Part shown: positions 1-64,000 of the stretch, piece by piece
Layout of the letters: each line of letters begins with the position of its first letter
Position numbering within the stretch: position 1 is the stretch's first letter
DNA from: Chryseobacterium sp. G0162
GTDB lineage: Bacteria; Bacteroidota; Bacteroidia; Flavobacteriales; Weeksellaceae
Direction: 5' to 3'
Assembly (NCBI RefSeq): GCF_003815715.1
Contig: NZ_CP033922.1
Span: 1,563,001-1,627,000 of the forward strand
DNA: 64,000 nucleotides
The notes under the pieces: generated by a model
Told to the model about the DNA's origin: nothing
What the model saw: the letters and a program-made list of their open reading frames with translations, nothing else
Databases searched by the model: none
Program-made: the position numbers and the translations under genes

Positions 1-534
1 GCCATTAAAGTTATTCCATCTGTTTTTACAGGTTCATTTATTAGAAATTCATTAAAACTATTCAGCAAGAGAAATGATTTTATTCTCTCTTTTGATTATC
101 ATTCTGTAGGGGCTTACCGCCTGGGAGATTATATGATAAAAATAAAGCTCAGTCCTAAGTCTGTTAATAAGAATATGGACAAGAAACAAAACATGAAAAA
201 GGCTTTAAAGAATTATTTTCAGAGGAATGATTTTACCGCCGATGTTTTGATTCAGCTGTGCTATGACCTGAAAGACCAACCCATCAACAAATTGAATGTA
301 GAATGGAAAAATTCGCCCTACATCAAGATTGGTGAAGTTAAAATAGAAAAGAATTCTTTATTGGATCCCCGAGATTGTAGTAATGAACTTCTTTCATTTA
401 ATCCGTTTGAAAGTAAGATGATCTTTCAACCCGTAGGAAAAATTCAAAAATTAAGGGATGGTGCTTATAAAGTATCTGTTCAGACCAGAAGAAAGATCAA
501 TACCCTTTTGCATGGGAAGAAAAGTGAGTTGTAA
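1..534 (+). CDS. Catalase-family protein, C-terminal part (5' end outside window)
   Basis: The reading frame is open from base 1, so only the C-terminal 177 residues are visible. Two stretches resemble the catalase fold: YRLGDYMIKIKLSP (from about base 112) and LSFNPFES followed by a P-x-G-x-I-x-x-x-R-x-x-Y-like tail (PVGKIQKLRDGAY) near residues 130-160. Known family members are heme proteins that disproportionate peroxide or act as related peroxidases. The heme-ligand and active-site His regions lie upstream, so catalytic competence cannot be judged. An internal ATG at 133 exists but is not the start, because homologous sequence continues upstream of it. The assignment rests on short motifs and is moderate. 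Confidence 0.5.
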   Translation, partial: AIKVIPSVFTGSFIRNSLKLFSKRNDFILSFDYHSVGAYRLGDYMIKIKLSPKSVNKNMDKKQNMKKALKNYFQRNDFTADVLIQLCYDLKDQPINKLNVEWKNSPYIKIGEVKIEKNSLLDPRDCSNELLSFNPFESKMIFQPVGKIQKLRDGAYKVSVQTRRKINTLLHGKKSEL

Positions 535-599
535 TTATTCAGAAATGTATATAAATATTTTAACATCACTATTTAAACTATCAACATGTTCATCAATAA

Positions 600-625
600 A
601 AAAAGACTATCATTACAGTCTTTTT
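600..625 (+). terminator. Rho-independent terminator of the catalase-family gene
   Basis: AAAAAGACT (600-608) pairs with AGTCTTTTT (617-625) around an 8-nt loop and runs into a T tract. It lies about 65 nt after the stop codon at 534. The rest of 535-796 shows no gene I can support. Confidence 0.65.
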
Positions 626-796
626 TTATTATTTCTATTACTTAGATGCTTTAAAATCCAGATGCTTTCATTTTACTTTCCGGGCTTTGCTTCTCTCAAT
701 TGATGGTCCATTCTTTTGGAAATAAACCATAAATTTCAATAAAGAAGAATAACTTCATTCAGATAAAACACACACAAAATATTCTAATAGCTATTT

Positions 797-1420
797 TTAA
801 TTGTTGATATAATTATAAGTACTCGTTCCTAAAACCTTTCCAGTAATACCATCTAATTTGATGATTTCAACAAGATTTGATTTTTTTAAATGCTCAATTT
901 CCCATACCGGCTTATCATTCTCTATTTTTCTTGAAATCTCATTGTGCCAGCCTGTACTTTGTAATATGGGACCTTTATCTATTTTTATTCCCTGTATTTC
1001 ACAAAATTTCAGAATATCTTCAAATGTGAATTTATATGGCCTATCATGATCTATTTCTTTAATCAAGTTTCCATTTTCATCAAACTCGTACCAGATACCT
1101 TTTTTAAAATTACCCCAAACATTTAAAGCTATTCCTTTATATTTTATATTACCGGATGGATAATAATCCTTGAATATTTTAAAGTATGAGTCATGTGGAG
1201 TCTCATAATATGCTGCACCTGCTTTCACCTTGACCATTTCTATATATGTACCATTTTTTAAAGTTGTAAAAACAGCATTTGATATATTTTTTTTTAAGCT
1301 ATTATATTTAATGGTATCAAATTTTTCAAATTTATTGTCTATTTCTGGAATCATAAGTGCGTTATTTTGTGCTTTACAGGAAGTCATCATTAAAATCAAT
1401 AAAAAAATATACTTTTTCAT
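797..1420 (-). CDS. Lipoprotein, possible immunity partner of the upstream metzincin
   Basis: The 207-residue product begins with a lipoprotein signal (hydrophobic h-region, then MMTSC with Cys at about residue 15), so it should be exported and lipid-anchored. Around residues 85-120 there is a DYYPSGNIKYKG repeat-like stretch and a second YEFDENGNLIKE stretch, as in MORN-like toxin-antitoxin repeats. No enzymatic motif is visible. Its ATG overlaps the TGA of the protease gene in an ATGA arrangement, so the two are translationally coupled. Tight coupling of a periplasmic lipoprotein to a secreted protease suggests an inhibitor or immunity role; this is an inference. The family is not recognised. 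Confidence 0.75.
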   Translation of the reverse strand: MKKYIFLLILMMTSCKAQNNALMIPEIDNKFEKFDTIKYNSLKKNISNAVFTTLKNGTYIEMVKVKAGAAYYETPHDSYFKIFKDYYPSGNIKYKGIALNVWGNFKKGIWYEFDENGNLIKEIDHDRPYKFTFEDILKFCEIQGIKIDKGPILQSTGWHNEISRKIENDKPVWEIEHLKKSNLVEIIKLDGITGKVLGTSTYNYINN

Positions 1421-2907
1421 AAATTATTTATTTTAGAATTTGTTTTTTCCCACTGCCATTTCCAGAGGCTATATCTAGGATTGCTGTTGATATGAGAATA
1501 ATCCATGATATTTTCTGTTTCACCATACACATAGGTGTATTCTGCATTGGGATCTGCTACACTATTGGTAAAACTATGCGGGACACCTTTGGTATGCAAA
1601 AATTCATGAACCGCAGTTTCATCGCTTTTTCTTGGAAAAAGAATAACAAAATCATTATGCGCATACCCATTCAGACCTTTATAAATATTTGACTTATCTT
1701 TACAGCCACCACTTTCTCCCAGATAGAAAGCCACAAAATACTTACTGTATTTATACTCATTTTCTTTTTTGCTTTTAAGATCTTCTTTTAACTTTCCGTT
1801 AAGATAGAAAACCAGATTTAAATATCCATCAGCATGACTAAGAGGAATTTGACTTTCATCATCATAATAGGCCAATATTCTGTTTCTATCTACATATTTT
1901 CCTCCGTGTTGCAAATTTGAATCAGAGGATAAATCTAACGAATAAGTTTCTACTTCCATTTCAATTAATGCATGTCGAAGATATTTTTCAAATAATTGTT
2001 TTTGACCTGAGGAACTTCCAGACAGTTTTCCATTAATATTAGTATCAACATCAACTAATAAAACTTTAGCTTTCTTCCTCTTCGATGCATCATTCGCCCA
2101 GACTTTTAATTTCCCAGCCAGCTGTTTTACTTCTTTTCCTTCTTCATTCTTAGAAACAGCATACGCTTCTATACTCTGGTCAGTGTTGAATTCCTCCAGA
2201 CATTCTATGGTTACATAGTCCTTCAGATCATGCTTTCCTATAGATTTTGTAGCGATTTCCATTGGATATATCTTAAAGTGGGGATTCCCCTTAAATCTTA
2301 AGATCTGTGGCTCTTGGTCCACTTCCACAATAAGACTTAACAAAGCTTTCGTATTGTTAAAACCAGAAGCTTTAAGATTCCCAGATTCATCCTTGATACG
2401 GGTGGGATACAATGAAAGCCATGAGCAGAAATAATCCTCTGCATTGCCATCTGCTTTTTTCCTCCAGGGGATACTGTATACCCCATATTCATTCCTGAGC
2501 CTGGCAAACATAGAGGAAGATACTTTAAAATCCCCCTCATATTCATTAATATCAGTTTCCAATATCGTCAAAGCTTTTTCTTTTTTATTCTTCTTTTTCT
2601 TATACTGGTCGGCTACCAAGTCTTTATAATGTTTATCCCCAAAATTAGTAGTTTCCCCAAGCCTCATCCAATCAAATCCGTAATCCTCACCTTTCCAATT
2701 GTTTTTTGGCCTGAACTGTACAAAACATTTTGCAGTTAAATCTATAGCTGGTGCATATTTGGGTATTCCGTAACTAACCCCATTTTTTACTCCTATTTCT
2801 GTAATTGAATTCCCTGCAGTAGTGATAATGTTTTCATTGGAATACATGCTGTGTCCTTCCTGAGAAATCTTGGTATAGCTCCCTTTTACAATTCTCGTTC
2901 TGCTCAT
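1417..2907 (-). CDS. Metzincin-type zinc metalloprotease with long N-terminal region
   Basis: The C-terminus holds a complete metzincin zinc site, HEFLHTKGVPH at residues 434-444 (HExxHxxGxxH), and a Met-turn NIMDYS at about 466-471. These are the hallmarks of the catalytic domain. The first 430 residues are of unknown function, rich in WK, FDW and beta-strand-like stretches, and lack a signal peptide. The N-terminus resembles those of some large Bacteroidota secreted or effector-like proteins (SYTKISQEGHSMYS). A signal-less protease next to an exported small lipoprotein fits an effector delivered by a dedicated machine such as a type VI system, but no secretion gene is visible in the window. 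Other roles, such as peptidoglycan or matrix processing, cannot be excluded. Confidence 0.8.
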   Translation of the reverse strand: MSRTRIVKGSYTKISQEGHSMYSNENIITTAGNSITEIGVKNGVSYGIPKYAPAIDLTAKCFVQFRPKNNWKGEDYGFDWMRLGETTNFGDKHYKDLVADQYKKKKNKKEKALTILETDINEYEGDFKVSSSMFARLRNEYGVYSIPWRKKADGNAEDYFCSWLSLYPTRIKDESGNLKASGFNNTKALLSLIVEVDQEPQILRFKGNPHFKIYPMEIATKSIGKHDLKDYVTIECLEEFNTDQSIEAYAVSKNEEGKEVKQLAGKLKVWANDASKRKKAKVLLVDVDTNINGKLSGSSSGQKQLFEKYLRHALIEMEVETYSLDLSSDSNLQHGGKYVDRNRILAYYDDESQIPLSHADGYLNLVFYLNGKLKEDLKSKKENEYKYSKYFVAFYLGESGGCKDKSNIYKGLNGYAHNDFVILFPRKSDETAVHEFLHTKGVPHSFTNSVADPNAEYTYVYGETENIMDYSHINSNPRYSLWKWQWEKTNSKINNL

Positions 2908-3138
2908 GGTATAGAAATTAGAGGTTATTGTTTCTTCCTATAGTATCATAAGCAATGAGGAGCCTGAACAGCTCTGAATTTAAGATGTGTTTTTTCATAA
3001 AGTGTGTTTTTTAAATCAATAACTCTCTAAATTTAGAAATATTATTTTATTAGAAGATGTTTTTTTCATAAATATCTAAAAGTGTAGTAGTTCTACGACT
3101 ATTTATTTTTAGCTGTATTACTCCTATTAAATTAAAAA

Positions 3139-3175
3139 TGCCACGAATACACTTATAATTTGTGCATTCGTGGCA
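3139..3175. repeat. Inverted repeat of the CCACGAAT family, copy 1
   Basis: TGCCACGAAT (3139-3148) and ATTCGTGGCA (3166-3175) form a 10-bp perfect stem. The same CCACGAATnCAC core recurs at 17676-17716 and 46112-46149, always between genes. It lies downstream of two convergently placed regions and may also act as a terminator. The remainder of 2908-3214 shows no gene. Confidence 0.75.
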
Positions 3176-3214
3176 AGGAAAAACCTTTGAATCTTTACTC
3201 TCGGTTTTATTCTT

Positions 3215-3628
3215 TTATCTAAATTTACGTTCCTCTTCTTTTATAGCAAGATCATTGATGCTGGCATATCTTTTAGCCATCAAGCCATTCTCATCAAACT
3301 CCCAGTTCTCATTTCCATAAGCTCTAAACCAATTTCCTTCCTTAGTCTGATATTCATATTCAAAACGAACCGCAATACGGTTTTCAGTGTGTGCCCAATA
3401 TTCTTTCTTAAGTTTATAATTGAGTTCTTTTTCCCATTTCTTCTGAAGAAATACAACAATCTCTTCTCTTCCATTGACAAATGCATCTCTGTTTCTCCAT
3501 TCGCTGTCTATTGTATAAGCTTTGGAAACTTTTTCAGGATCCTGACTGTTCCAGGCATCTTCTGCCATTTGAATTTTTTGCTTTGCCGTTTCAAGAGTGA
3601 AAGGCGGAAGCGGATGTTTTTGTTCCAT
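3215..3628 (-). CDS. DUF1348 / NTF2-like (SnoaL-fold) protein
   Basis: The 137-residue sequence matches the DUF1348 pattern closely: [11 protein letters not shown] at the N-terminus, [28 protein letters not shown], and [17 protein letters not shown] with ASINDL at the end. This family has the cone-shaped NTF2-like fold; its biochemical role is unknown. The gene ends the same strand run as the TetR gene, whose stop is 4 nt upstream of this ATG, so both are probably one transcript and this protein is likely the regulator's partner or target output. Confidence 0.85.
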
Positions 3629-3631
3629 TGT

Positions 3632-4159
3632 TTAAGGGATTAATTGGGTGACTATTTTTTTTGATTTCTCTATCAGCTCATTCGATTTATAAAGCTGGCT
3701 TTCTATAATGCTGCTTTCAAAAAGCATATAAATATGATCAGAAAGATCATCGTCTTTCAATAATTCCAGAAAGTAATTTCTAAGATCAGCTTTATGGGAC
3801 TGGATCACGTTTAGAATTTTAATATTATCTGCGGGGATTTCTGATAAAATGTTCAGAAAGCTACAACCTCTGAAATTTTCTTTTTTGTTCATATAGATCA
3901 GAAAATCAAAAGCATTCATAATCTTTGAATAAAGATTTTCTGACTGGGCAGAAAAAGTATGAAGCTCATGGAACCAATATTCGTGTCTTACATTGAGGAA
4001 TTCTACACATAAGTCTTCCTTTGATTTAAAATGAAGATAAAAGCTTGCTTTAGCCACCTCAGATTCTGAAATAATCTGATTGATTCCTGTTGAATTATAT
4101 CCTTGCTTTGCAAACAAATTGAATGTTGTTGCGATAATTCTTTCCCTTGGAGATTTCAT
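3632..4159 (-). CDS. TetR/AcrR-family transcriptional regulator
   Basis: The 175-residue product has a typical N-terminal TetR helix-turn-helix (residues about 8-50, with NSTGINQIISESEVAKASFY and the HFKSKEDL helix) and a variable ligand-binding C-terminal half. It probably represses its own operon with the DUF1348 gene. A near-ideal operator palindrome sits just upstream of the -7 box (see 4179-4219), supporting autoregulation. The effector ligand is unknown. Confidence 0.9.
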   Translation of the reverse strand: MKSPRERIIATTFNLFAKQGYNSTGINQIISESEVAKASFYLHFKSKEDLCVEFLNVRHEYWFHELHTFSAQSENLYSKIMNAFDFLIYMNKKENFRGCSFLNILSEIPADNIKILNVIQSHKADLRNYFLELLKDDDLSDHIYMLFESSIIESQLYKSNELIEKSKKIVTQLIP

Positions 4160-4178
4160 ATTGCTTACTTTTATAGAA

Positions 4179-4219
4179 CAAATGTATGAAAAAAAATAAT
4201 AGACAGACAGATCTGTCTA
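4179..4219 (-). promoter_or_regulatory. TetR promoter and operator
   Basis: The -7 box TACATTTG (minus strand, 4186 to 4179) matches TAnnTTTG. Immediately upstream is TAGACAG (4200-4206), six bases, then CTGTCTA (4213-4219); the inner AGACAGATCTGTCT (4205-4218) is a perfect 14-bp palindrome. Its position over the -33 region suits a TetR operator that blocks RNA polymerase. Confidence 0.8.
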
Positions 4220-4394
4220 TTTTATTTTAAAAAAAAATGTTTAAAGAATGTTGAAACACGAAAGACACAAAGTTATCTGCTTACATTATGCTTTAAGGCG
4301 CAAGGACTTTATCTATGGTAAAATTTAATATCATAAAAAATGTTTTGAAAAACATCATCAAGAATATCTTTACATCTTGTATTTTCCAATAAAA

Positions 4395-4423
4395 AAACCT
4401 CCGGAATTTAATTCCAGAGGTTT
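4395..4423 (-). terminator. Terminator of the Ter operon
   Basis: AAACCTC (4395-4401) pairs with GAGGTTT (4417-4423), and an inner GGAAT/ATTCC extends the stem. It follows the TerC stop at 4444 and has a run of A on the plus strand, that is U on the minus-strand transcript. Confidence 0.75.
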
Positions 4424-4443
4424 CTTATATATTTTTTTGCATG

Positions 4444-5487
4444 TTATTTTTTTTCTAATTCTTCTTTTTTATCCTCCTCTTTTTCAGGGAAGATAACAGA
4501 TAGAAGAACAGAGATCACCAATACTCCTCCTACAATTCCTAATGAAATTGGGGAAGGGATATGAATCCATGGTGCAATAAGCATCTTAACTCCGATGAAT
4601 GAAAGAATAATTGCCAATCCGTACGGAAGCTTGCTGAACATGTGGATAAAGTTGGCCAATAGGAAATATAGTGATCTAAGACCTAAAATAGCAAAGATAT
4701 TTGATGTGTACAGGATAAATGGGTCATTTGAAATGGCAAAGATCGCCGGAATGGAATCTACTGCGAAAAGAACGTCCGTAAATTCAATTACACCTACAAC
4801 CACTAATAGTGGTGTAGCCATTTTAATCCCATTCTGAATCGTGAAGAACTTATCCCCATCATAATTATCAGAAACTTTCCAAAAGCTTTTGATTAGTCTT
4901 GCCCCTGCTGTATTACTGTAGTCTTCATCATCGTCATCTCCTCCGTCACCCCATGATTTGATTCCCGCATATACAAGGAATAAACCGAATAAGGTCATTA
5001 CAACATTAATTTTTACTGCTTCTCCGAAAATGTTCATTTCAGGAAGATATGTAAGGTTAATCAGCCCAACTCCCGCAAAGATAAATATCGCTCTGAAGAT
5101 CAATGCTCCGATAATTCCCCAGAAAAGCACTTTATGGTGAAGGAATTTCGGAACTTTAAAGAAGCCGAAAACAAGGATAAATACAAATAAGTTATCTACA
5201 GATAGGGCTTTTTCAATCCAATAAGCCGCCTGATACTGGGTAAACTTTTCTACTGCCAGGGCATGACTTTCAGGGGTACCGTCTGTATTGAAAACCCAAT
5301 ACACAACGCCCGAGAATATCATAGACAGTGAGATCCATACAATAGACCAGATGGTAGCTTCTTTGGAAGAAACTTCATGGCTTTTTTTGTTGAAAACTCC
5401 TAAATCCAGGAGTAACATGATAACGACTGTTACCGCAAATCCCCACACCAAGCCAGGGTGCAGATCTAAAATACTTTGATGTTCCAC
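4444..5487 (-). CDS. TerC/Alx-family integral membrane protein
   Basis: The protein has about eight to nine hydrophobic segments and the TerC signatures LDLGVFN near the N-terminus, ALSVDNLFVF in the middle and EFTDVLFAVDSIPAIFAI in the second half, with paired acidic residues in the membrane. Family members act in metal (Mn or tellurite-related) homeostasis and have been linked to metal loading of exported proteins. I chose the GTG at 5487 (347 residues, EHQSILDLHP next). The longer frame from a TTG at 5535 would start inside the probable -7 region. It is the last gene of the Ter operon, 84 nt after the second TerD gene. Confidence 0.88.
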   Translation of the reverse strand: MEHQSILDLHPGLVWGFAVTVVIMLLLDLGVFNKKSHEVSSKEATIWSIVWISLSMIFSGVVYWVFNTDGTPESHALAVEKFTQYQAAYWIEKALSVDNLFVFILVFGFFKVPKFLHHKVLFWGIIGALIFRAIFIFAGVGLINLTYLPEMNIFGEAVKINVVMTLFGLFLVYAGIKSWGDGGDDDDEDYSNTAGARLIKSFWKVSDNYDGDKFFTIQNGIKMATPLLVVVGVIEFTDVLFAVDSIPAIFAISNDPFILYTSNIFAILGLRSLYFLLANFIHMFSKLPYGLAIILSFIGVKMLIAPWIHIPSPISLGIVGGVLVISVLLSVIFPEKEEDKKEELEKK

Positions 5488-5571
5488 TTGAGTTATGTTA
5501 TTATATGATAAAAGCAATAGATGTACAGAGTACAAATATTGCTATTTTATTTCACTTTTATGTATAAACGA

Positions 5572-6180
5572 TTATAAATAATTCATCTGTACGGTTTGGA
5601 TCGTCTGCTCCAGTTTTCTATCTGCTGTAGGATCTCCAATCGCATTGAATTTCCACTCTCCATTTCTTCTGTAGAAAACACCCATTACCATAGCAACATG
5701 TCCTTTGAAAGAAGCATCATTCGCAATATCATATTTAGCAAAAACCTCCTTTACGTTCGTTGGAGTTCCTTCATAAATACGGATAGAAGCAAAAGGAATA
5801 GTTCCAAAATCCTGGCCTCTGTAGCTGTTTAATACCATTGCTACGTGATCTACATTAGAATCAAGGTTATTGAAATCAACAGTAATTACTTCGTTATCTA
5901 AACCGTCGTCTCCATCTACGTCACCAGTAAGGTCGTCCCCACTGTGTCTTACAGATCCATTTTTAGATTTCAGGTTTCCGAAATAGATCACTTCCGTTAC
6001 ATTTTTATTGGAATCATATAAAATACAGCTTCCGTCTAAGTCTACTGCCTCTTTTTTAGTTCCGAAAAATCCTTTTTTTTCAATTGCTCCCCAGTTGATT
6101 CCTACACAAGCCTGGGAAAGTTCAGCTCCGTTTTCTTTTTTAAGGTTGATTCTCTGACCTTTTTGTAAGTTGATAGCCAT
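5572..6180 (-). CDS. TerD-family calcium-binding stress protein (copy 2)
   Basis: The 202-residue product has the TerD opening MAINLQKGQR, the LDGSCILYD strand and the paired acidic calcium-site region HSGDDLTGDVDGDDG. The end carries the conserved YRRNGEWKFNAIG motif. TerD proteins bind Ca2+ and are thought to cluster at the membrane with TerC in stress-response complexes. It differs from the 185-residue copy at 8397-8954, so the two are paralogues and not recent duplicates. Confidence 0.92.
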   Translation of the reverse strand: MAINLQKGQRINLKKENGAELSQACVGINWGAIEKKGFFGTKKEAVDLDGSCILYDSNKNVTEVIYFGNLKSKNGSVRHSGDDLTGDVDGDDGLDNEVITVDFNNLDSNVDHVAMVLNSYRGQDFGTIPFASIRIYEGTPTNVKEVFAKYDIANDASFKGHVAMVMGVFYRRNGEWKFNAIGDPTADRKLEQTIQTVQMNYL

Positions 6181-6254
6181 CTTTTTATGTTTAGTTGTTA
6201 TTTACATTTTTTGCGAAAAGCCAATACGCTTAACCGCTTGTTTCAAATTTCGTA

Positions 6255-7202
6255 TTATTGATTATTCAGGTTTAGATTAAGCATCGCCCGCAGAATATTT
6301 GTTTCTTCATCGAAATCAAATATCTTGCTCATAATGTCTATATTTTCTAAATTTTTGATATAATCTTTCAAAACTCCTTCTACCTCTGGAGGTAAATTGC
6401 GTTTTCTTTCATTCATTGTATTTTCCAGCTGTTCGTTTTTATTCTTAAGCTGATCTATAATGGTACTCTGATTAGACTGGTTTTCAGAAGTGTCAAGCTT
6501 ATCCAAATCCTTATCGAAAAGATAAAGCTTTTTATCATCTACACTGAAAATAAAATAATCATCAGACTGAAAGATCTTGAAAAGTTCATATTCATGAGTT
6601 CCGATCACATAGCCACAGACAAAACGGACTTTAAATCCTTGTATGTTCAACCTTCCCAACAGTTTTCTTTCAATAGAATAATCTTTATACTGATAGGCCG
6701 GAAAAGATTCGGCTTTCAGCAGAGATTCATCTGCCTCTAACCTGTAAAATTCCTTTGCATATTTTTTATGAAAGTAGAGAACATTCTCCCAATTGGCTGT
6801 AAAGATATCTTCCGTAAGGTCTTTATACAGAGCTTTCATATGTTGTGAAAATATACCGCTGTACATTTTCCTATCGGTCTGAAAACTATCTGCCTGTCTT
6901 TCTTCAAAACCTGAAATATATTTTTTGTTGATGTCAATTTCATTAAGGACCGCCAGCATATCATTTTCCTTCTGTCTTTTTATTTTGGTCAAAAGCTCAA
7001 TGAGACTGTCGGTATACTGTAAGTGGAAAAGCTCAAGTTTATTGTAATCAAGGGCCATATTTTCCTGGAACAGATTGTGGATAATATCGGTTTTGATGTA
7101 AATGGATATTATATCAATATGTTCAAAAAAATTAGCCAGAAGTTTAAGTCTTGTTAACCTTCTTTTGCTCTGTGACAATATGGTTGCTGCATCTTCCCCC
7201 AC
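6255..7202 (-). CDS. Ter-operon protein of unknown family
   Basis: The 315-residue protein is largely helical, with a heptad-rich C-terminal stretch (residues about 235-265, rich in N, Q, E and K) that probably forms a coiled coil. No catalytic motif or membrane segment is visible. The frame begins with GTG at 7202, 16 nt after the TelA stop. Its fixed place between telA-like and terD-like genes suggests a structural partner of the TelA coiled-coil protein. I do not recognise the family. Confidence 0.75.
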   Translation of the reverse strand: MGEDAATILSQSKRRLTRLKLLANFFEHIDIISIYIKTDIIHNLFQENMALDYNKLELFHLQYTDSLIELLTKIKRQKENDMLAVLNEIDINKKYISGFEERQADSFQTDRKMYSGIFSQHMKALYKDLTEDIFTANWENVLYFHKKYAKEFYRLEADESLLKAESFPAYQYKDYSIERKLLGRLNIQGFKVRFVCGYVIGTHEYELFKIFQSDDYFIFSVDDKKLYLFDKDLDKLDTSENQSNQSTIIDQLKNKNEQLENTMNERKRNLPPEVEGVLKDYIKNLENIDIMSKIFDFDEETNILRAMLNLNLNNQ

Positions 7203-7218
7203 CGTAGTACCCTATAAA

Positions 7219-8394
7219 TTAACCTCTGACATTCGCTTTTAATTCGTGCTCTAATGTCTGAAGATCCTGATCCAGTTTTCTTCTGTTATCAGCTCCCTGT
7301 TTCTGAATCTGTTTCACCTCATTTAAAGTGTTAATCAGCATTGAAGTTGTTTCTTTCAATGTTTCTACAGAGACAATAGTTTGTTCATTGGCTCTTGCCA
7401 CGTTAATTGAGTTCTGACCAAGACGCTCTGCATTCTTTCTTAAAATCTCTTCTGTAGTAGAAGATACTTTCTGCTGGATTTCAATATTCTGCTGCTGTCT
7501 GTACATCGCAACGGCAAGTGAAAGCTGGTTTTTCCATACAGGAAGTGTAGTGGTAAGAATAGTCTGCGCTTTTTCTGCAATAGAAACGTTGTTATTCTGA
7601 ACCAGTCTGATCTGTGGAAGTGACTGCATCATAATTACACGTACCACCTTAAGATCAGCCATTCTGCGGTCTAATCTTGCAATAAAGTCTCTCTTATCGG
7701 CAATCTGATAATCCTGGAAACTCTCAGGGCTTGTTTCCATCTGAGCTAATTCTACAGCAGCTCTTTCCATTCTGATATTTCCTGCAATCACAAGGTCCTC
7801 AATTTGCTTGATAGAATTTACATTGCTTTCAAAAATAGTCTGAAGCACTGCATTATCCTTTGTAGAAGTGATGATTCCTGCATTTACTTTATAAGAGATC
7901 TGCTCAATATTATTGATGATCTTGTCATATTTTGTAAACAAATTTTCTACCTGAGTGATTACCTTCTTCATGAATGGCAATTTGCTCAGGAAACTTTTTA
8001 CTTTATTTCCGTTCAGTTCCTCTACATCTACATAGTTCAGCTCTACCAAAAGGTCATTGATCAATCCACCAACTTCTCCTGAGTTAGATCTTCTTACATT
8101 CCCTAAGAAACTATCACTCTGATTGGTTAATGTTTTTTGAAGTTCAGCTCCGAAATTTACAATAGATCCCGGATTAGCTTCATCAATAGAGTTCGCTAAA
8201 ACTTCATATTTTTGGCGTTCTTCTGACTGTAACTGAGTCAAATTTACATTTCCTTCTCTGTCTACCAATACTGCTGGCGCTGCATTTTGAACAGGCTGAG
8301 CTGGTGTTGGAGGAACCATTGGAGTAGGTTCAAATGTTCTAAGAGGTTCAATTGATCCTAGTGGATCTATCGGTTGATTTTCTTGATTGTCCAT
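7219..8394 (-). CDS. TelA/KlaA-family toxic-anion-resistance protein
   Basis: The 391-residue product has a Pro-rich N-terminus (residues 1-45) followed by the long helical TelA region: SIVNFGAELQ, SFLGNVR, GEVGGLINDLLVEL, and a coiled-coil C-terminal half ending in a KxxxxLxxLExEL heptad run. TelA proteins are cytoplasmic partners in tellurite and other stress resistance whose mechanism is not settled. It begins 2 nt after the stop of the preceding TerD gene, so the genes are cotranscribed and coupled. Confidence 0.88.
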   Translation of the reverse strand: MDNQENQPIDPLGSIEPLRTFEPTPMVPPTPAQPVQNAAPAVLVDREGNVNLTQLQSEERQKYEVLANSIDEANPGSIVNFGAELQKTLTNQSDSFLGNVRRSNSGEVGGLINDLLVELNYVDVEELNGNKVKSFLSKLPFMKKVITQVENLFTKYDKIINNIEQISYKVNAGIITSTKDNAVLQTIFESNVNSIKQIEDLVIAGNIRMERAAVELAQMETSPESFQDYQIADKRDFIARLDRRMADLKVVRVIMMQSLPQIRLVQNNNVSIAEKAQTILTTTLPVWKNQLSLAVAMYRQQQNIEIQQKVSSTTEEILRKNAERLGQNSINVARANEQTIVSVETLKETTSMLINTLNEVKQIQKQGADNRRKLDQDLQTLEHELKANVRG

Positions 8395-8396
8395 AA

Positions 8397-8954
8397 TTAC
8401 TTCTGATAAATTGATACAAATTTTTCAAGGCCGTCTCTCTGTCCTGCTCCTACTGCCTCAAATTTCCATTCTCCGTTTCTGTTGTAGATTCTTCCGAACT
8501 CTACTGCTGTTTCGATTGAGAAATCTTCGTCCAATTCATATTTTAAGATTTCTTCATTCGTATCTGTATTGAAAATTCTGATGAAAGAATTTCTTACCTG
8601 CCCAAAGTTTTGTCTTCTTGAATCTGCATCGTGGATGGTTACTACAACCGTAATTTCCTTTACTGCATTATCAATTTTCGTAAGATCAATCTTGATCTGT
8701 TCATCATCACCAGCACCTTCTCCTGTAAGATTATCTCCAGTGTGGACTACAGCTTTATCCGGAGATTCCAGGTTGTTATAGAAAATAAAGTGATTATCTG
8801 AAACTAGTTTTTTATCATCTCCCAGCAAAAATAAAGAAGCGTCAAGGTCAAATGCTGTTCCTGTAGAAGTATTATTGAGATCCCATCCTAAACCTACAGT
8901 GAATTTAGGGGCGTTAATATTTTCTCTTTGTCCTTTTTGTAAGTTAATAGCCAT
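8397..8954 (-). CDS. TerD-family calcium-binding stress protein (copy 1)
   Basis: This 185-residue TerD protein starts MAINLQKGQRENI and contains VGLGWDLNN, FDLDASLFLL, the acidic HTGDNLTGEGAGDDE calcium-site segment and YNRNGEWKFEAVG. It is of standard length. Its start overlaps the end of the PRTase gene by 11 nt, indicating translational coupling. Confidence 0.93.
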   Translation of the reverse strand: MAINLQKGQRENINAPKFTVGLGWDLNNTSTGTAFDLDASLFLLGDDKKLVSDNHFIFYNNLESPDKAVVHTGDNLTGEGAGDDEQIKIDLTKIDNAVKEITVVVTIHDADSRRQNFGQVRNSFIRIFNTDTNEEILKYELDEDFSIETAVEFGRIYNRNGEWKFEAVGAGQRDGLEKFVSIYQK

Positions 8955-9768
8955 AATATAATTCCGTTTGTGTTAAAGTATTGATGTTATTTTTATATTC
9001 TTTTATTAAATGATAATTGTTACTGATAGCAAGTTCTACCAGGAGATCCATCTGCTCTTTTTTTACTTTAGACGTAAGATAGTCAAAATTACTTGAATCT
9101 AACCCTAAAATATATTTTACAATCCTTGTATTGAACTGAAAACTGGACTTGTTCATCACTTCTGCAACATGTTTTACATTTTTCACTGCATAATAATTAA
9201 AAAAGTTCTCAATTTTAGGATCGAGATCAAAATTCATTAGTTCAGCATAATACAGGAACATGAAATCTGCCTCCACCTCATATTCATTCAGGATTCTGTT
9301 CACAGTATATTCGTGACTTCCTGTAATTTTTATATCGTCTATAAAAATACAAAGTTTTCCTCTTAAAAAATCTTTATCAATGTAATAAGTATCATTGGCT
9401 ATCAGATTTTTACGATCCTCGAAATTAAGGTTCCCATAATCTGTAATATACGTATGATTTCTGTTGATTTTAGATAAAATACTTGATTTTTTTTCCTTTT
9501 GAAACAGATAATAGTCCAAATGTTTTTTAAAGTAAAAGCATAAAAAATTGGAAGCTGTAGGAATGGCCATATAAGGACTTGGAAGCACTACAATTTCTTT
9601 ATCTGTATTTAAAAGGTGTTTATTTTCGGAAATAAATCCGTCGAATAATTCTTTTGCAAATTTTTCAGCATACGACTTATCGCCATACTTGAAATAGCTG
9701 TATTCTGCGGGTGAGAAAGTGAACTCATCCGCTGAATGAATGTGGTGTAAGCTGTATCTTGTGTTCAT
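8944..9768 (-). CDS. Phosphoribosyltransferase-like protein of Ter system
   Basis: The 274-residue protein contains a type I PRTase-like PRPP loop, CIFIDDIKITGSHEYT, at about residues 131-146 (hydrophobic strand, two acidic residues, then TGS). An upstream segment VVLPSPYMAIPTASNF may hold the substrate hood. PRTases next to HAD phosphatases are established partners of TelA/TerD genes in predicted nucleoside-like metabolite pathways. The specific base or substrate cannot be read from the sequence. Confidence 0.72.
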   Translation of the reverse strand: MNTRYSLHHIHSADEFTFSPAEYSYFKYGDKSYAEKFAKELFDGFISENKHLLNTDKEIVVLPSPYMAIPTASNFLCFYFKKHLDYYLFQKEKKSSILSKINRNHTYITDYGNLNFEDRKNLIANDTYYIDKDFLRGKLCIFIDDIKITGSHEYTVNRILNEYEVEADFMFLYYAELMNFDLDPKIENFFNYYAVKNVKHVAEVMNKSSFQFNTRIVKYILGLDSSNFDYLTSKVKKEQMDLLVELAISNNYHLIKEYKNNINTLTQTELYYGY

Positions 9769-9776
9769 GTTTATGG

Positions 9777-10448
9777 TTAGTGTTTTAGTAAATGTGCGCT
9801 GAACCCGAAGTCAATTGCTCCTTTATAGTCGGCAACAGGATTGTCTCCGATATGCAGAATCTGGCTTAATGGAAGATCCTGATTTTTAATCTTATTCTTT
9901 ACTTCCTGAAAAATAAGCGGGTTCGGTTTAGAACAGTTGATTTCATCAGAATAAATATGAAAATCAATATACTGATCCAGATTTTCATGAATCAGAAACT
10001 TTCTCATTGTTTTTCCTTTGATAAATCCTGTATTACTCAGAATATTGATGGTTTTTCCCTGATTTTTAATTTCATCAAAAAAACCATGAATATTTTCAAA
10101 AATGACAACAGGTTTATATTCTAAAAACAATTCTTCACTTTTTTGATAAAACTCATTAAGCTTTTCCTTATCAAAAAGCTTTATATCTACATTATTTAAA
10201 GCTCCCAAAATCATCAGATAGATCTCAAAAGTGTCTATATTCCCCCCTGTAACCTCATTAATGTTATTGCAAAGATCATCGTAATATTTTACAGTTCTTG
10301 CAACCACTTCAATCGGTTCATCCAGATTAAAAAATGAGGAGAACAACTCAACTCTTTTTGTTTTAAATTCAGGATGAGATTTGATTAGGGTGAGCCACAG
10401 GTCAAAGGAAAAATGACAGTGGTTATGAATGTCGATATCTGTTTTCAA
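9777..10448 (-). CDS. HAD-superfamily hydrolase of Ter system
   Basis: All four HAD motifs are present in 223 residues: FSFDLWLTL (motif I with D-x-W instead of D-x-D, as in haloacid-dehalogenase-like branches), ILSNTG (motif II), SKPNPLIF (motif III Lys) and HIGDNPVADYKGA (motif IV). It is the first gene of the operon and ends 8 nt before the PRTase gene. It is probably a phosphatase acting on a small phosphorylated intermediate made with the PRTase. Confidence 0.88.
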   Translation of the reverse strand: MKTDIDIHNHCHFSFDLWLTLIKSHPEFKTKRVELFSSFFNLDEPIEVVARTVKYYDDLCNNINEVTGGNIDTFEIYLMILGALNNVDIKLFDKEKLNEFYQKSEELFLEYKPVVIFENIHGFFDEIKNQGKTINILSNTGFIKGKTMRKFLIHENLDQYIDFHIYSDEINCSKPNPLIFQEVKNKIKNQDLPLSQILHIGDNPVADYKGAIDFGFSAHLLKH

Positions 10449-10537
10449 TATGTTTTAAGTTAAAAGTTTTATTTAGCTTCTTGAAAAAGATTTAAAATTT
10501 ATTAATCATCAAAAAGTGTTTCATTTTCTATTCTTCC

Positions 10538-10545
10538 CAAAGATA
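10538..10545 (-). promoter_or_regulatory. -7 box of the Ter operon
   Basis: TATCTTTG on the minus strand matches TAnnTTTG and would give a leader of roughly 80 nt before the HAD gene at 10448. No clear -33 TTG is visible. Confidence 0.5.
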
Positions 10546-10624
10546 AAATTTTTATCAGAAATGCATTACTTTCCCTCTCTGTTTTAAGATATTTTATGAT
10601 TTTAACGAAGAAAGGGTAAAAAAT

Positions 10625-10653
10625 AAGGACTGTAGATTTTTCTTACAGTCCTT
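10625..10653 (-). terminator. Terminator of the SulP gene
   Basis: AAGGACTGTA (10625-10634) pairs with TACAGTCCTT (10644-10653); the minus-strand transcript then runs into a U-rich tract. Confidence 0.8.
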
Positions 10654-10747
10654 GTCTGGTTATGAATATTTATTTACTTTCTTGAATTGTCAACTATTTC
10701 AGGATTCACTATTCACTTGCGAAACAAAACTCACAATGACATCCCTA

Positions 10748-12286
10748 TTATTTTTCCGGCATTACCTTATAAGTCGGATCTTCCTGAATATTAACTTCTA
10801 CTACAGCTTCAGCATTTTTCAGCATTTTGCGGCAATCTTCACTAAGATGGCGAAGGAATACTGTTTTCCCTTGTTGTTTGTAGCGTTTTGACAATTTATC
10901 TACAGCATCTATTGCACTCATATCTACAATACGGCTTTCTTTAAAGTCTACTACCACTTCATCGGGATCATTCATCGGATCAAACTTATCGGCAAATGCA
11001 GTCACTGAACCGAAAAACAACGGACCAAATATTTCATAATGCCTGATCCCATTCTCGTCGGTATATTTTCTTGCACGGATTCTTTTGGCATTGTCCCAGG
11101 CAAATACTAAAGCCGCAATAATCACTCCTACTAAAACCGCCAATGCAAGATTATGCAATACTACAGTAATGAAAGCCACTGTAATTCCTACCAATATATC
11201 TGACTTCGGCATTTTATTTACAATCCGGATAGAAACCCATTGAAAAGTACTGATAGCCACCATCATCATTACACCTACTAACGCTGCCATTGGAATTTTT
11301 TCAATGATAGGTGCTCCAAATAGAATAATCAATAAGATCATGATGGAAGCAATAATTCCTGACAGTCGTGCTCTGGATCCTGCATTAAGATTCACTAATG
11401 TCTGGGCAACCATAGCACAGCCTCCCATTCCACCGAAAAATCCGTTGGTAATATTAGCTAATCCCTGCGCTACCGATTCTTTATTGGCATTTCCCTTGGA
11501 ATTGGTAATCTCATCCACCATAGATAAAGTCAGCAATGATTCAATAAGCCCAACCCCAGCCATAATTAATGCATAAGGAAAAATGATCTGTAACGTTTCC
11601 AAAGAAAATGGAATTTGTGGAATATGGAAACCTGGAAGACTTCCGCTGATATGGGCAATATCTGCTACTGTTTTCGTTGGGATATTAAATCCAAGAACTA
11701 TAGCAAATACAACAATAATGGCTACCAACGATGCAGGAACAGCTTTTGTAATCTTAGGAAAGAAATAGACAACGGCAATGGTGAGTGCCGTTAAACCTCC
11801 CATGATGTATAAAGGTGTTCCCTGAAGCCAGTTTACCACTCCATTGGTATCTGTAATTTTAAACTGTTCAATCTGGGCCATAAAAATAATAATGGCCAAC
11901 CCGTTCAGAAATCCATACATAACGGGCTGTGGAATAAGCCTGACAAATTTTCCCAGTTTAAAGATTCCGACAAGCATCTGAAGAATTCCGGCAAGAGCTA
12001 CAGTAGCAAAAAGATATTCTATTCCATGGGATTTTATGAGGGCAATTAAAACAACAATCGTGGCTCCTGCTCCTCCTGAAACCATTCCCGGACGGCCTCC
12101 CAAAACAGCTGTTACGATTCCCATAAGACATGCCGCATACAATCCTGTAAGTGGTGAAAGTCCTGCCAGAATAGCAAATGAAAGTGATTCAGGAATCATG
12201 GTCATGGCTACGGTAAAGCCAGCCAGCAATTCATTTTTATAATTTATTTTTTTCGAAAAATCGAATAAACTGATAGTATTCTTCAT
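10748..12286 (-). CDS. SulP-family inorganic anion transporter with STAS domain
   Basis: The 512-residue protein has the SulP core of about 12-14 membrane segments (residues 20-410), opening with DFSKKINYKNELLAGFTVAM and including the conserved GLYAA and PGMVSGGAGA segments. A cytoplasmic STAS domain follows (about 430-505), with VVVDFKESRIVDMSAIDAVDKL. SulP proteins carry sulfate, bicarbonate or other anions; the substrate here is unknown. The gene is monocistronic, with its own promoter and terminator. Confidence 0.93.
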   Translation of the reverse strand: MKNTISLFDFSKKINYKNELLAGFTVAMTMIPESLSFAILAGLSPLTGLYAACLMGIVTAVLGGRPGMVSGGAGATIVVLIALIKSHGIEYLFATVALAGILQMLVGIFKLGKFVRLIPQPVMYGFLNGLAIIIFMAQIEQFKITDTNGVVNWLQGTPLYIMGGLTALTIAVVYFFPKITKAVPASLVAIIVVFAIVLGFNIPTKTVADIAHISGSLPGFHIPQIPFSLETLQIIFPYALIMAGVGLIESLLTLSMVDEITNSKGNANKESVAQGLANITNGFFGGMGGCAMVAQTLVNLNAGSRARLSGIIASIMILLIILFGAPIIEKIPMAALVGVMMMVAISTFQWVSIRIVNKMPKSDILVGITVAFITVVLHNLALAVLVGVIIAALVFAWDNAKRIRARKYTDENGIRHYEIFGPLFFGSVTAFADKFDPMNDPDEVVVDFKESRIVDMSAIDAVDKLSKRYKQQGKTVFLRHLSEDCRKMLKNAEAVVEVNIQEDPTYKVMPEK

Positions 12287-12293
12287 TGAAGTG

Positions 12294-12324
12294 CAAAGGT
12301 ATATACTTGCTTAAGGGTATACAA
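12294..12324 (-). promoter_or_regulatory. SulP promoter, almost leaderless
   Basis: A -7 box TACCTTTG (12301 to 12294) and a -33 TTG (12324 to 12322) are separated by 20 bp, a near-ideal flavobacterial promoter. Only 7 nt lie between TTTG and the ATG at 12286, so the mRNA probably has almost no leader. Confidence 0.7.
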
Positions 12325-12889
12325 TTTTTGTATTCAAATTTTACTCATTTTTTTATTCTTCAAATAATTCACACATATGTTCAAATAATATGTTAATTTT
12401 AATTAAAATTTCTTCATAAACATACTTTTTTATGTTTATAAGTGTCTTCGCTTTCAATTTTTGTTTAAATTTGAAAGCAATTAAGCAGATTATTTGGTAC
12501 TAAACAAGATATTCTAAACATAAAAAACTGGTTGTCAACACATACAACCTTTCAACACACAAGCTTAACGTAAATAAAATTGCATGAAACAACTTTAATA
12601 GGTCATATATTATTTACGCAAATGGTAGAAAAAAGAAGTTTGAAAAATAAGATGAGCGGTTACCCATTGGAAATAATGCATATACCTAAAAGTAAAATAC
12701 CTTTTAAGATTAAGCTGTCCTGATCTATTTCCAAAGATTTTATAAAAGATTCAAAGTTTTTTGAATGATATCCGTTATCCTCTGATTTCGAAACGAAGTG
12801 CATTACATCATGTAATACATTATAATATATATAACCTATTTTATGTTTTCTAATGCATAAGTTTAATAAATAGATAATATTAAATAAAA
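12325..12889. other. Intergenic region without recognisable gene
   Basis: About 560 AT-rich bases between the SulP gene and the divergent HTH gene pair. I see no ORF, RNA gene or convincing repeat apart from the SulP promoter at its left edge. Confidence 0.6.
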
Positions 12890-13315
12890 ATGTTATATAA
12901 AGAGATCCATATTGGAAAGTTTATTAAAGAGAGGGTTGATGAAAATGAAATAACAATGGAGAGGATATGTAAATTCCTGGACAGAGATGAAGATGCTATA
13001 GAAGGGATGTACAATAGCAAATCAATAGACGCGGATCTTCTCCTAAGATGGAGCAAATTATTGGAATATGATTTTTTCAGACTGTACAGTTCGCACTTAA
13101 TTTTATACGCTCCTCCGGCAGCTGCCAATAAAAATCAACAAAAATCTGACAAGATTCCTTATTTCAGAAAAAATATTTATACTCAGGAAATTAAGGAATT
13201 CATTATGAAAAGAATTCTTTCAGGAGATATGACCCAGAGTGAGGTGATTAAGGAGTATTCTATTCCAAAAAGTACACTTCACAGATGGCTTCAGAAAAGT
13301 GATATTAATGGATAA
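12890..13315 (+). CDS. Two-domain HTH protein (Cro-like N-terminus, transposase-type C-terminal HTH)
   Basis: The 141-residue product has an N-terminal helical domain (residues 1-70, ending EYDFFRLYSSHLILYAPP) like that of a family very common in Chryseobacterium. A C-terminal IS3/IS630-orfA-type HTH follows at about 105-138 (SGDMTQSEVIKEYSIPKSTLHRW). No DDE catalytic residues follow, so this is not a full transposase. It is 11 nt upstream of a second HTH gene. It may be a domesticated DNA-binding protein; its target is unknown. Confidence 0.8.
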   Translation: MLYKEIHIGKFIKERVDENEITMERICKFLDRDEDAIEGMYNSKSIDADLLLRWSKLLEYDFFRLYSSHLILYAPPAAANKNQQKSDKIPYFRKNIYTQEIKEFIMKRILSGDMTQSEVIKEYSIPKSTLHRWLQKSDING

Positions 13316-13326
13316 ACTGATAAAAG

Positions 13327-13677
13327 ATGCGTCCCAATTATAAAAAGATATACCAGGACATGCTTAAGATGGAATATCCTGAAAAGCTAAAGGATCCCAA
13401 AATAAAAGAGCTTCTCGGAAAACTGGACACGAGTGAAGATGTATTGAAATTCAATGACAGGCTTTTCAAGCCTTCCAGGGAAAGCCAGAAAAACAATCAG
13501 AAACTTAAGACTTATGACAAAAAAACAATGCTTAAACTTCTTGAATATCAAAAGAAGCATGGGCATTCTACCAGTTATATGTCTAAAAAATATAAGATCA
13601 GCAGAACGACTCTCTCAAAATGGAAACTGATGTTTGAAGAAGAGCTGAATCATGCCATGAAAAAAGCCGATAAATAA
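13327..13677 (+). CDS. Small HTH protein, partner of the preceding gene
   Basis: The 116-residue protein has a variable N-terminal half beginning MRPNYKKIYQDML and a C-terminal transposase-like HTH (residues about 74-108: TMLKLLEYQKKHGHSTSYMSKKYKISRTTLSKWK). It lacks any nuclease domain. The pair with the preceding gene forms a two-gene unit ending at a strong terminator. A regulatory role is inferred. Confidence 0.8.
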   Translation: MRPNYKKIYQDMLKMEYPEKLKDPKIKELLGKLDTSEDVLKFNDRLFKPSRESQKNNQKLKTYDKKTMLKLLEYQKKHGHSTSYMSKKYKISRTTLSKWKLMFEEELNHAMKKADK

Positions 13678-13688
13678 CTTATCGGCTT
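13664..13688. terminator. Bidirectional terminator between HTH pair and Y-RNA cluster
   Basis: AAGCCGATAA (13664-13673) pairs with TTATCGGCTT (13679-13688). T-rich tails follow on both strands, so it can end the HTH transcript (+) and the Y-RNA transcript (-). The HTH stop codon lies in the loop region. Confidence 0.85.
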
Positions 13689-13702
13689 CTCTTTTTTATC
13701 AT

Positions 13703-13844
13703 AAAACAAGGCAACAGGCAAATAGTGATGTCGTGCTCTACCAGCTGAGCTACTCTTCCTATGTTTTGGAGTGGAAGAGACGGGATTCGAACCCGTGACA
13801 CCGTCGTGATGAATGAAGTAGCACTATTCTACGACACTTGTTTT
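13703..13844 (-). ncRNA. Y RNA 5 with permuted tRNA-like module
   Basis: The ends AAAACAAG / CTTGTTTT close the RNA. Next come the conserved 5' internal loop TGTCGTAG, stem 2 (AATAGTG / CACTATT), and a 3' loop ending GTTGC. Inside is a tRNA body in permuted order: T arm ACGGG-TTCGAAT-CCCGT, acceptor strand CTCTTCC, a 13-nt linker, acceptor strand GGAAGAG, then D arm GCTC/GAGC. There is no anticodon arm. Bacterial Y RNAs carry such tRNA-mimicking modules and bind Ro60. Its terminator is the hairpin at 13664-13688. Confidence 0.85.
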
Positions 13845-13848
13845 TTTG

Positions 13849-13951
13849 AAAAAGAGGCAAAAAGATAAAAAGACTTCCAGATCATTTTCACAATCTGTTC
13901 TGGAATCGAACCAAATTAAACCGAAGTAAGTCTTTTCTACGGCACTCTTCT
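13849..13951 (-). ncRNA. Y RNA 4 with T-arm-only module
   Basis: Closing stem AGAAGAG / CTCTTTT, internal loop TGCCGTAG, stem 2 AAAAGACTT / AAGTCTTTT and 3' loop ending TTTGC match the other copies. The inner part keeps a T arm (TTTGG-TTCGATT-CCAGA) and a CAGAT/ATCTG mini-acceptor, but the D arm is missing. It is separated by only a few bases from its neighbours, so copies 3, 4 and 5 are probably one precursor. Confidence 0.78.
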
Positions 13952-13953
13952 AG

Positions 13954-14101
13954 TGATAAACAGCAAGGCAATCAGTTAAACAGACTCATATTAACAGCGT
14001 ACTCTCTTTACACTATCTGCTTCCGCAGAACAGGACTTGCACCTGTACCTCTGTTACCCCACGAAGTAATTCTGTTTTACGGCACTTGCTGGTAGTTATC
14101 A
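13954..14101 (-). ncRNA. Y RNA 3 with permuted tRNA-like module
   Basis: Closing stem TGATAA plus CAGCAAG pairs with CTTGCTG and TTATCA. Internal loop TGCCGTA, stem 2 AAACAG/CTGTTT and 3' loop ending ATTGC follow the family pattern. The tRNA-like part is a stem TAACAG/CTGTTA holding a T arm ACAGG-TGCAAGT-CCTGT, an acceptor stem TCTGC/GCAGA closed by a GGAA tetraloop, and a degenerate D arm. The joined acceptor stem shows that it cannot be an ordinary tRNA. Confidence 0.85.
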
Positions 14102-14125
14102 ATTCATGGTTATTAGTTTATGTTA

Positions 14126-14162
14126 CAAATTTATAGGGTTACTGCGCATTCTTTTTACGCAG
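14126..14162 (-). promoter_or_regulatory. Promoter of Y RNAs 3-5 with shared RNA-regulon block
   Basis: On the minus strand the block CTGCGTAAAAAGAATGCGCA (14162 to 14143) is followed after exactly 13 nt by TTTG (14129-14126), part of a TAAATTTG -7 box. The same block and spacing occur before Y RNA 1, Ro60 and tatD. Confidence 0.82.
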
Positions 14163-14178
14163 TCCATTTTTTTTATAA

Positions 14179-14258
14179 AAACCAAGCAACAAATCATAAG
14201 AGTAATTAATGTTTCAATTGGAAGTTGGCGATGAAACTCTTACTAACGGCATTGGTTT
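14179..14258 (-). ncRNA. Y RNA 2, short form
   Basis: Closing stem AAACCAA/TTGGTTT, loop TGCCGTTA, stem 2 TAAGAG/CTCTTA and 3' loop ending GTTGC fit the family. An extra GTTTC/GAAAC hairpin takes the place of the tRNA-like module. It lies 4 nt after copy 1. A T-rich tract follows its 3' end and may terminate this two-RNA transcript. Confidence 0.72.
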
Positions 14259-14262
14259 GTTT

Positions 14263-14332
14263 TTACCGGGTAATTTGACAAAAGACACGGTCAGTTTGGA
14301 ATCGAAGTAAGTCTTTTTTACGACACCGGTAA
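14263..14332 (-). ncRNA. Y RNA 1, minimal form
   Basis: The 70-nt RNA has closing stem TTACCGG/CCGGTAA, loop TGTCGTAA, stem 2 AAAAGAC/GTCTTTT and a 3' loop ending TTAC. There is no tRNA-like module, so it would be a bare Ro-binding Y RNA. Its 5' end lies about 12 nt after the TTTG of its own promoter. Confidence 0.75.
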
Positions 14333-14343
14333 TATTAACATTG

Positions 14344-14380
14344 CAAAATTATCATCTAAGTACGCATTCTTTTTACTCAG
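14344..14380 (-). promoter_or_regulatory. Promoter of Y RNAs 1-2 with shared RNA-regulon block
   Basis: The block CTGAGTAAAAAGAATGCGTA (14380 to 14361) is followed after 13 nt by TTTG of the -7 box TAATTTTG (14344-14351). The spacing is identical to the other three sites. Confidence 0.82.
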
Positions 14381-14388
14381 TAATTTTT

Positions 14389-15051
14389 TTATTCAATACC
14401 GGACATATGTTTTGAAATTTTCTCAGCATGGTTAATTTTCATTTTTTTCAAAATATTTAAAATTCTATTTTTAAAACGAACTTGATGTTGAATCACTTTT
14501 CCCAACTCGGTTTGAAATTCTGATTCTTCCACTTCAAATCTTACTTTTACATTTTTCACCTCATTAATATTGATTTCTGTATAGTCTGAAAAACTAATGA
14601 CTCCGTTTTCTCTTTTATACAGAACCCAGGGATGACCAATCCACATTTCTGCCCATCCGAAAGATCTATTATCTACCACTTTCTGCCAATTTTCTACATT
14701 CTCAATATCGCCACAACAACTTGGATGAATAAGAATCTCATCATCTTTTTTTAATACGATTCCGCCATCAAAAGATAAGACAAAGCCGTTTTCATCAGGG
14801 TCATCAAATTCTACTTCACTTAGTTTTGCAGCTACAATGATGTGTAAACTTTCATCATCAATAGTTTTAATATCTACCAGGTTGGAACCTTTTTGAATTT
14901 CATTAAAATTGAAGGTAAGCCGGGAAGCTGTTTCTGTCCATTTCAAAAACAATTCTTCTGAGTCAGGATAATCAGCAATTTGGAGTAATTCAAAATCTTC
15001 TTTGGAATATTTTAACGGATTAATTTCTATGGTGTTAATAAGCTTTATCAT
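14389..15051 (-). CDS. Hypothetical protein between Ro60 and Y RNA genes
   Basis: The 220-residue acidic protein contains an HPSCCGD motif (about residues 110-116) and WxxGHPW (FGWAEMWIGHPW), which hint at a SUKH/immunity-like or small beta-rich fold, but I do not recognise the family. No signal or membrane segment is seen. Its stop lies 8 nt from the Y RNA 1 promoter block. Its location suggests, without proving, a link to the Ro system. Confidence 0.75.
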   Translation of the reverse strand: MIKLINTIEINPLKYSKEDFELLQIADYPDSEELFLKWTETASRLTFNFNEIQKGSNLVDIKTIDDESLHIIVAAKLSEVEFDDPDENGFVLSFDGGIVLKKDDEILIHPSCCGDIENVENWQKVVDNRSFGWAEMWIGHPWVLYKRENGVISFSDYTEININEVKNVKVRFEVEESEFQTELGKVIQHQVRFKNRILNILKKMKINHAEKISKHMSGIE

Positions 15052-15070
15052 AATCTATCTCTTCATTTAC

Positions 15071-15155
15071 TAGCCCCGATTGCAGCGGCATCCTTTTTCT
15101 GAATTGACCTAAGAAAGGCGAAAAAGATATAGCGGAAAGCGGGAATAAGCTCCTA
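15071..15155. repeat. REP-like structured intergenic element
   Basis: The element begins TAGCCCCGATTGCAGCGG and ends GCGGAAAGCGGGA...AGCTCCTA. Its centre is an inverted repeat ATCCTTTTTC / GAAAAAGAT. I recall this TAGCCCCG...AGCTCCT layout as recurrent between Chryseobacterium genes; the element at 56096-56212 is a relative. It separates the Ro60 gene from the hypothetical gene. Confidence 0.6.
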
Positions 15156-15261
15156 AATATACTAATGATTTATAACATCCTCCTGTTAATAATAAACTTA
15201 TCATTACTCATTTTTTCTAAAGTGCACTCCCTTCTTACATTTCAACGAAAAGCAGTGCCTT

Positions 15262-16779
15262 TTACAACACTACTTTTTCAATCATTTCAAGAGCAGATTT
15301 TTGATCTTCCAAGGCATTCAATACATCGAAAATCTTGTCTGACCAGCCTGCAATAAGGTATACATCATTTCTTTTGACATCAATGGGTGGTCTTCCATAT
15401 CCTGCCAAATCAAAAATATAAAGTTTAGCCTCAGGAGCTATCGTCTTATACTTGTTCCATGTATCTTCAAAAGAGTTTCCTCTTCCACTGCTATCCCACA
15501 TTTGAGTATCAGTGAACAGCATTACTTTATCCACGATTTCTTTTCTTTTGATCAGATCTTCGATAACCAGATAACCATTGGTTGAATATCCTACTTCACC
15601 TTCTCGTTTGTAGAAGGCTTCTACATTGTTAAGAATACCTTGTTTTGGCATCGCAATGCGCAGCCATCGATCACCGAAGATTCCTGTAGTCACATTTTGA
15701 CACTTCGACTGCAAAATCATAGACATCAATAAACCGATATCATACAGTAAAATTTTACTCTTAGGAGAAACTGATTTCTGCATAGAACCAGAAACATCCG
15801 CTGCAATCACTACCGAGGTATTGAAACCGAAACCTTTGATATTTTGGGCACTTGCCACTAAAGCTTCTTCCAGTGCACTCCAAACAGAAGACAGATAAGG
15901 AGAATCTACCTTTTTCAATTCTCTGTATGCTGCCAGGAAACGGAAAGGCAATTGTTTTGAGTTGCCCACTGCTCTTTCATCTGACAGATAACTGCACACT
16001 TTACTCATGGCTTCAGGAGATACGCCGGCTTCAAGGATATTTCTCAGGTTTCGTAAGGTGGCCATATATCCCAGTTTATTACTGAAGATCAGTTCTTCCC
16101 ATTTATTTTTGAAAGCCTGTTTTCTTTCTACCTCATCTGTAAATTTTTTCTGTCCCAATACTGAAAGTTCAACTTCCCATGTATAAGGAGTATCCAGAAT
16201 GTCATATACAATCTTGTTGAAAATGGTCTGCTGGTTCTCATCTTTTGCTTTTGGGTGAACCAGAAAGAGGGCATCTTTCAAGGTTACGGCTCCTTTTCTA
16301 TTGTATTTGGCGAATTGATATTCATCAAATTTATTGAAGGATTTCGCCAGACCTTTCTGAACCTGTTTGGATAACCTGTTCAATTTCTTGGTTTCCGTTC
16401 TTTCATTAGCAAGCTGATAATACGCTAACATTTCCGTGATCTCATCAGCTCTCTGAACAATACCCTCTACGGTTCTGCTCACCAGATCGGTACCCGTAGC
16501 CTCCTTCGCCAATTCTGTAGCCAAAACCAAAGGAATGGAACGCAAATGCATATCTTTTCTTGCATAAACAGCCAGTTTCGCTACAAATTCAGGATCATTT
16601 TTCTGAATCAGAGATTGTATTCTCTCTAGTCTGTCATTTCCTTTTTCATAAGTAATATCTGACAGTCCTGTTGTAACCACAGCACTATACAATTCTTCTG
16701 CAGGTGTCATCACATAAGCTTTTGCACCTTCGTGGTTGGTTACCACTATTTTTTCTTTTTTTAGAAAGTTAAATTTCAT
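15262..16779 (-). CDS. rsr: Ro60/Rsr RNA-binding protein (TROVE and vWA domains)
   Basis: The 505-residue protein has an N-terminal TROVE domain (about 15-320), a HEAT-like ring that binds misfolded RNAs and Y RNAs, with DPEFVAKLAVYARKDMHLRSIPLVLA. A C-terminal vWA-like domain holds an intact metal site: VIAADVSGSM near residue 335 and LFTDTQMWD further on. The length matches bacterial Ro orthologues. It is transcribed from a promoter with the shared block at 16841-16877 and is followed by five Y-RNA genes on the same strand. In other bacteria Ro and a Y RNA tether nucleases such as PNPase for structured-RNA decay. Confidence 0.95.
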   Translation of the reverse strand: MKFNFLKKEKIVVTNHEGAKAYVMTPAEELYSAVVTTGLSDITYEKGNDRLERIQSLIQKNDPEFVAKLAVYARKDMHLRSIPLVLATELAKEATGTDLVSRTVEGIVQRADEITEMLAYYQLANERTETKKLNRLSKQVQKGLAKSFNKFDEYQFAKYNRKGAVTLKDALFLVHPKAKDENQQTIFNKIVYDILDTPYTWEVELSVLGQKKFTDEVERKQAFKNKWEELIFSNKLGYMATLRNLRNILEAGVSPEAMSKVCSYLSDERAVGNSKQLPFRFLAAYRELKKVDSPYLSSVWSALEEALVASAQNIKGFGFNTSVVIAADVSGSMQKSVSPKSKILLYDIGLLMSMILQSKCQNVTTGIFGDRWLRIAMPKQGILNNVEAFYKREGEVGYSTNGYLVIEDLIKRKEIVDKVMLFTDTQMWDSSGRGNSFEDTWNKYKTIAPEAKLYIFDLAGYGRPPIDVKRNDVYLIAGWSDKIFDVLNALEDQKSALEMIEKVVL

Positions 16780-16840
16780 GAGTTACTGTTTTTATTGGTA
16801 AACATTGGAAAGGCTATTGCTTCCTCTCTGATTTCTGATG

Positions 16841-16877
16841 CAAAGTAAAAACAGTATTACGCAGTCTTTTTGCGTAG
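16841..16877 (-). promoter_or_regulatory. Ro60 promoter with shared RNA-regulon block
   Basis: CTACGCAAAAAGACTGCGTA (16877 to 16858) is a TACGCA/TGCGTA inverted repeat around A-rich DNA. After 13 nt comes TTTG (16844-16841) in the -7 variant TTACTTTG. The ATG is 62 nt further on. Confidence 0.85.
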
Positions 16878-16940
16878 ATTATTTCTTTCGAAAAATTTTT
16901 GTTTTTTTTCAAATTGATGGGTAGAAAAATTTTTAAAGCT

Positions 16941-17051
16941 TTCACAGATTTTGCGGATGACGCAAATCTTTTAGGTTTGTGTTGATGCTTAGGTTTTGGC
17001 TAAAGCCCATGGATTTATTTTTTTTATTGGCCGGGCTAAAGCCCGACTCTA
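16941..17051. repeat. Dispersed intergenic repeat pieces (CACAGATT and GGCTAAAGCC types)
   Basis: A CACAGATTTTGCGGATGACG piece is followed by two near-palindromes, GGCTAAAGCC (16998-17007) and GGGCTAAAGCCC (17033-17044). Similar pieces occur near 50200 and 55830. No gene is seen between 16780 and 17210. Confidence 0.55.
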
Positions 17052-17210
17052 TTGATGTTGATATCCGTATGGATAATAAATGTTTAATGGCAATACGTTT
17101 TACTTACTCATCAATAACTTCCTTCTATCATTCGTTTTCATGAAAGAAATCGTTATTATCAGGCTTTTCAGCATGTGTTTCCTAGCTTTGTCCGTATTAA
17201 AATTAAAGCT

Positions 17211-17663
17211 ATGATTAAAGGATTATATGAAACCCATGTTCAGGTAAGTGATTTGGAAAGTGCCATTCAGTTTTATACCGAAGTATTAGGTTTGAGATTG
17301 GCTCACAGAGATGAAACAAGGCCTATCGCATTTTTATGGATTGGGGAAGAGAAGGAATTTATGCTTGGATTGTGGGAGCAGAAAGAAAATCTTCAGACCA
17401 GACATTTCGCATTTACAAGTACAAAAGAAGATATCTTAAATTATTCTGTAAAGTTCTTAGAAAACAAGAGTTTAAAACCTTACAATTTTCTAAAAAACGG
17501 AAGTATAGAACCTATGGTATTTGCATGGATGCCTGCGTTGGCTATCTATTTTAATGATCCGGACGGTAATCAGCTGGAGTTTATTTCTATTCTTGAAGGT
17601 GACGGAAAACCTGAATTGGGGGTTCTTTCTTATGAAGAGTGGATAAAGCAAACACAAAGTTGA
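17211..17663 (+). CDS. VOC-family (glyoxalase fold) protein
   Basis: The 150-residue protein has the paired beta-alpha-beta-beta-beta modules of the vicinal-oxygen-chelate fold: YETHVQVSDLESAIQFYTEVLGLRL at the start and ALAIYFNDPDGNQLEFISIL near the end, with metal-ligand His and Glu candidates. I start at the ATG (17211), because the upstream GTG at 17175 adds no conserved sequence. The substrate is unknown. It is the only plus-strand gene in this Ro/SWIM region. Confidence 0.85.
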   Translation: MIKGLYETHVQVSDLESAIQFYTEVLGLRLAHRDETRPIAFLWIGEEKEFMLGLWEQKENLQTRHFAFTSTKEDILNYSVKFLENKSLKPYNFLKNGSIEPMVFAWMPALAIYFNDPDGNQLEFISILEGDGKPELGVLSYEEWIKQTQS

Positions 17664-17675
17664 TCATCTATATAG

Positions 17676-17716
17676 CCACGAATGCACGAATATTTTATTC
17701 ATTCGCGCATTCGTGG
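17676..17716. repeat. Inverted repeat of the CCACGAAT family, copy 2
   Basis: CCACGAATGC (17676-17685) pairs with GCATTCGTGG (17707-17716), with a second CACGAAT/ATTCGCG arm inside. It lies between two convergent genes and may serve both as terminator. Confidence 0.75.
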
Positions 17717-17754
17717 TAAAAATATCAGCATTATAGTATGTTCAATATTATTTC

Positions 17755-19101
17755 TTAGTGGCTGTTAACAAGTTTCTTCACTGCCAGGACATGTTTACAA
17801 GGGCCTCTTTCGCCCTGATATTTACTGAACCATTCACAGGTACAACGTTCTTTATCTTCTTCAAGAATTACGGTATGATGTACTCCTGTACCTTCTACCC
17901 TGGCTTCTGTTCTTTCTTTAGTGTTATTTAAAATCTCTACTTTTCCATCTTCAATCAGCTTTTCAGCATTTTTCATGCGGGGATTCAGTCCTAAAATACG
18001 GTTCAGTTTAAAAGGTAATCTACGGTAGAAAAACTCATTTTCATCCAGGTCATATCCTAATAATCCCATTGCGGCCAATCTTCCTGTCAGGTTTTCGGTT
18101 GTACTCAAGCTAAGATTCTGTTCCAGCGCCAAAACGGTTGCGTTGAACGACTGGTTGGCATAAGCATATTTATCCAATGCATCAATCCATTCATCCGAAA
18201 CCTCAGCAGCCAGGCTGTTCAATACCGCTCCTTCTCCGGAAAACCCACGCCAGCTTTCTCTTGATAAGGAAAAACTGAATCTTATATTCCCCATATTAAG
18301 CTGCCAGGTTGTAGACTGCATATTGGGATGTGAGAAGACCTGCATACAATCAATATAGGGTAACAAAGGTTCCAGTAAACGAAGCCTGTGAAGTCCTCCA
18401 ACACAAACAGTATCAGCAGATTTCACAGGAGAAAACATAGGTTTATTTCCTCTTACAATAAGGTAGTAATCCGACTTTACCACTCCTTTCGGCATTCCCC
18501 TAAACAATTGCTGGGTCTGAATCTTATTAAAAGTATGCTGTTTTTCTGATTCGGAAAGGTAAATCTGAACGGTCCCAAGACCTTTGATCCATTTTACCGG
18601 TAAAGGGACTTTTCTTTCTACCACTTTCTTCTCTTCCTTATACAATCCTACTTCTTTTTCCCCTACGGAAAGCATGACTTTTTCATTAGGTCGAATACTT
18701 CCCAAAGCAGTTATCATAGGTTGATTAAAGTCTACATTGGTTGTTCCGTTTTCCAGAAACTCTCCATCCAATCCATCAGGGAGAACATCTACACGGGCAT
18801 ATACTCCGGCACAGTGAGAAAAGCCCTCAAAACGAAGCCTTTCATTTCCAGCAGTCACAATAGGGTCTTTCAAAAGTGCCATCTGAAATGGTGACAAACT
18901 GAAACTTGATTTTACAATATTGGAAAGTGTAATCAGACAACGGGCTAATATAAAAGGCTGACCTACATTTCCCCAGAAGAAACAGGGAACATCAGTCTTT
19001 TTCTGGATCTCGCTGTATTGGGCAAGAAACAGTTCTTCAAGAGCATCTTTCTTTACGAATGAGGATGACCTTGAATAGTTATAAGTAAGCATATCTTCCA
19101 T
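17755..19101 (-). CDS. SWIM zinc-finger protein
   Basis: The 448-residue protein ends in a SWIM motif: CTC at 420-422, then CKH at 435-437 (CxCxnCxH). SWIM fingers bind nucleic acid or proteins. The long N-terminal part has no recognised enzyme motif. It starts 3 nt after the second DUF6493 gene ends, making a three-gene operon. SWIM plus HEAT-like repeat proteins occur with MoxR/vWA systems elsewhere (for example around E. coli yehQ), which fits the bpX operon 20 kb away. Confidence 0.88.
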   Translation of the reverse strand: MEDMLTYNYSRSSSFVKKDALEELFLAQYSEIQKKTDVPCFFWGNVGQPFILARCLITLSNIVKSSFSLSPFQMALLKDPIVTAGNERLRFEGFSHCAGVYARVDVLPDGLDGEFLENGTTNVDFNQPMITALGSIRPNEKVMLSVGEKEVGLYKEEKKVVERKVPLPVKWIKGLGTVQIYLSESEKQHTFNKIQTQQLFRGMPKGVVKSDYYLIVRGNKPMFSPVKSADTVCVGGLHRLRLLEPLLPYIDCMQVFSHPNMQSTTWQLNMGNIRFSFSLSRESWRGFSGEGAVLNSLAAEVSDEWIDALDKYAYANQSFNATVLALEQNLSLSTTENLTGRLAAMGLLGYDLDENEFFYRRLPFKLNRILGLNPRMKNAEKLIEDGKVEILNNTKERTEARVEGTGVHHTVILEEDKERCTCEWFSKYQGERGPCKHVLAVKKLVNSH

Positions 19102-19104
19102 AAT

Positions 19105-21801
19105 TTATTTTTTTAGAAGATGATTGCAGATTTTCTTCAGGCTCGAGTTTTCTTTCCAGTCGCTAAGTTTTTCAATTACTTTTTTATCGGCTTCCGACTG
19201 GTTTAAAGCCAATACTTCATGATACACCTCCAACAATTTCTTCAGATTGGTAACAGGTTTATCCATCTGAAGCAGGATGCTGGAAATTAATTCTTCCAGT
19301 GCAATATTATGATTTTTACTCACATTCAGCATCTGATGTTGGATAAGATCTGTAAATCTCTTTATAGGAGCCCACTCCAGTTTTTCATGGGTACCGATTA
19401 CTTTTCCTAATCGGGCATTATCTATCATCTTATGAGAAACCTGTTCCAGCCAGATTTCAGCAGCCGTTCCACGGATCGTTTTATCCCCATCCAGGAAAAT
19501 AGTTCCCAAAAACAGATAGCCCATTTCATCCAAAGGTTTTTTAACCTGGTAAAGGGCCTGTGCTGTATTCAAAACCATGCTTCTTTCATAAACTTCAGCA
19601 ATACCGGAATAGAAAAGACAGCTTTTAATCACTTTTGCCAAAGCATTTCCCAAGGTATTCGGAAAGCACCACATCATACCGATGGTTTCTGAAAGTTCTC
19701 TTGGTTCAGCAATAAAATATTCCAGGAGCAGCGGATCTTTTCTTTTTTCAAAATGATATTTTGGAATCATAATATTCAGCTCAGCCGGATAGTATGAATT
19801 CTTCTTACTGTCAATAGTTTTCCATTGATAAACTCCTGAAAAGAATTCCGCTGGAATCGTATCATACCCAAAACCACTGAATTCTTTGAAAACAGTTTCC
19901 GGAGAGCGCGTAATTCCTGCAGTCATCCACCATGCAGGATGTTCAATTTTTCCTTTGGGCTCAGCATTTTTACCAAAGAAGAAAAGTAATAAATCTTTGT
20001 ACTCACCTTCTAGTCTTTTTTCAGCCAATTGTAATGCTTCCGATGTGTTATCCAGAGCGCATCTCTGTAAAGCCAGCTGCATATCAAGGTGATGGGGCTC
20101 AATATTTTTCTTCTGATATATTTCCAGTCTTTCTACTAAAGTGACGGGAGAAATCCAGCAAGGAGCATGAGTAATAGCAAAAAGTAAAGGAACACTATCT
20201 CCTGCTTTTATTTTTTCATAAGTATATATTGCAAGCTCTTTAAAAGCTTTCATCACAGGGCTTCCTGCTCCCACTTTCGTTATGGGACCTAATTTTTTTT
20301 GATAGTTTGAATAGGTTTCCCTTGCAGTTTCCTCATTACTGGTCTTTTCATATATCTTGTCCAGATTTTTAAGCTGTACCGGATACTTTTCCAATAAATT
20401 CAATCCATAATTAATAATGAGATTACACAACAGGACATTCAGATATGGAACTTCCCATTTTGCAATGGTTTTACAGGCTTTCAGGAATACCGGCTCTATC
20501 AGTTTCACAGATTCTTCATTTACATCATTGGCAAAACGGGCAAATCCGGACAAAGCAGTATCACAGTGATGACTGTATGGATCTTCTATAGCCAAAGGCA
20601 GAAAGAACATCAAATCTTCAAAGCTTTCAAGTACTTTAACTTTATTATCTTCGGTAGTGAGGTATATTTTTTCCGAAACGATAGCTTCCAATTCCTGTGG
20701 TTTCTCTTCTATATAAGTTTCTAAAAGAGAACGTACATTTGTCAGTATATTGTCTGAATAATGGGAAATAGATTCCTTTACCGTTTTGGATGGCGGAATG
20801 TATTTCAGGATAATTTTGGCTGCTTTTGACTGTATTCCATCATCTTTGCTTACAAATGCAGAGGTTAGAGCTAGTCCTAATATTTCCGGATCAATTTTCT
20901 TATGTTGAAAGATTTTTTCTGTTAAAGCAAGACTGCCGATCACGACTGTTTTAACTTCTAAGCTCAGCAGATTAGGAAGGTAATGGGCAAATTCTTCATG
21001 TTTAAAGGCGGGACTTCCTACCATTTTCTTCAAATGGATAAGAATGGTATTTACTGCTTTTGACTGTGCAGATGTTAACCCGGCCAATAATTCATCCTGA
21101 AGTCCTATTAACTCCTCTTCTGTAGGTTTTAAAGCAGTAAAAGCATCCATAAACCATCCTGTCACATTCTTATTAAAATTTCTGTTGGCAGCCAGAAGGC
21201 ATTCTCTTAAAAATCTTTTTCTTTCAATTTTTTGCTCTGTGACAAGCTTTTGTACTAATGGAAACCATTCTTTCTGGAAGGGTAATGATTTGGATGGATA
21301 TTCGCACAAGTACCAAAAATGGGTACTGAGTGTTTCAGGGTGCTGGTCAAGGTTAGCAGGATAATTGCTCAGATGATGTCCCAGTAATTCCGGTTTTGGC
21401 TGAATATAGCCCTTTTCTGTCCATCCTAAAAGATGCTGATAATTAAAAGCAGTAAACTCCGCATCAATAGAATCGTTGATAAAGTCAGAAAACCAGTCGG
21501 GGCATCCCCATTCCAGTATCTGTTCTGTCTGTTCTATATTACGGAAAAGACTCCAGTAATTTTTACCAAAACTCTTTTGATCCATACAGACAAATGATGC
21601 AATATCAATAATAGAATGCTGATTCACAGAGCCTGCTGTATGGTAAGAATTTTTGGTCATGATGATCTTATTGATCTCACGATCCATTTTTTTTATCGTA
21701 GGTACTAATGTCTGCTTTTCTTCTACAGTAAGCTGTTTCAAAAAGGGGACAATCTCATGTATTTTTTCCTCATTAAGGATCTCATAAAGTCTTTCTTTCA
21801 T
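19105..21801 (-). CDS. DUF6493-type helical repeat protein (copy 2)
   Basis: The 898-residue protein is helical throughout and resembles HEAT/ARM solenoids (KMVGSPAFKHEEFAHYLPNLLSL, with repeated Leu-rich helices). It is homologous to the neighbouring 844-residue protein: both start with a motif of the type PFLKxLTxxxK and share WAPIKRFTDxI near the C-terminus. Its ATG lies inside the end of the upstream gene (20-nt overlap). It is probably a scaffold for the SWIM protein; the function is unknown. Confidence 0.85.
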   Translation of the reverse strand: MKERLYEILNEEKIHEIVPFLKQLTVEEKQTLVPTIKKMDREINKIIMTKNSYHTAGSVNQHSIIDIASFVCMDQKSFGKNYWSLFRNIEQTEQILEWGCPDWFSDFINDSIDAEFTAFNYQHLLGWTEKGYIQPKPELLGHHLSNYPANLDQHPETLSTHFWYLCEYPSKSLPFQKEWFPLVQKLVTEQKIERKRFLRECLLAANRNFNKNVTGWFMDAFTALKPTEEELIGLQDELLAGLTSAQSKAVNTILIHLKKMVGSPAFKHEEFAHYLPNLLSLEVKTVVIGSLALTEKIFQHKKIDPEILGLALTSAFVSKDDGIQSKAAKIILKYIPPSKTVKESISHYSDNILTNVRSLLETYIEEKPQELEAIVSEKIYLTTEDNKVKVLESFEDLMFFLPLAIEDPYSHHCDTALSGFARFANDVNEESVKLIEPVFLKACKTIAKWEVPYLNVLLCNLIINYGLNLLEKYPVQLKNLDKIYEKTSNEETARETYSNYQKKLGPITKVGAGSPVMKAFKELAIYTYEKIKAGDSVPLLFAITHAPCWISPVTLVERLEIYQKKNIEPHHLDMQLALQRCALDNTSEALQLAEKRLEGEYKDLLLFFFGKNAEPKGKIEHPAWWMTAGITRSPETVFKEFSGFGYDTIPAEFFSGVYQWKTIDSKKNSYYPAELNIMIPKYHFEKRKDPLLLEYFIAEPRELSETIGMMWCFPNTLGNALAKVIKSCLFYSGIAEVYERSMVLNTAQALYQVKKPLDEMGYLFLGTIFLDGDKTIRGTAAEIWLEQVSHKMIDNARLGKVIGTHEKLEWAPIKRFTDLIQHQMLNVSKNHNIALEELISSILLQMDKPVTNLKKLLEVYHEVLALNQSEADKKVIEKLSDWKENSSLKKICNHLLKK

Positions 21802-24316
21802 GTGTTTTAATTTGATGTATAATTTTTTTCAGGTTATTCTCGTTTTCCCATTCTTTAAGAACTTCAGCAACTTTTTCGTCTACCTTGGTTCTGTTTTGAT
21901 TCAGTAATTCATAATAAAGCTCTAACAGCTTTTTAAGATTAAAAACCGGTTTTTCAACTGCTGAAAGAATGGATATCAGCAGTTTTTCAAAGGCTTGGTT
22001 ATGACTGGTACTCAGATTAATAAATCCGGATAATCCATCTGTAAATCTTTTTACGGGAGCCCATTCAAAATTGATCTTTTTACCGATTACAATTCCCAGC
22101 TCCAGCATATTAAAATCTTCTGAAACAGCCCTATTAATAAGCACTTCAAAAGCTATACCAGAGAATGTTTTATCTTTATGAAATAACCCTGCAGACAGGA
22201 TTAAATAATGCACAGACTGAAAAGGAAGATTCAGTTTCATCCACGAATCCAAAAATTCTATATTCCCTTTTATATCGTACTGATAAGTAGAACAGGATAA
22301 ATCGCCATTATATTTTCTTGCAGCTAAAGACCCTGAAAAATAAGGTACAGTATATAAAGTTCGAATCAGATCATCCTGGTAGATCGTATGATAAGAATTG
22401 AAAAGATAATCCAGGAATGAAGCATTTTCCGGCAATTCCTTGTTATTATCAATAGCGATTAATGACTCTGGAACTTCTTCGGTAGTATTCCATTTATATA
22501 TTTTTTTGTATCCAAGTTTCCAGTCGAAACTTCCATCAAGAAATTCTTTTTTATAACGTTCTGAAAAATAGTTTTTCTCAAAAATCGGCTTAAGAAGATC
22601 AAAATATTCTTCATTAAGCTGTTCTTTGGCGTACTGTTCTCCTTTTTTCAGATTCTGCTTTTCTACTCTGAGCAGGGCAATTTCCAGATCAAAAGCAATA
22701 GGTTTTTCACCTTGCTGCTGATAGATTTTTAATTTATCCACAAGGGTATTAAGAGTAATCCAGCAAGGCGTAAGCTCAGGAACTGAAAGTAATGGAAGTT
22801 GTTTATGTTCTTTTAAAAACTCAAAAATTCCTAACAAAAGCTGATGATAGGCTTTAAAAATAAAAGGTGTTCTTTTTTCGTTCCAGTTTTCGAATGTTGG
22901 AAATCCTAAATTAGCATCTGATAATATTTTTGATTTATTTTTTTGCTTCAGCAGGCCGTAATTAATAAGAAAGGTAGCCAGCAGATGTTGAAACCCTATC
23001 GTATCTTTCCTTTTGAAGGCAGCATTAAAGGCAGGCTCAAGCTGGTTAAAATGCTCTTCCTCAAAATCACCATTGAATCTTATCAATGCATCCAAAAACA
23101 GATCAATGTGATACGTTTCATTATTATTGAAAATCTGAGAAGCCAGAAAAATAAAATCGTCTATGGACCCTATAGGAGGAATAGGCTGTGATACATGCCA
23201 TGAAGCCGCTTCATAATTTTGTTCTTCTTTAATTTCAATGACTTTATTTTCTACAAGAAATTTCTGCAGTAAAGTTTGAGCATCAGAAAGAAGAGATCCA
23301 GTATAAAATGCCAGTTCTCTTCTTATCTTTTCTGATTTCGGATCTCCATACTTAACAATGATCTTTGCTCCTTTGGTTTGAAGTGCTTTGTCTTTATTCA
23401 GAAAAACAGGTATGAGAAACAGACCTACTGCTTCATGGTATTTATTATTCTCTTTCGCTATTTTTTCCAGAGCCTGAAGCAGTGCATTGACAATATTCTT
23501 GGTTGGAAGCGTCATTAAAGATGCTGTAGCCTGTAAAAAATCTTCTGTTTTAAAATCTTTTTCTGCAATTACGGGATTGATAATTTTTAAAACTCCCGGA
23601 AACAGCGAATGTTGTGTGGAATGAAAGATCATATACAGCTCGCCCTGTAATTCCAGAGTTTCTTTGTGAGTAGGTTCCAGATACGCAAAAAGCTCTAGGA
23701 ACCAAGCATTATGTTCTTTTGAAAAATTGAAATTGATAGCAGAAAGGCTTGCTCTAAGTACTCTGAAGCGGTCTATTTTCTTTTCCTGAACAAGGATTTT
23801 AAATACATCTTTCCAACTTCTGTCACGATAAACCGAGGTAATACTGCATTCATATTCAAACAAAAGCCAGATATGGGAGTCCAGTGTTACCGGATCTGTA
23901 AACAATATTTCTTCTGTTCTGGATGATGAGGAAAGCAATGACGCCCAAATTTCATCCTGAAGGGTAAGGTAGCCTTTACGCTTCCATTCCAATATTTTCA
24001 GATAATCGAATCCATCAAGAAATAAATGACTTTCTCCAATCCAATCAGGAATATAGGTTTCAAAAAGTTCATCAACCAACTCTACCGGAATGGAATAAAA
24101 ACCTGGTCTCATCTTTTCATATTCCTCCTTCGTTTTACAGCATGCCAAAGCAGCCAACACAGATATTGTATTATGCCCCCATTCTTTATTGATGTGCTTC
24201 TTTAAAATGGCAGCAACTTCTTTTTTATCTTTGGGTGTAAGCTTCTTTAGAAAAGGAATGATTTCCTTGATTTTATAGTTCAAATATATCGCCTTAAACT
24301 CCTGATCAATAAGCAT
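21782..24316 (-). CDS. DUF6493-type helical repeat protein (copy 1)
   Basis: The 844-residue protein is a paralogue of the next gene, with matching N-terminal (IIPFLKKLTPKDKKEV) and C-terminal (FEWAPVKRFTDGLSGFI, KPVFNLKKLLELYYELL) segments. The divergence is too large for a recent duplication. It is first in the DUF6493-DUF6493-SWIM operon. No catalytic motif is seen. Confidence 0.85.
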   Translation of the reverse strand: MLIDQEFKAIYLNYKIKEIIPFLKKLTPKDKKEVAAILKKHINKEWGHNTISVLAALACCKTKEEYEKMRPGFYSIPVELVDELFETYIPDWIGESHLFLDGFDYLKILEWKRKGYLTLQDEIWASLLSSSSRTEEILFTDPVTLDSHIWLLFEYECSITSVYRDRSWKDVFKILVQEKKIDRFRVLRASLSAINFNFSKEHNAWFLELFAYLEPTHKETLELQGELYMIFHSTQHSLFPGVLKIINPVIAEKDFKTEDFLQATASLMTLPTKNIVNALLQALEKIAKENNKYHEAVGLFLIPVFLNKDKALQTKGAKIIVKYGDPKSEKIRRELAFYTGSLLSDAQTLLQKFLVENKVIEIKEEQNYEAASWHVSQPIPPIGSIDDFIFLASQIFNNNETYHIDLFLDALIRFNGDFEEEHFNQLEPAFNAAFKRKDTIGFQHLLATFLINYGLLKQKNKSKILSDANLGFPTFENWNEKRTPFIFKAYHQLLLGIFEFLKEHKQLPLLSVPELTPCWITLNTLVDKLKIYQQQGEKPIAFDLEIALLRVEKQNLKKGEQYAKEQLNEEYFDLLKPIFEKNYFSERYKKEFLDGSFDWKLGYKKIYKWNTTEEVPESLIAIDNNKELPENASFLDYLFNSYHTIYQDDLIRTLYTVPYFSGSLAARKYNGDLSCSTYQYDIKGNIEFLDSWMKLNLPFQSVHYLILSAGLFHKDKTFSGIAFEVLINRAVSEDFNMLELGIVIGKKINFEWAPVKRFTDGLSGFINLSTSHNQAFEKLLISILSAVEKPVFNLKKLLELYYELLNQNRTKVDEKVAEVLKEWENENNLKKIIHQIKTHERKTL

Positions 24317-24716
24317 AAATTCATTCTTGGCGGCTAAAATAAAAAAAAATGACTGACAGGCAGTAAATTATCCCTAAAAAGTGAATTTTTTAACAAAACT
24401 TTAAGTTAATAAAGCACTTATATTAAACACTTTTATGATATATGTTCATTCCCTATTTAAAGATTTAAATTTAATGGCAATCTATTTTTTTGATACGGAC
24501 TTTAAATACAAACAGAAGTTAGTTTAATCATCAAATGATAACTGACTTAACATTTACATCATTGCCTGTTTTATTTTTTAAATTTCTTACCCGGTTTTTA
24601 TCCTAGTTAAAACAAAAAGTATAATTCAAAACATTTATTTTATAAAAAGGTTTTATAATTCATTAATATTTATATATTTGCAAAACACAATTACTTGACA
24701 ACTCAAATACTTTTCA
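24317..24716. other. Divergent promoter region; MarR -7 box at 24673-24680
   Basis: This AT-rich gap separates the DUF6493 operon (-) from the MarR operon (+). TATATTTG at 24673-24680 is a good -7 box for the MarR gene, with a leader of about 30 nt. I see no other feature. Confidence 0.55.
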
Positions 24717-25142
24717 ATGATAAGCCCTGAATTATTATTTTTAATGAACCTCAATAAAGTTCAATCAATTATTGCCAGAAAGTTTGATTCTCTGAGCGCT
24801 CATGGATTGGGATTCAATGATTTTGTAATTCTTTATATCCTCAGTCAATCATCTGAAAGTAAAATGCGCAGGATTGATCTGGCTGAAAAAATAGGAGTTA
24901 CAGCTTCCGGTATCACTCGTTTACTGAATCCTCTGGAAAAAGTAGGACTGGTAACCAGGGAAACAAATGAAAGAGATGCCAGAGTAAGCTATGTTGTGAT
25001 TAGCCCTAATGGTAAAAAGATATTTGAAGAAGCTAAAATAACTGCAGAACATGCTTCAAACGATATTCTTCCTTCAAAAAAGAATAAGTCTTTACAAACC
25101 GCTTCCGGGCTTTTATCTGAATTAGGTGGAGATATTAAATAA
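24717..25142 (+). CDS. MarR-family transcriptional regulator
   Basis: The 141-residue protein has a MarR winged helix: RRIDLAEKIGVTASGITRLLNPLEKVGLVTRETNERDARVSYVVISPNGKKIF (residues about 50-105), including the DxR wing. It heads a three-gene plus-strand operon (MarR, GIY-YIG, hydrolase) with gaps of 5 nt or less and probably regulates it. The ligand is unknown. Confidence 0.9.
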   Translation: MISPELLFLMNLNKVQSIIARKFDSLSAHGLGFNDFVILYILSQSSESKMRRIDLAEKIGVTASGITRLLNPLEKVGLVTRETNERDARVSYVVISPNGKKIFEEAKITAEHASNDILPSKKNKSLQTASGLLSELGGDIK

Positions 25143-25147
25143 TTACC

Positions 25148-25492
25148 ATGAAAAATGCTATAAAACAACTGCTTCGCGAAAAAGCCAAAAACCATGTCAC
25201 AACAATGGGTGTACTTTCCGTAAAAAATAATATGACCGGAAAGCAATACCTCAAGGGAACTCTAAATCTCGAAGCGTTGGTGAATAAAATGAAGTTTGTA
25301 TTAAAAAGCGGATTATTCGCTAATACTCAGCTCCAAAAGGATTGGAATGAATATGGAAGTGACAATTTCAGTTTTGAATTTATTGTCACTATCCCCTATC
25401 AGGAAAATAAATATATCAATTATCGTCAGGAAATCTTAAAGGCTGAGCAAACTGCCCTGTCAGAAATTAATGGCGAAATTTATACATCATGA
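25148..25492 (+). CDS. GIY-YIG-like small protein
   Basis: The 114-residue protein shows MGVLSVKNNMTGKQYLKGT (a drifted GIY...YIG pair) and LQKDWNEYGSDNFSFEFIV, as in a small GIY-YIG family common in Bacteroidota. The two Tyr-Gly pairs are altered (GVL, YLKG), so nuclease activity is doubtful. Its end overlaps the next gene's ATG by 4 nt. Confidence 0.72.
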   Translation: MKNAIKQLLREKAKNHVTTMGVLSVKNNMTGKQYLKGTLNLEALVNKMKFVLKSGLFANTQLQKDWNEYGSDNFSFEFIVTIPYQENKYINYRQEILKAEQTALSEINGEIYTS

Positions 25493-26388
25493 ATCATCGT
25501 ATCAAAATAAACGGCGTTGATATATGCTATGAAATTTTAGGAGCAGAGCATCAACAGACTATTGTACTGATTTCAGGATTAGGAAGTCAGATGATTCGCT
25601 GGGACGACTCTTTTTGCCAATTATTAGTAAAACAAAGCTTCCGAGTCATTCGATTGGACAACAGAGATTCCGGGATGTCAATTTTTCCAACTGAAAAGGA
25701 GCTAAATTTTAACGGAAATCATCAGGAATTTTTTTCTACTATCAAAGCGGAAAATATCCCTTATTCTTTGATGGATATGGCAAAAGATGTGACGGGGTTA
25801 CTGGATTATTTACAAATTGATAAGGCTCATTTTACCGGAAGATCCATGGGAGGAATTATTACACAATTATTAGGTTCTTACTTTCCTGAAAGAGTTTTAT
25901 CATTAACTATTCTCATGTCAACATCTCTAAATCCCGCATTACCTCCTTCTGATCCGGAAGTGATGGCTATGATGATGAAACCTTCTCCCGATCCAGCCTC
26001 GAATAAAGAGGATTATATTGAGGAAAAATTACTTTTTGCTAAGAGAATTTCAGGAAATTTATATGAATGGGATGAGAGCTTAGAAGTCAAAATGATTGAG
26101 GAAGAGCTCAACCGTTCAAAAACAAAATATGGAATTATAAGGCAACTGCTGGCTATGGCTACCTATGAATATGACCGGGAAGTTCTGAAGAAAATTGAAG
26201 CCCCAACTTTGGTTATCCATGGAACTCAGGATCTTATTTTCCACTCTGATTGTGGAAAAGATATTGCAGATTCTATTCCCAATGCAAAATTGATGTTAAT
26301 TGAAGGGATGGGACACTCTGTTCCAAAAGAATTGTATCAACTTATCTGTAACCAAATTACTACATTGATCTCAAAAATAAGTGCCTAG
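25489..26388 (+). CDS. Alpha/beta-hydrolase
   Basis: The 299-residue protein has the full fold: HG-equivalent region VLISGLGSQ at 26-34, nucleophile elbow GRSMGG with Ser119, Asp in HGTQDLIFHS and His in GMGHSVPKE near residue 279. It is likely an esterase or lactonase of small substrates. It is the last gene of the MarR operon. Confidence 0.9.
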   Translation: MNHRIKINGVDICYEILGAEHQQTIVLISGLGSQMIRWDDSFCQLLVKQSFRVIRLDNRDSGMSIFPTEKELNFNGNHQEFFSTIKAENIPYSLMDMAKDVTGLLDYLQIDKAHFTGRSMGGIITQLLGSYFPERVLSLTILMSTSLNPALPPSDPEVMAMMMKPSPDPASNKEDYIEEKLLFAKRISGNLYEWDESLEVKMIEEELNRSKTKYGIIRQLLAMATYEYDREVLKKIEAPTLVIHGTQDLIFHSDCGKDIADSIPNAKLMLIEGMGHSVPKELYQLICNQITTLISKISA

Positions 26389-26400
26389 CTTTTGGCTGCA

Positions 26401-28383
26401 TTACTGTTTAAAAGTCCGCTCTACTTCTGTTAATCCCATTTTGGCAAGGTGTCTATATACTGTTGCAAGGGTAAGATTTCTCTTTTCTGCGATTTCAAAG
26501 GGAGGTATTCCTTCATCAAATAGCTCAAAGGTAATCATGTGAGTCGGTCTTTTAACAACTTTTACGGAAGTATCTATTTCAATTTCCTGATCGAATAAAG
26601 GATGATCCAACAAATAACAGGACTTAAGCTTTTCGAGGTATTCTTCGAGATCGTGTAGAAATGTTTTCGTTTCTTCGTTGAAGTTTTTTAAGCCTTTGAT
26701 GCCTATGGTATCTGAATAAAGGTTTTTCAGAGGCAATAAGAACTTCTCAGCGACATTTTTATAGAAAAAGTTGACAGCACCCTGACATTTTTCTTCAACT
26801 TCACTCCACTGAATTTCTCCTCCTATAAAATCAACTAATTTCAAACGGATCACTTTTTTAAATTTTTCAGCTACTTTAAAAAGATGCTCACTTTCTCTTT
26901 CAAACTCATCAGACAGGGTATTGACCTTTTCTGAATCCGGAACTCCTGCAGTAAAGGTTATCTCTTTCCAGCTCATGACCGCTTCTTTTAACCAACCTGC
27001 GTCTACCGTCATCTGAACTTTATATAATGTGTAATCATATTTTTCATGCTCAATGATTTGAGGTAAATAATCATTTGCATTGGTTATGTTTTGAAAGTCT
27101 TCAATCCTTTGGTCTTTGAATATGGCATTCTGAGAAATTTCAGATTTCAGAACGATTCCGCTTAAAGTGCGGCAACGGCTTAATGCCACATATACCTGTC
27201 CGCTGGCAAAGGATCTTCCGGCATCAATAATGACACGATCAAATGTCAAACCCTGACTTTTATGAATGGTAACTGCCCATGCGAGACGTATGGGATATTG
27301 TTCAAAACTTCCCAGTACTTCTGTTTTAATGTTCTTATCTGCATCCAGAGTATAACGCTTGTGTTCCCATACTTCAGTGGTTACCATGATCTCTTTCTTA
27401 CTTTCATCCAATACGACTTTTATGGTATCTCCATCGAGATAAGAAATTTCTGCCAACTTACCGTTGTAAAAGTTTTTTTCGGGTGATGAATCATTCCTGA
27501 TAAACATAATCTGAGTTCCTACTTTCAGCTCCAGTGTTTCATCCATCGGATATTGGGTTTCTTTAAATTCACCAATCACTGAGGCCTTATAAAACAGTGA
27601 TTCTTCTTCTAATTCTGCAAGTTTTTTCTGATTAATATGATCTGCAATCCGATTATGAGAGCATAAATGAATATAGGTTTCATTTTCAGGCTCAAAGTTG
27701 GGATTGTATCTGGAATTCAGTTTTTCAAAATCTAATTCGTGGAAGTCTGCATGCCGGACAGCATCCAATATTTCCAGAAATTCTTCATCCTGCTGGCGAT
27801 AAACTGTGGTGAGTTCTACTGTGATTAACCGTACATCCTGCAACGCTTTGGCTGAAAAGAAAAATGGAGTTTCATAGAATTTTGATAAAATCCGTTCAGA
27901 ATCATCTCTTACCACAGGTGGTAATTGATACAGGTCCCCAACTAACAATAACTGGACTCCTCCAAATGGCAATTGATTCCTCCTTACCCGCCTTAACGAA
28001 TGATCCATCATATCTAATAAATCTGCTCTCAGCATAGATACTTCATCAATGATAATCAGTTCAATTTCCCGAAAAAGATCCAGCTTTTCTTTTCTATACT
28101 TAAAGTGAGGAAACAACTCATTAATATTCATCGCAAGATTAGGATCAACAGGCTCAGTAGTAGGAACAAATGTTCGAGACGGAATAGCAAACAGCGAATG
28201 TATGGTTACCCCGCCGGCATTGATTGCTGCAATTCCTGTAGGAGCAACAATAATATGTTTTTTACGGGTTATCTTTACAAAATTATTCAGGAAGGTTGTT
28301 TTTCCTGTTCCTGCTTTTCCTGTCAAGAATACGCTTCTGTTGGTATGTTCCAGTAATTTGACGAGTTCCTCCAAGGGATACAA
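26401..28383 (-). CDS. Pif1-like superfamily 1 helicase with C-terminal HTH
   Basis: The 660-residue protein has Walker A (LTGKAGTGKTT, about residues 19-29), IIDEVSML (Walker B), LLVGDLYQLPPV (motif III) and RLAWAVTIHKSQGLTFDRV plus YVALSRC (motifs V-VI). The C-terminus is a helix-turn-helix (EIAEKRNLTLATVYRHLAKM). The frame starts with TTG at 28383 and no ATG is available; a TATCTTTG -7 box lies just upstream, so a leaderless TTG start is possible. It closes the RNA-repair gene run and could unwind RNA or DNA. Confidence 0.85.
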   Translation of the reverse strand: MYPLEELVKLLEHTNRSVFLTGKAGTGKTTFLNNFVKITRKKHIIVAPTGIAAINAGGVTIHSLFAIPSRTFVPTTEPVDPNLAMNINELFPHFKYRKEKLDLFREIELIIIDEVSMLRADLLDMMDHSLRRVRRNQLPFGGVQLLLVGDLYQLPPVVRDDSERILSKFYETPFFFSAKALQDVRLITVELTTVYRQQDEEFLEILDAVRHADFHELDFEKLNSRYNPNFEPENETYIHLCSHNRIADHINQKKLAELEEESLFYKASVIGEFKETQYPMDETLELKVGTQIMFIRNDSSPEKNFYNGKLAEISYLDGDTIKVVLDESKKEIMVTTEVWEHKRYTLDADKNIKTEVLGSFEQYPIRLAWAVTIHKSQGLTFDRVIIDAGRSFASGQVYVALSRCRTLSGIVLKSEISQNAIFKDQRIEDFQNITNANDYLPQIIEHEKYDYTLYKVQMTVDAGWLKEAVMSWKEITFTAGVPDSEKVNTLSDEFERESEHLFKVAEKFKKVIRLKLVDFIGGEIQWSEVEEKCQGAVNFFYKNVAEKFLLPLKNLYSDTIGIKGLKNFNEETKTFLHDLEEYLEKLKSCYLLDHPLFDQEIEIDTSVKVVKRPTHMITFELFDEGIPPFEIAEKRNLTLATVYRHLAKMGLTEVERTFKQ

Positions 28384-28427
28384 TTTTTATCAAAGATAAA
28401 TTATAAAAATAAAGTAACATATAAAAA

Positions 28428-28457
28428 AAGAGACTGAACGCACTGGAACAATCTCTT
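28428..28457 (-). terminator. Terminator after exonuclease 2
   Basis: AAGAGACTG pairs with CAATCTCTT with one mismatch; seven U follow on the minus-strand transcript. It separates the helicase from the exonuclease genes. Confidence 0.7.
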
Positions 28458-28486
28458 AGTATCAATGATGTGATCTGTATTGCATT

Positions 28487-29038
28487 TTAATTATTCTGCA
28501 AACACCAATGCAAGATCTTGGCGATATTTCTGGCATCATCCACTCCTCTGTGGTGGGTGCCATCTAATTTAAATCCAAGTTCATTCAATGCTCTTTGCAT
28601 TCCTACGCTTTTTCTTACCGTAGGATGAATTTCTCCAAATAATGTTTTGACATTGATATGGTCATCACTTAACGGATAATCCACATAAAATCTTCTGGCC
28701 TGATCCTGAAGCATATTCAGATCATAGTTTCCATAGCTTGCCCAGGTTAATTCTTCTGAATCGTATTCTGCTCTCAAAATGTCAAATGCATCATCCAGCA
28801 TAATTCCCTCATTATCCAGCATATTTTGGGTAAGAGTGGTAAGTTCCGTACAGAACGGGCTCACTTTTGAATATTGAGGTTTTATTAAAATCCCTTCATT
28901 CTGGGAGACCTTTCCGGTTTTTGCATTCATAATACAAACGCCGATTTCGATGATCTCACTTTCCTGACCTCTTGGCGGACGGTTATCCCAACACGTGGCC
29001 TCAAGGTCTATAATAAGTATATTTTCTGTTGTTTTCAT
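28487..29038 (-). CDS. DEDDh 3'-5' exonuclease (copy 2, ERI1-like)
   Basis: The 183-residue protein has Exo I IIDLEATCW (D-x-E), an Exo II region YGNYDLNML and Exo III HHRGVDDARNIAKI (H then D). It is close in plan to the neighbouring copy. ERI1-type exonucleases trim RNA 3' ends. In an RNA-repair setting it may polish ends before ligation or degrade damaged RNA. Confidence 0.88.
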   Translation of the reverse strand: MKTTENILIIDLEATCWDNRPPRGQESEIIEIGVCIMNAKTGKVSQNEGILIKPQYSKVSPFCTELTTLTQNMLDNEGIMLDDAFDILRAEYDSEELTWASYGNYDLNMLQDQARRFYVDYPLSDDHINVKTLFGEIHPTVRKSVGMQRALNELGFKLDGTHHRGVDDARNIAKILHWCLQNN

Positions 29039-29107
29039 TGTTTTTTATTTAAGATTAAAAGATGGAAGTAACGTATGTCTTTGAATTTTCTTCTTCCATC
29101 CAAATTA

Positions 29108-29653
29108 TTATTCCAAAATCTTATTCAGTATTTTGGCTGTATTGTAAGCATCGTCTGCGCCACTATGATGATTGCCATCGAAATCCATGTTTAGGTAATC
29201 CAGGGCTCTTTTCAGTCCTAGAGATTTATGCAGTCTGAAATGTCTTTTGAATTCGTACATTACATTCAGGTATTGCCCTGAAAAAGGATTTTCTATTCCA
29301 AGCCAGTCACTCTGTTCGATGATCTGTTCCCTATCGAAGTTTCCATATCCGGCCCAGGTGAGCGATTCAGTATCATATTCATCTCTGATCTTCGCACAGG
29401 CTTCTTCGAAATAGATTCCTTTTTCTTCTATCAGTTGTGGTGTAATCCCCGTTAGTTTTGAACAAAATCTATTGATTTCTGATCTTTCGGGAATGATATA
29501 AATGCTTTGTTTTTGAGAAATAGTATTGGATATCAGATCCAACTTACAAATTCCCATTTCGATAATATCTACTTTCTGTCCGATTGGAATCCTGTCGTTT
29601 TCCCAACAGGTTGCTTCCAAATCGACAATTATTATTTCATTCGTTGTTTTCAT
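29108..29653 (-). CDS. DEDDh 3'-5' exonuclease (copy 1, ERI1-like)
   Basis: The 181-residue paralogue has IVDLEATCW, AGYGNFDREQI and HHSGADDAYNTAKI. All four acidic residues and the His are present, so both copies look active. Tandem ERI1-like genes suggest divided substrate preference. A GATGGAAG...CTTCCATC hairpin lies between the two genes. Confidence 0.88.
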   Translation of the reverse strand: MKTTNEIIIVDLEATCWENDRIPIGQKVDIIEMGICKLDLISNTISQKQSIYIIPERSEINRFCSKLTGITPQLIEEKGIYFEEACAKIRDEYDTESLTWAGYGNFDREQIIEQSDWLGIENPFSGQYLNVMYEFKRHFRLHKSLGLKRALDYLNMDFDGNHHSGADDAYNTAKILNKILE

Positions 29654-29728
29654 GGTTGTGTAAAATGTATTAATGAGGGCAAGGAGGTTCCTGAAATTTT
29701 CTCTTTACCCCAAAGCCCTCCTGCTCAT

Positions 29729-30292
29729 CTACTCTCGAGGCCCAAACGGTGGTGTCCATTTTTTATTTTTCATGATTTCCTTAACTTCTTCGTAGGAAAT
29801 CGGGTAAAAATCGTGGCAATCTACACCTACATCGAAACTCAACGCCATCTCATCATCCGGCAATGTTCCGTGTGAGTGCCCGTATAATTGCCAGACTCCA
29901 CGGTGTGATCCATTCCAGGTACGCATGGCATAATGGAAGAGAATAATTTTCTGTTTCCCGTTTTGATTATCCGGTTCATCAATTCTCAGTTCGTGATAAT
30001 CCCTGATGGAGGAAAATCTTTTAGGATACGTTAAAGCTGCGCCTTCATGATTACCTTTGATTAAATGGATGTTTCCGTTCAGTTGATCTAAGATTTCCTT
30101 TGTAAAATCCGGTTTTCCAAGACTGAGATCTCCTAAATGATACACTGTATCTCCAGGATTGACTCTCTCATTCCATCTTTTAATTAATTCTTCATTCATC
30201 TGGTCCAGAGACTCAAATGGTCTTTCTGAGAATCGTATAATATTCTCGTGACCAAAGTGATGGTCTGCTGTAAAAAATATATTGGGTTTCAT
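29729..30292 (-). CDS. Calcineurin-like metallophosphoesterase
   Basis: The 187-residue protein has the motif set TADHHFGHENII (D-x-H), VYHLGDLSLG (GD), IKGNHEGA (GNH), FHYAM and YGHSHG. I start at ATG 30292, since MKPNIFFTADHHFGH is the conserved beginning and the longer frame adds unrelated residues. Related small enzymes remove 2',3'-cyclic or terminal phosphates. In this locus it is a candidate end-healing enzyme for the RNA ligase. Confidence 0.88.
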   Translation of the reverse strand: MKPNIFFTADHHFGHENIIRFSERPFESLDQMNEELIKRWNERVNPGDTVYHLGDLSLGKPDFTKEILDQLNGNIHLIKGNHEGAALTYPKRFSSIRDYHELRIDEPDNQNGKQKIILFHYAMRTWNGSHRGVWQLYGHSHGTLPDDEMALSFDVGVDCHDFYPISYEEVKEIMKNKKWTPPFGPRE

Positions 30293-30417
30293 TTTTTTAT
30301 TTTTTTTGTTAGTTGTTCCTAAAACCACCCTGTTAAATCTGCGCACTTACCAACCCTCCAAAGAAGGGGAATTTTTACGTCTTCAACTGAGATTTTTGTA
30401 AAGGGGTACTAAGGCTT

Positions 30418-31359
30418 TTAATTTTGAAATGCTTTATAAAAAGCAGATTCAATTTCCAGTTGGTCGTTTTCAGTATATCTTCTTGAAAAATGGATCGGAA
30501 CGGCTTCTTTCACCTTACATTCATTCATAATTTTTCCTGATGCAGAGGCAAAACTGTGATAATTGATCTTGGCGAACTCCTGATCCGTATCCTTGTAAAA
30601 GGTTTCAATATAGACTTTATCTGCATTATTGAAAACGGCTTTTATCTTTTTATAATTATCTTCATCTACAGCATGATCCATGATGACGCCTAATTTGTAA
30701 CCTTCATTTATTGTCAACAAATGGAACAGATCCGATGCTTTATACAAGGTTTCTTCTATTTCAATTTCTTTTTCAAGATCATTATTTTCAAAAGCGGTTT
30801 TCAATTCACTGATCCATTTTCCTTTCCTAAAATCAGAGGCATTGTCATGAAAAGTCACTGAATCTTTTTCTTTAAACAGATACGCAATAGAATCTGTTTT
30901 GTGATCCAGAATAGCAAAATCAACATTTACATATTTATCTTCAAATAGAAAATTCTGTGTCTTTACATATTCAGCATTCCAGTAAGGAGGACGAAGCGTA
31001 TAGATGTTGATTTCTTCTTTGGAAATAATTTCATGAATTTCGTATTCAATGGCATTTTCATCTATTAAGTTCCAGGTGTAGGATTTTAATCTTGCCTCAA
31101 TTTGCTGATGGATATTTTTCGGTCCACAGATCACAACTTTTTCACCACTGCCAATCTGATGTCTGAAAATACCATCAAAGTTGGAAAAATGATCGATATG
31201 AGTATGACTGATGAATATTGCTGATATCGCCTGCGCTTCCTTTACTGTGAGTAAACTTGCTTCTCCACAATCACATACATAATGCTTTCCTGAATTAGGA
31301 ATTTTTATTAATATACTGATGTCTTCTTTTAAAAGACTTTTTATTTCTGCTTGTAACAT
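30418..31359 (-). CDS. RNase Z-like metallo-beta-lactamase-fold hydrolase
   Basis: The 313-residue protein has the zinc motif HTHIDHFSNFDG (HxHxDH) and a C-terminal PIHFSRRY, which matches the HFSxRY motif of tRNase Z. It lacks a clear long exosite arm. tRNase Z cuts the 3' trailer of precursor tRNAs. Next to an array of tRNA genes without encoded CCA, a dedicated tRNA 3'-processing role is attractive; this is an inference. Confidence 0.82.
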   Translation of the reverse strand: MLQAEIKSLLKEDISILIKIPNSGKHYVCDCGEASLLTVKEAQAISAIFISHTHIDHFSNFDGIFRHQIGSGEKVVICGPKNIHQQIEARLKSYTWNLIDENAIEYEIHEIISKEEINIYTLRPPYWNAEYVKTQNFLFEDKYVNVDFAILDHKTDSIAYLFKEKDSVTFHDNASDFRKGKWISELKTAFENNDLEKEIEIEETLYKASDLFHLLTINEGYKLGVIMDHAVDEDNYKKIKAVFNNADKVYIETFYKDTDQEFAKINYHSFASASGKIMNECKVKEAVPIHFSRRYTENDQLEIESAFYKAFQN

Positions 31360-31502
31360 TTCTTTTCTTTTTTTAAAACCAGTCCATCAAAAATTCTTTG
31401 AGTTTTCGTCGCCTTTATTTTTCATGTCTTCAATTTAAATTTTTGTAAAAATTGAAAATTCCAAGTATTCCTCTGGGCTTGTGGTTATATTATACATAAA
31501 AA

Positions 31503-31528
31503 AGTTTCGGTAATACATTACCGAAACT
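31503..31528 (-). terminator. Terminator of the RNA ligase gene
   Basis: AGTTTCGGTAAT and ATTACCGAAACT form a perfect 12-bp stem with a 2-nt loop, followed by U6. It overlaps the ligase stop codon, so the RNase Z-like gene downstream probably needs its own promoter. Confidence 0.85.
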
Positions 31529-32540
31529 AGACTTTAAGAGTCATTAACTCTTCTTTTATACAATCAATGACTAAAGAGTTCAACTTTTTGTTGATCCTTT
31601 TATGCTCATCTTTTTCTATGGTTGTGAAAACAGCTGGAAAATCTTTTTCAAAATCTTCTAAAATATCCTGTGCAAAAAGTCCTATCACTTTACCCATGAT
31701 TTTGGGTTCAAATTCACCAATTTTGCTCACGACATTATTCAATCTGTTTGCTGTTACATATTGTTGAATCTCCCCCCAGATATTTTGAGCAGTTTCACTA
31801 AAATCAACCTGTTTTTGAGTAGCTTTTCTTTCTTTTTTTACCATTTTAGATTTTTCAATCCATTTTTCATTTTTATTTTTTAGAATGACTCTGGCTCCGT
31901 TTCCGAAATATTTGGTTTTTAAGGTCTTAATAATGGTTCCTTCACACATGTTGTTCATTTCCGGTAATCTTAACCAGGTTGGGATTTTAGAATTGAAAAC
32001 ATTCGGGAATCTTAAAGCTTCTTCTAAAGTTCCTTCAAACAAAGTTTTAGCATAGAAAAATCCGGTCTTCTCAAAAATTGAGTTGATGATATCTGTATCC
32101 AAATAAGTGACCCCATTCAACTTAATGTCAAATGCATAAAAATCGTTATACGGTGCATATTCAATTCCTTTTTGCACTTTTATCGCATTTTTTACGGGTT
32201 CTACTTCTTTATGATTGTAACTGCCACCGAATAATTCGCCGTAGATGACTACTGTCTCAACATTCGGGTATATTGTTTTCACTTTTTGAAACAAATTAAT
32301 TACATTTTTTCTGTATTGTTCCAAAATCTGATGTGCATTGTAAAATTTTTCTTCTTTTTCAATAAAAGCTGTTCGTTTTGCGATCTTAATTTCCTTTCCG
32401 TCGGTAAAGAAAGAGAAATTAGCACCGTGAACTTTTTCCTGCACGATGAAAACCTCATCCCCAAAGCCCTGCAACCTGATCTGATCGATCATGCGGGTTT
32501 GGTAAGCATTTTCTATAGAGTTATATGTTTTGAAAATCAT
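31527..32540 (-). CDS. Rnl2-type RNA ligase
   Basis: The 337-residue protein has the nucleotidyltransferase motifs of Rnl2: motif I EKVHGANFS with the adenylated Lys36, RTAFI after it, IYGELFGG (motif III), EGTIIKTL (motif IV) and VILKNKN (motif V). Rnl2 ligases seal 3'-OH/5'-phosphate nicks in double-stranded RNA, as in anticodon or bulge repair. The C-terminal 100 residues are helical. It is the core enzyme of the repair locus. Confidence 0.93.
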   Translation of the reverse strand: MIFKTYNSIENAYQTRMIDQIRLQGFGDEVFIVQEKVHGANFSFFTDGKEIKIAKRTAFIEKEEKFYNAHQILEQYRKNVINLFQKVKTIYPNVETVVIYGELFGGSYNHKEVEPVKNAIKVQKGIEYAPYNDFYAFDIKLNGVTYLDTDIINSIFEKTGFFYAKTLFEGTLEEALRFPNVFNSKIPTWLRLPEMNNMCEGTIIKTLKTKYFGNGARVILKNKNEKWIEKSKMVKKERKATQKQVDFSETAQNIWGEIQQYVTANRLNNVVSKIGEFEPKIMGKVIGLFAQDILEDFEKDFPAVFTTIEKDEHKRINKKLNSLVIDCIKEELMTLKV

Positions 32541-32544
32541 TTTT

Positions 32545-33107
32545 TTAGTTTTTAATCATTTCTGATTGGTTATTTCCCATTTGGGTAATGTGTCTTTGTG
32601 CATGAAGTGAGAGAAAATAAATGTACTCATAGACATTGATTTTCCCCAGATTATTCACGCTCATGGTCGTTTTATAGAGAACTCCTTCGCCATTTTTCAT
32701 CAAATCCAGGTAATTCTGACATTGATAATACTGTTGAGTAATCAGGTTTCTGATCTCTCTTAAACTTCGTTCTCCTTTAGGCTCCATGTGTTCAGGTCTG
32801 ATCCAATCAAAAGCACCATATTCCCCTACTTTTTCAAAATTTTCTTTGTTGAAACTGTAGTTTTAATTTCAGATTCCAGGTCGAGTTTTAAAGAATTTCG
32901 CATTGCCTTTTTTGAGCCTTTTTCAATAAGGATCAGCAAATAAAAATTTGTAAGATAGATATGCTCTAAAATCTGTTGAACTGACCAGCCTCCATTTGAT
33001 GGCTGATAGTTCAGGGTTGTACCATCTTTATCAAACCATCCGTCAACCTCATTAAAACTAAGGCTGAGATGATTTCTAATCTCCTGGATATATCTGAAAA
33101 TGTCCAT
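32545..33107 (-). pseudogene. DinB-fold gene split by a frameshift
   Basis: Two frames encode the halves of one DinB/YfiT-like four-helix protein: residues with WSVQQILEHIYLTNFYLL (33107 to 32826) and FDWIRPEHMEPKGERSLREI...YIYFLSLHAQRHITQM (frame ending 32545). A single-base shift in the A-rich stretch near 32830-32860 would join them (the second frame reads NKENFEKVGEYG). As drawn, the first frame stops at 32826. It may be a true pseudogene, a sequencing error or slippage. It sits between the receiver and the ligase genes. Confidence 0.8.
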
Positions 33108-33478
33108 TACAATTTTTTAAAGTTTTTTAAAAGTCTTTCAATATTCTCCTTTCCTACAGGATTCATGGAATGACAGTAGAATTTGGGTAGGTCTAAATAA
33201 TGATCCATACAATATTCTATCAGCCATTTTGCACAATCGTAGCCTGTTTTTTCCACAAATTCACCGGTATCTGTTTTCAGATAATGTTCATCTGCAAGGT
33301 CATGGTCAAAAGAAATCATTTCCGGAAGTCCCTTTTCCAGGATTCTGTTGACAAACTGATCGTAATTTCGAACGATATGCCAATCTCTTCTGAGAAAAAT
33401 ATCCTGTTTGGTATAACGATATGCCTCAATCGGATATCGTATATCATCCAGAAATAATAGTCTTTTGATTATTTCCAT
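33107..33478 (-). CDS. Cyclic-phosphate-processing receiver-domain protein
   Basis: The 123-residue protein has LLFLDDIRYP (paired Asp near the start), MISFDHDL and YDCAKWLIEYC, with a final FYCHSMNPVGKENI. This is the pattern of the receiver-fold family proposed to process cyclic phosphates at RNA ends in repair operons. I use ATG 33478; a GTG 18 nt upstream is possible. Its stop touches the DinB start. Confidence 0.83.
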   Translation of the reverse strand: MEIIKRLLFLDDIRYPIEAYRYTKQDIFLRRDWHIVRNYDQFVNRILEKGLPEMISFDHDLADEHYLKTDTGEFVEKTGYDCAKWLIEYCMDHYLDLPKFYCHSMNPVGKENIERLLKNFKKL

Positions 33479-33496
33479 TGCTTTATTATTCAACAC

Positions 33497-34282
33497 TTAA
33501 TCTTCATGAATCCAGTTTACTACTGTCTCCAAAAAATGTAATCTTACTTCTTCAAACCTTGTAATATTGGGAATATGATTAATCTCCAGTAAATGTTTAT
33601 CCCCATTTTTCTGAACGATATAATCATTCGCAATGACATCCATTCCTATTTTATCTTTTAACATCAGGGTATCCTGTAAAAGTTCTGCATCCATTTCCAT
33701 AAATTGGGCATCATCAGGATGTATGGATTTTAACCATGTTTCTCCTTCAAGCTTAATCTGCCAGGATTTTTCACCTATGTTTAAAATTCTTACGGCATCG
33801 CCTTCAAAATAAGGTTCCAGCACACTGTTTTCTGTACTTTCCCAACTTCCTGTAAACTTATGTTTGTTTTCTCCACAATGCCAGTTTCCCCACTTTGCCA
33901 CCAACTCGGTATCTGTATTCACATAAGCTCCTGCAGAGATAAATCCTCTTTGGGAATTAAATTTTGAATACTTCATCGCTTTGGCAAGACAAGGAATTTT
34001 CAATCTACATTCGAGCATTCCATAAGCATTTGGAAAGCATGGGCCGTTCCAAAGTGCCAATCCTGAGATAAAATCAAGATCCTCTTCAAAAATCCCATGA
34101 TAAACAACTTTATCTACCGGAAGCATTCCTACTCCCTGGGCTTTTTCCACATATAATGTTCCGTCTACTACTTTTATCATTGGGATGGATTGATGCCAGA
34201 TCATAAGACCATCATAATGTTGTCGTATATATTCATATTCCTGTTCGTGTAAACCGATAACGGCTATTCTATTGTGAGTCAT
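33497..34282 (-). CDS. ATP-grasp-family protein of the RNA-repair locus
   Basis: The 261-residue protein ends in an ATP-grasp-like segment: VLEPYFEGDAVRILNI, WLKSIHPDD, DVIANDYIVQKNGDKHLLEINHIPNI (E-x-N metal site). The N-terminal half forms the pre-ATP-grasp and lid regions. ATP-grasp enzymes join a carboxylate to an amine or thiol. It could modify a protein or a tRNA-linked molecule; the substrate is unknown. Confidence 0.78.
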   Translation of the reverse strand: MTHNRIAVIGLHEQEYEYIRQHYDGLMIWHQSIPMIKVVDGTLYVEKAQGVGMLPVDKVVYHGIFEEDLDFISGLALWNGPCFPNAYGMLECRLKIPCLAKAMKYSKFNSQRGFISAGAYVNTDTELVAKWGNWHCGENKHKFTGSWESTENSVLEPYFEGDAVRILNIGEKSWQIKLEGETWLKSIHPDDAQFMEMDAELLQDTLMLKDKIGMDVIANDYIVQKNGDKHLLEINHIPNITRFEEVRLHFLETVVNWIHED

Positions 34283-34359
34283 GTTTTTAGTTTTTTTGTG
34301 TTATTTTCTTAACACGTGATATATTTTGAAAAGCTAGTATTTAATACTTCGATAAATAA

Positions 34360-34400
34360 AGGCCGGAAGTTAGTATCATAACGTTAAAAACTTCCAGCCT
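34360..34400 (-). terminator. Hairpin between YkuK-like and ATP-grasp genes
   Basis: GGC-GGAAGTT and AACTTCC-GCC pair with small bulges; the minus strand continues TTTATTTATC. It may partly terminate the transcript that comes from the tRNA array. Confidence 0.55.
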
Positions 34401-34402
34401 CA

Positions 34403-34888
34403 TTACACCATCATATCAGCACAGTTGGAACTTGCGAAGGCAAAAGGTTTTGCTTTAAACACATATCCCATTCCCAGAATGTATCCCATTGCATCTTTTA
34501 ATGCTGCATTGGATTTAAAATCAGGATCGGTATTGATGTCTGCGTGTACCTCCATTTCTACTCCATAAGTATCCAATACAGAACAAATTGCGTAAGCAAT
34601 TTCAACAGATTTGTTGACTTCATTCAGCATTCGCTCTTTAATACTGATGGTCTGTATTTCTCTTTCTTTTCTGATAAAGGTAAACGCTCCTTTTCCTTCA
34701 CGAATAAATACTACTGCCGTAGCATAATTAATAGCTTCTCCATATACGTGAGAGTCTGATCCCACACATACTTTCAGACGATGTCCGTTTGCCTGTTCGC
34801 GAATAATGGCTTCTTCTACCAGCTGTGTGATAGAATGTTGGAAAAATTTTCCTTTCATATTCTGCCATGTTTGTTGTTGCGTTTCCAT
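34403..34888 (-). CDS. YkuK-like (DUF458) RNase H-fold protein
   Basis: The 161-residue protein contains VCVGSDSHVYG (residues about 39-49), IHADINTDP (here VHADINTDPDFKSN) and the closing GYVFKAKPFAFASSNCADMM. These acidic residues fit the RNase H-like fold of the YkuK family. It follows the last tRNA gene after only 66 nt with no terminator between, so it is probably cotranscribed with the tRNA array. Confidence 0.82.
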   Translation of the reverse strand: METQQQTWQNMKGKFFQHSITQLVEEAIIREQANGHRLKVCVGSDSHVYGEAINYATAVVFIREGKGAFTFIRKEREIQTISIKERMLNEVNKSVEIAYAICSVLDTYGVEMEVHADINTDPDFKSNAALKDAMGYILGMGYVFKAKPFAFASSNCADMMV

Positions 34889-34954
34889 TTTTTTACATAT
34901 TTAAGTTCTATACTTTTTATAATTCATAAATCATTATTGATTATTCACTTTCTG

Positions 34955-35025
34955 CACTCCGAACTGGACTCGAACCAATACCATCAGTTTTGGAGACTGA
35001 GATGCTACCATTACAATATCAGAGT
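34955..35025 (-). tRNA. tRNA-Trp (CCA), array member 14
   Basis: Acceptor ACTCTGA/TCGGAGT, anticodon stem TCAGT/ACTGA with loop CTCCAAA, T arm with TTCGAGT and G73. The D stem has one mismatch. CCA is not encoded. Confidence 0.88.
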
Positions 35026-35033
35026 AAATGTTG

Positions 35034-35106
35034 TTAATTCATTAGGACTCGAACCTAAACTCCAAGAATCAAAATCTTGTGTGCTGACCAATTACACTAT
35101 GAATCA
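35034..35106 (-). tRNA. tRNA-Gln (TTG), array member 13
   Basis: Acceptor TGATTCA/TGAATTA, D stem GTGT/GCAC, anticodon stem CAAGA/TCTTG with loop TTTTGAT, T arm TTAGG-TTCGAGT-CCTAA, A73. All stems are intact. Confidence 0.9.
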
Positions 35107-35205
35107 GATTAATTCATGAGCAATAAGTAATAGATAATGAGGAATGTTTAAAAACAATCAAGTATCAAAGATCACTCATTATATTACTTATCGTTCATGT
35201 TCTTG

Positions 35206-35278
35206 CGGAACAGACAGGAATTGAACCTGTACCTTTAGTTTTTCAGACTAACGTGCACACCAAGTACACCACTCTTCC
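35206..35278 (-). tRNA. tRNA-Phe (GAA), array member 12
   Basis: Anticodon stem TTAGT/ACTAA with loop CTGAAAA, T arm ACAGG-TTCAATT-CCTGT, D stem GTGT/GCAC. The acceptor has one G-G mismatch and position 73 is G, which is unusual for Phe. Confidence 0.85.
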
Positions 35279-35284
35279 CTATTT

Positions 35285-35378
35285 TATGAGTAATAAGCAA
35301 TTAGTGATGAGTAATGATGAAAACTAATTTTCTATCATTCATTACTTATGATTCATTACTTATTTTTCATTATAAAAA
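35285..35378. repeat. AT-rich long inverted repeat between tRNAs
   Basis: TGAGTAATAAGCAATTAGTG faces ATCATTCATTACTTATG across a short loop. Related TGAGTAATnAGTAAT palindromes recur at 35950, 36692 and beside other array spacers. It may fold into processing hairpins. Confidence 0.6.
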
Positions 35379-35380
35379 GT

Positions 35381-35434
35381 AAAAGGTTGTCTGTTTTTAT
35401 TGACTAAAGATCTTCTACGCTTGACAAGCCTTTT
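35381..35434 (-). ncRNA. Array hairpin R1
   Basis: AAAAGGTTGTC and GACAAGCCTTTT form the stem (one bulge); the loop holds the conserved AAGATCTTCTACGCTT (plus strand). It lies between tRNA-Phe and tRNA-Glu. Confidence 0.7.
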
Positions 35435-35538
35435 CTCTTTTCTTCATTTTGTGTGAATGGCAACTGGCCAATATTTTTTTAAATCTGAACTTTCATGGTA
35501 TTATATCAATTATGTATTGACCAGTCATTCACATCCAG

Positions 35539-35610
35539 TACTCTATAAGGGAATCGAACCCTTGTTTTCTGCTCGAAAGGCAGGCGTCCTTACCGTTAGA
35601 CGAATAGAGC
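35539..35610 (-). tRNA. tRNA-Glu (TTC), array member 11
   Basis: Acceptor GCTCTAT/ATAGAGT, D arm GTCTAACGGTAAGGAC, anticodon loop CTTTCGA, T arm AAGGG-TTCGATT-CCCTT, A73. The pair 27-43 is a C-A mismatch. Confidence 0.88.
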
Positions 35611-35688
35611 GTTTTTATAAGCAATGAGTAAGTGATACTATTTTATATTATTAATTACTTATTGCCCATTATCCATTATAAAAAGAAT

Positions 35689-35742
35689 AAGCTTGTCTTT
35701 AAATTTGCTTAACAAAAAGATCTTCTACGCTTGACAAGCCTT
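35689..35742 (-). ncRNA. Array hairpin R2
   Basis: AAGCTTGTC / GACAAGCCTT stem with the conserved AAAGATCTTCTACGCTT loop segment. The CTT/AAG pairs differ from R4 and R5 but remain complementary, indicating covariation. Confidence 0.72.
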
Positions 35743-35781
35743 TCTTTCGAAAATTATATTGAGCATTTAATATTTTCTTGA

Positions 35782-35852
35782 CCTACTGACTAGGAATCGA
35801 ACCTAAACAACAAGAGTATATTTCCTGCATGCTGCCATTACATTATCAGCGG
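35782..35852 (-). tRNA. Degenerate tRNA-like gene, anticodon TAT (Ile-AUA?), array member 10
   Basis: D stem ATGT/GCAT, anticodon stem CAGGA/TCTTG and T arm TTAGG-TTCGATT-CCTAG are present. However the loop AATATAC has A at position 33 in place of the universal U, and the acceptor has a C-A mismatch at 2-71. The assignment to Ile (AUA) is tentative; it may be inactive. Confidence 0.6.
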
Positions 35853-35857
35853 TTGGG

Positions 35858-35941
35858 TGGAAGTAGTAGGATTCGAACCTACTCAGCAATGAAGCAACAG
35901 ATTTACAGTCTGCCCCGACTCTCCAACTTCGGCGTACTTCC
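35858..35941 (-). tRNA. tRNA-Tyr (GTA), array member 9
   Basis: Acceptor GGAAGTA/TACTTCC, D stem CCGA/TCGG, anticodon loop CTGTAAA, long variable arm (class II) and T arm GTAGG-TTCGAAT-CCTAC. It is a complete tRNA. Confidence 0.93.
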
Positions 35942-35949
35942 GGATTTCT

Positions 35950-36018
35950 TTATGAGTAATGAGTAATTGATGATGGCTAATTTATCATTCATTGCTTATT
36001 GCCCATTACTTATAAAAA
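35950..36018. repeat. AT-rich long inverted repeat between tRNAs
   Basis: TATGAGTAATGAGTAATTGA faces CATTGCTTATTGCCCATTAC; the same word family as at 35285 and 36692. Confidence 0.55.
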
Positions 36019-36020
36019 GA

Positions 36021-36080
36021 AAAAGCCTGTCTGTATTTTGTGTTTTGGCTTAAAGATCTTCTGCGCTTGACAGACATTTT
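36021..36080 (-). ncRNA. Array hairpin R3
   Basis: CTGTC/GACAG core stem with the conserved loop segment AAAGATCTTCTGCGCTT. It lies between tRNA-Tyr and tRNA-Cys. Confidence 0.68.
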
Positions 36081-36170
36081 CTTTTCTTAATAAAGGATAT
36101 TTTTAGCTATAATTAATGAATGATAGTTGATGGATCATCTTCTAACATTACAATTTCCAGCTTTACATTG

Positions 36171-36252
36171 AGATGGTTATGGGATTCAAACCCACTCAGC
36201 TTACGCAACGGTTTTGCAGACCGCCCCGACTCTTCCACTTCGGCGAACCATC
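36171..36252 (-). tRNA. tRNA-Cys (GCA) with class II body, array member 8
   Basis: Acceptor GATGGTT/AACCATC, D stem CCGA/TCGG, anticodon loop CTGCAAA (GCA) and U73, a key Cys identity base. Unusually it has a long variable arm of 12 nt and a D arm almost identical to the neighbouring tRNA-Tyr, so it looks like a Tyr-type body converted to Cys. Confidence 0.88.
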
Positions 36253-36318
36253 AGATTTTAACATGAGGAATAAGCAAGAGGTAATGAATAATTTTTGATG
36301 CTTATTATTCAAAAAAAC

Positions 36319-36372
36319 AAAGTCTGTCTATATTTTTGCTTGATATAAGAACTTCTGCGCTTGACAGACTTT
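36319..36372 (-). ncRNA. Array hairpin R4
   Basis: AAAGTCTGTC / GACAGACTTT is a perfect 10-bp stem; the loop carries AAGAACTTCTGCGCTT. A T-rich tail follows on the minus strand. Confidence 0.72.
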
Positions 36373-36437
36373 ATTTTTACCTAAAATTGTATTAATCATA
36401 TTTTTCTTTCACTTGTAACTTTTTTATTGAGAAAGAA

Positions 36438-36500
36438 AAAGTTTGTCTGTATTTTCTTGTGTTTTTTTGATGTAAAGATCTTCTGCTCTTGACAAACTTT
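36438..36500 (-). ncRNA. Array hairpin R5
   Basis: AAAGTTTGTC / GACAAACTTT is a perfect 10-bp stem. Compared with R4 both strands change together (CT/AG to TT/AA). The loop carries AAAGATCTTCTGCTCTT. Confidence 0.72.
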
Positions 36501-36535
36501 ATTTTTCTCCTGAAACAATTAACATTTAGTTACTG

Positions 36536-36607
36536 CGATTCCGGGAAGATTCGAACTTCCAACTTCTGGTTTAACAGACCAGCGCTCTACCATTGAGCTA
36601 CAAAATC
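36536..36607 (-). tRNA. tRNA-Asn (GTT), array member 7
   Basis: Acceptor GATTTTG/CGGAATC, D arm GCTC/GAGC, anticodon stem CTGGT/ACCAG with loop CTGTTAA, T arm GGAAG-TTCGAAT-CTTCC, G73. Confidence 0.93.
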
Positions 36608-36612
36608 TTTTG

Positions 36613-36685
36613 TACGGGAAGAGGGATTCGAACCCTCAGCGCCTTGATCCTAAATCAAGTGTGTCTACCGTTCCACCATTCCCGC
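36613..36685 (-). tRNA. tRNA-Leu (TAG) without long variable arm, array member 6
   Basis: Acceptor GCGGGAA/TTCCCGT, D stem GTGG/ACAC with the Leu-type G13-A22, anticodon stem CTTGA/TCAAG with loop TTTAGGA, A73. The variable region is only about 5 nt (GCGCT), whereas bacterial tRNA-Leu normally has a long variable arm. Confidence 0.87.
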
Positions 36686-36691
36686 AGCGGT

Positions 36692-36780
36692 TTTATGAAT
36701 AATGAGTAATTGGTGATGAGTAATATTGAAAACTACTTTCTATGCATTATTGCTTATTACTCATTATTGATTACTTATCA
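36692..36780. repeat. AT-rich long inverted repeat between tRNAs
   Basis: AATAATGAGTAATTGG faces CTTATTACTCATTATTGATT around a central AAAACTACTTTC loop. It fills the gap between tRNA-Leu and tRNA-Pro. Confidence 0.6.
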
Positions 36781-36785
36781 TTTCG

Positions 36786-36857
36786 TCTGGAAAGCAAGAT
36801 TCGAACTTGCGACCTCCCGCGTCCAAGACGGGTAAACAACCACCGTTATCTTTCCAG
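36786..36857 (-). tRNA. tRNA-Pro (TGG), array member 5
   Basis: Acceptor CTGGAAA/TTTCCAG, anticodon stem CCCGT/GCGGG with loop CTTGGAC, T arm GCAAG-TTCGAAT-CTTGC, A73. The D arm is degenerate. Confidence 0.87.
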
Positions 36858-36922
36858 TTTTACAGATTCACTTCAATTCTTTTCCGGGAGACAGCCGGAG
36901 CAAAACTTTCTACGAATCTTTG

Positions 36923-36993
36923 CGGTCTATGCGAGAATCGAACTCGCAGTGCCCAAGAGACAGTCGGGCAGGTTACCATTACCTCAATAGACC
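36923..36993 (-). tRNA. tRNA-Asp (GTC), array member 4
   Basis: Acceptor GGTCTAT/ATAGACC, D stem AGGT/ACCT, anticodon stem CCCGA/TTGGG with loop CTGTCTC, T arm GCGAG-TTCGATT-CTCGC, G73. Confidence 0.93.
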
Positions 36994-36999
36994 ATTTTG

Positions 37000-37073
37000 T
37001 GATTCCGAAAGGATTCGAACCTCTAACCCTGGGTTTAGAAAACCCATGCTCTATCCGGTTGAGCTACGGAACC
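37000..37073 (-). tRNA. tRNA-Arg (TCT), array member 3
   Basis: Acceptor GGTTCCG/CGGAATC, D arm GCTC/GAGC, anticodon stem TGGGT/ACCCA with loop TTTCTAA, T arm AGAGG-TTCGAAT-CCTTT. Confidence 0.92.
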
Positions 37074-37079
37074 GTTTGG

Positions 37080-37153
37080 TAATCCCAGAAAGATTTGAAC
37101 TTTCAACCCCCGGTTTAAAAGACCGGTGCTCTAACCATTTGAGCTATGAGATT
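37080..37153 (-). tRNA. tRNA-Lys (TTT), array member 2
   Basis: Acceptor AATCTCA/TGGGATT, D arm GCTC/GAGC, anticodon stem CCGGT/ACCGG with loop CTTTTAA, T arm GAAAG-TTCAAAT-CTTTC, A73. Confidence 0.92.
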
Positions 37154-37163
37154 TTATATTTTG

Positions 37164-37235
37164 GGTATCTTCGGGGATCGAACCCTGTTCTCCGGTTCCA
37201 CAGACCGGCGCTTTACCAAATAAGCTAAAGAAACC
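37164..37235 (-). tRNA. tRNA-His (GTG), array member 1
   Basis: Anticodon stem CCGGT/ACCGG with loop CTGTGGA; an extra 5' G opposite C73 is the tRNA-His hallmark. The acceptor has one T-T mismatch and the T stem is imperfect. It is the first tRNA and starts only 9 nt after the terminator hairpin at 37244-37268. Confidence 0.85.
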
Positions 37236-37243
37236 ATAAAAAA

Positions 37244-37268
37244 AAGCGCCTCTTTTCGGGAGGCGCTT
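37244..37268 (-). terminator. Terminator / attenuator A before the tRNA array
   Basis: On the minus strand AAGCGCCTC (37268-37260) pairs with GAGGCGCTT (37252-37244) around CCGAAAA, followed by eight U. There is no room for a promoter between this hairpin and tRNA-His, so array transcription must read through it. Its 5' arm is complementary to AGGTGCTT inside leader ORF A. Confidence 0.88.
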
Positions 37269-37292
37269 CATATTTTTTAACGTGAAAGATCA

Positions 37293-37418
37293 TTAGCTGA
37301 CCCACGTATATAAGCACCTTTTATCCACAAATTCACAATCATAAGCACACACTGTCCCTGTCGGCTCCTGTCCGAATAGTCTTGAATATTGATTGAGTAT
37401 GTTATGAAATTGTTTCAT
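37293..37418 (-). CDS. Leader peptide A (41 aa, all 20 amino acids)
   Basis: The short ORF starts at ATG 37418 and ends 24 nt before terminator A. Its 41 residues include all 20 amino acids, encoded by 32 different codons, including CTA, CTC, ATA, AGG, GGG, CCG and ACG. Codons 34-36 (AGG TGC TT) can pair over 8 bp, with one G-U, with the terminator 5' arm AAGCGCCT. No signal peptide or known family is visible. I infer a regulatory leader whose translation is monitored, not a protein with its own job. A RiPP precursor (three Cys) is the alternative. Confidence 0.72.
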   Translation of the reverse strand: MKQFHNILNQYSRLFGQEPTGTVCAYDCEFVDKRCLYTWVS

Positions 37419-37488
37419 TTTATTTTTGTTTGTTTCTAAATTATTTTTTGTTGAATCCTGAAAACCTGTTGCTTTCAATTTTCGGTTG

Positions 37489-37496
37489 CAAAGTAA
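37489..37496 (-). promoter_or_regulatory. -7 box of leader A / tRNA array
   Basis: TTACTTTG on the minus strand is the same -7 variant as in the Ro60 promoter. It would give a leader of about 64 nt before the ATG at 37418. Confidence 0.5.
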
Positions 37497-37750
37497 ATAT
37501 GATTTTTTGGAATCTGCAAATAAATTTTAAAATTAAATTATTGATAATCAATTAATTACATGTAAAATTAAGAATAAGCGATTTCTGTCCGCAATCTTTT
37601 GCAGATATCTTAATTACCTAAATGACTGTCTCTCATTGGGTTACTTATCACTCTATTTTATCGTATTAAAGTTGCATTGTTAATTAAAAAATTTTCATGT
37701 TTATGGTTATTTTTTTTCATTCTAAATAATTTCTGACCTAAAAAACAAAA

Positions 37751-37774
37751 AACGCCTCGAAAAATCGAGGCGTT
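37751..37774 (-). terminator. Terminator / attenuator B after leader peptide B
   Basis: AACGCCTCGA and TCGAGGCGTT form a perfect 10-bp stem with a TTTT loop and a U-rich tail on the minus strand. Its 5' arm segment CGCCTC is complementary to GAGGCG in leader ORF B. Confidence 0.88.
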
Positions 37775-37805
37775 TCTGTTGTATTTTGATTAATTTTTTA
37801 CAAGT

Positions 37806-37934
37806 TTATAGTAAATAATTTCCAAAGTCAGCACATTTCGCCTCATTCCATACCCCTTCATCATATCCTAATAATCCTTTATTAGAAGGACTTTCGAATA
37901 GTTCTGCATTGATATGTGCTCTTTGTATTGTCAT
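37806..37934 (-). CDS. Leader peptide B (42 aa, all 20 amino acids)
   Basis: The ORF runs from ATG 37934 to TAA 37806, 12 nt after a TATCTTTG -7 box. The 42 residues also contain all 20 amino acids, with 29 different codons. It shares with peptide A the pattern LF...P..G...YD..V...C. Codons 31-32 (GAG GCG) mimic the terminator 3' arm and can pair with CGCCTC in its 5' arm. Terminator B follows 32 nt after the stop. Tandem leaders B and A would place two attenuators before the tRNA array. Confidence 0.72.
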   Translation of the reverse strand: MTIQRAHINAELFESPSNKGLLGYDEGVWNEAKCADFGNYLL

Positions 37935-37946
37935 AATTTTCTGGTG

Positions 37947-37954
37947 CAAAGATA
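37947..37954 (-). promoter_or_regulatory. -7 box of leader B
   Basis: TATCTTTG (minus strand) fits TAnnTTTG and lies 12 nt upstream of the leader B ATG. Confidence 0.6.
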
Positions 37955-38064
37955 AATCTTTTTTGTTATTTTTTATAATTCTCACATGGAAGAGTAATAA
38001 AAAAAGGATTCTATGATTGCTTTTAACGGCTGAATTATGTGCTTTTGAAACACAGAGTTTTACT

Positions 38065-38279
38065 CTATTTCTTCATCGAGTTTTCAAGTTGCATGAATAG
38101 CTCACCCTGATAATCATAAAGACTTTTGTGTTCCGATGTTGCAATAATAACTACTTCTTTAGCTTCCATTAATGAAAATGCAGGAAATTTTTCCTTAATA
38201 TCTTTTTTACGGCATACCATAGAGATTTTCCTTTTGATATCATTCTCTGTACAATTTCAAAGGGACTTTTTATTGTCAT
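38065..38279 (-). pseudogene. Small gene interrupted by a frameshift in an A run
   Basis: The first frame from ATG 38279 reads TIKSPFEIVQRMISKGKSL and stops soon after. One extra A in the A6 run would continue it into DIKEKFPAFSLMEAKEVV and an 18-residue tail, ending at TAG 38065, for about 71 residues. The second part looks coding. It is either a pseudogene, an assembly error or a slippage gene. The family is unknown. Confidence 0.6.
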
Positions 38280-38327
38280 ATTTATATTGGATATATTTAA
38301 ATATATTATCCATTTTATTTTTACCCT

Positions 38328-39353
38328 TTAATTTCTAAACATTTTATTTCTTCCGGTCTTAAATCTTGAGATATCTTTAAGGATCACTTCATCTTTAGGA
38401 TTGAAATGTTTCAACTCGTTAACAATTTCTGAACGGCTTTCTACTTTTTCAGCAACGATCTCATAAGCTATTTTTCTTGTAACATACTGTAACTTGGGAT
38501 CTTTCTTAAACTCATGCTTCATTGCTTCCAGATAGGTGAGTTTTTTATAGGCCGGAGTTTTTTCATACATCGCCTGTATTTCCGTTTCCAGTTTTGTACT
38601 ATCAAAAATATTCGCAAAATAGTTATTCAAACAGTTGAAGGCATCTTTATCTTCTTCCCATCCTTTTAATAATACTTTTTGGGCATCTTCCGGCTTTTCC
38701 ATTTTCTTCCGATATACCAGTGACGCTTTTACCATTTGATTATTGGCTGTATAGTCATCTGCTACCATTTGATAATAAGTATGGGCATTTTTCAGATCAT
38801 TGATTTCTTTATAAAGATCCCCTACTTTTTCTTTCTGCTCCATTTCTTTGTACAGATCAATTGCTTTTTTGTATTGTTTTGCCTTTTCGTAACAATTCGC
38901 AGCATCGGATTTACTTTTTAGTTTTTTAAGATATATTGCAGCTGCCTCGTTATAAAATCCGCCATCTTCCAAGGTCTTTGCCCCTCTGTAATAATCCTGC
39001 AGGAGATTCATATATACTTTTGCTGCTTTCTTGTAATCTTTTTCGGCAAGATATTTTTGGGCAAGGTCTTCATATTTACTTCGAATCCTGTCAAATAAAG
39101 AATTCTCCAGATAGAAACTTCCTCCGCCTGCACCTCCTCTTCTTGAATTCTGCTTACTTTGTTCTTTATCCTTTAAAGTGGCAATCACCATAAGGATAAT
39201 AAATGCTACAATTAAAAAGATTACCAGAGTTCCTACTACACTCCAAAAACTCTCATGGAACAGCTGGGCTACGATTCCGATGATCTTAAACATGGCCAGC
39301 AGAACAAAGGCAGCCATGAATTTGTCTATAAATTTCTGTTTATTCATCATCAT
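38328..39353 (-). CDS. Membrane-anchored TPR-like protein of the bpX operon
   Basis: The 341-residue protein has two N-terminal membrane segments (about residues 12-62) and a helical repeat region rich in AAxxYxxLLxDYYxGA and KAIDLYKEM-type TPR motifs (residues 80-260). It is the last gene of the six-gene operon and its start overlaps the previous gene. It probably anchors or assembles the complex at the membrane. Confidence 0.82.
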   Translation of the reverse strand: MMMNKQKFIDKFMAAFVLLAMFKIIGIVAQLFHESFWSVVGTLVIFLIVAFIILMVIATLKDKEQSKQNSRRGGAGGGSFYLENSLFDRIRSKYEDLAQKYLAEKDYKKAAKVYMNLLQDYYRGAKTLEDGGFYNEAAAIYLKKLKSKSDAANCYEKAKQYKKAIDLYKEMEQKEKVGDLYKEINDLKNAHTYYQMVADDYTANNQMVKASLVYRKKMEKPEDAQKVLLKGWEEDKDAFNCLNNYFANIFDSTKLETEIQAMYEKTPAYKKLTYLEAMKHEFKKDPKLQYVTRKIAYEIVAEKVESRSEIVNELKHFNPKDEVILKDISRFKTGRNKMFRN

Positions 39354-41040
39354 CGTTTTTTAAAATGGTCTTATCCTCTCTGAACAAACGGTAAAGCAAT
39401 AGCATCACCCCAATAGCAAGCACCCAAACAAACCAATTATAGCCAAACATTTTCACTAATGGATAAAAAAGATATACCAGCATCGCTACCAGGATAGCCA
39501 CCAAAAGAAATTTAACCCAGCCCGGAACATTATCTCCACCCAGATTTAATGATTTATTTTTAAACAGAAAGGAATACAATCCAACTGCTGCAATCATCAG
39601 AATCACCATGTATAATATATCAGAAATGGGAGTGTCTTTCTTCAGCGAGTTACCCCCTGATTCTACCCCTTTGACTTTGGAATCTTTGATGGTAGATGGA
39701 GGTGGCATATCAGCCATATCAATAGTTCCATAGAGTTTTCCTAAAGAGTCCTGCATCAGAACCTGCTTTTTCTTTAAAAGGTATTTTACTACCTCTCCGT
39801 TTACCGGTTTTCCTTTGGTATATTGTTTTAAAGAATCTGAAATTTTACGTTTCAGTACTTCACTTCTTTCTTTTATATGCTTTGTTATTCTCTTGGTATA
39901 AATAATTTTAAGCGAATCCCTGCTTTGCTGCTCTTTATTGCTAAGCTTTTGAATATCATGACCTATTTCATTGACCTCTCTTCCCCCTTTCTTTTTGTAT
40001 TCTTCTTTTTCTTTTTTTGTTTTACTTTCCTGCAGCCCAGCGTTCAGGAGTTCATTGGACAAGCTTTTCCTTTGTTTGTAGTACATGGAGTCTATCTTCA
40101 TATCTATTTCAGAGACTCCTGAATGAAAAGCAATCATATCTGAAGGAGCTTTTACAGCATCTGTTACAATAGTTCCTGAGGATTCCTGATCTCCTTCCTG
40201 CCGGGGCTTATCTTGATTGGATGGGAAAGCTATTTTTAAAACAATTGCAATGACAATAACGGCCCAGAATATTCTGCGGAAATTTCTAGTACTGGTGCTT
40301 TCCTGTTTACCATCAGCTCCTCCGCCAAACAATCCTTCCAGCCAGGTAAATTTACTAAACCCATCTCCTCTGGAGGTTCCCAGAATATCCAATGGAACCC
40401 CCAACTCGATAGCTCTTTCTGGGTATTTTTCTATGTATTTTAAGTATTTTTCAATTTCTTTTTTATTTCCGGCCATTACTTTTTTCAGGTCAAACGGCAG
40501 GCTGTTCATCCATTCTTCCTCGGTCTGGGGTTTCTGCAATGCTTCGAGCATTTTTTCATCATCCATTTCCACCGTATAGCTTTCTATGGTTTGAGGAATT
40601 TTAACACCGTTCAAAGGTTTTCTGATATTGGTTTCTATTTTCCCTGCCTCCTGAATCAATTCAATCCAATCCACCTGTTCTGATAATTTTACCAACCCAA
40701 AATCAGGATGCATTATGAGAAAATCTGAATCTATCGTACTCCAGTCTTCCGGATTAATCTTGGGGTAAAATGTTGTATTCTCCGGAATAAAAAGTTTGTT
40801 ATCTACCTGTTGGAAGTAAGCGTTCCTTCCAATTTCCTGCGGAGCATTATCATGAAATATAAGAAAACATCCATACAACACGTTGGGACTATTAGTCGGA
40901 ACAGCGTAAGATTTTATTCCGTCCAGCCTGATTCCTAAATTTTCCATCTCCTGAAGCCATACCAAAGGTGAAGAACCTTTTATCAAAAGTCCTTTTTTAG
41001 GGTATACATTTTTCGGGAAAGGTTTTATTCTAAGCTCCAT
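39340..41040 (-). CDS. Membrane protein of the MoxR/bpX system (bpX-like)
   Basis: The 566-residue protein has a soluble N-terminal domain (1-250) with VWLQEMENLGIRLDG, one membrane segment at about 258-275, a charged coiled-coil middle (340-450, rich in K, E, Q) and three more membrane segments near the C-terminus. This matches a bpX-type component of MoxR-vWA-beta-propeller ternary systems, but the exact bpX class is uncertain. Its start overlaps the previous gene by 11 nt. Confidence 0.7.
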   Translation of the reverse strand: MELRIKPFPKNVYPKKGLLIKGSSPLVWLQEMENLGIRLDGIKSYAVPTNSPNVLYGCFLIFHDNAPQEIGRNAYFQQVDNKLFIPENTTFYPKINPEDWSTIDSDFLIMHPDFGLVKLSEQVDWIELIQEAGKIETNIRKPLNGVKIPQTIESYTVEMDDEKMLEALQKPQTEEEWMNSLPFDLKKVMAGNKKEIEKYLKYIEKYPERAIELGVPLDILGTSRGDGFSKFTWLEGLFGGGADGKQESTSTRNFRRIFWAVIVIAIVLKIAFPSNQDKPRQEGDQESSGTIVTDAVKAPSDMIAFHSGVSEIDMKIDSMYYKQRKSLSNELLNAGLQESKTKKEKEEYKKKGGREVNEIGHDIQKLSNKEQQSRDSLKIIYTKRITKHIKERSEVLKRKISDSLKQYTKGKPVNGEVVKYLLKKKQVLMQDSLGKLYGTIDMADMPPPSTIKDSKVKGVESGGNSLKKDTPISDILYMVILMIAAVGLYSFLFKNKSLNLGGDNVPGWVKFLLVAILVAMLVYLFYPLVKMFGYNWFVWVLAIGVMLLLYRLFREDKTILKNDDDE

Positions 41041-43408
41041 AATCCAAGATCTGTTCTATAAACGGCTTTACATATTGATTATACATCTCGTCCATGGTTC
41101 TCACCTTTAATAAAGTATGTTCCGGAAGATAGTATTCTGATCCGCCAAACTCTGTATAGGTAGCCAGAGCCAGGAAGCCATAGGCTGTGGTAGGGATATA
41201 AAACTCTTCAATTCCTTTGTTGCTGCTCCTGAAGGTCAACATTCCTCGGGAATCTGCAATAACCTCGCTTCCGTCAGGAAAAGTGTATTTATTTTTATTC
41301 TGTTCCGCAAAAACCTTAATATCATATCTGTTTTTATAAAGATTCAGGGTATTTTCATATACACTACTGATTTCAAATCCTGAAAAAACCAGATTATCAT
41401 GGGCATTAATACCGATTTTATTAAAATTACCAATAATTTTTAATCCACTCCGGTTTAACTTGGCTACTTCCGTATTTACTTTTGTGGTGTTTTTATCTAT
41501 ATCATCGTACTTGTTATCAAGAGGCTCTACAGAGGTATTTCCTTCAATATTTATTTTATAAAGTAAAGGATTGTTAAAATGGTGAAGATAGAAGCTTTTC
41601 CCAAAATAGATCAGTTCATAGTCTTCAGGAATATTCAATCCGGTGACATTGATCTCAGAATATTCTCTTGTATTTACATTAAGTTTAGATACTAATTTTC
41701 TGGAAGGCTGATATTGACAGAGGATAAAATGCTGCTGCTTATTTTTTGCCAGAGCAAACTGCCCGGTTGGCTTTACAGAAATATCTTCAATCATTACTTC
41801 ACAACCATGATAGGTTTTATAATAATCATAGGAATGTCTATCGTAATAATTATCGGAAAGATAAGTTTTCAACAATTGTTTTTTTGAACTCAGAATAAAA
41901 AACTCTCCTTCGTATAAAAACTGGGCAATCTTATTAACCGGTGTCGGAAACAGGATCGGATAATTCAATGGAAGATCAGTTTTCTTTCCATTTGAATTAC
42001 TTTCTGCTCTTTTTTGCTGCGGCGGATTGGCCCACAATTCATGAAGGGGAAGTCTTATTTTCTGGATATGTTTCCGTACTCCTTTATGATGTTTATAAAA
42101 ATTAATTTCTCCATCTGAAGTGGTAGCCACCAAAAACTTAAGTCTGTCTCTATTCTGATTGACTACTCTCTGGATTTTTTCATCTTCAAAATTTTCCTGA
42201 TGGGTAATGAAAAATACTTCGATATCTTTTTGGGGATACTCGTCCTTAAAAAACTTATCCAATGCTTCTGAAACCTCCAATACCGGGCTGACCTGATTAA
42301 GATTTTCAATTACAGCTTCCACTTTATTCAAAGAAATAGGGATTGCAGCCTGCCCCAATGCCATCACTTTACATTCAGAATGCGCTTTGGGATGCTTGAT
42401 GATCGCAATAGCTGATGCAAACGCCAATACTTTCGGGGTTCCCCAGTTTCTGAGGGAAGTATCAATCAGAATAATTCTTTCAAAAATATTTTCTTCAGGC
42501 GGTATTTCTCTTTGAATATATAGAGCTTCACTATTGGCCACACGGTTCATGAATATATCTTCATCATTGGCAAATTCTGACAAAAGCATTCTATGAAAAT
42601 CTCCTTTATTGGTCATATCGGAAATTCCTCCTATAGGCTGTTCTCCCGGAGAAAGGTGTCTCATTGGAATTTTCAGTCCGCTCCAGATCCTTTTAATCAG
42701 GCTTCCTATCTGGAATGTTTTCGGCTCATTAATCAATTCTCTGATAAAGTCTTTATTTGTATCTGCAGTAGCATCTTCTTCTACAACCTCATCATTCAAT
42801 TCAGGTTCTTCAATTAACCCTTTCATAGCATCAATGATTGATTGTACGGTGGGAAATTTTTGGTTGAGATCTATTGCTGTCAGGTCCTTATTCAAAACTG
42901 ATGGTCCTGCATGCTGTTTTTCTGCACTTACAGCCAGTTCTTGGGGCCTTTTATAATAAATTCTTAAATGAGCTTCAGCCTGTAAGGAAGATATTCTGTT
43001 GTGACTATCTTTAAATAAGGTCTGTAGCAGTACAATTTTGTTTTGTTTCTGTTTGTAAAGCCTGGGAAGCGCTTTTATTTTTTCAAGAAATTCGATCTCT
43101 CTTTCAGCATTGAAATCAAAGTTCCCCATGCTGTAAAAATCTGCAGTATATCTTAAAGGACCCGCAAAGTCTGTATAACCTTCCTGCATTGCATATAAAA
43201 CCATCAGTAAAGCACCGAATGGTGGCCATCCCTGCGGCTGAAGTTCTTTAAGAATCTCAATAATATAAGGTCTGTAAGCGATAGCCCCTACTCCAGGAAT
43301 GGAGAGGAGGTTATTGTCATTATATCCGGAATCTCCGGGAACATCTTCATCAGTTTTCCATTCCCAGAAATAATTTTCATAGGACTGAAAATAGGCCTTT
43401 AATTCCAT
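41030..43408 (-). CDS. vWA-like / beta-propeller protein of the MoxR system
   Basis: The 792-residue protein has a vWA-like core near residues 310-450 (IILIDTSLRNWGTPKVLAFASAIAII, and VFFITHQENF) with a degenerate metal site, D-T-S in place of D-x-S-x-S. The region after about 480 has beta-rich repeats consistent with a propeller. In ternary conflict systems the vWA protein couples a MoxR ATPase to bpX partners. Both ends overlap neighbouring genes. Confidence 0.75.
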   Translation of the reverse strand: MELKAYFQSYENYFWEWKTDEDVPGDSGYNDNNLLSIPGVGAIAYRPYIIEILKELQPQGWPPFGALLMVLYAMQEGYTDFAGPLRYTADFYSMGNFDFNAEREIEFLEKIKALPRLYKQKQNKIVLLQTLFKDSHNRISSLQAEAHLRIYYKRPQELAVSAEKQHAGPSVLNKDLTAIDLNQKFPTVQSIIDAMKGLIEEPELNDEVVEEDATADTNKDFIRELINEPKTFQIGSLIKRIWSGLKIPMRHLSPGEQPIGGISDMTNKGDFHRMLLSEFANDEDIFMNRVANSEALYIQREIPPEENIFERIILIDTSLRNWGTPKVLAFASAIAIIKHPKAHSECKVMALGQAAIPISLNKVEAVIENLNQVSPVLEVSEALDKFFKDEYPQKDIEVFFITHQENFEDEKIQRVVNQNRDRLKFLVATTSDGEINFYKHHKGVRKHIQKIRLPLHELWANPPQQKRAESNSNGKKTDLPLNYPILFPTPVNKIAQFLYEGEFFILSSKKQLLKTYLSDNYYDRHSYDYYKTYHGCEVMIEDISVKPTGQFALAKNKQQHFILCQYQPSRKLVSKLNVNTREYSEINVTGLNIPEDYELIYFGKSFYLHHFNNPLLYKINIEGNTSVEPLDNKYDDIDKNTTKVNTEVAKLNRSGLKIIGNFNKIGINAHDNLVFSGFEISSVYENTLNLYKNRYDIKVFAEQNKNKYTFPDGSEVIADSRGMLTFRSSNKGIEEFYIPTTAYGFLALATYTEFGGSEYYLPEHTLLKVRTMDEMYNQYVKPFIEQILDYGA

Positions 43409-44142
43409 TCTCTTGATTTTTCAGTAAGACGAAATGAGCTTACAGACAAGGGTTGAAAATCAGCTTTCTTTATGGAAAGATAATTTCCATTCTCATCCCA
43501 TAAAAGCCATCCGTCTGACTCTTTATTATATTTCTGCTGTAAGAATTTGCTAAGATTTTTAAACTCAAAATCAAAACCGGAAGGCAAAAGATGTCCGTCT
43601 TTTGTCCAATATGTTTTTCCCGGCAGACTTAATAACGGAGTTCCTAAAAAAAGAGCTTTATCTTCCATTACAGTCCAGTCTATTTTTTCCAGTCTGAATT
43701 TTGGCAGTGTCACAATACTCTCTTTGATCTCTGTAATGATGCTTATCAGAGCAATGACCGGATGTTCTTCATCACTTTTCTTTAACCTGATATGGACTTT
43801 TTCGCTAATTCCGAAATAGTTTTGATTAGAGGCAGGAAAAGTAAGGCGTAATGCTTTATCAATTGGTGTCCAAAGCAATCCTGTTCTCATCTTTTTACGG
43901 GGAACCAATGCTTCTTTTTTAAATAAAAGCCCATCCCGGAGTTCGTACAGCAAAAAGTTAGGCAGCTGATGAAGTTCTGAAGCCAATGTCTGTTCCTCAG
44001 TAAAACCTTTAAGCCATATAATTTCATCATCCGTTGCAACATGAACGTTCTTCCAGTCTCGTATAGAGCCTAGATAATCTTCATCGGTACGGGGTAGTTC
44101 TGCCCAGAATTCTTTTATATCGTCTGAAGAATTTTCTGCCAT
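43399..44142 (-). CDS. bpX-like subunit of the MoxR system (247 aa)
   Basis: The protein is beta-rich with many W, L and K residues (for example WVxEDKALFLGTPLLSLPG-like segment near 155-175) and ends FQPLSVSSFRLTEKSREWN. No enzyme motif is visible. Its place between the MoxR and vWA genes, with 4-28-nt overlaps, matches the small bpX subunits of these systems. Confidence 0.7.
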   Translation of the reverse strand: MAENSSDDIKEFWAELPRTDEDYLGSIRDWKNVHVATDDEIIWLKGFTEEQTLASELHQLPNFLLYELRDGLLFKKEALVPRKKMRTGLLWTPIDKALRLTFPASNQNYFGISEKVHIRLKKSDEEHPVIALISIITEIKESIVTLPKFRLEKIDWTVMEDKALFLGTPLLSLPGKTYWTKDGHLLPSGFDFEFKNLSKFLQQKYNKESDGWLLWDENGNYLSIKKADFQPLSVSSFRLTEKSREWN

Positions 44143-45248
44143 AAGCTTTCAATTTCTTGCTGAATGTATTGCTTTTGTTCAGGGTTTCTGATCCAGTCAC
44201 AGCGTGTCTGAAGGTATCTCAGTTTATCTTTGATTACGTTTTGCTCTTCAAAGCTTAGCGATCCCTGATTCCATTTATCAACCAATATTTTTACATCCTT
44301 CATTACTTCTTCCGGGTTAGGAGTTTTATTCTGCATGGCTTGAGGATGGGAATGCGGATGATCGTCTTTCTCAATGGTTCTGTTAATGATCCCTTCCAGA
44401 ATTTCAATCTGCTCTTCTGTATCCCAGATATGTTTTAAAACCCATAGATCCGAAAGAACGGCTTCACTTCTTCCACAAATCAAAGCACTTGCTGCGATGA
44501 GGTTCTGAAGTTTGACAGCTCTACGGTCTGAAATGGCAATTCCGGTATTTCGTAAGCTCATAATGGTATTCAGATATACTTCATAGATAGGTTTTAAATC
44601 TATCTTTTTACACAGGTTCTGAAGTTCTCTGATCTCATTAGCATGAATTTCCGGAACTTCTGTTTCTTCTTCGTTTTCCAGTTTTCTTCCTGCTAAAAGT
44701 ACCTGTTGTAGAAGCTCCGGGTTGACATAATCAACATTGATTCTAATCAGGAAACGATCAAATAACGCATTCAAAGCTTCATCTTCCGGAAGAGCGTTAC
44801 TTGCTCCTACAAACATTAAAGCAGGTAAACGCTTTGTTTCTTTTCCTCTTTTGAAGATCTTTTCGTTAAGAGCCATCAAAAGTGAATTCAAAATAGCAGA
44901 ATTAGCGTTGAAGATCTCATCCAGGAACACCATCGAGGCTTCCGGCATCATTCCTTCTGTATTGGTGAGAAGTTCTCCTTCTTTTAATTTTCTGATATCA
45001 AAAGGACCGAATATTTCATTCGGCTCTGTGAAACGGGTTAATAGGTATTCAAAATTCTTTCCGTCTTTTACTGTTTTTGCCAATGTTCTTACTATGGCTG
45101 ATTTTGCAGTTCCGGGAGGACCATATAAAAAAGCATTTTCTCTTGCCAAAAGGCAGATTCCCAGCAGGTCCACCACATCATTTTTCCCTACGAAAGTATC
45201 TTTTACGTAGTTGAGAACCGTATTGAGTTTATTAATATGCTGCATCAT
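44115..45248 (-). CDS. MoxR-family AAA+ ATPase
   Basis: The 377-residue protein has Walker A GPPGTAKS at residues 43-50, Walker B MVFLDEIFNAN, sensor-1 MFVGASNALP and an arginine-containing FDRFLIRI segment. MoxR ATPases remodel vWA partners. Several genomes pair it with bpX and vWA genes as a conflict or stress module. It overlaps both neighbours. Confidence 0.95.
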   Translation of the reverse strand: MMQHINKLNTVLNYVKDTFVGKNDVVDLLGICLLARENAFLYGPPGTAKSAIVRTLAKTVKDGKNFEYLLTRFTEPNEIFGPFDIRKLKEGELLTNTEGMMPEASMVFLDEIFNANSAILNSLLMALNEKIFKRGKETKRLPALMFVGASNALPEDEALNALFDRFLIRINVDYVNPELLQQVLLAGRKLENEEETEVPEIHANEIRELQNLCKKIDLKPIYEVYLNTIMSLRNTGIAISDRRAVKLQNLIAASALICGRSEAVLSDLWVLKHIWDTEEQIEILEGIINRTIEKDDHPHSHPQAMQNKTPNPEEVMKDVKILVDKWNQGSLSFEEQNVIKDKLRYLQTRCDWIRNPEQKQYIQQEIESLWQKILQTI

Positions 45249-45895
45249 TGATTTTCTTCAGTTATAATTTTTAATTCTCTCCAGAATGCATCCTTATACA
45301 TTCCAAATTCTGCAATTAGCAGTGTATTAATGAACGGAATTTCCGCTAGTTTGTAATCTTTTTTTTCTACAATTCTTTCCAGATATAATTTCCGGTACGT
45401 TTTATCTTTCAGTTCTTCTTCCCAGTTTACTTGCTTCAGATCAAGATCATACCCTATGGCTGAATAATGAAATTCTGTCAGAATATCTTCAAGTATTTTA
45501 ATAAGTGGATCTTCGGGATCTAATGCATGCAGAGCCATCATCACATCAGGGAGAAACCTTAATGATAAATCGGCAGATAAAATGGAAGGAATATCTCTTG
45601 TCCCCTTAAACTTTGGAACAAGACTTTCAAGGTTATTGGCTGTCTTTTCCCTTATCAGATACAATTGTGCACTATGATACAGCACTTTTGCCGCCCAAAC
45701 AGCGGTTGTTTTATTACAGATTATCTGATCGGACAGAAACTCCAGTCTTTCTTTTTCAAATTCTGCTTCTAAATACACTTCTGCTTCCTCTTCCTCTTTT
45801 AGGGAAATGGTCTGGATATTGGAAAAAAGAGTGATACATTCATTCTTCCTCAGCAAAAATATGGTATCTAAAAATGGTGATTTGGTTTCCATCAT
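45245..45895 (-). CDS. Helical first subunit of the MoxR/bpX operon (216 aa)
   Basis: The protein is mostly helical and acidic, with RFLPDVMMALHALDPEDPL and EILTEFHYSAIGYDL-type segments. It heads the operon and is followed by MoxR with a 4-nt overlap. It resembles the small bpX-associated proteins of such systems, but I am not certain of the exact family. A -7 box lies only 4 nt before its ATG. Confidence 0.68.
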   Translation of the reverse strand: MMETKSPFLDTIFLLRKNECITLFSNIQTISLKEEEEAEVYLEAEFEKERLEFLSDQIICNKTTAVWAAKVLYHSAQLYLIREKTANNLESLVPKFKGTRDIPSILSADLSLRFLPDVMMALHALDPEDPLIKILEDILTEFHYSAIGYDLDLKQVNWEEELKDKTYRKLYLERIVEKKDYKLAEIPFINTLLIAEFGMYKDAFWRELKIITEENQ

Positions 45896-45899
45896 CTAA

Positions 45900-45907
45900 C
45901 AAAAATA
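45900..45907 (-). promoter_or_regulatory. -7 box of the MoxR/bpX operon
   Basis: TATTTTTG (minus strand) lies 4 nt upstream of the first ATG (45895), so transcripts may be leaderless. Confidence 0.55.
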
Positions 45908-46111
45908 GAATTATTTCGTTGAGAATAAAATTTTTAAAGAAAGGATTACTATTAAATTATGGCGACGATGAAAAAAAACACTTTTTGTGGACATGAAAGT
46001 ACGAGCTTTACTTTTAAAAATCTGTTGATGTTGGAAAATGCAGAGGAAAGTTTTTTCCTTTTTCCATGCCTTAAGGCAAAAGTATTTTATCTGCGATACA
46101 TATATTTGTAA

Positions 46112-46149
46112 CCACGAATTCACGAATGATTTTATTCGTGAATTCGTGG
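46112..46149. repeat. Inverted repeat of the CCACGAAT family, copy 3
   Basis: CCACGAATTCACGAAT (46112-46127) and its exact complement (46134-46149) form a 16-bp perfect stem. Around it, 45911-46280 contains no supported gene; a plus-strand and a minus-strand frame run through the repeat but look non-coding. Confidence 0.8.
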
Positions 46150-46287
46150 CATTATAACGGTCTAATTGCTGAAAATTGTTGATTTTCTTGGGCCTTAAAA
46201 TAGGTATAATACTATTCAAAACCTCTTTACGTTTTCCAACAAAGAGGTTCTATCAAAAGTAAGAGATTGCTTCGTCGCAATGACAGG

Positions 46288-46677
46288 TTAGGCTACTATT
46301 TCAATGATGTTATTTTCAGGATCGATAATGACGCTTTCATAATATCCATCACCTGTTGTTCTGGGTTCACCAGCAATGGTATAACCGTCTTTTCTTAAGG
46401 TTTCTGTAAGCTCATTTACTTTTTCTTTGCTTCCTGCGGAGAACGCCAAATGAATGATTCCAAACTGTTGGGATTCATAGGAGTTTTCACTTGCTGAAAG
46501 ATCCGGCCTGGTCATAATTTCAAGACGGCACCCATTCTCAAAACTGAGAAAATAAGATTGAAATTTTTTGACCGGATTACAATATTTTTCATTGGATACC
46601 GCTTCAAAATATTTTTCATAAAATGCTCTGGTCTTTTCAAGGTCTTTTACCCAAACAGCAATATGTTCTATTTTCAT
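46288..46677 (-). CDS. VOC-family protein
   Basis: The 129-residue protein has HIAVWVKDLEKTRAFYEKYF at the start, CRLEIMTRPD in the middle and YESVIIDPENNIIEI at the end, the paired-module glyoxalase fold with His and Glu metal ligands. The substrate is unknown. Confidence 0.88.
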   Translation of the reverse strand: MKIEHIAVWVKDLEKTRAFYEKYFEAVSNEKYCNPVKKFQSYFLSFENGCRLEIMTRPDLSASENSYESQQFGIIHLAFSAGSKEKVNELTETLRKDGYTIAGEPRTTGDGYYESVIIDPENNIIEIVA

Positions 46678-46953
46678 TTTTTTAATTTTAATATGATTAC
46701 TCTCGCAAAAGTAAGCTGAACAGCCAGGCTATATCTGCTCTCTGTTATTCTATCTTTGTTCTGTATTTACCTGTTTTATTTTTTCATTTCAAGGTGTGCA
46801 TTTTTTTAAAACAGACTAAAAAATAAAAACACTAAGACTTGTGTTCGAAAGCAATAAACAAAACACTTATATACAACTATTTACCTATTACATTCTTATA
46901 AAACACCTGTCTCATTTCAATTCTCATAATGATGAGGTCAATATAAAAGTTAT

Positions 46954-46961
46954 TATCTTTG
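46954..46961 (+). promoter_or_regulatory. -7 box of deoD
   Basis: TATCTTTG matches TAnnTTTG and lies 19 nt before the ATG at 46981. The rest of 46678-46980 shows no gene. Confidence 0.6.
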
Positions 46962-46980
46962 TGCCATTCAAAATTAAATT

Positions 46981-47691
46981 ATGAGTATTCACATCAGTGC
47001 TAAAAAAGGAGAAATTGCTAAAGTAGTATTGCAGCCGGGGGATCCGCTTCGTGCACAGTATATTGCTGAAAATTATTTAGAAAATGCAAAACTGGTAAGC
47101 AAAACCAGAGGTATCTTTTATTATACAGGTCTTTACAAAGGTAAAGAAATCACTGTAGGAGCTAGTGGAATGGGATTCCCAAGTATCGGGATCTATTCTT
47201 TTGAGTTATTTACAGAATATGAGGTAGACACGATCATCAGAATCGGAACTTGTGGAGCTTACAATACAGACCTTAAGCTTTTTGATATTTTAAATATTGA
47301 AAATGCTGCCAGCGAAAGTACCTATGCTAAATATGCATGGGGAATTGAAGGAGACATCCTTCCTCACCAAGGAAATATCTTCAATACAATCAATGAAACT
47401 TCTAAAGAGTTATCTATAGATGCTAAAGCGATCAATATCCACAGTAGTGATATTTTCTACAGAAAAGATCCAAACACTCCTGAAATTGCTACAAGATATA
47501 ACTGTCCTGCTGTAGAAATGGAAGCTTTCGGATTGTTTGCAAATGCTCAGCACTTAGGTAAAAATGCAGCTACGATTCTTACCGTAACTGATATTATCCC
47601 AACTCATGAGAAAATTTCTGCTGACGAAAGAGAAACTGCCTTGAAGCCAATGATGGAACTAGCACTGGAGTCTGCAATCAAGAGTTTATAA
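46981..47691 (+). CDS. deoD: Purine-nucleoside phosphorylase
   Basis: The 236-residue protein matches the hexameric DeoD type: QPGDPLRAQYIAENYL, the phosphate site, GASGMGFPSIGIYSFEL, IRIGTCGAY and AVEMEAFGLF, and TVTDIIPTHE. The enzyme cleaves purine (deoxy)ribonucleosides with phosphate for salvage. It ends at a bidirectional terminator facing tatD. Confidence 0.96.
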   Translation: MSIHISAKKGEIAKVVLQPGDPLRAQYIAENYLENAKLVSKTRGIFYYTGLYKGKEITVGASGMGFPSIGIYSFELFTEYEVDTIIRIGTCGAYNTDLKLFDILNIENAASESTYAKYAWGIEGDILPHQGNIFNTINETSKELSIDAKAINIHSSDIFYRKDPNTPEIATRYNCPAVEMEAFGLFANAQHLGKNAATILTVTDIIPTHEKISADERETALKPMMELALESAIKSL

Positions 47692-47740
47692 GAAAAGGAT
47701 AAAAGGCAAATTTGCTGGTTACCCTTTCAACACTATAATT

Positions 47741-47775
47741 AAAAAGAGCTTTACTGAATCAGTAGAGCTCTTTTT
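47741..47775. terminator. Bidirectional terminator between deoD and tatD
   Basis: AAAAAGAGCT (47741-47750) pairs with AGCTCTTTTT (47766-47775); T or A runs flank it on both sides. It lies between two converging genes. Confidence 0.85.
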
Positions 47776-48560
47776 TATAGTCTGAAAAATTTTCTGGCAG
47801 TTTCTGTAGTTTTATCTGCTACTTCAGCAATGCTGATCTTCTTCAAATGGGCAATAGTTTGCGCCACATAGGGCAAAAAGGAAGGTTCATTTCTTCTGTT
47901 CTGCATCCTTGGCATATTCTTCGGAAGCATGAATGGTGCATCGGTTTCAATCATCATTCTATCCAGAGGAACATAACGAATCACCTCTTCCAAATGTTTA
48001 AATCTTTTCTCATCACTGATGGCTCCGGTAAATCCCAGATAAAATCCTTTGTCCAGATAAGTTTTGGCTTCATCAAGTGTTCCTGTAAAGCAGTGTACAA
48101 CAGCTTTCGGTAATTGAGAAAGATAATCATCCGTAATTTCATTAAATCTTTTAAAGGCTAATCTTTCATGAAGAAAAAGAGGTTTATCAACGTCTATCGC
48201 CAGTTCCAATTGAGCTTTATAGCACTTTTCCTGCATGGACCTTGGTGAAAAATCGCGGTCGAAATCTAATCCGCACTCACCTACTGAAATCACATGATCC
48301 TGCTTTAACAGCTTTCTAAGTTCATTCATGCTTTCATGATTAAAAGACTTTGCATCATGGGGATGAATTCCTGCTGTTGAAAATAAAATATCAGGATATT
48401 CCTCTGCAATTTCTGAAGATTCTTTGCTTCCACGGACGCTTGTTCCGGTGAGGATCATATAATCTACTCCGTTATCCAAAGCTCTGTTAATGATTTCTTC
48501 TTGTTCGTTGTAGAACTGTTTATTGGTCAGGTTAATGCCAATATCAATGTATGTATTCAT
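47775..48560 (-). CDS. tatD: TatD nuclease
   Basis: The 261-residue protein shows MNTYIDIGINLTNKQF, AGIHPHDAKSF, VGECGLDFDRDF, HERLAFKRF, VVHCFTGTLDEA and ETDAPFMLP. The overall order and identity match E. coli TatD, a metal-dependent 3'-5' exonuclease on single-stranded DNA and RNA. The promoter at 48636-48672 contains the same block as the Ro60 and Y-RNA promoters, so it may belong to that regulon. Confidence 0.93.
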   Translation of the reverse strand: MNTYIDIGINLTNKQFYNEQEEIINRALDNGVDYMILTGTSVRGSKESSEIAEEYPDILFSTAGIHPHDAKSFNHESMNELRKLLKQDHVISVGECGLDFDRDFSPRSMQEKCYKAQLELAIDVDKPLFLHERLAFKRFNEITDDYLSQLPKAVVHCFTGTLDEAKTYLDKGFYLGFTGAISDEKRFKHLEEVIRYVPLDRMMIETDAPFMLPKNMPRMQNRRNEPSFLPYVAQTIAHLKKISIAEVADKTTETARKFFRL

Positions 48561-48635
48561 TGGTTTAAAATTTTTGTTTTACTTTTTTATCTATCTTCTA
48601 ATAAGGTTACTTATTTTTTTTAGAAAAATGCACGG

Positions 48636-48672
48636 CAAAATTATTTATAAGAAACGCAATCTTTTTGCGTAG
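48636..48672 (-). promoter_or_regulatory. tatD promoter with shared RNA-regulon block
   Basis: CTACGCAAAAAGATTGCGTT (48672 to 48653) is followed after 13 nt by TTTG of TAATTTTG (48636-48639). The block is 17 of 20 identical to that of the Ro60 promoter. Confidence 0.82.
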
Positions 48673-48783
48673 TAAAAAGATGAGTTGGAAATTGGGAGAT
48701 AGAAATTACAAAAATTTATAGTGGACCTCTATTTTTTAATGTGATTATTAGAAGTTACGAGACAAAAATAACTTCCAGCTTTT

Positions 48784-49437
48784 TTATTCATTGATGAATT
48801 TTTCAAGAAATCCAATCAGTTTCTTTCCTCCATGACTCCAACGAATTCCGTGGCCTTCTTTTTCCCTTATTTCAAAGACAAATTCGTGCTTATAGTGGAA
48901 GAAAACATTCCACCAGGTTTTATTTTCAAGGATATAGTGAATTTTCTTCATTACTTTTTCCTGTTTTTGCTGGTTATTTCCTTTCACTTCACCCCAAAAA
49001 TCATCGTCCATTCTTCCGGTATGTTTTTCCCAGGCACGCTGGGCAATAGTAATTTCTTCATTAAAAGGTTCCTGGCAGGCTTCGATCAAAATAGAAGTCA
49101 GTGGTGGAACAGCATTTTCGTCCCGAATACTTGCAGAAGTCAGTCTTTGTCCCAAAACAATAAGCCAGTTTTCAAATGGAATACCTTCCAACTGTTTTGC
49201 TTTATCCTCATCCGTATTGTTATTCTTAATAATATTGATAAATTGGTTAAAAATATCTTCCCTATTTATCTCAATTTCTTCATTAAAATAAGGGAGATTC
49301 CACTCCAACTTCTTATCCTGAAATTTCTGAATATTATCGGACAAACTTTTTAAATGCTCTTCTGCTAAAATAGCCTGATACTTTTCCTTCCAGTCCTCTG
49401 AAATCCATACCATATATTGTTCGAACTTATTCATCAT
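48784..49437 (-). CDS. Hypothetical protein (217 aa)
   Basis: The helical acidic protein has EKHTGRMDDDFWGEVKGNNQQ and a C-terminal GIRWSHGGKKLIGFLEKF. I do not recognise the family. Its start overlaps the DUF434 gene by 11 nt, so it is cotranscribed and probably its partner. Confidence 0.72.
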   Translation of the reverse strand: MMNKFEQYMVWISEDWKEKYQAILAEEHLKSLSDNIQKFQDKKLEWNLPYFNEEIEINREDIFNQFINIIKNNNTDEDKAKQLEGIPFENWLIVLGQRLTSASIRDENAVPPLTSILIEACQEPFNEEITIAQRAWEKHTGRMDDDFWGEVKGNNQQKQEKVMKKIHYILENKTWWNVFFHYKHEFVFEIREKEGHGIRWSHGGKKLIGFLEKFINE

Positions 49438-50146
49438 AACATTGTATCAGATTAACGAACAGACTTTCTTCTTTAATGAGATAACCAATAAGATTAAACC
49501 ATTCTTTACAGTGATCCAGAATCCAGGCATCTGAGGAAATAATGATTCCGGAACTCTCTGCCAGAAATTTATCCGGGCTGTATTGTAGTTCAACTTCCCA
49601 GTTAAGTTGATTTTCAACAGCAAAGTCAAGAACGATCTGCTTAATTCTTCCACTATTGGAAACCGGCTGATCAAAAATCCAGTCCAATTTCTGAACCTGA
49701 GCTTTTTGAAAAAATGCAGCCACAAGTCCTATTGCTCTTTCTGTTTGATTTACCCGTTTATATGTTCCATGCACTCCGGAAAGATCCCGAAAACAACCAT
49801 CCACCCCTTCAAAAATATAGGCTTCCGACAACAGACTTTCCAACAGAATCAATACATTGAAGCCATCAAGATATACGGTTTTATCTTTCAGATCTGAAAG
49901 ATTCAATTGTTTTAGTCTTCTGTTATGAATTTGTCCATCAGATGCTGAAGCTCCACGAATCACCTGTATCTGTCGTGTTTTTAATCTATATCTGTTTCCT
50001 ACAAGGTCAGATGCGGCTTTTTCCGCATACCCTCTTGTCAAAAGATACTGCATATCCTGAACTGCCAGCTTCAGCTTGCTGATCTGCTTTTCTGAACCGA
50101 ACAGAGTGTCATCACCTGTGTTTTTTCCGCGGTTTCTGTTATTCAT
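49427..50146 (-). CDS. DUF434 protein with nuclease-like C-terminal domain
   Basis: The 239-residue protein (ATG 50146; a longer frame from 50197 adds no conserved part) begins with the DUF434 region KLKLAVQDMQYLLTRGYAEKAASDLVGNRYRLKTRQ and continues with VYLDGFNVLILLESLL, WIFDQPVSNSGRI and IIISSDAWIL, an acidic set as in PIN-like nuclease folds. DUF434 proteins turn up in RNA-processing and repair contexts; this is a guess on function. A TATTTTTG box lies 3 nt before the ATG. Confidence 0.75.
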   Translation of the reverse strand: MNNRNRGKNTGDDTLFGSEKQISKLKLAVQDMQYLLTRGYAEKAASDLVGNRYRLKTRQIQVIRGASASDGQIHNRRLKQLNLSDLKDKTVYLDGFNVLILLESLLSEAYIFEGVDGCFRDLSGVHGTYKRVNQTERAIGLVAAFFQKAQVQKLDWIFDQPVSNSGRIKQIVLDFAVENQLNWEVELQYSPDKFLAESSGIIISSDAWILDHCKEWFNLIGYLIKEESLFVNLIQCYDE

Positions 50147-50149
50147 ACT

Positions 50150-50157
50150 CAAAAATA
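50150..50157 (-). promoter_or_regulatory. -7 box of the DUF434 operon, leaderless
   Basis: TATTTTTG (minus strand) is 3 nt from the ATG at 50146, matching the layout before the MoxR operon. Confidence 0.5.
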
Positions 50158-50159
50158 GA

Positions 50160-50430
50160 ATTTTTAAAGGTAAATCTCTACAGATTTTGCTGATCACGCA
50201 GATCTTTCTACAACCATATGTAAAACATGTGGGATCTATGGGAGATAAAATTTAAAGTGGCTCTATACAATTTTACATCACTTTCATTGACTACGTCGAA
50301 TCTTCGATTTCTGACGAAGGAAGAATATCATAATATCGCTTAGATTCTTCATTTCACTTCTGAACTACGTTCGCAGACCTTCAGCCTGTATTCAGAATGA
50401 CGGAGTCATAGTAATAAGATAACCGCATTA
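50160..50430. repeat. Dispersed repeat pieces (CAGATTTTGC and TTCAGAATGAC types)
   Basis: CAGATTTTGCTGATCACGCA near 50180 and ATTCTTCATTTC..TTCAGAATGACG around 50345-50401 are fragments of short dispersed repeats also seen at 16941, 46262, 51717 and 55830. No gene is visible here. Confidence 0.5.
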
Positions 50431-50516
50431 GTGTAAAATTGTATATAATTACCAAATTTAAAATATATTTTCTGACACTTAAGTTATTTGAAGCATAAGC
50501 ATTGTGAGAAAATCTG

Positions 50517-50672
50517 ATGGCTCCTGAAGCCTATATTCTTCATGATGCCTTAACAGGTTACCTCAACGATGAATCAGCGGAACAAATCAGAAGCCGGGCG
50601 GCACTAGCCTATTCAAAATACCAAAAATGCAGTATCAAAGCAGCAAGAAACCTATTGGTGACAAGCTGGTAA
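50517..50672 (+). CDS. Possible small ORF or gene remnant (51 aa)
   Basis: The frame ATG to TAA has normal amino-acid composition and locally higher GC (APEAYILHDALTGYLNDESA near the start). It may be the remnant of a larger gene. There is no promoter or terminator of its own that I can see. Support is weak. Confidence 0.35.
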   Translation: MAPEAYILHDALTGYLNDESAEQIRSRAALAYSKYQKCSIKAARNLLVTSW

Positions 50673-50756
50673 TTTCAATCAATTCAACACTTTATCGGTT
50701 ATATTTTTTACAACAAAAGAGATATTTCATACAAAGATTTTGATAGGTAATAAAGA

Positions 50757-50764
50757 TAAGTTTG
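50757..50764 (+). promoter_or_regulatory. -7 box of the DUF4822 gene
   Basis: TAAGTTTG matches TAnnTTTG and lies 21 nt before the ATG at 50786. Confidence 0.55.
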
Positions 50765-50785
50765 CAAAGACTTAAAAATACCCTT

Positions 50786-51646
50786 ATGAATACACTGAAA
50801 AAATTATGTTATCTGTCTGCAGCGATATTTTTATCTGCTTCTTTCGTTTCATGTTCAAGCGATGATAACGAAATTGTTATTGAACAACAGACTCCCTCAC
50901 AAGTTCTATCTTCTACTCCCTGGGAAACGACAGGAGCTAAGGATAAAAACGGTAGTAACGTAGCATTAACAGACGCCAGCGTAGCTGGTTATGTAGGATT
51001 TGCTTACTTTAAAGCGGACGGAAACTTTACTATTTACAGTTTGACTGATGTTTTGAGATCAAGGGGAACATGGTCTGTAGATGCTCAGGGGAAAACGAGA
51101 ACCATTACAGCGTTAAACCCGGATGCAACAACCATTTTCACACGTGATGTTGAAATTCTTGTTTTAAACAGAAATGAATTTACATACAGAATCCGCCCTA
51201 ATGCTGCCGATCTATCTGTATATTATGACATCATCCATACGAGAACTCCTCATGCTGAACCTAAAAACGGACAACTTACATTAGCTTCTACCCCATGGAA
51301 GACTACAGGTGCTAAAGATAACAGTGGAGCCAATGTAGCTTTAGATAATTCCGCGGTGGCTGGTTATGTAGGATATTCTTACTTCAAAGCCAACGGAACT
51401 TTTAAAATTTTTGGATTAAATGATGTCTTAAGATCTCAGGGAACATGGTCAATTTCTCCTGATGGGAAGACAAGAACACTTGTTGCTTTAGATGCTAACG
51501 GTAATGTACTTTTCACCCGTACTGTAGAGATTCTTGTGTTGAACGAAACTACGTTTACTTACAGAATTACTCCTGATGCAAACACACCAACTGTATTTTA
51601 TGATATCATTCATACAAATGATCCTGCTCACAAAGAACCTCAATAG
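50786..51646 (+). CDS. Lipoprotein with two tandem DUF4822 domains
   Basis: The 286-residue protein has a lipoprotein signal ending in FVSCSSDD (Cys near residue 21). It then has two copies of one domain: residues about 32-145 and 155-280, each starting STPWETTGAKD or STPWKTTGAKD and ending with TFTYRI..YDIIHT. The DUF4822 domain is of unknown role, likely a beta-rich lipocalin-like fold. I start at the ATG, not the upstream TTG at 50762, because the signal peptide begins there. Confidence 0.85.
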   Translation: MNTLKKLCYLSAAIFLSASFVSCSSDDNEIVIEQQTPSQVLSSTPWETTGAKDKNGSNVALTDASVAGYVGFAYFKADGNFTIYSLTDVLRSRGTWSVDAQGKTRTITALNPDATTIFTRDVEILVLNRNEFTYRIRPNAADLSVYYDIIHTRTPHAEPKNGQLTLASTPWKTTGAKDNSGANVALDNSAVAGYVGYSYFKANGTFKIFGLNDVLRSQGTWSISPDGKTRTLVALDANGNVLFTRTVEILVLNETTFTYRITPDANTPTVFYDIIHTNDPAHKEPQ

Positions 51647-51664
51647 TGTTTTTTTATTATAAGA

Positions 51665-51691
51665 AAAACCTGCTCGATATGGGCAGGTTTT
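51665..51691 (+). terminator. Terminator of the DUF4822 gene
   Basis: AAAACCTGC (51665-51673) pairs with GCAGGTTTT (51683-51691), followed by a T-rich tail. Confidence 0.82.
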
Positions 51692-51785
51692 AATTTTATG
51701 TAGTAAGCTATTTTCATTTTGAATAGAGATACTTCATTCAGTATGACAGTAGCTTTTTATTTACATTTAGATAAGGTATTGGTTA

Positions 51786-52832
51786 TTACCAGTATTCTTC
51801 CCACCATTTTTTCCAGGTTACATTGCCCAACTGATCCAGATCTACTTTTTCACCGATAACAGGTAAGGTAATTGGCTGATTGTTATCTTCTGCATTTTTA
51901 GCGGCCAGCTCTACCGGCTCAAACCATGCATGCTGAGACAGCTTGAACTTTGAATGATGTACCGGCATAAAGTTTTTTGCTTTCAATTCTTTAACTTCTC
52001 CTATAAGCTGATCCGGCAATGTATGAATATAGGGCCATTTTTCGTTGTATTGTCCGCATTCCATCACTGCAAGGTCAAATGGGCCATACTTTTCACCAAT
52101 TTCAGCAAAATGATTTCCATAACCACTATCACCTCCTAAAAACAGGTTTTTGGTTGGAGTCTTTAAAACAAATGAAGTCCAGAGAGAGATATTTCTATTC
52201 AACAATCTGCCGGAAAAATGTCTTGCCGGAGTAAGGGTAATTCTGAATCCACTGGCAAGATCTATGCTTTCCCACCAGTTTTTTTCAATAATCTTCCCCG
52301 GTTCCCAACCCCAGTATTCAAAATGCTGGCCTGTTCCTAATCCACAGATTACTTTTCCTACTTTATCTTTTAATTCCTGTACGGTTTTATAATCCAGATG
52401 ATCCCAATGATCGTGGGAAATCAACAAAAAGTCGATATCCGGCATATGTTCCGGTTTATAATAATCTGCTCCTTGAAATGCTTTTATAGATCCGGGCATT
52501 GGTGAGGCATTTCCACTGAAAACAGGGTCTACCAGGATTTTTTTTCCATCCACTTGTATAAAATACGAACTATGTCCAAACCATACCAAAACGTTTTCTT
52601 CCGGGGGAAGGTTTTTCAAATCTGTGACAACAAATGGAAGGGCAGATTTTGGGGAGGTATTTTCTATTTTACACAAACTGTTAAGGAGGGCTTTTGTCAT
52701 ACTTTCTCCTTCTAATAAAGCTGGAGTAATAAGTATATTCTGAAATTTCCCGTTGAGGTAATTGGGAAGTGTACTGAAGTATTCCTTTCTTTTTTCATCA
52801 GGAAACTGTCCGAGCTGTTTTACTAAATTCAT
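51786..52832 (-). CDS. MBL-fold hydrolase (NAPE-PLD/UlaG-like)
   Basis: The 348-residue protein has WFGHSSYFIQ, LISHDHWDHLDY (HxHxDH), GLGTGQHFEYWG and LFLGGDSGYGNHF. This is the pattern of the NAPE-PLD/lactonase branch. It is probably a cytoplasmic esterase or phosphodiesterase; the substrate is unknown. It follows the antiporter gene after 11 nt, so both may be cotranscribed. Confidence 0.88.
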   Translation of the reverse strand: MNLVKQLGQFPDEKRKEYFSTLPNYLNGKFQNILITPALLEGESMTKALLNSLCKIENTSPKSALPFVVTDLKNLPPEENVLVWFGHSSYFIQVDGKKILVDPVFSGNASPMPGSIKAFQGADYYKPEHMPDIDFLLISHDHWDHLDYKTVQELKDKVGKVICGLGTGQHFEYWGWEPGKIIEKNWWESIDLASGFRITLTPARHFSGRLLNRNISLWTSFVLKTPTKNLFLGGDSGYGNHFAEIGEKYGPFDLAVMECGQYNEKWPYIHTLPDQLIGEVKELKAKNFMPVHHSKFKLSQHAWFEPVELAAKNAEDNNQPITLPVIGEKVDLDQLGNVTWKKWWEEYW

Positions 52833-52843
52833 TTCCTTATTTT

Positions 52844-54424
52844 TTACATTCTCAGCCTTTCTTCTTCAAGATCCAGCCTTGTTAAATAATGTCTTATATA
52901 TTCTTCGTCAATATTCGGATTCTGTCTGTTTTCTTCCCGAAGCCAGATTCGCTGTTGTTCCAGAGTTTCGAAATAAATTTCCTTGGCTTCATCCGACAGT
53001 TTATGGGTGGAACCTTCTTTATCTTCCTGCTCCCAGCGGTCCATCAGCTTATTAAAATATTCATTTTCATTTCTTCGCTCTTTATAATTTTCATCAAGAT
53101 ATCTGAAAGCAACCCTACGCATTCCTTTTCTTAAATAATGTTCAGATTCTTCTTCGGACAGGTATCCACGTCCTATGTCAGATAAATTAAGTTTTTTAAT
53201 CAACACAGGTAATGTAAGCCCTTGAATAATAAGGGTAGCCAAAATTACAATAAAAGTAATAAAGAGTATGAGATCACGATGGGGAAAAGGCTGCCCGTTT
53301 TCCATCACGACAGGAATGGATAAAGCGGCGGCTAATGAAACTACCCCACGCATTCCGGTCCAGCTCATCAATATGGGAGCTTTCGTCCCTGGATCTCTAT
53401 CGGCTACATTGATAAAATTACGCATAATTAATGTTACGAAAACCGCTCCAAAAGAAGCTAAAAATCGTACAATTATCAGTACTGCTGTGATTAATACCCC
53501 ATAACCAATCGCATTAGAAAGACTTATTCCTTCTTTATCCAACCCTACCATAATTTCCGGAAGATCCAGCCCTATTAATAAAAACACAATCCCATTAATC
53601 AGAAATACGAAACTTTCCCATACATTGGAACCCTTCAGCCTTGATTCTGAGGTTCTAAAGATTTCATGTCTTCTGATCGAAAGAAACAATCCGCCGCTCA
53701 CCACGGCCAATACTCCGGATGAATGCACTTCCTCAGCGGCAATATACATTACATAAGGAGCTACCAGACTAAGAATAGCATCCATGTTTACATCTGTAGG
53801 AAATATTTTTTCGATTTTGAGAAAAATAACTGCCAGTACAACCCCTATTCCCAGACCACCGAAAACCATCCATCCAAAGCTTACCACTGCATCCTGCCAG
53901 ATAAACTGTCCGGTTGCAACAGCTACCATCGCAAATCTAAAAATAATAAGGGAGGAAGCATCATTGAATAAGCTTTCCCCTTCCAAAACGGTAGATAGAT
54001 TTTTAGGAACTTTTACAAACTTTAAAATAGCTCCTGCACTCACCGCATCCGGTGGAGAAACAATTCCTCCCAGTACAAAACCTAATGCTAATGAAAACCC
54101 GGGAATATAGAAATTGGCAACAAAAGCCACTGATATAGCTGTAAGAAACACTACAATAAAAGCAAAGCTGGTGATGATCCGCCTCATTTTCCAGATTTCT
54201 TTCCATGAAACGGCAAATGCCGCTTCGTATAATAATGGTGGTAAAAAAATGATAAATATAAGTTCCGGATCTATTTTTATGGGTGGTAATCCAGGAATAA
54301 AACTTATCAAAAGACCAGCAATTACCAATATTATAGGATATGCTACTCTTAAGCGATTGGCCAGCATAATGGACCCAATAATGACCAGAACCAGTCCGAG
54401 ATAATAAATGAAATTCTCCACCAT
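52844..54424 (-). CDS. Na+/H+ antiporter (CPA1/NhaP type)
   Basis: The 526-residue protein has about 12 membrane segments in the first 400 residues, including GGIVSPPDAVSAGAIL and ESLFNDASSLI (the ND ion-binding pair) and SWTGMRGVVSLAAAL. A charged cytoplasmic C-terminal tail follows. It exchanges Na+ or K+ for H+. Confidence 0.93.
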   Translation of the reverse strand: MVENFIYYLGLVLVIIGSIMLANRLRVAYPIILVIAGLLISFIPGLPPIKIDPELIFIIFLPPLLYEAAFAVSWKEIWKMRRIITSFAFIVVFLTAISVAFVANFYIPGFSLALGFVLGGIVSPPDAVSAGAILKFVKVPKNLSTVLEGESLFNDASSLIIFRFAMVAVATGQFIWQDAVVSFGWMVFGGLGIGVVLAVIFLKIEKIFPTDVNMDAILSLVAPYVMYIAAEEVHSSGVLAVVSGGLFLSIRRHEIFRTSESRLKGSNVWESFVFLINGIVFLLIGLDLPEIMVGLDKEGISLSNAIGYGVLITAVLIIVRFLASFGAVFVTLIMRNFINVADRDPGTKAPILMSWTGMRGVVSLAAALSIPVVMENGQPFPHRDLILFITFIVILATLIIQGLTLPVLIKKLNLSDIGRGYLSEEESEHYLRKGMRRVAFRYLDENYKERRNENEYFNKLMDRWEQEDKEGSTHKLSDEAKEIYFETLEQQRIWLREENRQNPNIDEEYIRHYLTRLDLEEERLRM

Positions 54425-54579
54425 TTGTTTTTCAATTAATTGTGTGAATCTAATTTATATAAATTTTGATAAATATGATTTGTTTTTTATCTAGTTTTCA
54501 ATTCCAGTAGAAACTAATTTTCAAGTATATTGCTTAAGAATGCATTTTTTTCATCCGGTATTACCATTTTATTGTAAAT

Positions 54580-54613
54580 AAATACAGCCATACATTCTTG
54601 TATGGCTGTATTT
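54580..54613 (-). terminator. Terminator of the alpha/beta-hydrolase gene
   Basis: AAATACAGCCATACA (54580-54594) pairs with its complement at 54599-54613 over 15 bp with a TTCT loop. Confidence 0.88.
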
Positions 54614-54623
54614 ATCAGGTTTC

Positions 54624-55547
54624 TTAGGCTAATTTTTCCAAAAAGAATGCTACCAACTGATCAACGGCTTCATTAACATAATTTTCTCTATCATATAAAG
54701 ACATATGATTGGCTCCTTCAATAGTATATTTTCTTTTGTCTGTAGAGGCAGCACGTTCAAGCAGATCATCACTCATCCAGGCACTTCCTGCTATACTTCC
54801 CACTACTGCAAGCAGCGGCTGCGTAAAGAAAACCTCTGCTTTATTATAGGCATCATAAGAAGTAAGCTGTGTCAGACTTCTGGTTGTAGAAAAACCTGGT
54901 GCTGTAGGATATTGACAACGATCTGTATGATAATATTCCCAGGCTTCTCTTAATTCTTCATTGGGTGCATCTTCTTCTCTCGTTGGAGCTAACGGAATCG
55001 TCTGGATTTCTGTACTCCCGACATCTGCTGTTCTTGCGTTAGAGCCAGCTATTAAGTAAGGTAGTGCGTCGGCATCTTTTACATTGTTTTCCCATCCGTT
55101 TCTGAACATCGATCCAATATTTACTGCGCTTATCATTCCTACCGCTTTAATTCTATGATCGTTGATAGCTGCATTGGCTGTATATCCTGCTCCTGCACAG
55201 ATTCCCATAGCTCCGATCTTATCAGCATCTACATAAGATAAGGTTGTAAGGTAATCAATTACTGCACTTATGTCTTCTGTTCTGATATAAGGATTTTCCA
55301 ATTGGCGTGGTTCTCCTGTACTTTCTCCCTGATAAGAAGCATCATACGCAATAGTTATCAATCCATATTCAGCTAATTTTTTAGCATATAGACCTGCGGT
55401 CTGCTCTTTTACTCCGCCGCCCGGATGAGACACTACGACTGCCGGGTATTTTTTGTTCTGATCAAACCCTTCAGGGAAATTGATGATTGCTGACAGGATA
55501 ATTTCCTGGGCGTTTGTGTTTTTGATACTGATCTTTTCCTGTGACAT
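54624..55547 (-). CDS. Alpha/beta-hydrolase with cysteine nucleophile elbow
   Basis: The 307-residue protein has VVVSHPGGGVKEQ near the oxyanion hole and the elbow MGICAGAGYTANAA, with Cys in place of Ser, as in dienelactone hydrolases and some other DLH-like families. A catalytic His follows in GANHMSLYD near the end. The substrate is unknown. A promoter with TACCTTTG lies at 55661-55668. Confidence 0.88.
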   Translation of the reverse strand: MSQEKISIKNTNAQEIILSAIINFPEGFDQNKKYPAVVVSHPGGGVKEQTAGLYAKKLAEYGLITIAYDASYQGESTGEPRQLENPYIRTEDISAVIDYLTTLSYVDADKIGAMGICAGAGYTANAAINDHRIKAVGMISAVNIGSMFRNGWENNVKDADALPYLIAGSNARTADVGSTEIQTIPLAPTREEDAPNEELREAWEYYHTDRCQYPTAPGFSTTRSLTQLTSYDAYNKAEVFFTQPLLAVVGSIAGSAWMSDDLLERAASTDKRKYTIEGANHMSLYDRENYVNEAVDQLVAFFLEKLA

Positions 55548-55660
55548 GACTTTGTATTTTATTTGTTATTATTTATTTTGATGAAAGCTGGAAGAACAAA
55601 AGAGTATCCTATTTTTTGATTACTTTTTTTCAGCTCTATTCTTCTTTCATTTTGATAAAT

Positions 55661-55668
55661 CAAAGGTA
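55661..55668 (-). promoter_or_regulatory. -7 box of the alpha/beta-hydrolase gene
   Basis: TACCTTTG (minus strand) would give a leader of about 107 nt. AraC, encoded 700 nt away on the same strand, could act here. Confidence 0.5.
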
Positions 55669-55800
55669 GAAAGGGACCCGCTCTTGAGACGGAGACACAT
55701 TACCTGAAAACAGATACATTTTACCTTTTTGTATTTTTGGGTACTTCTATAGTAAATTTTGGCTAGAGCCGGATGATGTTTTTGGGTATTTTCAGACCTG

Positions 55801-56040
55801 CTAAAGTTTTATCTCCCGTAAATCGCACAGATTTCGCAGATGATTGCGGATATGAAAATCATAGGTTTTCAAAAACTTGCGTGTACTTCTTCTCCACAAA
55901 GCTTTTAACTTAAAATCCCTTAAGTGTTTAAATCTTTTGTGACTTTTGTGGTTAGGCACAATCCTTATTAGATTGCAGAATTTTATTTCCCACAGATTGC
56001 TCAGATTTACACAGATGTTTGTAGATATTATTGAAAACAA
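55801..56040. repeat. Dispersed repeat region (CACAGATTTCGCAGATG type)
   Basis: Several words of the CACAGATTnCnCAGAT family recur here (55829, 55992). No supported gene lies between 55548 and 56254. Confidence 0.5.
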
Positions 56041-56095
56041 AACACCGGTTTAGAATTAATATTACTCATCATTTATTACGCATTACGCATACATT

Positions 56096-56212
56096 AGCCC
56101 GGATAGTAACGGTTACCCCGCAGCTAAACTGGAAAGCTAGGGAGGTAAGCCTGGGATGCGCTGGCGCGAGGAGTATGAGTGAATAGCCGGAAAAGCTCCT
56201 GAAAAAGCAAAA
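56096..56212. repeat. REP-like structured intergenic element
   Basis: The element begins AGCCCGGATAGTAACGGTTA and ends GAATAGCCGGAAAAGCTCCT, with internal GC-rich inverted segments (GCGCTGGCGC). The layout is like the element at 15071-15155. It is more GC-rich than the surrounding DNA. Confidence 0.6.
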
Positions 56213-56254
56213 GACAACTCGCGGAGCTGCCTTTTATTATATTGTTCAAACTGT

Positions 56255-57136
56255 TTACTGATTCCTGAAAACTTTTGGGGAAAGTCCTGTTTTCTTACGA
56301 AAGAACCGTGCAAAATAATTGGGATAATCGAACCCGAGACTGTAGGATATTTCACTTACAGAAAGGCTTGTATTCTTGAGTTTATCTTTTGCCAGCTTTA
56401 CAACGTAATCATGAATATGATCCAATGGTGATTTGCCTGTAAAGTGCTTGATGAGGTCTCCGAAATAATTAGGTGAAAGGTTACTTTTTTGTGCAAAATA
56501 AGCAACAGAAGGGAGTCCGGCGAGATTCTCATTATCGATGAAATAATGATCCAGATTTTTATAAAACTCATCGATTACCCTGTGGTAAATCTCACTTCGG
56601 GTATCAAACTGACGGTCATAAAAATCTTTAACGTAAGTAAGAATCAGGTTGACATAAGAAATGATAACCTTTTTTGAATAATATTCTTTCTGAAATTCGT
56701 GGTTTGCTTTTCTGAAGAGATCCCACAAAATACTTTCTTCTTCTTTAGTGAGGAAAAGAGCTTCATGATTGTTATAATGTACAAAGCTATAATCTTTGGC
56801 ATATTTCTCAAGATATTTAGCCCCCATCATAATACATAACCCTGAAAATGGTGGAGCAATCTCCCACTCCAACGTATTTTGCGGACAATCCACATACATA
56901 TAGGAAGAGTCTGACTGATCTTCCAGAAGCTGGTGAGGAACAAACTTGACTTCCATCGGTGGTTTGATAGCTAAAAGATAAAAATCAATGGTTACCGGCT
57001 CAGATTTTAGCCTGATATCATTCTGCGTCTCAAAATCTACGATGTGAAGATCATCACTTTTCAGATTGCCAACATTCAGGTATTGGCAGAATCCGGGGAT
57101 ATTTAATATTTTTATACTCATTGTACAGGCTTTCAA
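56255..57136 (-). CDS. AraC-family transcriptional regulator
   Basis: The 293-residue protein has an N-terminal cupin-like half and a C-terminal AraC HTH pair (residues about 195-290): SVAYFAQKSNLSPNYFGDLIKHFTGKSP and SEISYSLGFDYPNYFARFFRKKTGLSP. It is probably an activator of nearby genes such as the alpha/beta-hydrolase. Confidence 0.92.
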   Translation of the reverse strand: MKACTMSIKILNIPGFCQYLNVGNLKSDDLHIVDFETQNDIRLKSEPVTIDFYLLAIKPPMEVKFVPHQLLEDQSDSSYMYVDCPQNTLEWEIAPPFSGLCIMMGAKYLEKYAKDYSFVHYNNHEALFLTKEEESILWDLFRKANHEFQKEYYSKKVIISYVNLILTYVKDFYDRQFDTRSEIYHRVIDEFYKNLDHYFIDNENLAGLPSVAYFAQKSNLSPNYFGDLIKHFTGKSPLDHIHDYVVKLAKDKLKNTSLSVSEISYSLGFDYPNYFARFFRKKTGLSPKVFRNQ

Positions 57137-57218
57137 TAATGGGTAAAATTAAATATTTTGAACAGTGTCCTTATGATACATATTAAGGAAAAACGGATAC
57201 ATTTTACGGTTTGTATTT

Positions 57219-57650
57219 CTACATTTTTACAACTAAGAGCATTAATCCTAAACTCAGCAATACTATAATACCGGCTATGATAGCAGCTTCGCCTACATGC
57301 TTCAGGTATCTTTTTCCGTCAAATGTGAATTTTTCGGGATGGATACTGAATTCCTTAAAAACAAACGGATCTATTTTCAAATCTGGCCTGAAGCGAACAA
57401 TTCCTTCTATGAACCTGGCACGCAGAGCTCTTCCATTTTTGATATAATGAGTACTTCCAATGTCTGTTCCGTCAAATACAACTTTAGTTTCATTACGATT
57501 GATTCCTACAGTGAGTATCCATGTTTTTCTTTTCATTGTCAGGTAAACCTCATAGTCATCTGAACGAAGGGACGTTCCTAACTGATTGTAAAGAATAGCA
57601 TCTATGCTTTCGTCTTTTTTATAAAAATGAATGCCTTTATCATCTACCAT
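57219..57650 (-). CDS. Hypothetical protein with C-terminal membrane segment
   Basis: The 143-residue protein has no signal peptide; its last 25 residues (AAIIAGIIVLLSLGLMLLV) form a membrane anchor. The soluble part is beta-rich. It overlaps the upstream 89-residue membrane-protein gene by 11 nt and is probably a partner. The family is unknown. Confidence 0.72.
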   Translation of the reverse strand: MVDDKGIHFYKKDESIDAILYNQLGTSLRSDDYEVYLTMKRKTWILTVGINRNETKVVFDGTDIGSTHYIKNGRALRARFIEGIVRFRPDLKIDPFVFKEFSIHPEKFTFDGKRYLKHVGEAAIIAGIIVLLSLGLMLLVVKM

Positions 57651-57909
57651 AATTTTTGTTACGGATATACCTTTTTGATTTTTTCACATAACGAAAAAAC
57701 CGATACATACCTATAACCCAAACAGGATAATATAATACAGCTACTACAACAAATACCTTTATATTCCCCGAAACCAAAAAAGGAAACACAGCAAGTACTG
57801 TAAACATAAACAACAACACTGATCCAAAGAAAATATTCATCAGCCATGTGATTACCCAGCTAGGTTTGGAGGCTAATGGTAAAAATTCTTTTCTAAAATC
57901 CTCTTGCAT
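57640..57909 (-). CDS. Small membrane protein (89 aa)
   Basis: Two membrane segments (about residues 19-42 and 47-68) lie between a short cytoplasmic N-terminus and a basic tail ending KKSKRYIRNKNYGR. It is coupled to the next gene. The function is unknown. Confidence 0.7.
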   Translation of the reverse strand: MQEDFRKEFLPLASKPSWVITWLMNIFFGSVLLFMFTVLAVFPFLVSGNIKVFVVVAVLYYPVWVIGMYRFFRYVKKSKRYIRNKNYGR

Positions 57910-58001
57910 CTGTTCAAGATACGGAAAAAAATAATAATAAAAAAGCCATAGGATGGCCTATAGCTTTGTACAAAATTGAAAATAAGATATGTTCTTTGAA
58001 A

Positions 58002-59756
58002 CTATGAAATTGTATGTGCTTTTTCTGTAGTAACATTATAGAGGTCGGAAATCACATTATCTACAAACCTCCATTCTGCTACTGAATTTCCTGAAGTAAA
58101 TTTAACATGCAGATACCCCCTTTTGTAAAGATTCGCATACTCCAGATCGTCGATCAGTAATGAAAATGCCTGAGCTAATGCGCTTGCCTGACCAGGATCT
58201 GATGTAATTCCGAGATAGCCTTCAAGGCCTGGTGAAGAAACGGAACTGCAGGCTAATTCGGTTCCGATAACCTTCCCTTGTGCATTAGTCAATGTCCCTA
58301 ACCAAGCGTTATGCGTATCCCCTGCCAACACAACAACATTTTTACCCGCAAGCATAGAATACAGCTGTTCTCTTTCCATGAAATATCCGTCCCAGGCATC
58401 CAGGTTATAAGGTAAAGTGGTGGTTATCCTTGCTATTTCTTGTGGAGTAAGCGTGGGATCCTGAGCTTTGTATCTGCCTTTTATGACCATCAGTTGGGCA
58501 ATGGTATTCTGAAGTGCCTGCATCGTAGCCGGTTGTGCGCTTCCGTACTGTTTTATTTCTGCTAAAATCTTATTCAATAGCATCAATAGTTCTGCAGGAA
58601 CCATCATTTTGGTCATCAGGATTTGCTGTCCCAATACCTTCCATTTTGTAGAATCAGAATTGATCTGGGAGCCTAACCATGCCATTTGCTCGCTCCCGAT
58701 CAGTTTTCTGCTTGGATTTAAAAAATCTGTTTTAAACTTCAACTGATCGAAGTTTCCTGCATTATCCAGATAATCTGAATACTCTAGTTGCTTATCTCTT
58801 GCAATCACTCTGGTATCCATCATATAAAGGGAAACAATATTTCCGAAGGTAAAGCTTCTGTAGATTTTCAGATCTTTCCCTGTTTTAAGCGGAATATATT
58901 CACTGTAAGCCTGAAATGCTGCCATTTTTCTTACCTGAAAATCACCTTCGTTAGGCTGATGATTCTCTGCTCCGCCTTTATAGGTATCGTTTGCAAATTC
59001 GTGGTCGTCCCATACACAAATAAAAGGTTTTTTCTGATGGGCCAGCTGAAGGTTTTTATCACTTCTGTATTGTCTATATCTTTCTCTGTAATCGTTCAGG
59101 TTTAGGATTTCTTTCGCAGGCTTATGAGCTCTTCCAAGCTGGTTGGTATATGGATTCGTTCCATATTCTCCCGGTGCATATTCGTAGATATAGTCGCCAA
59201 GGTGTACTACTACATCAGCTTCAGATTTGGCAACGGCTCCGTATACGTTGAAAAGTCCCGCAGGAAAATTCGAACATGATACCACCGCCATTTTCACTTC
59301 ATTGACGGAATCTGCCTTAGAAGGTAAGGTAATCGTTTCCCCTGTTACACTGACTTCCTTTGTTTTAAGGTTATAAAATCTATAGTAATATTTCGTATTG
59401 GATGGAATATTTTGTACATCTACCGCTACAGTAAAGTCATTAATGGTTGCAGCACTAGCTTTTCCACTTCTTAAAACCTCAGAAAAATTGCTGTTTTTGC
59501 TTATTTCCCATGTAATTTCAGCATCTACTCCTCCAGAATATCTTGTCCATATAATAACTCCTGTTGCGGTAGGATCAAAACTGGCTACTCCGGTATCAAA
59601 ACCTGAATTTTTAAGATCATTAGGAACCGTTCCGCCTTCGGTAAAGTCTTGATCGCTGCAACTTTCAATGAGAGGAGCAATAAAGATTCCTCCAGCTGCT
59701 AATAGTGAATTCTTAAGAAACCTTCTTCTGTTAAGCAGATTGTTATTTTCCATCAT
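58002..59756 (-). CDS. PhoD-type alkaline phosphatase/phosphodiesterase
   Basis: The 584-residue protein has a Tat signal (LLNRRRFLKNSLLAAGG) followed by a lipobox-like SCSDQ, a PhoD N-terminal beta domain (IIWTRYSGG) and the metal-binding core: VVHLGDYIYEY, VWDDHEFANDTY and VVLAGDTHNAWLG. PhoD enzymes release phosphate from phosphodiesters and monoesters outside the cytoplasm. I start at ATG 59756 (two ATG in a row), not the TTG at 59771. Confidence 0.92.
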   Translation of the reverse strand: MMENNNLLNRRRFLKNSLLAAGGIFIAPLIESCSDQDFTEGGTVPNDLKNSGFDTGVASFDPTATGVIIWTRYSGGVDAEITWEISKNSNFSEVLRSGKASAATINDFTVAVDVQNIPSNTKYYYRFYNLKTKEVSVTGETITLPSKADSVNEVKMAVVSCSNFPAGLFNVYGAVAKSEADVVVHLGDYIYEYAPGEYGTNPYTNQLGRAHKPAKEILNLNDYRERYRQYRSDKNLQLAHQKKPFICVWDDHEFANDTYKGGAENHQPNEGDFQVRKMAAFQAYSEYIPLKTGKDLKIYRSFTFGNIVSLYMMDTRVIARDKQLEYSDYLDNAGNFDQLKFKTDFLNPSRKLIGSEQMAWLGSQINSDSTKWKVLGQQILMTKMMVPAELLMLLNKILAEIKQYGSAQPATMQALQNTIAQLMVIKGRYKAQDPTLTPQEIARITTTLPYNLDAWDGYFMEREQLYSMLAGKNVVVLAGDTHNAWLGTLTNAQGKVIGTELACSSVSSPGLEGYLGITSDPGQASALAQAFSLLIDDLEYANLYKRGYLHVKFTSGNSVAEWRFVDNVISDLYNVTTEKAHTIS

Positions 59757-59958
59757 TACTTTTTTCTGCAAAGCAACGGGATCTGAGGAAGAAGGCTGTT
59801 AACTGAGTTTTAATTATTCTTTATGGTTTTTTTAAACGTATGTTTAACATAGTATTTTTTAAAATAGTATCAGCATACTGTTCATTTTTTATTCTAATTC
59901 AAATCTTTATAATTCTTTTCAAGATTATGAAGAATCAATTCTTATAAGAATATAAAAA

Positions 59959-59983
59959 AACCACTCACATTATGTAAGTGGTT
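59959..59983 (-). terminator. Terminator after tRNA (CAT)
   Basis: AACCACT pairs with AGTGGTT; a run of U follows on the minus strand. It lies 11 nt after the tRNA. Confidence 0.8.
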
Positions 59984-59993
59984 GATTTTATTG

Positions 59994-60067
59994 TGGTCCC
60001 ACCTGGGCTCGAACCAGGGACCACCTGATTATGAGTCAGGTGCTCTAACCAACTGAGCTATAGGACC
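59994..60067 (-). tRNA. tRNA with CAT anticodon (Met or Ile2)
   Basis: Acceptor GGTCCTA/TGGGACC, D arm GCTC/GAGC, anticodon stem CCTGA/TCAGG with loop CTCATAA, T arm CCTGG-TTCGAGC-CCAGG, A73. The CTGACTCATAATCAG stem-loop could be the Ile2 type that is modified by TilS or an elongator Met; I cannot decide from sequence. All stems are perfect, unlike most members of the array at 35-37 kb. Confidence 0.93.
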
Positions 60068-60129
60068 TCAAAACTTGGTTAAATTTTGTGTTTGCAAAAA
60101 TAGTAAAATTTCTTTCACTACAAAATTTT

Positions 60130-60528
60130 TTATTGCTTTTCTTGGCAAAGTTCTACCAGCACACCATTTGTTGATTTAGGATGAAGGAATACAACTAATT
60201 TGTTATCAGCACCTTCTTTGGGTTCTTCAGAGATAAATTGAAATCCTTCTTTTTTTAATCTTTTTACTTCGTCCAGGATATTTTCAACCCCAAATGCCAG
60301 ATGATGGATGCCTTCACCTTTTTTTTCGATAAATTTTGAGATTGGACTTTCGGGATTACTGGCTTCCAAAAGTTCGATTTTACTTTCTCCTGTTCCGTAG
60401 AAAGAAGTCACCACTCCTTCTCTTTCCACTGTTTCTTGTTTGTAGGATTCTTTTCCTAATAGTTTAGCAAAAAGCTCGTCAGAAACTCCTAAAGACTTTA
60501 CGGCAATACCGATATGTTCTAGCTTCAT
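60130..60528 (-). CDS. mce: Methylmalonyl-CoA epimerase
   Basis: The 132-residue protein has HIGIAVKSLGVSDELFAKLLG at the start, EGIHHLAFGVENI and FLHPKSTNGVLVELCQ at the end, the VOC-type pattern of Mce. It interconverts (R)- and (S)-methylmalonyl-CoA in propionate metabolism. Confidence 0.93.
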   Translation of the reverse strand: MKLEHIGIAVKSLGVSDELFAKLLGKESYKQETVEREGVVTSFYGTGESKIELLEASNPESPISKFIEKKGEGIHHLAFGVENILDEVKRLKKEGFQFISEEPKEGADNKLVVFLHPKSTNGVLVELCQEKQ

Positions 60529-60596
60529 AAATACTAATAAATATAATTAATTCGTAAATTTGATACGATCGCTGAATTTCAAAGTATCAATTCAAA

Positions 60597-60613
60597 CAAA
60601 AGTAGTAAATTTG
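60597..60613. promoter_or_regulatory. Divergent -7 boxes for mce and rbfA
   Basis: TACTTTTG (minus strand, 60597-60604) faces mce and TAAATTTG (plus strand, 60606-60613) faces rbfA. The rbfA box lies 8 nt before its ATG, so its mRNA has almost no leader. Confidence 0.6.
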
Positions 60614-60621
60614 CATAAATT

Positions 60622-60981
60622 ATGGAAAGTAACAGACAAAGAAAAGTAGCACAGATTATTCAGGAGGACTTCGCAGAACTTTTCCGCAAGCAGGCTGCTG
60701 ACAGCAAACAAAGTATATTGGTATCCGTTTCAGATGTAAAAGTAACGGCGGATTTAGGTATTGCAAAAATTTATTTAAGTATTTTCCCTCAAGAACACCG
60801 TACAGCGGTAATGAAGGAAATTGAAGAAAACAAACCTCAATACAGAAACTTTATCGGCCAGAAAATGGCAAAACAGGTACGTATCATTCCACAGCTTAAC
60901 TTTTACTTAGATACTGCTCTTGATGATGTTGAAAAGCTGGAAAGAGAATTAAGAGGCGAAGGCGACAATCCTGTTTTATAG
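60622..60981 (+). CDS. rbfA: 30S ribosome-binding factor A
   Basis: The 119-residue KH-fold protein has RQRKVAQIIQEDFAELFRK, VSVSDVKVTADLGIAKIYLSIF and RIIPQLNFYLDTALDDVEKLE. RbfA acts in late 16S rRNA maturation and cold adaptation. It is followed after 3 nt by a permease gene. Confidence 0.96.
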   Translation: MESNRQRKVAQIIQEDFAELFRKQAADSKQSILVSVSDVKVTADLGIAKIYLSIFPQEHRTAVMKEIEENKPQYRNFIGQKMAKQVRIIPQLNFYLDTALDDVEKLERELRGEGDNPVL

Positions 60982-60984
60982 ATC

Positions 60985-62190
60985 TTGAAGAATATTGCAT
61001 TTTACATAGCATCCAGATACCTTTTGGCTAAAAAAGGCAGTACCGCTGTTACCTTTATTACGTGGCTTTCAGTAGGTGCCATGACGGTTGCTGTGGCTGC
61101 AATGTTCGTTATTATTTCAGTTTTCTCAGGGCTTGAAAATCTGAACAAAGACTTAATCTCCAATCTTCATGCTGACCTGACTTTAAAAAGTATATCAGGT
61201 AAAACCATTAAAAACCTGGATGAGGTTAATAAAATTTTAAACAGTAATAAAGAGATTGCTAACTACTCCCGTGTTATTGAGGAAAAGGTATATATCAGCT
61301 TTAACGGAAAAGGTGACATTGCCTATTTACGAGGTGTTGACTCTGCCTATACAAAAGTAAATCCTATCAATAAGGAAGTATTTTATGGAACTTATCCAAG
61401 TTTCAAATACTCTAATGAGGTATTGATGGAAAACAGTCTGGATAACCGATTGTCAATTCCGGTAGATTCTTCCAATCATTATGCAACGGTATTTATGCCC
61501 AAGCCAGGAACAGGGATCATCAGTAAAGAAGAAGATATTTACAATAAAAGAGATATTTCAGTAACCGGAGTTTTCCCAGGAAAGGATCAACTGGACAGTT
61601 ATATTATCTCCCCTATCGAACTTACCGAGGAATTATTAAGCCTTCCAAAACATTCAGCTTACCAGATTGTTATTAAATTAAGAAATCCGGAAAACGCTGA
61701 TGCTGTGAAACAAAATCTACTTTCTTCTGTTGGCAAAAACATTGAAATAAAAACAAAAGAAGAGGAAAATGCAGCTTTCTGGAAGATGATTAATACTGAA
61801 AAGCTATTTATATACCTGATTTTTGCACTGGTTATTTTCATCACCACCTTTAATCTTGCCGGAGCTATCATTATCTTACAGCTTGATAAAAAAGAACAGG
61901 CAAAATCTCTTATTTCATTAGGCTTTCCTTTAAGTCACCTGAGAATGACCTACTTCTATACGGGACTTCTTATTGTAATTTCCGGAGTGATTACCGGTTT
62001 AATTTGCGGAACCGCATTATGTTACTTTCAGTTGTATACGGAATTCTTCAGAGCCAACGACGTGCTTCCTTTCCCGGTAAAAATTGTAGGAAAAAACTAC
62101 TTTATCGTTGCTCTTACTGCATCTGTATTTGGAATTACAATCTCTTGGTTCTTTTCCAAGATCAGCAAAGAGTATATTACTAAAAATTAA
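60985..62190 (+). CDS. LolC/LolE-type ABC transporter permease
   Basis: The 401-residue protein has an N-terminal membrane helix (about 25-47), a long extracytoplasmic MacB-like domain and three helices at the C-terminus, with the FtsX-like KEQAKSLISLGFPLSHLRM. It probably moves lipoproteins out of the inner membrane or acts as a related FtsX-type permease. It starts with TTG at 60985 and is coupled to rbfA. Confidence 0.88.
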   Translation: MKNIAFYIASRYLLAKKGSTAVTFITWLSVGAMTVAVAAMFVIISVFSGLENLNKDLISNLHADLTLKSISGKTIKNLDEVNKILNSNKEIANYSRVIEEKVYISFNGKGDIAYLRGVDSAYTKVNPINKEVFYGTYPSFKYSNEVLMENSLDNRLSIPVDSSNHYATVFMPKPGTGIISKEEDIYNKRDISVTGVFPGKDQLDSYIISPIELTEELLSLPKHSAYQIVIKLRNPENADAVKQNLLSSVGKNIEIKTKEEENAAFWKMINTEKLFIYLIFALVIFITTFNLAGAIIILQLDKKEQAKSLISLGFPLSHLRMTYFYTGLLIVISGVITGLICGTALCYFQLYTEFFRANDVLPFPVKIVGKNYFIVALTASVFGITISWFFSKISKEYITKN

Positions 62191-62270
62191 TATACCAAGT
62201 TTACACATTTAACATCAAAAACCCTTTTACGCTTCATTTTTTTGTACCTTTACGCCCCAATTTTAAAAAA

Positions 62271-64000
62271 ATGAAACGAATTTTATCTTTTTTCCTATTA
62301 AGCTTTGCATTCATTAATGCATTTGCACAGGCACCTGCTGGTTATTATAATGCAGCTAACGGTTTAACGGGAGCTCCCCTTAAAACGGCACTGAAAGGCA
62401 TTATTACTTCAGGTCACCAAGACAAAGGGTATGGAGGCTTATGGACAGGCTATTACACAACCGATCGTGATACAAACACAAATTTTGAAAACGATGGTAC
62501 AGTACTAGACATTTACTCTGAGAATCCAAATGGACCAGATCCTTATAACTATACTATAGGTACAAACCAATGCGGAACATACGTTAACGAAGGTAAATGT
62601 TATAACAGAGAGCATATAATTCCTCAAAGTTTATTCAATCAAGCTTCACCAATGGTTGCAGATATTCACTTTATCCGTCCTACTGATGGGAAGGTAAATG
62701 GGATGAGATCTAATTATCCTTTTGGTAAAGTAGGATCTGCTACTTATACTTCACAGAATGGTTCTAAGCTAGGAAATTCAACTTCTCCGGGCTATGGCGG
62801 AACAGTATTTGAACCTATTGATGCTTTCAAAGGAGATGTAGCCCGAATGATCTTTTATTTTGTAACAAGATATGAAGATAAGCTTTCTACGTTCAGTAGT
62901 GGTGATATATTAGGTAGCTCCTCATTTCCAGGTTTGCAGGCGTGGGAACTTCAGCAACTTTTAGCATGGAATGCAATGGACCCTGTATCTCCTGAAGAAA
63001 TAAACAGAAATAACGCAGCCTTCACATTCCAGGGGAATAGAAACCCATTCATTGATAATCCCGCTTATGTAGATTTAATCTGGGCTACCGCAATTGATAA
63101 CCAAGCTCCTACAGCACCTACCAATTTAGCCACAAACACTCCAACTTCAAATTCTATTTCATTAAGTTGGACTGCATCTACAGATAATGTTGGAGTAACA
63201 GGTTATGATATTTATGTAAATAATACATTTAAATCTACTGTATCCGGAACATCAACTACAGCTACAGTATCCGGATTATTACCTCTTACCCAATATTCAT
63301 TCTATGTAATTGCTAAAGATGCATTTGGAAATAATTCCCCACAAAGTAATATTGCAACAGGAACTACCCTTGACGGACCCGTAAACGTAGGAAACTGTGG
63401 TGATGAGAACTTTAGTAATATTCCGGCAAATGCAAGTGACTATAAAACCAGAACATGGACAAACAATAATGTAAGCTGGACAGCAACCTTTGCAAGAACA
63501 GACCAAACTATTAATGGTAAAGCAATAACAATTCAAGGAGGTGATCTAACTAGCTCCAACGTACCTGGCGGAGTTCAGACATTAACCGTAACTACTCAAC
63601 TTAAATTCAGTGGATCAGATGGCAACCTGAATGTTTTTGTCAATGATAATTTAGTAGGAACAGTCCCTTACAGCGTAACAGCAACAACAACACCAATCAA
63701 TGTGAATGTTACAGGAAACGCTGTTATTAAAATCGTAAACCCTAGCAACAATAACAGAGTGGCAATAGATGATCTTAAATGGACTTGCTACAACGGATCG
63801 CTGGCAACTTCTGAAACGAAGAAAGACAAAGCAGAGTTCACCATCTACCCTAACCCGGTAAGAAACAATGAACTGTTTGTAAAAGGGGAAAACCTTACCA
63901 AAATTTCAAAAGCTCAAATCTATGATCTTTCAGGAAAAGTAATTGAAACGATTGCCAATCCTTTTAAAAATTCAAATAAAATCAATCTTAAAGGATTAGT
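62271..64000 (+). CDS. Secreted endonuclease I with FnIII and T9SS tail (3' end outside window)
   Basis: The frame starts at ATG 62271 and is open to the window edge (about 576 residues). It has a signal peptide ending AFAQ, the endonuclease I motif NREHIIPQSLF near residues 113-123 and ADIHFIRPTDGKVN soon after, then a fibronectin type III-like domain (APTAPTNLATNTP, residues about 285-370), a beta-rich region, and the start of a type IX sorting signal (FTIYPNPVRNNELFV). It is secreted and cleaves nucleic acid. Confidence 0.9.
   Translation, partial: MKRILSFFLLSFAFINAFAQAPAGYYNAANGLTGAPLKTALKGIITSGHQDKGYGGLWTGYYTTDRDTNTNFENDGTVLDIYSENPNGPDPYNYTIGTNQCGTYVNEGKCYNREHIIPQSLFNQASPMVADIHFIRPTDGKVNGMRSNYPFGKVGSATYTSQNGSKLGNSTSPGYGGTVFEPIDAFKGDVARMIFYFVTRYEDKLSTFSSGDILGSSSFPGLQAWELQQLLAWNAMDPVSPEEINRNNAAFTFQGNRNPFIDNPAYVDLIWATAIDNQAPTAPTNLATNTPTSNSISLSWTASTDNVGVTGYDIYVNNTFKSTVSGTSTTATVSGLLPLTQYSFYVIAKDAFGNNSPQSNIATGTTLDGPVNVGNCGDENFSNIPANASDYKTRTWTNNNVSWTATFARTDQTINGKAITIQGGDLTSSNVPGGVQTLTVTTQLKFSGSDGNLNVFVNDNLVGTVPYSVTATTTPINVNVTGNAVIKIVNPSNNNRVAIDDLKWTCYNGSLATSETKKDKAEFTIYPNPVRNNELFVKGENLTKISKAQIYDLSGKVIETIANPFKNSNKINLKGL

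Follow-up and report, generated by a model that had tools for sequence, protein, structure and literature searches.

In amino-acid operons such as trp, his and ilv, transcription is attenuated by a short leader ORF with codons tuned to the product of the operon, and by an antiterminator that competes with an intrinsic terminator (PMC1183508, in the part cited here). A tandem arrangement is found in the Salmonella mgtCBR operon, where two short ORFs and alternative stem-loops occupy one leader region (part of PMC3641672). Two further systems are concerned with tRNA damage, namely the RtcR-controlled rtcBA operon, in which RNA repair is tied to tRNA damage and a Ro60 gene lies nearby (part of PMC7790460), and the tRNAs of phages, a second, diverged set with changed anticodon loops that evades tRNA-cutting defences (part of PMC10264068). 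The locus described here resembles each of them in these respects, the tie to tRNA damage being proposed. It lies in a window of 64,000 nucleotides (the whole stretch of DNA that was analysed) of Chryseobacterium sp. G0162, and its features are collected in Table 1. It is very probably a tandem, ribosome-read transcription attenuator, predicted from the sequence to switch on spare tRNAs, and probably RNA repair, when any of many tRNAs runs short. It is also likely, with somewhat less confidence, that it operates as a tRNA thermostat, in which the leader is a translated checklist of the tRNAs behind it, the loss of any listed tRNA or isoacceptor turns on the backup set and repair, and the list is rewritten as tRNA genes come and go.

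Table 1. Features of the attenuator, the tRNA array and the downstream genes, with their positions in the window.
Feature	Position	Strand	Description
Promoter-like box of unit B, TATCTTTGC	37946..37954	-	TAnnTTTG type; similarly placed in relatives
Leader ORF B	37934-37806	-	42 aa, 20/20 amino acids, 29 distinct codons
Antiterminator 5' arm GAGGCG within ORF B	37839..37844	-	position and conservation in relatives
Intrinsic terminator B	37748..37777	-	terminator scan; strict pattern matches 85/109 relatives
Conserved RNA between B and A	37587..37636	-	22-nt core 37615-37636 and hairpin 37587-37606
Promoter-like box of unit A, TTTACTTTGCAACC	37484..37497	-	near-invariant among relatives
Leader ORF A	37418-37293	-	41 aa, 20/20 amino acids, 32 codons
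Predicted antiterminator hairpin A	37261..37319	-	5' strand inside ORF A, loop contains stop codon
Intrinsic terminator A	37243..37269	-	terminator scan; pairing 100% in 50 relatives
14 backup tRNA genes	34954..37235	-	His Lys Arg Asp Pro Leu Asn Cys Tyr Ile(TAT) Glu Phe Gln Trp
YkuK-like RNase H-like protein (PF04308)	34403..34888	-	first gene past array
Cyclic-phosphate processing receiver domain protein (PF20274)	33107..33496	-	Pfam match
T4 Rnl2-type RNA ligase (PF09414, PF18043)	31527..32540	-	Pfam match
Next minus-strand terminator-like site past terminator A	31503..31528	-	just behind RNA ligase gene

The tandem leaders with all 20 amino acids, the arms and the terminators ahead of a tRNA array, as described in an earlier sequence-only reading, are all present in the window. 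The arms, AGGTGCTT in A and GAGGCG in B, sit inside the ORFs and are complementary to the 5' arms of the terminators, and the end of leader A lies within the predicted antiterminator hairpin, which competes with a terminator located 2 nt before the first tRNA. Only three terminator-like sites were found on the minus strand between 28300 and 38100, terminators A and B among them; both strands together have 10, compared with 5.3 expected from shuffles. The gene for tRNA-His starts at 37235, two nucleotides past the T-run of terminator A, and because only these 2 nt separate the two, no promoter fits between them, as had been claimed; the same 2-nt gap is seen in 86/107 arrays of relatives. TAnnTTTG is a promoter consensus, and the box of unit B is the single strict match within -700 to +2700 around leader A, so that none is found past leader A down to +2700.

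The system is patchy in its distribution. Leader A was found in 93 Chryseobacterium and 8 sister-genus genomes among the 246 genomes of the family that were searched (four further weak matches were discounted), with credible matches in 2 of the 33 genera sampled. The comparisons below cover 110 loci (102 in Chryseobacterium, 8 in the sister genus). Leader B is present in 141/148 genomes of the genus and is located 497-516 nt upstream of A in 34/35 loci; four loci (L108, L110, L175, L176) were dropped for B, with the start unresolved or B not found.

The competing pairings are conserved across these loci. The helix between the strand in ORF A and the 5' arm of the terminator, which forms the outer helix of antiterminator A, is 99.7% paired in 50 non-redundant loci (60 of the 110 antiterminator segments were excluded from alignment A3 as redundant, and alignments A1 and A2 comprised 18 and 12 leaders), and the inner helices are 71-91% paired. 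Terminator A is paired throughout in 50 non-redundant relatives, 15 of which carry a GC to AU double change, and both folds survive this change because the U of the ORF pairs with either G or A. In unit B, 104/109 relatives have, 36 nt ahead of the stop codon, an arm that departs from GAGGCG at no more than one position (exact GAGGCG in 86/109). The predicted, mutually exclusive pairing of antiterminator and terminator is kept in the homologues, in agreement with the complementarity that the earlier reading had expected them to retain. Folded up to the 5' arm of the terminator, antiterminator A has a mean MFE of -18.6 kcal/mol compared with -12.7 for the terminator alone (110 loci). When the whole segment is folded, the terminator together with the inner hairpin is the minimum-energy fold in 8 of 9 examples (mean of all 110, -23.2), so that the switch needs a kinetic order. 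Covariation of the antiterminator did not exceed that of shuffles in one test (96 to 437 of 500) and did so in part in another (12 to 237 of 500), and the outer helix varies on one side only; the modelled antiterminator rests on conservation, not on covariation.

With all tRNAs available, the ribosome would reach the stop codon in the antiterminator loop and open the hairpin, so that the terminator forms. If a needed charged tRNA is lacking, e.g. because an anticodon nuclease has cut it, the ribosome would stall before approximately codon 30, the antiterminator would form before the 3' arm of the terminator has been made, and the polymerase would continue into the spare tRNA genes and further towards the gene of the Rnl2-type ligase. 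Leader B would act in the same way on the transcript that runs from upstream through the conserved RNA into A. An untranslated transcript would read through too, which counts against the model. We infer that stalling opens the array, that tRNA damage is the trigger and that the ligase is co-induced. Since there are few codons per tRNA (one to three in leader A of the window), the switch would answer to the severe loss of a single tRNA and not to mild amino-acid limitation; a low number of codons per amino acid should give low sensitivity by theory (part of PMC1183508).

Outside the array, the genome encodes housekeeping tRNAs for all 20 amino acids, to which the array tRNAs are 55-77% identical (best match for the same amino acid). 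The seven bases around the anticodon differ between the array tRNA and the best housekeeping cognate in 10 of the 13 cases with the same anticodon; changes around the anticodon have been reported for phage tRNAs as well (part of PMC10264068). The Ile(TAT) tRNA has no housekeeping counterpart among the tRNAs found, and elsewhere in the genome (C1:990668-990776) there is a 109-nt match to the tRNA model without an ARAGORN tRNA call. Among the 108 loci for which 3 kb or more of downstream sequence was available, the array ranges from 0 to 17 tRNAs, with zero in two loci (the 2 of 110 loci under 3 kb were excluded from the array counts, and the two arrayless ones from the pair counts). Three sister-genus loci (L108, L109, L110) retain leader A and the attenuator with no array tRNA in the scanned stretch (4.4 kb, for L110 only 2.3 kb), and a phosphoesterase gene comes next, at +349 to +392. 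Five copies of a hairpin lie between the array tRNAs of the window on the minus strand (35407-35425, 35717-35735, 36053-36071, 36347-36365 and 36475-36493), with GTCAAGCGCAGAAGATCTT at the base of a stem of the GTCTGTC..GACAGAC type. One to five copies (at most 3 mismatches) are present in 109/110 loci, with none on the opposite strand and none in the loci of the more distant genus described below; the element is possibly a processing or protein-binding site.

The YkuK-like gene follows on the same strand, with no array tRNA behind it, in 105/110 loci. In the window it is succeeded by a protein without a Pfam match, which we take to be of the ATP-grasp type, the cyclic-phosphate receiver, a protein with a weak DinB match below the Pfam cut-off and the Rnl2-type ligase. 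No minus-strand terminator-like site was found between terminator A and the end of the ligase gene, and because the next one lies behind the ligase, the array and the ligase could share one transcript. Among the ten neighbouring proteins scanned, the Rnl2-type ligase is present and RtcB and RtcR are not, and a defence library gave no telling match in these ten. A Ro60/TROVE protein is encoded further on from the ligase (15262-16779, minus strand), and a Flavo-1 RNA (15068-15150, plus strand) adjoins its gene.

A sharper pattern than the coverage of 20 amino acids is the match between leader and array. In the window, leader A contains codons for 14/14 array tRNAs, and across Chryseobacterium and the sister genus an array isotype is also represented in leader A in 1077/1090 (genome, isotype) pairs, the 13 exceptions being 10 Trp and 3 Thr; for pairs absent from the arrays the figure is 933/1030. 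In loci whose leader has no codon for His, Asp, Asn, Phe or Tyr (3, 6, 1, 2 and 1 loci, respectively), that tRNA is missing from the array every time. When arrays were permuted within strata of array size for T, D, H, N, F and Y, the observed association was reached in 0/5000 permutations; for Trp there was no association between leader and array (P 0.37). The match extends to synonymous codons in 103 genomes: ATY codons occur in 59/59 leaders with Ile(GAT) in the array compared with 30/44 without, an internal ATG in 16/16 leaders with Met(CAT) compared with 38/87 without, and CGN codons in 11/17 leaders with Arg(ACG) compared with 20/86 without. Furthermore, Thr(TGT) in the array goes with ACR codons in the leader. 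Independent pairs on a tree of the adjacent YkuK gene (3 of 106 genomes without an intact YkuK were left out) gave 24 for, 1 against and 288 unchanged for codon presence, and 106 up, 36 down and 171 equal for codon number; the pairs are independent within one tRNA type and not across types, so that the summed P values of 8e-7 (presence) and 1.7e-9 (number) are nominal. Pro pairs go the opposite way (1 up, 4 down). Leader B follows the array as well, with 10 for and 0 against in presence, and 66 up and 39 down in number. As judged from these sequence comparisons, the leader codons co-vary across species with the array anticodons. Gly is present in the leaders yet never in the arrays, so that the leaders hold more than the array needs; tRNAs for Ala, Gly and Val are absent from all arrays of the 108 loci, and from 35 loci of the more distant genus.

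This pattern bears on two rival explanations. A general sensor of translational stalling, which would respond to any slowing of the ribosome (e.g. by antibiotics) and for which the amino-acid content of the leader would be incidental, could use the same two-state attenuator, and attenuators of antibiotic-resistance genes are known, including an ermC-type leader sensing a global slowdown that is mentioned in part of PMC2965389. We consider it improbable, since the codons follow the anticodons down to synonymous families, with 0/300 mismatched labellings of codon family and tRNA reaching the observed differences, and since the next downstream genes encode tRNAs and RNA-repair-type proteins. A general sensor of amino-acid starvation, with the tRNA array as a by-product of its output, is only slightly less improbable. 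Classical leaders sense charged tRNA, and starvation would thus stall the ribosome too; however, between A and the following terminator-like site there are tRNA genes and genes of the repair type, none of them recognised as biosynthetic, extra uncharged tRNA would not cure starvation, and the low sensitivity expected from so few codons per amino acid (part of PMC1183508) speaks against it as well.

The same layout recurs in a genus of another family (g3, possibly Flavobacterium), which was found through one match of the conserved RNA core. An exact 17-mer of the core is present in 39/299 genomes, with 0 for the reversed control, and 38/40 loci parse as core, TATCTTTGC-type promoter box (37/38), leader and GCACCT-type terminator, the leader start being taken as the first ATG behind the box (L337 and L338 were left unparsed, and 3 of the 38 are without typed tRNAs). 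The leaders have 27-57 aa with 15-19 amino acids, and the peptides are unrelated to those of Chryseobacterium. A loosely defined arm lies within the ORF in 35/38 loci, and 18 of 38 B-like ORFs were parsed, with a strict pattern (15-19 amino acids). In the 35 loci with typed tRNAs, 151/151 array isotypes are present in the leader, and 30.3% of codons are matched to the locus' own array compared with 26.5% for permuted arrays (0/5000). Among 22 non-redundant leaders the values are 28.1% and 24.0% (0/5000), the removal of redundancy being the sole phylogenetic control; six odd tRNA types (Ser act, Ile aat, Pro agg, Asn att, Leu cag, Cys aca) were left out. CGN codons occur in 13/13 leaders before Arg(ACG) compared with 13/25 others. 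One genome has two loci that differ in both array and leader: the leader before a Ser(GCT) and Asp array has four AGT codons, and the one before an Arg(ACG), Lys, Pro, Tyr and Leu(TAG) array has three CGN, four AAA, four CCN, two TAT and two CTA codons. Repair-locus genes of the window have a homologue downstream in 14/38 loci, many of the stretches being short (8 of the ATP-grasp type, 4 Rnl2, 2 RNase_T and 1 phosphoesterase, two of these in a single locus).

The coverage of amino acids, from which the idea started, is high but less decisive. A random ORF of matched base composition contains all 20 amino acids with a probability of 0.011 (A) or 0.010 (B), and one with the composition of the window proteins with 0.004-0.005; at least 19 amino acids are expected in 0.08-0.09 of ORFs of 41-42 codons with matched base composition, and 24/9188 real 42-aa protein windows contain all 20. 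Across the 110 loci, leader A has 16 amino acids in 1, 17 in 7, 18 in 26, 19 in 36 and 20 in 40 (mean 19), so that up to 4 of 20 are lost, most often T (36), W (27), A (25) and V (12). Leader B is the sharper case, with 18 in 3, 19 in 48 and 20 in 55 of 106 loci. In its first 27 codons, ahead of the antiterminator arm, at least 18 amino acids are found in 94/106 relatives compared with 37/9578 real 27-aa windows, and all 20 in 30/106 compared with 0/9578 (simulated P 2-3e-5). The codons of A that precede the arm encode on average 16.95 amino acids compared with 14.71 expected (median P 0.08 among relatives), and those of the window 19 in 29 codons (P 0.0017). Shuffling of alignment columns, in which 3/1000 (A) and 0/1000 (B) reach the observed value, suggests coverage beyond site composition. 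By contrast, a tree simulation of independent sites reaches it in 130/400 (A) and 46/400 (B), which is not significant, and selection for coverage itself is therefore not claimed. The claims of the sequence-only reading thus stand in part: full coverage is rare by chance (P ~0.01), though its maintenance is not significant once phylogeny is simulated, and homologues keep many amino acids, though not strictly 20. The loss of several amino acids, which that reading had named as evidence against itself, is seen in part (up to 4 of 20 in A). The leaders would read many tRNAs but not every one, given the range of 16-20 in A, arrays without Ala, Gly or Val tRNAs in all 108 cases, and a Trp codon of A that falls within the antiterminator 5' strand, where a stall would not help. 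Its core idea, that the leaders sense tRNA shortage and switch on backup tRNAs, fits the homologues examined and the co-variation of codons and anticodons.

That the ORFs are conserved small proteins or RiPP precursors is highly improbable. The N-termini are conserved (MKQLHNI in A, MTIQRAHI in B), and B shows a mild excess of changes at the third codon position (233/577). The parsimony changes at codon positions 1/2/3 are nevertheless nearly even (288/252/304 in A and 138/206/233 in B; on the YkuK genome set 269/235/285 and 129/194/223), compared with 336/211/2012 in YkuK, of which 79% are at the third position. Purifying selection on the peptides of A and B was thus not seen in these counts, and the microprotein or RiPP reading was set aside on this basis. 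Furthermore, the conserved C-terminus of A, DKRCLY, corresponds to the antiterminator strand AAAAGGTGCTTATAT, and in genus g3 the peptide is wholly replaced while the layout is kept. Public databases call many Chryseobacterium 42-aa copies of leader B (37806-37934, minus strand) "penicillin-binding protein," a label that would favour a protein but is apparently a mis-annotation.

Between the two attenuators lies an RNA with a near-invariant core, ATGAGAGACAGTCATTT, and a varying hairpin, common to the two families (also in L269, 1501-1560). With at most 3 mismatches, the 22-nt core is found in 47/395 genomes of the order (2 of them weak), and the exact core in 60 stretches, 59 from Chryseobacterium and one from a "Weeksellaceae bacterium." A copy elsewhere in the same genome with 3 mismatches lies inside an apparent protein gene and was dropped, as was L268, and four matches with one mismatch, from other genera (L299, L302-L304), are not accompanied by a tRNA. 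The consensus fold of the core contains only a 5-bp hairpin (-2.2 kcal/mol). The conserved RNA may act as a small RNA or in processive antitermination. A third ORF between B and A, with an ATG in only 83/110 loci and often short, was treated as non-coding. With the Rfam models, neither the window nor 37150-38050 (searched up to E 5) gave a T-box or another known RNA family at this site; one Phe_leader match below the threshold covers the end of B together with its terminator. Unit B may mainly control the conserved RNA and not the array, a possibility to which we give somewhat less than an even chance. The core is the most conserved part of the locus, and A has its own promoter-like box, but the codons of B also track the array (10 vs 0; 66 up, 39 down). 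B would work as a leader with its own terminator, as had been supposed, while direct control of the array by B is not upheld, since B precedes the conserved RNA and the promoter-like site of A; its action on the array appears to be indirect or additive.

If the proposed mechanism is true, bacteria sense the tRNA pool itself by means of a short ORF and two competing hairpins that command a replacement set of tRNAs. This would be the host's equivalent of phage tRNAs in the conflict over toxins and immune nucleases that cleave tRNAs. The arrays would then provide a natural readout of which tRNA losses a lineage anticipates, those of Ala, Gly and Val being in none of the 108 arrays. Among the matches listed from open-access PMC, none describes, by title or start of the abstract, an attenuator before a tRNA array or a comparable many-amino-acid leader. 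Like known attenuators, the locus has a short ORF and an intrinsic terminator ahead of genes, and codons cognate to the product of the operon; a richness in one or a few amino acids is absent (16-20 in A, 18-20 in B). Compared with the trp, his and ilv leaders (as treated in part of PMC1183508), leader A holds codons for 16-20 amino acids and not a run of one, the product is a set of tRNAs with codons matched to their anticodons, and the antiterminator 5' strand is part of the ORF, so that completed translation would lead to termination and a lack of translation to read-through. The mgtCBR operon of Salmonella (part of PMC3641672) differs in its genes and signal, whereas here each ORF is rich in many amino acids and has its own terminator. 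RtcR of the rtcBA operon is a protein that binds 5' tRNA fragments (part of PMC7790460), whereas the proposed sensor here is the translating ribosome and the ligase is of the Rnl2 type. Finally, unlike the phage tRNAs (part of PMC10264068), the second tRNA set described here resides in the genomes of more than 100 bacterial species, behind a matched attenuator.
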